Shown here: piece by piece, positions 1 to 20,208 of the stretch
How the letters are laid out: every line of letters begins with the position of its first letter
Numbering within the stretch: the first letter of the stretch is position 1
Virus record (IMG/VR): IMGVR_UViG_3300032224_001122
Span: 1-20,208 of that record
Direction: 5' to 3' (one strand)
Source: a virus
DNA length: 20,208 nucleotides
The notes under the pieces: generated by a model
The model's database searches: none
What the model was told of the DNA's origin: nothing
What the model saw: only the letters and a program-made list of their open reading frames with translations
Made by a program: the position numbers and the translations under genes

Positions 1-1860
1 GTGCTGTTTCGTGGTTGGCGCTTCAATGGCTGGTCAATCGCTGAGACAAACAACCGAACCATTTCTGGTACAGGAAACGATAGAACATACTCACCATTAC
101 AAGGGATGTCGGGATACCGTTACCTGCAAGTACAAATCAAATGCCAAAGTGGCACCAACCAACCCGGCTATATCGAGCTGACCGATTACAAAGCAAACAC
201 CAAAAGATGGCAGGTTGTGGCTCCTACGACCTCATACAGTACCGTTACGCTTGACCTGTGCAGTCCTGATGTCTGGAGCCTTGGAAGCCTACCGGCTACG
301 GATGACAAGGACAATCCATACCCGCGAAAGAACACAGCATCGAGCAGCTACGCAGGAAGTGAAAGCGTAGATTCGGCTTACTGGGGCATGACTTCTTGCC
401 AGCGTTTGAGAGTGTCTAGCGGTGCCATTGATATTGGAACAACCACGCTCAAGTACAACAACACCGACAGCACCTATTGCCCTGATTCTTTTACGGCTCA
501 GTTTGAACGCATCACGCCTGCTATTGTGTCGGAGGCTGACACGACTACCTACTACTACGGTAGGCGTTTCTGGCAACAAGACCGAGACGGCCGAACCGAA
601 GAGGAATCAGATGTCTGGTGGCAGATGACGGTGGGCGGCTCTACTGGTGTGACTACCTACAGCGTCCAGCCAGTAACCATCAGCGGGTTGTGTGATCAGA
701 TCAATGCATCCGATGCATCTATTGTCAGACATCCCGGCTGGACTGCAACCAACAGCGTAGCCTACCCGGCTGGTGCTACATGCTCGGTATCACAACCACC
801 GCTTAGGGATTGTTTCTTGAACGGCGTTACTGGCTATTCGACTTGGCTAAGGGGCGGCGGTGTCCTTGCCACACCTAACGCTACCAGCGGTACAGACTTT
901 GCATATGGGCATCAACTAGCACAAGGCACCATCGTTGCACAAACGCTCTTTGACCGCATCAATGGCAACTTCCCGCCAGACCTGAACGACCCATTTGATG
1001 TCAATGGCGGTACTGATTCTGGATTGTATCTACCGGCTGGAAGTTTGCTCCGTGGTATCGCTCATGGCGCTCTGCTTGACAATGCCGGAGACCCTGCCGC
1101 CTCTGGAACTGTCAACCTTGAACTAGCCAGTACAAGCGCCAACCGTGGCACAGATTCAAGCTTGGACGGTGAGGGCCGGTATTACACCGGCACTCCCTGG
1201 GGACTCGGTGAAAGCAATCACAACGCCAAACAATCGGCTAACATCATCGGCATAAACCCGCTCCACACGAGTCATCGTTTCCGTTGCTGGTTTAGAGAAC
1301 TCACAGCGGGTGGTGGTTGTCTATCGGTAGATGTGGCTCCTAACCAGAGGCTTTGCTATGCCAATGTCGAAAGCGATACTGTTCACCTGCATTTTGCCGA
1401 TGGCCCTAATGGAAGCAACTACGTAGATGTAACGACCAGCATTACGAATGTTGCTTGTGTCGCCATTGCTTATGATCCAACGAGCCCGGGCGGTAGGCTC
1501 TATATCATCACCGAGAATAAGAGTGGTGGCGGCATCAATGCATACTACACCGACAACGAAGGAGGGAGTGTATCAGTGGCTACCGTAGTAAGTGCAACCG
1601 GCAATAATGTCAGCGTTGCAATCAACCCAATGGGTAAGCGTATCGTTTGCTTCCGGAATACCGGCGGTGACCTTCACAGGGTCATATACGACCCACAGGG
1701 GAACATCATCACGGCATCAAGCGCAGTGGTAGCCAGCGGGGTAAACAATGACCAAACGGCCATATCTTGGCGGTTAGGGAACTGGTATTTGTACTACCAC
1801 AACAACACGAGCGGTATCACTCAGTTGATTTCAGTGGATGATGGCGAGACATTCGCCTAA
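1..1860 (+). CDS. Tail fibre / receptor-binding-like protein, 5' end cut by window
   Basis: The frame is open from the first base, so the GTG at base 1 is probably an internal codon and the gene likely begins outside the window. The visible 619 residues are rich in Gly, Ser, Thr and Asn, poor in Lys, and read as beta-rich, as in phage tail fibres and other adhesive surface proteins. The N-terminal ~100 residues look like a beta-sandwich carbohydrate-binding type fold, but this is impression only. The last ~200 residues resemble a beta-propeller and end in S611-V-D-D-G-E-T-F618, which fits the sialidase Asp-box (S-x-D-x-G-x-T-F/W). The endolysin follows at once, a common order at the end of a phage tail module. 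Host receptor or glycan binding is inferred. No catalytic site was identified, and a non-fibre minor structural role remains possible. Confidence 0.6.
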   Translation: MLFRGWRFNGWSIAETNNRTISGTGNDRTYSPLQGMSGYRYLQVQIKCQSGTNQPGYIELTDYKANTKRWQVVAPTTSYSTVTLDLCSPDVWSLGSLPATDDKDNPYPRKNTASSSYAGSESVDSAYWGMTSCQRLRVSSGAIDIGTTTLKYNNTDSTYCPDSFTAQFERITPAIVSEADTTTYYYGRRFWQQDRDGRTEEESDVWWQMTVGGSTGVTTYSVQPVTISGLCDQINASDASIVRHPGWTATNSVAYPAGATCSVSQPPLRDCFLNGVTGYSTWLRGGGVLATPNATSGTDFAYGHQLAQGTIVAQTLFDRINGNFPPDLNDPFDVNGGTDSGLYLPAGSLLRGIAHGALLDNAGDPAASGTVNLELASTSANRGTDSSLDGEGRYYTGTPWGLGESNHNAKQSANIIGINPLHTSHRFRCWFRELTAGGGCLSVDVAPNQRLCYANVESDTVHLHFADGPNGSNYVDVTTSITNVACVAIAYDPTSPGGRLYIITENKSGGGINAYYTDNEGGSVSVATVVSATGNNVSVAINPMGKRIVCFRNTGGDLHRVIYDPQGNIITASSAVVASGVNNDQTAISWRLGNWYLYYHNNTSGITQLISVDDGETFA

Positions 1861-1871
1861 GGAAGAAGGGT

Positions 1872-1907
1872 GGTGGGTAGCGTGATGCAGAAGGGAGACT
1901 ACCCACC
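1872..1907 (+). other. Stable RNA hairpin between tail gene and endolysin
   Basis: GGTGGGTAG (1872-1880) is perfectly complementary to CTACCCACC (1899-1907) across an 18-nt loop. No T-tract follows, so it is not a classical intrinsic terminator. It may mark an RNA processing or stabilising site at the tail/lysis boundary. A Shine-Dalgarno (AAGGAG, 1929-1934) for the endolysin follows downstream. Confidence 0.45.
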
Positions 1908-1945
1908 GTGTCGGGAGATAAAGTCGACAAGGAGAATATACCACC

Positions 1946-2482
1946 ATGAGCAGACCAATCGCATTACGCGCAGCTAAAGAAGCATTCGACAATGTGGGCG
2001 TTCAGGAAACCGGAGACAACCGTGGTAAGGCGGTTGAAACTTATCAAGCCTCCTGCGTACCTGCCATCCCACCGGGTAGCCCTTGGTGTGCCGCTTTCGT
2101 GGTCTACCGTATGCGGAATGCAGCTCATGACTTAGCCCTTGAGATTCCTGCTGACTGGCCACGCTCTGGCTATTGTCCCGATCATGGCAACTGGGCGCGG
2201 CATACAGGTAAGTGGCTAAGTGTGAAGGATGCGGAAGCCGACCATACAAAAGTACGTATCGGTGACCTGTGCTGCTTCTGGTTTGCACCATTGAACCGAC
2301 TGGCTCACATCGGTATTGTGGTTGGTGTTTTTCCATGGGGCGTGAAGACCGTGGAGGGCAATACTAGCCCAGAAATGGAAGATGAAGACAAGGTAACGCG
2401 CGAGGGTGATGGCGTATACCGCAAGGCCAGAGCATGGCGCGAGCTCGGCAGTAACGGTGGCTTTGTTTCCATAGACTGGTAG
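1946..2482 (+). CDS. Endolysin, CHAP/NlpC-P60-like peptidoglycan hydrolase
   Basis: The 178-aa protein carries the papain-like cysteine peptidase pattern of phage endolysins. The nucleophile Cys48 sits in P-W-C-A-A-F at the start of a helix. GDLCCFW (106-112) leads into the His strand A-H121-I-G-I-V, and the third polar residue lies in V-E137-G-N139-T. It would cut peptide or amide bonds in host peptidoglycan at the end of infection. There is no signal peptide and no recognisable cell-wall-binding domain, so a holin or other export route would be needed; none was identified next to it. The ATG at 1946 is preceded by AAGGAG (1929-1934). The exact family (CHAP or NlpC/P60) and the bond cut cannot be settled by eye. 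Confidence 0.78.
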   Translation: MSRPIALRAAKEAFDNVGVQETGDNRGKAVETYQASCVPAIPPGSPWCAAFVVYRMRNAAHDLALEIPADWPRSGYCPDHGNWARHTGKWLSVKDAEADHTKVRIGDLCCFWFAPLNRLAHIGIVVGVFPWGVKTVEGNTSPEMEDEDKVTREGDGVYRKARAWRELGSNGGFVSIDW

Positions 2483-2542
2483 GTTACTGTGTTGATGGGC
2501 TCTATATCTCACGGTGGGATACTGCTAGTGAGGTAACAGCCA

Positions 2543-3448
2543 ATGACAGTAATTGAACATAAATCAGAGACTAACGAACTTTCCCTATGTCTCATGTCCG
2601 ACCTGCACATTGGCGGGTTGCATGTAGATTACGACTTAATAGAAAAAGAACTACAACGCGCCAAAGACATTGGCGCAAAGATTCTCATAAACGGCGACGT
2701 GTTTGATGCCATCATGCCTGGAGACCGAAAACGATACCGGGCTAACAACTTGCACCCGCGTATGTTTCAGGCTGGTGATGACATGATCGGCGAGTCTATC
2801 CGTTGGGCCATTGAAATACTAGAGCCATACAAAAACAACATCCTAATGATAGGTGATGGCAACCACGATGACGCGGTAGCAAGATTCCATCACATCGAAC
2901 CCGTGAAACACCTTGTGATTGCGCTAAACGGTACAGGTGAAACTAAGATTAAGTACGGCGGTTATCACGGCTTTGTACACGTCAAGATGCCTGTACCAAA
3001 CACGCAAGGTAAGCCACGCTGGGCGCATTATGTCATCCATTACCATCATGGTGCTGGAGGAGCTGCACCAGTCACTAAGGGCGCCATAACTTTTTCCCGT
3101 GCATCAATGTGGCTTGAAGGTGTGGATGCTATCTGGCGTGGTCATACGCACCACCGTCAAGCCGGACGCGACAGCAAGATAAGTTTCAATGTGGGTATAG
3201 CTGAACCATCCGAACGTGTCTTGAGTAAGGATGTTTTGACCCTCAGGACTGGTTCCTACATTGACACTTACAAGGGCACTACAAGCGAGGAGCTTATACA
3301 GCATGGCCGGAAGGATGGCTATGCTGCTTTGTGGGATGCGCCCAATCTCCCTAAAGGTGGCTTGATGCTTCACCTAAGATCCAAAAGAAATGTTTCAAAT
3401 CCAAATCAGCCTCATGTACCAAGAGTCGAAGACCGACTGGAACTTTAG
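2543..3448 (+). CDS. Calcineurin-like metallophosphoesterase
   Basis: All signature motifs of the calcineurin-like superfamily occur in order: D20-L-H22, G51-D52-V-F-D55, G106-N107-H108-D109, H166-Y-H168-H169, and G200-H201-T202-H203-H204. Together these bind two metal ions and a phosphate ester. The 301-aa length is normal for the superfamily. The substrate is unknown: a nucleic acid end, a nucleotide or a protein phosphate are all possible. The gene follows the endolysin and is the last + strand gene before the terminator at 3456-3485, so it may be expressed late, away from the replication genes. The ATG at 2543 has GTGAGG (2528-2533) nine bases upstream. Fold assignment is secure; role is not. 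Confidence 0.85.
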   Translation: MTVIEHKSETNELSLCLMSDLHIGGLHVDYDLIEKELQRAKDIGAKILINGDVFDAIMPGDRKRYRANNLHPRMFQAGDDMIGESIRWAIEILEPYKNNILMIGDGNHDDAVARFHHIEPVKHLVIALNGTGETKIKYGGYHGFVHVKMPVPNTQGKPRWAHYVIHYHHGAGGAAPVTKGAITFSRASMWLEGVDAIWRGHTHHRQAGRDSKISFNVGIAEPSERVLSKDVLTLRTGSYIDTYKGTTSEELIQHGRKDGYAALWDAPNLPKGGLMLHLRSKRNVSNPNQPHVPRVEDRLEL

Positions 3449-3455
3449 ACAGCAA

Positions 3456-3485
3456 AAGACCACCCGACTTACGAGGGGTGGTCTT
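3456..3485. terminator. Bidirectional terminator between convergent operons
   Basis: A perfect 10-bp stem, AAGACCACCC (3456-3465) with GGGTGGTCTT (3476-3485), encloses a 10-nt loop. It sits between the ends of the + strand phosphoesterase gene and the - strand Gam/Gp157-like gene. Read on the - strand, the stem runs into four T residues before GC, a modest intrinsic terminator. Read on the + strand the T-tract is weak. Confidence 0.7.
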
Positions 3486-3536
3486 ACGCTTTCCAAGCAC
3501 CGATAGTTGTTTTGATTTCCCTTGCGGGTAGTTCGA

Positions 3537-4103
3537 TTATACCGTTTTGATTGTCACTGCCTGTACTTCTGGATGCACAACAAACCCTGCCTTACGTGCT
3601 TGATCTGGTTGCTCCAGCATGGCGGTTTTGATAGGCTCCGGCAGTTGACTTACCAAGATAGACTCTTTGAGCTTGATGGCTGCCGGGCAGTTCTTTCGCG
3701 CCCAGACAAGGGCTGCATCTTCCGACTCCACTGCAACCTTTGGAAGTAGTGTCCTAAAGGCTACCGTGCCATAAGGGCATGTCCAGGTCTTAGCCTTGAG
3801 CGTTCCATCTGCCTTGCGTGGTAACTGACTCATTGCGTAATCTTGCAGCTGGGCGTTGTACTGACGCTCCAGCCATTCAAGTTTTGCAACTTGCTTGCCG
3901 ATGATGGCTTGGCAGTTCTGCACGATCGCATTCATTTTAGCCGTCTCAGCATCGATGGCTGCTTCAATGTCCATACGCTTCCGCATGACCAGCAGTGCCA
4001 AGTCTTCTGGTGATTCGTTACCTGTTATCCAGCCTGATGCCGGGCCAGCGTATTCGCCCGTTTCTTCATCCCACAGCTCGCCATGCATCTCGATCAAACT
4101 CAT
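3537..4103 (-). CDS. Gam / Gp157-like coiled-coil DNA-end protein
   Basis: The 188-aa protein has a long helical, coiled-coil-like stretch (about 35-92). After it come the basic-aromatic segment K105-T-W-T-C-P-Y-G-T-V-A-F-R117 and a short C-terminal hydrophobic strand. This resembles the Mu Gam-like host-nuclease inhibitors and the siphovirus Gp157 family, which share this architecture; I cannot separate them by eye. Gam-type proteins bind duplex DNA ends and shield them from host RecBCD/AddAB. The neighbouring ERF annealing gene supports a recombination role. The ATG at 4103 follows GGGAGG closely and overlaps the upstream stop as ATGA. A longer reading from a TTG at 4118 would put the Shine-Dalgarno inside the gene and is rejected. 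It is the last gene of the leftward operon. Confidence 0.6.
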   Translation of the reverse strand: MSLIEMHGELWDEETGEYAGPASGWITGNESPEDLALLVMRKRMDIEAAIDAETAKMNAIVQNCQAIIGKQVAKLEWLERQYNAQLQDYAMSQLPRKADGTLKAKTWTCPYGTVAFRTLLPKVAVESEDAALVWARKNCPAAIKLKESILVSQLPEPIKTAMLEQPDQARKAGFVVHPEVQAVTIKTV

Positions 4104-4318
4104 TTGATTACCTCCCAATCGTTCCGAACTTCTTGTCTTTCTTTGTCGTACAAGTCGCTTACTGGTGGCGTGTAGCTCATCCGATTACCGTTTGGCAGAT
4201 GAAGCACCAGCGAGTCTGCACCGATGGATGAGAACCGGACAACCATGCCCGGCTCCCAACCTTTACGCCTGATGCTCAGGTCTTCAAAAAGCCTGAAGTA
4301 GACCTGTCCGAATGTCAT
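4100..4318 (-). CDS. DUF2829 / Tad2-like small protein
   Basis: This 72-aa protein fits the DUF2829 pattern, now called the Thoeris anti-defense 2 (Tad2) domain: a short N-terminal helix (M-T-F-G-Q), a basic-Trp turn R17-R-K-G-W21, a central beta region, Y-T-P-P-V-S-D-L, and an ending N-D-W-E-V-I. Characterised Tad2 proteins sequester cyclic nucleotide signals made by Thoeris and CBASS; many DUF2829 members have no assigned job. It lies inside the recombination operon, with ATGA stop-start overlaps to ERF upstream and the Gam/Gp157-like gene downstream, implying translational coupling and early expression. Related small proteins are encoded on the + strand at 11026-12125. Signal sponging here is inference from family membership, and ligand-pocket residues were not checked. 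Confidence 0.55.
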   Translation of the reverse strand: MTFGQVYFRLFEDLSIRRKGWEPGMVVRFSSIGADSLVLHLPNGNRMSYTPPVSDLYDKERQEVRNDWEVIK

Positions 4319-4800
4319 CGTGACAATGGCCTTGCTGATGTAGGTTTGATTGGCTCATCGATTACGATGTTTCCCTGTGGGCCTCTACGGTAGCCATCCT
4401 GAGCCTGCACGGCTCCATTGGCATCATCATCCTCATCTGCGCTTATAGCCAGCAGAGCGGACACAGAGTATCTACGACCATAAGTAAGAGCTGAGCCAAG
4501 GCCGTGAGCATCTGGCTTTGTCACTGGGATGGTTACCGTCGTGCTGATCCATTCACCTGATGTATGGATGATTCGAGATTCTACAGTGACGGCTTGCATC
4601 GTCTCCGGTTGGTGGCTACCCTGCGTAAGCATCAAACCATTGTTTGTAAGGATAGGGCGCAGAGTGTCCAAGATGGAATCAAGGGTGACGTACTTTGACC
4701 GGAAGGCGGGGTTCTTACCTTCCTTGATGATGCCTTGCATCTGGCTTTGTGCCTTGATGAGAGCAGGGGCAATAGCCCCTATTGTTTCGCTACTTTTCAT
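4315..4800 (-). CDS. erf: ERF-family single-strand annealing protein
   Basis: The 161-aa sequence has the ERF signature: N30-P-A-F-R-S-K-Y-V-T-L40, L-x-P-I-L-T-N-N-G-L, and the C-terminal core G100-L-G-S-A-L-T-Y-G-R-R-Y-S followed by A-D-E-D-D-D-A-N (about 121-128). ERF proteins, first described in phage P22, bind ssDNA and anneal complementary strands in phage recombination and genome circularisation. Length and domain order are typical, with a disordered Pro/Arg-rich tail. The ATG at 4800 has AGGAG (4812-4808) seven bases upstream, overlapping the stop of the preceding 88-aa gene, and its own stop overlaps the next start as ATGA. It is the second gene of the leftward operon. The family call is secure. 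Confidence 0.9.
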   Translation of the reverse strand: MKSSETIGAIAPALIKAQSQMQGIIKEGKNPAFRSKYVTLDSILDTLRPILTNNGLMLTQGSHQPETMQAVTVESRIIHTSGEWISTTVTIPVTKPDAHGLGSALTYGRRYSVSALLAISADEDDDANGAVQAQDGYRRGPQGNIVIDEPIKPTSARPLSR

Positions 4801-4810
4801 TCTTTATCTC

Positions 4811-5077
4811 CTAGTTGATTCGGTCTGCCATGCGATCATTGATGTGATTGCAGCTGGCGATGATGTCTTTACGGTTTGTGATGTCTACACCACGCTCATC
4901 TGCGAAGTGCTGTGCAATCTCGCTGATTGGGTTAGCGATGATGTAGTCTGCTGTCTGCTCTGGCTTTAGTTCGTTGACTCGTGCAACGATGGAATAATTA
5001 CCGTGATACTCAAACTCATCCATGAGATGAGCTGGAATATCAATACCCAGAACCTCCGAAACGTCTATATGCTGCAT
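4811..5077 (-). CDS. Hypothetical early protein (first gene of leftward operon)
   Basis: The 88-aa product is not recognised. It is acidic to neutral and mostly helical, has two Cys-free N-terminal hydrophobic helices (S-E-V-L-G-I-D-I-P) and ends in N-D-R-M-A-D-R-I-N. There is no signal peptide, membrane segment or obvious metal site. It is expected to be real: the ATG at 5077 has GGAG (5088-5085) seven bases upstream, a consensus promoter lies 32 bases further up, and its TAG stop overlaps the Shine-Dalgarno of erf. As the promoter-proximal gene of the recombination operon it should be made early. A small recombination accessory or host-takeover protein would fit, but nothing in the sequence proves it. 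Confidence 0.7.
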   Translation of the reverse strand: MQHIDVSEVLGIDIPAHLMDEFEYHGNYSIVARVNELKPEQTADYIIANPISEIAQHFADERGVDITNRKDIIASCNHINDRMADRIN

Positions 5078-5108
5078 TACTTATCTCCAGTGTGCCTAAG
5101 CACGTCTC

Positions 5109-5136
5109 ATTATACGCTAAGAATATATATTGTCAA
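5109..5136 (-). promoter_or_regulatory. Leftward sigma70 promoter, perfect consensus
   Basis: On the - strand TTGACA (5136-5131) and TATAAT (5114-5109) are separated by 16 bases; both hexamers match the sigma70 consensus exactly. Transcription would start near 5102, giving a leader of about 25 nt with the GGAG of the 88-aa gene. It drives the four-gene recombination operon. Confidence 0.85.
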
Positions 5137-5146
5137 AGTGTTGACA
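5131..5146. promoter_or_regulatory. Candidate operator spanning both -35 boxes
   Basis: TGTCAA (5131-5136) and TTGACA (5141-5146) form a perfect 6-bp inverted repeat around AGTG. The arms are the -35 boxes of the leftward and rightward promoters, so one dimeric repressor bound here would block both. The adjacent Xre-type gene is the obvious candidate regulator. The symmetry may also arise simply from two consensus -35 elements back to back. Confidence 0.5.
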
Positions 5147-5171
5147 TACAATTATATAGTTGTGGTATATA
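5141..5171 (+). promoter_or_regulatory. Rightward early promoter
   Basis: TTGACA (5141-5146) is followed after 19 bases by TATATA (5166-5171); a GTATAT reading gives an 18-base spacer. The predicted start lies at about 5178, the A of the Xre ATG, so the transcript may be leaderless. The long spacer suggests moderate strength. Confidence 0.65.
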
Positions 5172-5177
5172 GATGGC

Positions 5178-5399
5178 ATGATTAGAGGATTGAGCCAGCA
5201 ACAATTGGCAAAGAAGATAGGCGCAAGCCAGCCACAGGTATCGGACTGGATGGCTGGAAAGAAAACGCCTAACGCTGGGAACCTCGCTAAGCTCGCTGAA
5301 GCCATGGACATGGCCGAGGAAGACTTGGCAAGGCTCTTGACCATTCGTCGGAAGAGTCGGAACAAACCGACCGAACAACCAGAAACGTTTGACAACTAA
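5178..5399 (+). CDS. Xre/Cro-family transcriptional regulator
   Basis: This 73-aa protein is little more than one helix-turn-helix domain of the Cro/CI (HTH_3) type. S6-Q-Q-Q-L-A-K-K-I-G forms helices 1-2, A-S-Q-P-Q-V-S-D-W-M is the recognition helix, and G-K-K-T-P-N precedes L-A-K-L-A-E-A-M. A basic tail follows. There is no cleavable S24-type domain, so it resembles Cro or a small antirepressor-type regulator rather than a LexA-like CI. The ATG at 5178 is chosen over an upstream TTG at 5160, which would lie inside the promoter; no good Shine-Dalgarno precedes either. It sits directly beside the divergent promoter/operator and probably binds it. Autoregulation and control of the leftward operon are inferred from position. 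Confidence 0.85.
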   Translation: MIRGLSQQQLAKKIGASQPQVSDWMAGKKTPNAGNLAKLAEAMDMAEEDLARLLTIRRKSRNKPTEQPETFDN

Positions 5400-5420
5400 A
5401 AGGTAGTGGGAGATAAAGAA

Positions 5421-5729
5421 ATGCAACGATGCAATGATTGTGCGAATAAGGTAGTCGATACCGATCAGGTCTGTACGGCTTGCCGTCTGGCCGAGTGGAG
5501 AGACCAGCAGGAGCAGGCTCGTGAAGCGCGAGAACGTGCTTATGCTTTGGAGGCTAACCGGGCCGCATACCTCGCGAAGAAAAAGTATATGCGTGATGCC
5601 ATCAAGGCTGGTGTTATCACTGCGGTAGCTGTACTTCTCTTTTTGGCTTTTGTTTCTGCCACCAAAGATGCAATGCGGTACGAGTGGGAAACCAAACCAG
5701 CAGCGCTACGGGCGCAGGGTGTCAAGTGA
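5421..5729 (+). CDS. Zinc-ribbon, single-pass membrane protein
   Basis: The 102-aa protein begins with a compact Cys4 knuckle: C4-N-D-C7 and C18-T-A-C21, spaced as in zinc ribbons. A charged Glu/Arg/Ala-rich helix (about 24-60) with coiled-coil character follows, and then one membrane helix (about 63-80, A-G-V-I-T-A-V-A-V-L-L-F-L-A-F). A short basic tail remains. The ATG at 5421 has GGGAG (5408-5412) eight bases upstream; a GTG at 5406 would place that site inside the gene and is rejected. It lies between the Xre gene and an unknown gene whose GTG start overlaps its stop. The layout suggests a membrane-anchored protein with a cytoplasmic zinc domain. No family was recognised, and host-envelope interaction or superinfection exclusion is only a possibility. 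Confidence 0.7.
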   Translation: MQRCNDCANKVVDTDQVCTACRLAEWRDQQEQAREARERAYALEANRAAYLAKKKYMRDAIKAGVITAVAVLLFLAFVSATKDAMRYEWETKPAALRAQGVK

Positions 5730-6073
5730 GTACGTGGATGAAACCTGGAGTGGTATTCCAGTGCTGGGATGACTTCTATAACCATAAGCATGGGCCAGTC
5801 GGTGTTATCGTTGATATAGATGGGCCTTGTACCTGTACTCATATTGTGGCGCAGATCAATCAGCTAGGGACAAATCCATTGCCGGAGCATTACCACCTTG
5901 AGTGCCAACCAGTCAGGGGCAAGCAGACACAGGATACGCGATTCTGGCATTCCTATATGTTGGCCGATGGTAAATGCATTGATGGGCGTTTTTATCTAGA
6001 GAAAATCGAAGACATAACGCCAACTATTTCCAAAACGGAAACAGTTGAGGTTCAACTTCAGATGGACTTTTAA
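5726..6073 (+). CDS. Hypothetical protein with clamp-binding-like C terminus
   Basis: The 115-aa product is not recognised. It is rich in Cys, His and Trp (for example G-P-C-T-C-T-H and H-Y-H-L-E-C), which could bind metal. It ends in E-V-Q-L-Q-M-D-F; Q-L-x-M-x-F resembles the hexapeptide by which bacterial DNA polymerases and partners bind the beta sliding clamp (QL[S/D]LF, QLxLxL). The GTG at 5726 overlaps the previous stop as GTGA and has AGGG (5716-5719) upstream; an in-frame ATG at 5738 is an alternative. The next gene starts immediately after its stop. Position in the early replication operon fits a replication-related role, but this rests on a short motif only. Confidence 0.6.
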   Translation: MSTWMKPGVVFQCWDDFYNHKHGPVGVIVDIDGPCTCTHIVAQINQLGTNPLPEHYHLECQPVRGKQTQDTRFWHSYMLADGKCIDGRFYLEKIEDITPTISKTETVEVQLQMDF

Positions 6074-6907
6074 TTGACACCTAGTAGGTCAATCGTACGG
6101 CAGACGCTCCGGGCTTTGAGTAAGGCTCCGGAGCGTTTGTTATCTCACGATGAGATGGTCTTACTCCATCAAGCGTGGGCAGCTGACATCATGCCCAAAG
6201 AATGCATGGCCGAGATGGTTCATCGGAACATTGGCCTATGCAAAGAGATGGCCAAGCAGATCCACAAGCAGGATGACTTTGAGGATGCTGTGGCTTTCTG
6301 TATGCAGGGTCTCGTCACTGCAATCCACCGCTGGGATTCCACTCGCAATCTTAGGTTTTCGACCTACGCTATGAAGTGGATAATCCAAAAGTATCGACGG
6401 TACCAGTCAACCCAAAGCAAAACGATACGGGTATCCGAGCATACAATCTATAAGTGGTACAGGATACGCAAGGCACACGATCAGCACCTGCACAAGTATG
6501 GCACGGCTCCAACGGATGAGCAGCTCGCAGAGTACACAGGCTTATCGGTTACCATGGTGGGCATTGCTAGAGCCAGCCAGCATGTCGAGCCGATGTCCCT
6601 GTCAACTCTTATTGCTGGTACCGATGGTCTAGGCTTTGAAGATTGCAGGGTGCTAGGAGCCTCCACAAGCCCCGAGGATGCGTACATCGCTGATTCATGG
6701 GCAACTAGACTAGGTGATGCTTTGCTAAGCCTAGATGACGATTCAAGATATTTACTGGTTAGGCGCTTTGGTCTTGATGGATCTAAGCCGGAGACACTGC
6801 GGACGATAGCCAGCCGGTACAAGACTCCCGTAAGCGTCATTGAAGCGCAGATTGAGACAGCCTTGGCAACCATACGGGGGCGGTATGAAGTTGAGGATTT
6901 GACTTGA
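6074..6907 (+). CDS. Phage-encoded sigma70-family RNA polymerase sigma factor
   Basis: The 277-aa protein has sigma regions 2, 3 and 4 in order. Region 2 (about 45-110) reads like a primary sigma: H50-R-N-I-G-L, D-F-E-D-A-V-A-F-C-M-Q-G-L, I-H-R-W-D, and R94-F-S-T-Y-A-M-K-W-I-I-Q. Region 3 (about 118-172) keeps T-I-R-V-S-E and P-T-D-E-Q-L-A. Region 4 (about 211-273) has L-L-S-L-D-D-D-S-R and R-R-F-G-L-D-G with a helix-turn-helix. It would redirect host polymerase to phage promoters, most simply the late ones. No region 1.1 is present. The TTG at 6074 lies next to the preceding stop; a strong hairpin covers codons 10-22, and an in-frame ATG at 6155 is a possible shorter start that would cut into region 1.2. 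The family call is secure; target promoters are unknown. Confidence 0.88.
   Translation: MTPSRSIVRQTLRALSKAPERLLSHDEMVLLHQAWAADIMPKECMAEMVHRNIGLCKEMAKQIHKQDDFEDAVAFCMQGLVTAIHRWDSTRNLRFSTYAMKWIIQKYRRYQSTQSKTIRVSEHTIYKWYRIRKAHDQHLHKYGTAPTDEQLAEYTGLSVTMVGIARASQHVEPMSLSTLIAGTDGLGFEDCRVLGASTSPEDAYIADSWATRLGDALLSLDDDSRYLLVRRFGLDGSKPETLRTIASRYKTPVSVIEAQIETALATIRGRYEVEDLT
6101..6139 (+). other. GC-rich hairpin over the start of the sigma gene
   Basis: CAGACGCTCCGG (6101-6112) pairs with CCGGAGCGTTTG (6128-6139), 12 bp including one G-U pair, around a 15-nt loop. It lies 27 bases after the TTG start and is followed by TTATC, so it could slow translation or partly terminate transcription before the sigma gene. 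Confidence 0.5.
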
Positions 6908-7263
6908 GACACCTAGAAGACCGCGAACAGATAGCCCTTATTACTTGGGTACGACTGATGTCGGCTAAACACCCTGAGCTTGCCACCATCTACCATTGTC
7001 CTAACGGTGGCTATCGTGACCCGCGTACAGCTGCAAAGTTCAAAGCCATGGGTGTGAAGGCCGGTGTCTGGGACATATTCCTTCCTTGCCCAGCGCCGGG
7101 GTTGTACGTTGAGATGAAGGCTGGCAAAGGTCGGCTAACACCCGGACAGGTTTCCTTCAGAGACTCCTTGTTACCGTATGGGTATTCTTTCGTTGTGGCC
7201 TATAGTTGGTCAGATGCAGCCAAGGCTATAGCCGATCATGTTGGGTTTGTTTTTGATGTATAA
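6904..7263 (+). CDS. VRR-NUC domain nuclease
   Basis: The 119-aa protein is a stand-alone VRR-NUC (PD-(D/E)XK) nuclease, a family common in phage replication modules. Visible motifs are H31-C-P-N-G-G, K-A-G-V-W-D57-I-F, the catalytic E70-M-K72, and the helix T-P-G-Q82-V-S-F-R. Family members cut branched or structured DNA; Holliday-junction resolution is a common proposal. The TTG at 6904 overlaps the sigma stop as TTGA, with GAGG (6893-6896) seven bases upstream, so the unusual start is well supported. The stop codon overlaps a TATAAT box for the next transcription unit. The family call is confident; the DNA substrate is inferred. Confidence 0.88.
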   Translation: MRHLEDREQIALITWVRLMSAKHPELATIYHCPNGGYRDPRTAAKFKAMGVKAGVWDIFLPCPAPGLYVEMKAGKGRLTPGQVSFRDSLLPYGYSFVVAYSWSDAAKAIADHVGFVFDV

Positions 7264-7264
7264 T
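7259..7264 (+). promoter_or_regulatory. Candidate -10 box upstream of primase leader
   Basis: A perfect TATAAT overlaps the stop codon of the VRR-NUC gene. No convincing -35 lies at the right distance (TTGGGT at 7241-7246 is only 12 bases away), so activation or use by another sigma factor is possible. Initiation would be near 7271, giving a leader of about 94 nt. Confidence 0.4.
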
Positions 7265-7274
7265 GTGAGTGTTC

Positions 7275-7354
7275 CTTTCTCTATGGAATAGGCTTTGCCA
7301 GCTCCCGGCTGATCCCCGGGAGTTTTCATAGAAGAGGAAACATCATAGAGAAAG
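7275..7354 (+). promoter_or_regulatory. Structured leader of the primase gene, possible attenuator
   Basis: CTTTCTCTATG (7275-7285) is an exact reverse complement of CATAGAGAAAG (7344-7354), and the stretch 7327-7341 offers a second, imperfect partner for 7271-7285 (13 of 15 pairs with wobbles). The two pairings exclude each other. The terminator-like hairpin at 7300-7322 lies between them. The GAGAAAG at 7348-7354 is the only Shine-Dalgarno-like element near the primase ATG and would be masked by the long-range stem. Confidence 0.5.
7300..7326 (+). terminator. Intrinsic terminator or attenuator hairpin
   Basis: CTCCCGG (7302-7308) pairs with CCGGGAG (7316-7322) around a 7-nt loop, extendable by G-T and A-T pairs, and is followed by TTTT (7323-7326). 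The stem is strong and the T-tract short. It lies 42 bases before the primase start, so it may attenuate rather than fully stop transcription. Confidence 0.6.
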
Positions 7355-7364
7355 TTGATACATC

Positions 7365-8237
7365 ATGGCATTACCTGCCACCGATGCTGTTCAGGCTATT
7401 TCATTCCTGCGGCATCTTTTCAAGCCGTACACGGATGGATTCATCGAGATTCGTCCACTCTCCAAGCACAACCCGGTACACGCTAACCGAACCACCTACC
7501 GCATTCCTGAATGTCTGAAGGGTGAAGCCGGGCAAGCACTGAGCCAGCACATCATCAGTCTCGCTATGCGTGGTTATGATGTCTACGTTGGAGTGTGTCC
7601 CCGTGCCGCGCCTGAAGGGCCAGGGCGTAAGCTCGGTAAAGAATCCATCGAGCAGGTCGGGGCAGTTTGGGTAGATCTAGATGCCAAGGTGCCGGGGAGT
7701 AGTCAAGGATTACTTGATAACTGCGACATCGTGGTATCTACAGGCAATGGCTGGCATGGCTACAAGATTCTAACCAGTCCGAAGCAGTGCAAGTCAGCAC
7801 GGGAGCGTACCACGCTTGAATACCGTATCCGTGACTTTGCCGACAAACTTCTACCCGGTACTGATAATGTTTCGAATCTAGACCGAATCATGCGAGTGCC
7901 TGGGACTCTAAACTGGAAGAATCCAGATGAGCCTAAAGCCGTTACGCTTATAAAGGGTGGCGGCATCAAGCCAACGTACAAGCAATCCTTTTTGGTTGAG
8001 ATGTTAGGCGATGAGCGCCTTGATGCTCTGCTGGCATCTGCCAAGGCTGGCGAACTGGGACACGCAAGCCCGATGATACGCCATGCTTCCGGACGCTATA
8101 CCGGATGCCTTGACACATTCTTTTTAGAGTTAGAGCAGGCTTGCGTAAAATCAAAAGCTGATGCACGATGGTCATTCCTACTAGACATTGTCCGAGCAGA
8201 CTTGCCGGAGATTATGAGGCACTACTTTGGCAGATGA
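7365..8237 (+). CDS. AEP-type (RepB/primase-polymerase-like) DNA primase
   Basis: The 290-aa protein has the three motifs of archaeo-eukaryotic primases in viral replication proteins: V-W-V-D104-L-D106 (metal-binding acidic pair), S125-T-G-N-G-W-H131-G (motif II), and D173-R-I-M-R-V-P-G-T-L-N-W-K185 (motif III). It should make primers for phage DNA synthesis. The catalytic domain covers about 15-200; the rest is probably a linker region. The PriCT domain that usually follows is encoded at the start of the next gene, which overlaps this one, so the two products probably act as a primase-helicase pair. The ATG at 7365 has only a weak Shine-Dalgarno (GAGAAAG), itself part of a long inverted repeat. 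Function is well supported by motifs. Confidence 0.85.
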   Translation: MALPATDAVQAISFLRHLFKPYTDGFIEIRPLSKHNPVHANRTTYRIPECLKGEAGQALSQHIISLAMRGYDVYVGVCPRAAPEGPGRKLGKESIEQVGAVWVDLDAKVPGSSQGLLDNCDIVVSTGNGWHGYKILTSPKQCKSARERTTLEYRIRDFADKLLPGTDNVSNLDRIMRVPGTLNWKNPDEPKAVTLIKGGGIKPTYKQSFLVEMLGDERLDALLASAKAGELGHASPMIRHASGRYTGCLDTFFLELEQACVKSKADARWSFLLDIVRADLPEIMRHYFGR

Positions 8238-9534
8238 ATGGTTTGATGAGTTGGACGCTACTCCGAAGCGTCCAGCACGAGCAGAGCGCCAGCCGGGTGA
8301 ACCTTCAGGCGATGGCACACTGGCTAAACTGTATCAACGACATCCTGAGGGCGGAGGCCCATACGGTGGGCGTGATAACGCTTTGACGGCTTACATTGGA
8401 TATTTACGCTCTACACGCATTGACTACGACTCAGCCTATCCAGCTGCACTCGCTTGGAATCTACAGTGGTGCGATCCACCAATGGAAGAATACGAGGTAA
8501 GGGAAAAGGCTGGACGTGCTTGGTATGAGTGGAAAGATTCCGACCTACCGGAACTTACCCCCGCCATGCTTCGGGAGCAGTTAGCTCACAAGGTCGAGCC
8601 GGAACCTGAACTAGAAATATGGAACTGGTGGCGTTTTAAAGAAGAAGGCATGAACTGCCCAGAGCAGGAGTGGATAGCCGAGAATATGATTATTCACAAG
8701 GGTCTGCATTTTATAGCTGCTGCATCCGGGAGTGGTAAATCATGGCTTGGCATTGATCTTGCGATTGCTTGCGCTTCTGGTAGACCGTGGTGCAACTTCA
8801 TTGAGACAACACCCGCTAAAGTTATGTACATCAATGAGGAAATCAACCTGAAGCAGTTCTGGGGACGTTTCTGCATGATGCATCCAACCGATCTACCAAA
8901 CCTACACATCATCCAAAAGAAGAACACTAAGGTTGATAAGAAGTTCCATGTTGACACGCTTGTGAAATACATCAAGGATAACAATATCCAGTTAGTGGTC
9001 GTTGATACTTTTGTACGTGTTCATGGCATGGATGAGAACGACAACGGCGCTGTAGCTAAACTCTACGATAGGTTCCAGGAACTCATCGATGCTGGCGCAG
9101 CAGTAGTGATTCTGCACCATAACAAGAAACTTGCACCCGGTAGTGCAATCACTCAGGACACTATGCGTGGGGCCTCAGATTTGGCCGCACAGGCCGACAT
9201 GGTGCTATCTATCAACCACGACATAGAAGCCAAGACATATGACGTGCGTACGGTCAAACACAGGCATATCGGGGAGGATGACTGGGTTCACTTTGTGTAC
9301 AGGCTCAATACCGATGAACCTGGGCAGATAGCATTACAGCAAGTAACCACGGCAGGTAGTGAAACAGAGATGCTTGATCGGGTTACGCAGTACATTACCG
9401 ACAATCCCGGAAAGACCAAAAGTGGTATCTGTGATGGCATGAAAAAGAATAGAAATCTAATCTGGGATGTAGTGGATGAAGCTGTGGAATTGCAGCTGAT
9501 TATGTGCCGTGACAGGAAGTATTATAGGGTGTAA
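8227..9534 (+). CDS. PriCT plus RecA-like replicative helicase (RepA/AAA_25 type)
   Basis: The 435-aa protein starts with a PriCT-1-like helical module (about 46-100: G-G-R-D-N-A-L-T, W-N-L-Q-W-C-D-P-P-M, E-V-R-E-K-A-G). Then comes a RecA-fold ATPase with Walker A A-S-G168-S-G-K171-S172, Walker B Q-L-V-V-V-D260, L-H297-H298-N-K-K, and R-G-A-S-D-L-A-A-Q-A-D. The last 60 residues look like a winged helix. This matches hexameric RepA-type replicative helicases that work with AEP primases. The TTG at 8227 overlaps the primase gene by 11 bases and has GAGG (8216-8219) seven bases upstream. Loss of the PriCT from the primase and its presence here suggests gene fission that kept the functional link. 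Repeats just downstream could be the origin it loads on. Confidence 0.85.
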   Translation: MADEWFDELDATPKRPARAERQPGEPSGDGTLAKLYQRHPEGGGPYGGRDNALTAYIGYLRSTRIDYDSAYPAALAWNLQWCDPPMEEYEVREKAGRAWYEWKDSDLPELTPAMLREQLAHKVEPEPELEIWNWWRFKEEGMNCPEQEWIAENMIIHKGLHFIAAASGSGKSWLGIDLAIACASGRPWCNFIETTPAKVMYINEEINLKQFWGRFCMMHPTDLPNLHIIQKKNTKVDKKFHVDTLVKYIKDNNIQLVVVDTFVRVHGMDENDNGAVAKLYDRFQELIDAGAAVVILHHNKKLAPGSAITQDTMRGASDLAAQADMVLSINHDIEAKTYDVRTVKHRHIGEDDWVHFVYRLNTDEPGQIALQQVTTAGSETEMLDRVTQYITDNPGKTKSGICDGMKKNRNLIWDVVDEAVELQLIMCRDRKYYRV

Positions 9535-9586
9535 AAAGTGTATCGAAAAAGTGTATCCCCTTAAGAATATAAATAGATACACTTTT
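9533..9586. repeat. Tandem and inverted GTGTATC repeats, iteron-like
   Basis: AAAAAGTGTATC occurs twice in tandem (9533-9544 and 9546-9557, 13-bp period) and once inverted as GATACACTTTT (9576-9586). An AT-rich segment lies between. GTATC cores continue at 9662-9666, 9682-9686 (inverted), 9689-9693 and 9758-9762. With helicase and primase genes directly upstream, this is the best candidate replication origin in the window. Confidence 0.55.
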
Positions 9587-9613
9587 GAAATACCCCCCTC
9601 TCTCAGACTCTCA

Positions 9614-9643
9614 CCCCCCAGCCCGAAAAGGGCTGGTTGGGGG
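9614..9643. other. Very strong GC-rich hairpin in the intergenic region
   Basis: CCAGCCC (9618-9624) pairs with GGGCTGG (9630-9636) around GAAAA; a further C4/G4 block (9614-9617 with 9639-9642) can extend the stem past a TT bulge. Neither strand shows a T-tract, so it is a weak candidate for a terminator. It may instead separate transcripts, protect mRNA ends or belong to the origin region (9535-9716 holds no convincing gene). Confidence 0.55.
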
Positions 9644-9660
9644 AACGATAGGGCGAACCA

Positions 9661-9687
9661 TGTATCTGGCGCTGATGCGCCGATACA
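9661..9687. other. Second hairpin with GTATC arms
   Basis: TGTATC plus GGCGC (9661-9672, one bulged T) pairs with GCGCC plus GATACA (9677-9687) around TGAT, 11 base pairs in all. The outer arms contain the GTATC core of the repeats at 9533-9586, linking this hairpin to the same putative origin or regulatory region. Confidence 0.5.
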
Positions 9688-9716
9688 GGTATCGCCAAGA
9701 AAGAACAAAGAACAAT

Positions 9717-10061
9717 ATGGAAATGAAGTGCGAGACATTGGAAGAAGCTTACGAGCGGTATCAACGTGAAAATAAAAAACACATGAAGCGATGGAAGCAT
9801 GAGTTTGAACTAGTCAAAGCATGGCTTGCGGCTGGTGGTCGTGTTATCCCTAAGCGGTATGACGGTTTGGGTACTTATCTTGTCCAAGAAAATGAAAACA
9901 TTATGCTCCGCTATACTTGGTCTAAATCTCATGGATCAAATCCATTTTGTAAGGCAGACAACGGGTTGATCGACGAAGGTTTCATTATTGTCCCGAATGA
10001 CCATGTGATTCGTAATGGTAGTTTGTGCCCTGAATGGTTCATGCGTACAGGTCAAAAATAA
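9717..10061 (+). CDS. Hypothetical protein
   Basis: The 114-aa product is unrecognised. It has a very charged helical N-terminus (about 5-30, E/R/K-rich: E-E-A-Y-E-R-Y-Q-R-E-N-K-K-H-M-K-R-W), then a W-L-A-A-G-G-R-V-I helix-turn, and a beta-rich C-terminus. A basic, nucleic-acid-binding protein would fit. The frame is open back to 9585, but the upstream part covers the repeat/hairpin region, so ATG 9717 (or 9723) is preferred; the Shine-Dalgarno is weak (AAGAAAG). In-frame ATG 9660 would start inside the second hairpin and is less likely. It lies between the helicase gene and a strong promoter at 10065. Its position suggests a link to replication, but nothing more can be said. Confidence 0.5.
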   Translation: MEMKCETLEEAYERYQRENKKHMKRWKHEFELVKAWLAAGGRVIPKRYDGLGTYLVQENENIMLRYTWSKSHGSNPFCKADNGLIDEGFIIVPNDHVIRNGSLCPEWFMRTGQK

Positions 10062-10064
10062 TGT

Positions 10065-10094
10065 TTGACAGTGTATCTACTCTTGGTATATAAC
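10065..10094 (+). promoter_or_regulatory. Strong sigma70-type promoter for the ssDNA-binding gene
   Basis: TTGACA (10065-10070) is followed by TATATA (10087-10092) after 16 bases, or TATAAC (10089-10094) after 18. It starts 4 bases after the preceding stop codon. A GTATC core (10073-10077), like those of the repeat cluster upstream, lies in the spacer. The predicted leader of about 45 nt carries AAGGAG (10132-10137). Confidence 0.75.
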
Positions 10095-10142
10095 TGTGTG
10101 GCAATAGTGCCGACAGTCGAGCCGGTGGCTCAAGGAGAAACA

Positions 10143-10631
10143 ATGGGATTTTTTGCACAGCACGGAAAGTTTTCCGAAGGCTCAGGGAAAAAGTACAGCG
10201 TCGCAGAACAAGGCATCTACATCTGTGCTTTGATTGATTGCGAAGCTACGCAGGGTAAGTCATTCGATAACCCAGACATCATGGAACCTAACTTTAAGTG
10301 GATTTTTGAAACCACCGAGGTAGGCGATGACGATGGCCAGCCGTTCCGGTTTATCCAGTACACGAAAACGTTCTACGGTAACGAAAAAGCGAAACTCACA
10401 ATCCTGCTCGATGGCATGGTTGGACGCATGACCAATACCCAGTTCGCGCAGCTGGATGTTGAAGTCCTCAAAGCCAAGCAGTGGCAGGTAGTGGTAGGCA
10501 CCAGACAGAAGATGAATGGTGAGTTGACCAACGTGATCGAGACTGTCAAGCCGGTTAAGGTGGCAGCCACAAAGCCACTACGCAAAGCCGTACCAGTCGA
10601 AGATATTGTAGATCCGTTTGAAGGCGAATAG
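10143..10631 (+). CDS. Phage ssDNA-binding-like protein (DUF669 type)
   Basis: The 162-aa protein shows the pattern of DUF669 and similar phage OB-fold proteins. An early strand Y-I-C-A-L-I-D-C-E-A leads to P-N-F-K-W-I-F-E-T-T-E (49-59), then a T-K-T-F-Y segment, E81-K-A-K-L-T-I-L-L-D-G-M-V-G-R, and Q-W-Q-V-V-V-G before N-V-I-E-T-V-K-P-V. The end is acidic and includes D-P-F-E-G-E, reminiscent of the tips by which SSB proteins recruit partners. It would coat ssDNA in replication and help ERF. The ATG at 10143 follows AAGGAG closely; a TTG at 10065 would begin in the promoter and is rejected. Family assignment is by pattern, so a non-SSB replication accessory is possible. Confidence 0.65.
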   Translation: MGFFAQHGKFSEGSGKKYSVAEQGIYICALIDCEATQGKSFDNPDIMEPNFKWIFETTEVGDDDGQPFRFIQYTKTFYGNEKAKLTILLDGMVGRMTNTQFAQLDVEVLKAKQWQVVVGTRQKMNGELTNVIETVKPVKVAATKPLRKAVPVEDIVDPFEGE

Positions 10632-10647
10632 ATAAGGGTAGTCTATA

Positions 10648-10669
10648 TGGGGCAGGTAATACTGCCCCA
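10648..10669 (+). terminator. Weak terminator-like hairpin
   Basis: TGGGGCAG (10648-10655) pairs perfectly with CTGCCCCA (10662-10669) around GTAATA. Only ACTTT follows, so termination is likely partial. It lies between the ssDNA-binding gene and the accessory small-gene cluster, and may lower readthrough. Confidence 0.5.
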
Positions 10670-10687
10670 ACTTTAGGGAGATAAACA

Positions 10688-11029
10688 ATGAAACAAACTA
10701 ATCAATCACTAACGGAAGCCATCAAGGATATGGCACGACGTGCTATCGACAGAAGCAATGACCCGTTTGCAGTTATCGATGTTCCGTTACTGATTCAGGT
10801 ATCAAGCGACCATACAGAAATCTATATGTACAAAGGTGATCTACATCTTCTGATTACTCTTACTGGCGATAATACGGGTATTCACGATTGCAAATACGTT
10901 GGCTACACTTTACAGAATCCATTCTGGGTAAATGACTTGAAGATAGCTGATGTTATTGCTGACATTTGGGCTGTGGCATACGAAATCGACAAGATGATGA
11001 ATCATCAGCCTGTGTTGGTAACCGTATGA
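10688..11029 (+). CDS. Hypothetical accessory protein
   Basis: The 113-aa product is not recognised. It has a short N-terminal helix (T-E-A-I-K-D-M-A-R-R-A-I-D-R), a beta-rich centre (P-L-L-I-Q-V-S-S, T-E-I-Y-M-Y, L-H-L-L-I-T-L-T-G) and a C-terminal helix. No membrane segment or metal site is visible. The ATG at 10688 has GGGAG (10676-10680) seven bases upstream, and the stop overlaps the next start as ATGA. A sampled line of this gene has about 35% GC, lower than the structural genes, suggesting a more recent acquisition. It opens the run of small overlapping genes that includes the DUF2829-like set. Confidence 0.65.
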   Translation: MKQTNQSLTEAIKDMARRAIDRSNDPFAVIDVPLLIQVSSDHTEIYMYKGDLHLLITLTGDNTGIHDCKYVGYTLQNPFWVNDLKIADVIADIWAVAYEIDKMMNHQPVLVTV

Positions 11030-11235
11030 CAGTAACACCATGCACAGCAACCGAAGCTCTCAAGGCACTACGCCTTGGGAGCAAGGTTCGATGCATTGTT
11101 TGGGCTGAAGGTCGCTACATCGAAGTAGTAGCCGAAAAAATCACCCTCAACAATAAAGAAGCACACATCCTTACACAAAACAGCATTCTTCAGGATTTTG
11201 TATTGTGTGATGGATGGGAGATTCTAGACTATTGA
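11026..11235 (+). CDS. Small protein, possible divergent DUF2829/Tad2-like member
   Basis: The 69-aa product begins M-T-V-T-P-C-T-A-T-E-A-L-K-A-L-R-L-G-S-K-V-R and ends C-D-G-W-E-I-L-D-Y. The order helix, G-S-K-V-R turn, Trp strand (I-V-W-A-E-G-R-Y-I-E-V), beta region and terminal D-G-W-E-I resembles DUF2829, but the basic-Trp turn is weak, so the assignment is tentative. The ATG at 11026 overlaps the previous stop as ATGA, and the next gene starts at its own stop (TTGA). A longer reading from 10966 overlaps the previous gene by 64 bases and is rejected. If truly Tad2-like it would be a signal-binding sponge; otherwise it is an unknown accessory protein. Confidence 0.6.
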   Translation: MTVTPCTATEALKALRLGSKVRCIVWAEGRYIEVVAEKITLNNKEAHILTQNSILQDFVLCDGWEILDY

Positions 11236-11468
11236 CCGGGCATTACCGCACAACCAAGATTCAAGCCCTCAGCGTCATTGACGACTGGGGGTTGGACTTT
11301 GCGACAGGCAACGTGATCAAGTACTTACAGCGTTGCCCACACAAGGGACAGTCGAATGCAGACGGCATCAAGGCTCTCTGGTACATGGCCTATGCCGCTA
11401 CCAAGGACACCGATTACGCTGATCGGATAGCCAGGGAAGCCGAGGAGATAAATGGCACTAGCATTTAG
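11232..11468 (+). CDS. DUF3310 family protein
   Basis: The 78-aa protein matches the short phage family DUF3310: H-Y near the start, then I-Q-A-L-S-V-I-D-D-W-G-L-D-F-A-T-G-N-V-I-K-Y-L-Q-R, H-K-G-Q, and D-G-I-K-A-L-W-Y-M. The family is widespread in phages, often annotated as a nucleotide-kinase-like or SaV-like protein, but has no proven function. The TTG at 11232 is chosen because it overlaps the previous stop as TTGA, the same arrangement as the VRR-NUC start, with GGGAG (11216-11220) upstream; an in-frame ATG at 11214 is the alternative. It overlaps the next gene by 17 bases. Family call is good; role unknown. Confidence 0.75.
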   Translation: MTGHYRTTKIQALSVIDDWGLDFATGNVIKYLQRCPHKGQSNADGIKALWYMAYAATKDTDYADRIAREAEEINGTSI

Positions 11469-11883
11469 TTTAGAAGAAAAGAAAGAGCGCATCCGGCAAG
11501 CGATGGAAATCTATAACAACACCGGTACTTGGTCGAAAGCCGATGACATCGTACGGCGGCAAAGCGTAGAGAAGTGGTTACGCAATCCGGAGCTGCTGGC
11601 CTACGCGCAAAGCCTTGGGTACCAGCAGATGTGTACCGATGAGGTGGCCGGCTTTGCACCCGTTACGGCACACTACACCGCTCGGATAGGGTTTAGCGGT
11701 GCCTTGGTGCATATGAAGGACGGCAAGTATCTTTGCCGGGACGGCGCAAGAATCCACTATGCTATCAACCACGGCCAGCTCGTAATGTACAAACTTGACG
11801 GGGCAGGAGTACGGCATCATGCAGGCCCGGCCTACTTCCGTGGTGCTGATGTGTTAGCCAACGACTGGATGATAATCAGATGA
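11452..11883 (+). CDS. Two-part protein with possible DUF2829/Tad2-like C-terminal half
   Basis: The 143-aa protein has a helical N-terminal half (about 5-60; I-V-R-R-Q-S-V-E-K-W-L-R-N-P-E-L looks like a small helix-turn-helix or peptide-binding helix). Its C-terminal half is beta-rich and ends in Y-F-R-G-A-D-V-L-A-N-D-W-M-I-I-R. That ending is close to the ending of the next protein (A-S-D-L-F-A-E-D-W-M-I-G), the DUF2829 signature, so the half is likely a relative with a new N-terminal domain. The ATG at 11452 has GAGGAG just upstream, and the stop overlaps the next start as ATGA. A fused sponge/sensor is a possible reading; the family link rests on the C-terminal pattern only. Confidence 0.55.
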   Translation: MALAFSLEEKKERIRQAMEIYNNTGTWSKADDIVRRQSVEKWLRNPELLAYAQSLGYQQMCTDEVAGFAPVTAHYTARIGFSGALVHMKDGKYLCRDGARIHYAINHGQLVMYKLDGAGVRHHAGPAYFRGADVLANDWMIIR

Positions 11884-12125
11884 GATATAACCAGGCACTT
11901 GATGCCTTGCTTGCGGAGAAGCCCATACGCCGGGCTTTGTGGCCTGATGGGCTACACTTCCGGTTCTCTGAGCTATGGGACACCTTTAGCGTTGCAGAGG
12001 GTACAGAGGTCAAGGAAAACAACTCGGTCATCTGGCTTACCGCTAGTGACCTGTTCGCTGAAGACTGGATGATCGGTAAGTATAATCCGGTAACCGGGGA
12101 GCCGATATGGGAAGAAAGCAAATGA
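11880..12125 (+). CDS. DUF2829 / Tad2-like protein
   Basis: This 81-aa protein is the clearest DUF2829/Tad2 member of the window: Y-N-Q-A-L-D-A-L-L-A-E-K-P-I-R-R-A-L-W (helix and basic-Trp turn), a beta region, then V-I-W-L-T-A-S-D-L-F-A-E-D-W-M-I. Canonical members run from E-A-L-x-x-L-x-x-G-K-x-V-x-R-x-x-W to W-x-P-S-x-x-D-L-L-A-x-D-W. Known Tad2 proteins form small oligomers that capture cyclic ADP-ribose or cyclic dinucleotide signals and so disarm Thoeris or CBASS. The ATG at 11880 overlaps the previous stop as ATGA, and the next gene starts with the same overlap. Family call fairly secure; activity against a named defence system untested. Confidence 0.7.
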   Translation: MRYNQALDALLAEKPIRRALWPDGLHFRFSELWDTFSVAEGTEVKENNSVIWLTASDLFAEDWMIGKYNPVTGEPIWEESK

Positions 12126-12316
12126 TACCTTTTGCCATTGGTGCTTTGGTGGGGGCTGGATGCGTGGTGGTATGGTCGGAGATGTATACACGTTGGCTAT
12201 ACGCTGATGTCAAGAGACGGGCGAAACAGCAGGGCATCACAGAACGTCAGATGAGAGATGCCCTGCTTTGGGCAGCTACAGAAAACATTGAGGAGAGTCT
12301 AGATGGCAAGCGGTGA
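12122..12316 (+). CDS. Small membrane-anchored protein
   Basis: The 64-aa product starts with a membrane helix (I2-P-F-A-I-G-A-L-V-G-A-G-C-V-V-V-W, about 2-18) followed by a charged cytoplasmic-type helix (D-V-K-R-R-A-K-Q-Q, E-R-Q-M-R-D-A-L-L). G-A-G-C resembles but does not satisfy a lipobox, because the -3 position is Gly. The ATG at 12122 overlaps the previous stop as ATGA; an in-frame ATG at 12107 is possible. It overlaps the PLD-like gene by 14 bases. A holin-like role is conceivable, but it has only one membrane segment and sits far from the endolysin. Confidence 0.6.
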   Translation: MIPFAIGALVGAGCVVVWSEMYTRWLYADVKRRAKQQGITERQMRDALLWAATENIEESLDGKR

Positions 12317-12989
12317 TACATACAAAGTGCAACCGATTGCCTACTATCGTAAAAACCGGACTTCTATCAAAACGATAGCGCGCAATAAATCAGCTGCTGA
12401 AACAATCGGAGTCATAACACATGGCTCTGGTTTTTCTGCAATTACAGCTGGTCAATGGGACATGATTGCAGCTATAAAACATTGTTTATCGCAAATTGGC
12501 CCAGCACACGTATGGTTGTCTACTTGGGTTCCCGCTATGCAGGAGATTGCTGATCTAAAAGACCTAAAAGAATCAGGGACTATAAAATCATTGACTCTTA
12601 TGATTGATACTGGTTTTCAAAACTGTCGACGGATACACGCTGAAACTACATTAGAATGGCTTGGTGCTGAAAACATAATAGTTGCGCGGAATCATAGCAA
12701 AATAGTATTAATGCAAAACGAGGCTTATGCTTATGTGCTACGCGGAAGCCTAAACCTTAATGCTAACAATCGATGTGAAAACGTTGATGGCGATGAATCT
12801 AAAGAGATGTTTGATGCATGGTTGCCGTTTTTTACAGAATATAAATCAGCGGTAGGTTTTGGTATAAATAAAAAAGCGCAGGATGTATACCGGGCGCACT
12901 GCGAAGTCATGGGAGTAAAAAACCAAGCTACAACAGTGGAAATAGACAAAGATATGCTAGAACTTGATTCGTTTTTGGAGGGTTTGTAA
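12303..12989 (+). CDS. PLD-like protein with variant HKD motif
   Basis: The 228-aa protein contains one phospholipase D-like motif: N-H131-S-K133-I-V-L-M-Q, then Y-V-L-R-G148-S-L-N151-L-N-A-N-N-R157-C-E-N160. Active PLD-family nucleases use H-x-K-x4-D followed by G-S-x-N; here the Asp is Gln, but the His, Lys and G-S-x-N remain. A single motif would act as a dimer, as in small PLD nucleases such as Nuc or BfiI. The GAGGAG upstream supports ATG 12303. It is directly upstream of terS (TAATG overlap), so packaging or DNA end processing is an appealing role. Sampled lines have about 35-42% GC, below the ~52% of a portal line. Without the Asp, catalysis may be altered. Confidence 0.7.
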   Translation: MASGDTYKVQPIAYYRKNRTSIKTIARNKSAAETIGVITHGSGFSAITAGQWDMIAAIKHCLSQIGPAHVWLSTWVPAMQEIADLKDLKESGTIKSLTLMIDTGFQNCRRIHAETTLEWLGAENIIVARNHSKIVLMQNEAYAYVLRGSLNLNANNRCENVDGDESKEMFDAWLPFFTEYKSAVGFGINKKAQDVYRAHCEVMGVKNQATTVEIDKDMLELDSFLEGL

Positions 12990-13351
12990 TGCCAGCAGGA
13001 AGACCAACTAAATACAATTCAGACAAACATAAATTAATTTGTGATGCACTAAAGGCTGGAAATACACGCCGGGATTCCTGCGGATATGCCTCTATCAGTC
13101 AAGATACATTTTCAAGATGGATTGAGGTTTATCCGGAATTTGCGGACGATGTCATCAAAAGCGAGAGTGCTGTTGCAATGCGCAATGTGGCGCTTATACA
13201 AAAGGCAGCGCAATCCGGTACATGGCAAGCGGCGGCGTGGTGGCTTGAACGCAGACGCAAAGAAGAATTTAGCGTTAGGACTGAACAGACCGGCGCTGAC
13301 GGTAGCCCGGTAAAGGTGATAGTCGAGTACGCGGATAAGTCAGGTGCATGA
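12989..13351 (+). CDS. terS: Terminase small subunit (TerS)
   Basis: The 120-aa protein begins M-P-A-G-R-P-T-K-Y, the hallmark of a large TerS group. It continues with a helix-turn-helix (about 15-45, I-C-D-A-L-K-A-G-N-T-R-R-D-S-C-G-Y-A-S-I-S), an oligomerisation helix region (A-A-Q-S-G-T-W-Q-A-A-A-W-W-L-E-R-R) and a polar tail. It binds the packaging start site on concatemeric DNA and activates TerL. GGAGGG (12977-12982) lies six bases before ATG 12989, and the start overlaps the previous stop as TAATG. The order terS, methyltransferase, terL with overlaps at each junction shows one packaging operon. Assignment is strong. Confidence 0.88.
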   Translation: MPAGRPTKYNSDKHKLICDALKAGNTRRDSCGYASISQDTFSRWIEVYPEFADDVIKSESAVAMRNVALIQKAAQSGTWQAAAWWLERRRKEEFSVRTEQTGADGSPVKVIVEYADKSGA

Positions 13352-14351
13352 GCTTCACCACGGCAACTGTCTTGACATCCTGCAAACCATGCCGGATTGC
13401 TCTGTTGACGCTGTTGTAACCGATCCGCCTTACGGCTTATCCTTCATGGGTAAGCGTTGGGATTACGATGTCCCATCAACCGAGATATGGGCAGAATGCT
13501 TGCGTTTGCTAAAGCCTGGCGGTTACCTGCTGGCCTTTGCCGGTACTAGGACTCAACACCGCATGGCGGTACGCATTGAAGATGCCGGGTTTGAGATTCG
13601 GGATATGTTGGCGTGGATGTACGGTAGCGGTTTCCCAAAGTCGCACAACTTAGACGGTGAACATCAGGGCTGGGGAACAGCACTCAAGCCAGCCATGGAG
13701 CCTATCACGATGGCACGGAAGCCATTCAAAGCCACGGTAGCGCAGAACGTGCAGGAGTGGGGTACAGGCGCAATCAACATTGACGGTTGCCGGATTGGTG
13801 AAGAGGAAATAATTCAACATAGACCGAAAGAATGGCGAGGTTTTCATAAACTGCAAGATGGTGAAATCAGCGGATATGAAGATGCATCAACAATAGGCCG
13901 CTGGCCTGCTAACGTAATGCACGATGGAAGCGCAGAGATTCGGCAAAACATGGGTGAAGCGGCACGATTCTTCTACACGCCTAAAGCCTGTAAGGATGAC
14001 CGGCACGATGGGTGCGAGATGATGAAAGAACGTTGGAAGGCTGGCTATTCATATACAGATACACCCGGTAATGCTGCGGATGGAATGTTCAAAGATAGAG
14101 AAACCTTAAAGCGCAACTTTCACCCGACCGTAAAGCCTACCGACCTGATGCGCTACTTGTGCCGTATGGTTACACCTACCGGCGGCATCGTGCTCGACCC
14201 CTTCACCGGATCAGGTAGCACCGGGCGGGGTGCCGTGCTTGAAGGATTCAGGTTCATTGGTTGCGAGATGGATGCAGACTACATCGAAATCGCGAAAGCC
14301 CGCATCCTTGCAGCTGAGAAAGCGTACCAGCCTTGTCTGACATTCGACTAG
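13344..14351 (+). CDS. DNA N4/N6-amino methyltransferase (beta-class order)
   Basis: The 335-aa protein has motif IV T-D27-P-P-Y30-G near the start and motif I D285-P-F-T-G-S-G-S-T-G294 near the end, the order of beta-type amino methyltransferases (DNA adenine-N6 or cytosine-N4). H260-P-T-V-K-P is the conserved motif before motif I; G-T-A-L-K-P-A-M-E-P and G-R-W-P-A-N-V are typical of the phage subfamily. It transfers a methyl group from SAM to DNA, probably protecting phage DNA from host restriction. The GTG at 13344 overlaps the TerS stop; an ATG at 13348 is in another frame. No restriction enzyme partner is nearby, so it is an orphan. Sequence specificity cannot be read from the protein. 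Confidence 0.9.
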   Translation: MHELHHGNCLDILQTMPDCSVDAVVTDPPYGLSFMGKRWDYDVPSTEIWAECLRLLKPGGYLLAFAGTRTQHRMAVRIEDAGFEIRDMLAWMYGSGFPKSHNLDGEHQGWGTALKPAMEPITMARKPFKATVAQNVQEWGTGAINIDGCRIGEEEIIQHRPKEWRGFHKLQDGEISGYEDASTIGRWPANVMHDGSAEIRQNMGEAARFFYTPKACKDDRHDGCEMMKERWKAGYSYTDTPGNAADGMFKDRETLKRNFHPTVKPTDLMRYLCRMVTPTGGIVLDPFTGSGSTGRGAVLEGFRFIGCEMDADYIEIAKARILAAEKAYQPCLTFD

Positions 14352-15505
14352 TCCTGCCAAAGCCGCATGAAGCCCAGCAGGTCATACTGCGGGAAGCCAA
14401 GCGGTACAACGTCCTTGCTTGCGGGAGACGCTTTGGTAAGACAACACTGGGCGGTAACTTGCTCAGTGACCCGGTGCTGATTGACGGCTTGCCCTGCGCG
14501 TGGTTCGCACCTACCTACAGGCTTCTAGAAGAGGCATACGCCGATCACAAGAGAATCTATGCTCCGGTTATCCGCAGGGCGGTACAAAGCCCAGCGCCGC
14601 GCATCGAGCTTATAACCGGGGCAGCCATCGATTACTGGACTTTGGATGACCCTAGCACGGTAGCCCGTGGCCGTAAGTACAAGCGGGTTATCATCGATGA
14701 AGCGGCAATGGCACGGCATCTCGAACAAGCCTGGACGGAAGCCATACGCCCAACACTAACAGACTTTAAGGGCGATGCTTTCTTCCTTAGTACGCCTAAA
14801 GGCTCTAATTACTTCCGTACTTTGTACGGCATGGCTGGTCAGGATGATGACTGGATGGCATGGCAAATGCCCACCACGGCTAACCCGTGGATAGATGCTG
14901 AGGAGGTAGGCAAGGCGGGGGAATCCTTGCCATCGATCGCTTTCCGTCAAGAGTACCTAGCGGAGTTTGTGGATGCGGCGGGAGCGCGTATCAAGCGGGA
15001 GTGGCTACGCTATGACGATTGCCCAGAAGGGTTGCCTACCTATATCGGGGTCGACCTTGCCATATCTACGAAGTCTGAAGCCGACTACACCGGCGTTGCC
15101 GTAGTGAGCCGGGGAGACGATGGGACAATCTACGTGCGAGACATCAACCGCACTAGGTCGGACTTTGCAGCTGTCCTGAGATTCATCGAGGCAATGGCCG
15201 ATAAATGGAATCCTAGCATGATCGGCATTGAGCAGGTGCAGTATCAAGCCGCCGTTGTGCAGGAGCTTCTAAGGCGCACGAAACTGCCGATACGGGGCAT
15301 CCGCCCAGACCGTGACAAAGTGACCCGCTTTGCCCCTCTAGAAGCCCGATACGAGCAAAGCCAAGTAATGCACTGCCAAGGCCTACCAGCTTACTTTGAA
15401 GATGAGCTACTATCATTTCCCGTTGGTAGGCATGATGACGTGGTAGATGCCCTGGCGTATGCTTGGCAAGTGTGCGGATCAAAGCGTTCTTGGGGTGCCG
15501 TCTAA
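14333..15505 (+). CDS. terL: Terminase large subunit (TerL)
   Basis: The 390-aa protein is a complete TerL. The ATPase has Walker A A29-C-G-R-R-F-G-K36-T-T38, Walker B R-V-I-I-D122-E123-A-A, and the coupling motif L-S-T-P (152-155). The RNase H-like nuclease has the acidic residues G-V-D241-L-A, I-G-I-E300, and H-D368-D-V-V-D372-A-L-A-Y-A. It drives DNA into the prohead and cuts the concatemer. It is short, but no motif is missing. The TTG at 14333 overlaps the methyltransferase by 19 bases with only a weak Shine-Dalgarno (GAGAAAG). A self-contained ParB-like cassette follows before the portal gene. Assignment is strong. Confidence 0.95.
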   Translation: MSDIRLVLPKPHEAQQVILREAKRYNVLACGRRFGKTTLGGNLLSDPVLIDGLPCAWFAPTYRLLEEAYADHKRIYAPVIRRAVQSPAPRIELITGAAIDYWTLDDPSTVARGRKYKRVIIDEAAMARHLEQAWTEAIRPTLTDFKGDAFFLSTPKGSNYFRTLYGMAGQDDDWMAWQMPTTANPWIDAEEVGKAGESLPSIAFRQEYLAEFVDAAGARIKREWLRYDDCPEGLPTYIGVDLAISTKSEADYTGVAVVSRGDDGTIYVRDINRTRSDFAAVLRFIEAMADKWNPSMIGIEQVQYQAAVVQELLRRTKLPIRGIRPDRDKVTRFAPLEARYEQSQVMHCQGLPAYFEDELLSFPVGRHDDVVDALAYAWQVCGSKRSWGAV

Positions 15506-15524
15506 AATATATATTTCTATACCC

Positions 15525-15553
15525 TTGCAGTATATATACTGAGAGTGTATACT
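15525..15553 (+). promoter_or_regulatory. Promoter of the ParB-like cassette
   Basis: TTGCAG (15525-15530) and TATACT (15548-15553) are separated by exactly 17 bases, close to sigma70 consensus. Transcription would begin near 15560, shortly before AAGGGAG (15565-15571). Confidence 0.75.
15528..15541. promoter_or_regulatory. Perfect 14-bp palindromic operator
   Basis: CAGTATATATACTG reads the same on both strands. It overlaps the -35 and the spacer of the cassette promoter, where a bound dimer would block RNA polymerase. The binding protein is unknown: the ParB-like product, the Xre regulator or a host or prophage repressor could act here. The AT-rich core makes chance symmetry possible but the full 14 bp is unusual. 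Confidence 0.6.
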
Positions 15554-15580
15554 TAGACATAAGCAAGGGAGATAGAGACG

Positions 15581-15955
15581 ATGAGAGAATTAACATTTGT
15601 AGACCCAACTAGACTAGTCAAGTTCAATGAAACCGATTCACAGAAAGTTGACTCCTTGGTGATGATGATGGAAAACGTTGGATGGAACCCAAATCTTCCA
15701 TGTGTTGTTATTAATCGTGCTGATGCGCTTTTTGCAATCAATTGCTCACACCGAATTGATGCCGCTATTGAAATGGAAATCGAAGTACCATGCTATATTG
15801 TTGACAACGAAGAACTTGGAGAATATGACTGGGATAGCATCAGTGATGCAAGCGACTTTCTCTACATTATGCGTCAAACAGGATTAGAGGGTCTTTACGG
15901 AGATCCTGCATACGTTGCTCTTGATCATCATATTATGTGCGAAAATATGTCATAG
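15581..15955 (+). CDS. ParB/sulfiredoxin-fold-like moron protein
   Basis: The 124-aa protein resembles a minimal ParB N-terminal (sulfiredoxin-fold) domain: V-D-P-T-R-L-V-K-F-N near the start, then L-V-M-M-M-E-N-V-G-W-N-P-N, a core strand P-C-V-V-I-N-R, and N-C-S-H-R-I-D-A-A-I-E-M-E-I-E-V-P-C-Y-I-V-D in place of the usual G-x-x-R motif. The R-and-H core is kept, but the Gly is Ser. ParB-fold proteins bind nucleotides or act as nucleases; here the function is unknown. It stands alone between terL and portal, with its own promoter, palindromic operator and terminator, and a sampled line has about 40% GC. This is the layout of a moron, an independently expressed cargo gene. AAGGGAG precedes ATG 15581. 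Confidence 0.65.
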   Translation: MRELTFVDPTRLVKFNETDSQKVDSLVMMMENVGWNPNLPCVVINRADALFAINCSHRIDAAIEMEIEVPCYIVDNEELGEYDWDSISDASDFLYIMRQTGLEGLYGDPAYVALDHHIMCENMS

Positions 15956-15972
15956 GATTTACACGGTCAGTT

Positions 15973-16003
15973 AAAGGCCCCCGCAAGGGGGCTTTTTCTT
16001 TTT
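15973..16003 (+). terminator. Strong intrinsic terminator after the ParB-like gene
   Basis: GCCCCC (15977-15982) pairs with GGGGGC (15987-15992) around a GCAA tetraloop, extended by A-T pairs, and a T-rich run with one C follows (15993-16003). It isolates the ParB-like transcript from the portal gene, which begins 17 bases later. Confidence 0.9.
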
Positions 16004-16019
16004 GTGGGATACTGGGAGC

Positions 16020-17741
16020 ATGGGTATCTTTGACCGCTTCTTAGGCCGTAAAACCGTAGCCAACCAAACCGAGGCGCTTCCGCTTCCGCTAGCGCAAAGC
16101 ATGGATCGTATGCTAACCGGATTCGGTAACGGGCAACTGTACAGTAGGCTCCGCAGGGCACTCCCTGGAAGCCATAAAGACTGGTCAGCCGTAGCTGGTG
16201 ACCTTGGCTTGAACGGCATCGTCGCAGTGGCTATTGATTGGTATGTCAGGAACTGGTCACAGGGTGTAGCCAAAGTCTGCCGACCTGTAGACGGCTCACA
16301 GGCAGACGCACTACCAGATCATCCAGTGCTGAAGCTCATCGCTGAACCGATGCCCGGCCTACCGGCTAACCTTGTATGGGGCTGGTTCCTTCAGGACTAC
16401 AAGTTATTCGGAAACGCTTACCTGAGGAAGATTCGCTCCACTCGTGATGGTCAGGTAATCGGTCTTCAGTTCCTGCCGTTTGACATGGTCAGGCCGGTTG
16501 GTGATGGCACTAACCCACTCACCATGTACAAGTACACCACCGATGGCCGTACATTCGATATCAAACTAGAGGACATCATTCACCTGCGATACGGCAGGGA
16601 GCCTTTAGACATCCGCCTTGGGCGCTCACCCCTTCAAGCCATGCTACGTGAAATCGGTACCGATAACGTAGCGTCCTCAGCTGCTTATGGTTTACTTGCG
16701 AATGGGGCGATGCCTAGTATCATCATCGGCCCAGATGCAAAGGATGTATCGGTAGACATCAGCCTTGACGATGCACGGCAGATAAAGCGGCAGATGCGGG
16801 AAGACCTTACCGGCGATAATGCTGGTGGTGTTGTCGTGATGAACGGCCCATACAAGATGGATCGTGTCAGCCTAACGCCTAACGACTTGGCTCTGGATGC
16901 CATCCGTCGTGTACCTGAAGAGCGCATCTGTTCTGCACTTGGACTCAACCCAATGGTGCTTGGACTTGGCTCTGGACTTGAGCGAAGCACCTACAGCAAT
17001 TACGAACGCGCTCAGCAAGCGGCATGGGAAGATGGAATGATTCCGCTATTCCGCGCCATCGCTGATGTCATTACCATTCATCTGCTTTCAGACTTCAGCG
17101 AGACTCAATCCGGTGACTTCTTAGAGTTCGATGTATCTCAGGTTCGTGCTCTGGCGGATGACCTTAGCGCAGCAGCTGATCGCGCTGAGAAGCTCTACAA
17201 GGCTGGCATCATTGACAAGGCTGAGGCAAAGCGCATTGCTGGTATGGATCCACAGCCAGAAGATGAAGGCATCCTCCATTCAACGGCAATACAGACCCAG
17301 AACATTGGCATAATCACGCCTTCAAAATCTATTGATCTAAAGTACATCCCGAACCAAGGGATGCAGGATGCGGCTAGACGTGCTCTGGCATGGCATGAAG
17401 ACGGGAAGCCCGGCGGTACTCTGGTCGGCTTGACTCGTGCAAACCAAATCGTGAACGGTGAGAAACTATCCGAAGACACGATACTTCGGATGTATTCATT
17501 CTTTAGTCGTCATGAAGTTGACAAGCAAGCCGAAGGGTTCAGCGCTGGCGAGTCCGGTTATCCTTCGGCTGGACGTGTAGCATGGGATCTATGGGGCGGT
17601 GATGCTGGTTTCTCTTGGTCAACATCCAAACGCGACCAGATTCAGGCAGACGGCAAGAGCATCGATTGTTGCACTCCGGGGGTAGTGTATAAGAGCCACC
17701 CTTTTTACGGGTACGAGCTGGAGCCACTACCAAGCGAGTAG
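16020..17741 (+). CDS. Portal protein, HK97-type, with extra C-terminal domain
   Basis: The 573-aa protein starts M-G-I-F-D-R-F-L-G-R, typical of HK97-type portals. It keeps the portal core (about 60-400): D-Y-K-L-F-G-N-A-Y, the F-L-P-F-D-M-V-R-P strand, H-L-R-Y-G, and V-P-E-E-R-I-C-S-A-L-G-L-N-P near 298-311. It forms the dodecameric ring for DNA entry and head-tail joining. Residues about 443-543 are additional (G-G-T-L-V-G-L-T-R-A-N-Q-I, F-F-S-R-H-E-V-D-K-Q-A, G-Y-P-S-A-G-R-V-A-W-D-L-W-G-G-D-A-G), a conserved block I recall from other phage head proteins. ATG 16020 is preferred to a TTG at 16002, which lies in the terminator's T-run. The Shine-Dalgarno is unusual: GGGAG lies one base away, GTGGGATA further up. 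The 3' end overlaps an open -1 frame of MuF. Confidence 0.9.
   Translation: MGIFDRFLGRKTVANQTEALPLPLAQSMDRMLTGFGNGQLYSRLRRALPGSHKDWSAVAGDLGLNGIVAVAIDWYVRNWSQGVAKVCRPVDGSQADALPDHPVLKLIAEPMPGLPANLVWGWFLQDYKLFGNAYLRKIRSTRDGQVIGLQFLPFDMVRPVGDGTNPLTMYKYTTDGRTFDIKLEDIIHLRYGREPLDIRLGRSPLQAMLREIGTDNVASSAAYGLLANGAMPSIIIGPDAKDVSVDISLDDARQIKRQMREDLTGDNAGGVVVMNGPYKMDRVSLTPNDLALDAIRRVPEERICSALGLNPMVLGLGSGLERSTYSNYERAQQAAWEDGMIPLFRAIADVITIHLLSDFSETQSGDFLEFDVSQVRALADDLSAAADRAEKLYKAGIIDKAEAKRIAGMDPQPEDEGILHSTAIQTQNIGIITPSKSIDLKYIPNQGMQDAARRALAWHEDGKPGGTLVGLTRANQIVNGEKLSEDTILRMYSFFSRHEVDKQAEGFSAGESGYPSAGRVAWDLWGGDAGFSWSTSKRDQIQADGKSIDCCTPGVVYKSHPFYGYELEPLPSE
17699..17705 (+). other. Candidate -1 slippery heptamer (portal/MuF)
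   Basis: C CCT TTT in the portal frame fits the X XXY YYZ rule. A -1 slip leads into the MuF frame, open from 17693 with no ATG, GTG or TTG until 17792. This would give a portal-MuF fusion of about 943 residues. Only a weak downstream hairpin (GCGAG 17734-17738 with CTCGC 17754-17758) is visible. Confidence 0.3.
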
Positions 17742-17791
17742 ACGATGGCACGGCTCGCATTTATACAGCATCGCAGAAGTTTAGGAACGAT

Positions 17792-18850
17792 TTGCTGGAG
17801 CGTGAAGGCGTAGCAATCTCCAAGATGCAACGCGCATACAAGGCAGCTACCAAAGCAAGCATCGATGAACTCGAAGCACTAGAGGGACGTATCGCAGAGC
17901 GTGAAGCCAACGGGGAGCCACCTAGTCAAACCATACTCTGGATGAGACAGCGGATTATCGAAAATATCGAACAACTGGGGAAGAACCTAAAGAAGTTTAG
18001 CATCGAGGGGGCACAGATAACCGCCGATGGACAACTTGAGTCGGCCATCCTTGCGAATGAGGCGAGCGTCGGCATGGTTGAAACGGCGGCTGGCCGTAAA
18101 CCGGCAGGCGTTACACTCGGCAGTACATGGACAGCACTCCCAGACGATCAGCTTCAAACCTTTGTCGGCATGGCGGGTGATGGAAGCCCTCTGGGTGAGC
18201 TATTTGCGACTATCCCGCAAGTAACCACGGATGCCATGACTATGGCTTTGACACAGGGTATAAGCCTAGGTGAAGGCCCCCGAACGGTTGCACGGCGTGT
18301 ACGTAAGGTGGCTGATATCGGTCGGCAGAGAGCCGAGACGATAGCACGGACAGAGATGATACGAAGCGCCCGTGAAGCGCAACGACAACTGTATACGCAG
18401 AACACGGCAGTACAGGGATATCGCAGGCAAGCGACCCAAGATAGCAGGGTGTGTCTTGCATGTCTGGCATTGTCTGGCACACTACACAAGACCGACGAAA
18501 TCATGCCAAGCCACCCGAACTGTAGATGCGTGATGATACCGGAGACCCTCTCCTGGGCGGAGATAACCGGCGATTCTTCTATCCCTGATACGCGCCCACA
18601 GGTTGCCACGCCTGAAAACATTCTTGCTGGTTTGAACGACAGCGAGATAGAAGAAATCATGGGTGAAGGCCGCTACCGGTTATGGAAGGAAGGCAAGCCG
18701 CTTTCTGACTTTGTACGGGTCAAGGAAAACAGCGACTGGGGGCCTACGACCAGCATTATTCCATTGAAAGAGTTCGGTATTACCGTAAAGCCACGCCGTA
18801 CCGCTCGTGAGTGGGAAACGCTTATAGCCAACCGGCAGATGGATCAATAG
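17792..18850 (+). CDS. MuF-like minor head protein (SPP1 gp7 family)
   Basis: The 352-aa protein has the MuF core: D217-S-R-V-C221-L-A-C224-L-A-L-S-G, then P-S-H241-P-N-C244-R-C246 with a probable zinc site. It also has the helix R-A-E-T-I-A-R-T-E-M-I-R, typical of phage head morphogenesis proteins. In SPP1 and Mu this protein joins the portal in the prohead and takes part in DNA ejection. The TTG at 17792 has AGGA five bases upstream and is usable, but the frame is open from 17693 without a normal start codon, and the segment before TTG (I-Y-T-A-S-Q-K-F-R-N-D) reads like MuF N-termini. A non-standard ATT at 17759 or a frameshift from portal are alternatives. The C-terminal tail after 290 is unassigned. 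Confidence 0.85.
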   Translation: MLEREGVAISKMQRAYKAATKASIDELEALEGRIAEREANGEPPSQTILWMRQRIIENIEQLGKNLKKFSIEGAQITADGQLESAILANEASVGMVETAAGRKPAGVTLGSTWTALPDDQLQTFVGMAGDGSPLGELFATIPQVTTDAMTMALTQGISLGEGPRTVARRVRKVADIGRQRAETIARTEMIRSAREAQRQLYTQNTAVQGYRRQATQDSRVCLACLALSGTLHKTDEIMPSHPNCRCVMIPETLSWAEITGDSSIPDTRPQVATPENILAGLNDSEIEEIMGEGRYRLWKEGKPLSDFVRVKENSDWGPTTSIIPLKEFGITVKPRRTAREWETLIANRQMDQ

Positions 18851-18871
18851 GTTATGTGGGATAGTGAGCAC

Positions 18872-19882
18872 ATGGAACTGCTAACAGTCTACAGTGATGC
18901 AATCAAGAGTGACCGCCTTGGTTATGTCAAGGGCTATCTTGTGCGCTTTGGCTCGCCTGAAACGCCGGATCTTGAAGGTGACTTTTTCACGCCTGACACA
19001 GACTACGGTTTCCCGGTCAAGTCAGGTCAAGCCGTACCGCTCAACCTTTACTACCACCACGGTATGGATGCTGTCGTAGGCAAGCGTTGTATCGGCACAG
19101 GCACAGTCAAGATGACCGATACCGGGCTGTGGTACGAGGCACAGGTAGACATGGCTGACGAGTACGGTCAGATGATCGCGAAGCTTTGCAAGCAAGGCAA
19201 GATGGGTTATTCCTCTGGAGCAGCTGGACATCTAGTACAGCGCAAGAGCAATGGCACGGTGAATCAAATTATTTCCTGGCCTATCGCCGAAGCATCAATT
19301 ACACCTACACCAGCGGAGTATCGCAACAGTGTAAAGACCCTAAAGGACATGTATACAATGGATTCTATGATGGATATGGGAATGGATATGGGTGATGACA
19401 GCGAAGAATATGCCATCACTCCTGAGCTAGCCGAGCCACAAATCGGTGAAGACCCAGCCGCATACATTGACAAGGTCTATACAGGCACTGGCGCAAACAT
19501 CATTCACGAAGGCTTTGAAGGTCTCTACGATAACCTCTGTGCTGGCATCATGGGACTCTACGAAGTCCAAGGGGACAAGACACCATACATCATTGCACTG
19601 GTCGATGGCTTTGCCGATCGTGCGAAGAAACTTGCAACCGCCATTGGGTCTGACCCGATGCTGGTGAAATCCGCTCCGGATAGCCTCCGGAGTGTAGAAC
19701 GTCGGCTGCGGGATGCAGTCGGACTCTCCCGGTCTGCCGCTAAGCGGCTGGCTCCTGAGTGTTGGGAATCTCTGCGGGATGCAGACCAACCAGAAGTAAA
19801 CCCGGACATCGTAGTTGAGGCGAAAGCCACTGACCAAGAGCGAGCAGACTTTCTTGCGCGCTTGGAGATTATGTCACTATGA
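18872..19882 (+). CDS. Prohead protease (HK97/S78 family) with long C-terminal extension
   Basis: The protein (336 aa from ATG 18872) has the S78 pattern: G-Y-L-V-R-F-G, L-E-G-D-F-F-T-P-D-T-D, L-Y-Y-H-H-G-M-D (catalytic His), G-K-M-G-Y-S-S-G-A (catalytic Ser), and W-P-I-A-E-A-S-I-T-P-T-P-A. It matures the capsid shell by cleaving scaffold or delta-domain parts. The protease domain ends near 155. A Met/Asp-rich linker (M-M-D-M-G-M-D-M-G-D-D) and about 140 further residues follow, which may act as scaffold. In-frame ATG 18854 is the alternative start; 18872 is preferred because a GTGGGATAGTG block sits the same distance upstream as in the portal gene. The stop overlaps the capsid gene start as ATGA. 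Confidence 0.88.
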   Translation: MELLTVYSDAIKSDRLGYVKGYLVRFGSPETPDLEGDFFTPDTDYGFPVKSGQAVPLNLYYHHGMDAVVGKRCIGTGTVKMTDTGLWYEAQVDMADEYGQMIAKLCKQGKMGYSSGAAGHLVQRKSNGTVNQIISWPIAEASITPTPAEYRNSVKTLKDMYTMDSMMDMGMDMGDDSEEYAITPELAEPQIGEDPAAYIDKVYTGTGANIIHEGFEGLYDNLCAGIMGLYEVQGDKTPYIIALVDGFADRAKKLATAIGSDPMLVKSAPDSLRSVERRLRDAVGLSRSAAKRLAPECWESLRDADQPEVNPDIVVEAKATDQERADFLARLEIMSL

Positions 19883-20208
19883 CAATTGAACAACTCGAGT
19901 CTAAGAAACTCGGAAACATCGCAACGGCGAAGGAACTCGCCGCTTCCGGTGGTGACCTCGCACAGGCAAAGAGCCTGATGTCGGAAGTCAAGGATATCGA
20001 AGCTCGCATTGAGATGATCAAGTCGCTCGGTGAGACTGCACCTGTAGCCGCTCCTGCTGTTCAGCCATGGACAAACGGCGGCGTTACAAAGTCGGTGTTT
20101 AGCGGTACTCGTGATGAGCAGTCCTACAAGGGCTACGTTATGGGGCAGTTCGCATTGGCTGTCGCTGGCAACAAGTCGGCTCAAGATTGGCTCAAGTCCA
20201 ACGGCCAC
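19879..20208 (+). CDS. Major capsid protein, HK97 fold, N-terminal part only
   Basis: The frame is open from ATG 19879 to the last base, 110 codons, with no stop, so the gene runs out of the window. Its start overlaps the protease stop as ATGA, with GGAG (19864-19867) upstream. Residues 1-50 form a charged helix region (L-M-S-E-V-K-D-I-E-A-R-I-E-M-I-K), the delta domain that HK97-type capsids use as internal scaffold and the protease removes. A Pro/Ala linker follows, then Y-K-G-Y-V-M-G-Q-F-A-L-A-V-A-G-N-K-S-A-Q-D-W-L, the N-arm and start of the mature capsid. Order portal, MuF, protease, capsid supports the call. A long frame on the opposite strand here is a shadow. Confidence 0.85.
   Translation, partial: MTIEQLESKKLGNIATAKELAASGGDLAQAKSLMSEVKDIEARIEMIKSLGETAPVAAPAVQPWTNGGVTKSVFSGTRDEQSYKGYVMGQFALAVAGNKSAQDWLKSNGH

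Follow-up and report, generated by a model that had tools for sequence, protein, structure and literature searches.

Shortened Tad2-like proteins, one fused to a helical domain, in a variable gene cassette of uncultured phages

Tad2 is known as a sponge that occurs once per phage and takes up a few ligands; AcrIIA7, a Tad2 homolog, is named for inhibiting Cas9. Tad2 sponges are homotetramers, and their ligand pockets lie between protomers. According to a review that is the only source used here for pocket residues (PMC12043709), two protomers contribute to each pocket, whose walls are formed by the beta1-beta2 and beta3-beta4 loops and by helix alpha3, and cyclic dinucleotides are held by an insertion. 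The reported ligands differ among Tad2 homologs and include gcADPR, His-ADPR and cyclic dinucleotides. Phage SpaA1 was annotated in 2012 with three genes of the DUF2829 family, to which these proteins belong, two of them adjacent (PMC3398947), and DUF2829 proteins have been counted near AcrIIA7 homologs (PMC6739104).

Here a 20,208-base IMG/VR virus record (IMGVR_UViG_3300032224_001122; the whole stretch is termed the window) is analyzed, for which an original prediction had named up to four small proteins of this kind. All four open reading frames, termed A, B, C and D, are present as predicted (Table 1). The start of C overlaps the stop of B (ATGA), and small and large terminase genes lie just downstream of the position that B occupies (the B slot). 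Adjoining the cassette formed by these genes is a candidate phospholipase-D-like endonuclease (12303-12989; PHROG 16945, E 2.4e-28) that has no counterpart in most relatives. The window also encodes a sigma factor (6074-6907; Sigma70_r2, E 5.2e-8) and an N6_N4_Mtase DNA methyltransferase (13344-14351); a methyltransferase of a different class (C-5 cytosine) occurs in the same neighbourhood of locus L032 (11154-12209).

Table 1. Tad2-like genes and their neighbours in the window
Feature	Position	Strand	Evidence or remark
A, stand-alone mini Tad2-like protein, 69 aa	11026..11235	+	PF11195, canonical-only HMM, AF2 model
B, helical N-terminal domain (~1-60) fused to Tad2-like domain (~76-143)	11452..11883	+	
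C, stand-alone mini Tad2-like protein, 81 aa	11880..12125	+	PF11195, canonical-only HMM
D, stand-alone mini Tad2-like protein, 72 aa	4100..4318	-	between ERF and Gam
DUF3310 gene, cassette left border, not Tad2-like	11214..11468	+	PF11753 E=1.9e-9
U69, small protein without assigned function, cassette right border	12107..12316	+	kept in relatives
ERF-type single-strand annealing protein, upstream of D	4315..4800	-	PF04404 E=4.6e-25
Gam-like end-protection protein, downstream of D	3537..4118	-	PF07352 E=4.6e-9
Sf6-like terminase small subunit candidate	12989-13351		separate from B

The sole Pfam match for each of the four proteins is PF11195 (Tad2-like, former DUF2829), with E-values of 8.9e-6 for C, which is over the curated cut-off, and of 6.4e-4 for D, 0.015 for A and 0.021 for B, which are below it; for B only residues 130-142 (13 residues) are aligned. 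Because such single-sequence evidence is weak for A and B--PHROGs, PADLOC and NCBIfam, like Pfam, being too weak alone for these two--family membership needed independent tests. An HMM built from 12 Tad2s of isolated phages, without any member of the present phage group (termed here the canonical-only HMM), was run against the 127 open reading frames in the window and gave its four best scores, in this order, to C, B, A and D, with E-values of 5.7e-5, 1.6e-4, 1.2e-3 and 4.6e-3, respectively. None of 2,540 composition-preserving shuffles scores as well (best E-value 7.7e-3); the margin is narrow for D, which has its Pfam match besides. Four diverged copies in one phage, as originally predicted, are thus recovered: C and D, which had been said to fit the DUF2829/Tad2 pattern, rank first and fourth, and A and B, of which A and the C-terminal half of B had been said to keep its frame, rank third and second. 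A and B are also matched, weakly, by Pfam, so that the lack of a DUF2829 match for these two, which would have spoken against the original prediction, is not observed.

Profiles built from the phage group itself point the same way. A profile termed A1, which combines 31 stand-alone proteins of the window (A, C and D) and of its relatives and is too diverse for a pattern scan, matched seven Tad2/AcrIIA7 chains of the PDB with E-values from 2.5e-7 to 3.8e-6, an eighth match being to an unrelated designed protein (7.5e-5); among PDB sequences an alignment of B-slot proteins matched SPO1 Tad2 at 5.3e-4. PF11195 was matched (E ≤ 0.1) by 26 of 26 members of an A-centred alignment and by 22 of 26 members of the B alignment. 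A phmmer search of the PDB with C found no match, and tblastn searches of isolated phages with B and C found no significant match. Judged by these profile comparisons, A, B, C and D are members of the PF11195 family.

Single-chain AF2 models were obtained for A and B, C and D being assigned by sequence. The models predict that A and the C-terminal half of B share the Tad2 fold: for A (pLDDT 83.5) the ten best VIA-align matches are solved Tad2/AcrIIA7 entries (Z 7.3-8.7, the next match scoring 5.7), as they are for residues 76-143 of B (Z 8.5-9.8, the next match scoring 5.5), so that the models do not give the different fold that would have spoken against the original prediction. In Foldseek searches of the PDB, ranks 1-6 are Tad2 or AcrIIA7 chains for both models, at weak E-values (best 1.4e-3 for B and 0.25 for A), and in a comparison of B with predicted viral structures Tad2-like proteins come first. 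Several of the Tad2 structures matched by A and B contain a bound signal ligand. The N-terminal domain of B, which had been described as helical, has four helices in its model (residues 7-24, 27-34, 39-42 and 46-54). For both models the next-best structural match is chain S of PDB 8QKH, from the neck of phage 812 (Z 5.5 and 5.7), which is possibly a distant structural relative residing in a virion.

Relative to related phages, A has a dN/dS of 0.13-0.16, B of 0.08-0.15, C of 0.09-0.16 and D of 0.17-0.21 (one comparison of D being saturated); the corresponding values for TerL are 0.05-0.08. All four genes are under purifying selection, and values of 0.08-0.21 wherever they could be computed imply that all four are real genes. 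As a separate observation, synonymous divergence from relatives is lower for C (dS 0.27-0.78) than for TerL (1.4-1.9), suggesting that phages have exchanged C recently.

Scans of viral contigs yielded 37 loci for C, 59 for B, 8 for A, 1 for D and 80 for the B alignment, with large overlap. If a complete cassette is defined as the stretch between the DUF3310 gene and U69, then 62 complete cassettes from related uncultured phages are available, among which one Tad2-like gene is found in 7, two in 29, three in 23 and four in 3 (one of these three, L020, depending on a marginal fourth member); because the loci are interrelated and the HMMs used for counting include group members, these counts describe the group and not independent events. 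Gene number in the cassette thus ranges from one to four, with TerL at least 87% identical in the six proteins compared. A fused protein of 136-166 residues occupies the B slot in 62 of 62 complete cassettes, a count biased by the many loci that were fetched with B as query; it is also occupied in 25 of the 25 complete cassettes fetched with C. The C slot is vacant in 7 complete cassettes, and the stand-alone members form many families, roughly 15-40% identical to C. On contig G308 the fused member is followed by three genes that match PF11195 and by a fourth short gene, similar-looking and without a Pfam match, and the contig carries a copy of D as well.

Other features were seen at these loci. 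A ThyX gene (PF02511, E 6.4e-44) lies in or beside the cassette in some relatives (L028, L017, L021-L025, L036, L093 and L098), and in L028 (8992-11184) DUF3307 and dUTPase genes do so too. Tandem double Tad2-like domains apparently occur at L189 1243-1752 (Ruminococcus phage phiRg507T2_3) and at L039 7257-7802. One record, IMGVR_UViG_3300042429_000522 (62,434 bases; L025 and L151), contains two cassettes of the group that differ from each other. It may be a chimera made in assembly, or two phage genomes may be joined in it, and its copy number was not used.

For comparison, the same Pfam search was applied to 14 phages with Tad2-like genes. Ten of these have one match, and the four with two matches comprise a doubtful partial match (SPO1, E 0.0165), a gene with stop codons, a protein with two domains and a single case of a genuine second gene; members of the present group have 1-5 matches, on incomplete contigs. 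With a canonical Tad2 query, 400 of 50,697 phage records gave matches, at 410 places in all, such a single query missing diverged copies.

D stands apart from the cassette: it overlaps both of its neighbours, ERF and Gam. Among seven ERF-Gam junctions, D is absent from five, where ERF and Gam are directly joined, and present in two, namely the window and L101; it adjoins ERF in L028 and L194 too. D therefore behaves as an optional insert between these genes.

From these observations a division of labour is tentatively preferred here, in which A, C and D are sponges and B has a separate role. A, C and D would be oligomers that bind small ligands and soak up the nucleotide-derived signals on which Thoeris- or CBASS-like host defence depends, the ligand being set by the variable middle of the Tad2-like domain; copies, it is proposed, would be gained and lost because hosts differ in their signals. 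B, which never is missing and which has a probable DNA-binding domain, would more likely perform a core job, such as phage gene regulation, than act as a sponge. The sponge reading draws on the fold and profile matches to Tad2s of solved structure, several of them ligand-bound, on the variation both in cassette gene number and in the presence of D, on a copy number of 1-5 as against mostly one in canonical Tad2 phages, and on the differing ligands reported for Tad2 homologs. Against it, DUF2829 proteins also occur among the structural and lysis genes of other phages, so that not all of them need be sponges.

The ligand pocket also bears against it. The motif W-N-G-K, whose position corresponds to the beta1-beta2 loop in the model of A, a reported wall of the pocket, is present in 10 of 14 canonical phage Tad2s that were checked, and in 0 of 194 proteins of this phage group, A, B, C and D included; moreover, in the beta2-beta4 part, where an insertion reportedly holds cyclic dinucleotides, the group's domains fall short of canonical Tad2 by about 20 residues. 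Together, motif loss and shortening suggest that the Tad2 scaffold has been kept and the pocket changed, which fits either other ligands or none. That A, C and D might be sponges with different ligands, as originally proposed, is plausible. Loss of the pocket motif would be immaterial, however, if the copies blocked another defence through protein-protein contact in the manner of AcrIIA7, which is a DUF2829 protein (PMC6739104) and the best PDB match of the A1 profile. This is the least probable of the explanations considered here, and a very doubtful one: nothing in this analysis points to Cas9, and the solved AcrIIA7/HgmTad2 structures hold, by their titles, cADPR and cGG, which implies that an AcrIIA7-type member binds signals too.

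The nature of B is best approached through its relatives. Two fused forms, about 25-28% identical, occupy the B slot, and in the second the N-terminus is a helix-turn-helix of homeodomain-like type (HTH_23, over the cut-off, with E-values as low as 3.9e-7). In the distant phages L163-L167 and L169 the fused protein likewise starts with a helix-turn-helix (HTH_28/HTH_23, with E-values as low as 3.6e-9); it also has another repeat, which hhalign aligns with the helix-turn-helix of the second form (E 6.9e-7); the fused proteins of L163-L169 thus probably carry two such domains. In the N-terminus of B itself, a helix-turn-helix was recognised neither by Pfam nor by hhalign against those of the relatives; residues A30, V39 and W42 are conserved with them, and that B binds DNA is inferred from its slot. 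Because the B slot never is empty and several relatives fuse a helix-turn-helix to the Tad2-like domain, a job other than sponging is favoured for B--that is, the alternative of a DUF2829 protein with another function that the original prediction had also offered.

Alternatively, B could be a regulator of transcription or of packaging whose Tad2-like domain only oligomerises, the stand-alone copies being its partners or dominant modulators in mixed oligomers, with no immune signal involved. This account, though rather unlikely, ranks second. It gains from the ever-occupied B slot and from the location of B just upstream of the terminase genes, a usual site of late-gene regulators in other phages. 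It gains also from the overlap of B with C and the recurrence in the distant L163-L167 of the same order (a fused gene followed by a stand-alone Tad2-like gene), from the resemblance of the relatives' helix-turn-helix to terminase small subunits and regulators, and from the lost pocket motif. However, an arms race accounts better than a fixed complex for the differing number and sequence of the stand-alone copies, the window has a separate Sf6-like candidate for the terminase small subunit, and D sits in another operon. B as the terminase small subunit itself was also considered, and was put second in view of that separate candidate.

In the opposite direction, all four proteins, B included, could be signal sponges, the N-terminal domain of B merely aiding assembly. 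All share the same fold, and N-terminal extensions are fused to canonical Tad2s in other phages as well; yet B is the least canonical of the four, having no tryptophan in the beta1-beta2 loop, and is also the invariant member, and its relatives carry one helix-turn-helix or, in L163-L169, probably two, all of which makes this reading improbable. Marginally less so, and still distinctly unlikely, is that B is a sensor, in which a DNA-binding domain is joined to a Tad2-like domain that reads a host immune nucleotide, and which turns phage genes on or off, possibly those of the adjacent sponges; the stand-alone copies would then be rapidly exchanged sponges for different signals.

The hosts of these phages were sought among 84,980 genomes, in which no relatives of B were found. 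TerL matched only fragments of 37-51% identity, in Terriglobia, Pyrinomonadaceae and two Fimbriimonadaceae MAGs. PF11195 was not found in the genomes with these fragments and is rare in the phylum of one fragment group (2 of 291 genomes), so that no host is assigned.

More generally, a rotating set of shortened Tad2s beside a constant fused form provides material for finding new immune signals, and the same phage group allows one to ask whether phages sense such signals besides absorbing them. The set of copies, which the original prediction regarded as potentially new, is not quite so, given the annotation of SpaA1 with three DUF2829 genes (PMC3398947). A literature search, whose coverage mostly excluded subscription papers, found no account of a helix-turn-helix/Tad2 fusion or of such cassettes. 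What is new here is that a known fold and family has been shortened and multiplied within a variable cassette that includes an always-present fusion.

The closest described proteins set this in relief. SPO1 Tad2 (gp34.65; PF11195; PDB 8SME, 8SMF and 8WJE) has the same fold as A and B (Z 7.3-9.8) and the same order of motifs--a helix with A..AL..G, then R-x-x-W, then a C-terminal D/N-D-W-x-I; its domain has about 84 residues as against about 64-72 in the window, where the W-N-G-K loop motif is missing and where there are four copies, one of them fused. HgmTad2/AcrIIA7 and SptTad2 (PDB 8KBI-8KBM and 8WJD) share fold and family with the window proteins, which are without their long, reportedly cyclic dinucleotide-binding insertion; ModTad2 of a Myroides odoratus prophage (PDB 8V3E and 9EIB; His-ADPR-binding) also shares fold and family, but is a single canonical copy with W-N-G-K-G-M. 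Many cassette members weakly match PHROG families 1048, 872, 6670 and 643, of which 872 and 1048 are longer proteins with a C-terminal Tad2-like part and no assigned function and 643 is labelled a transcriptional regulator. SpaA1 resembles the window in having several copies per phage, two of them adjacent; its copies are described as homologs of SPO1 gp34.65, with no fusion noted and no variable cassette described (PMC3398947).
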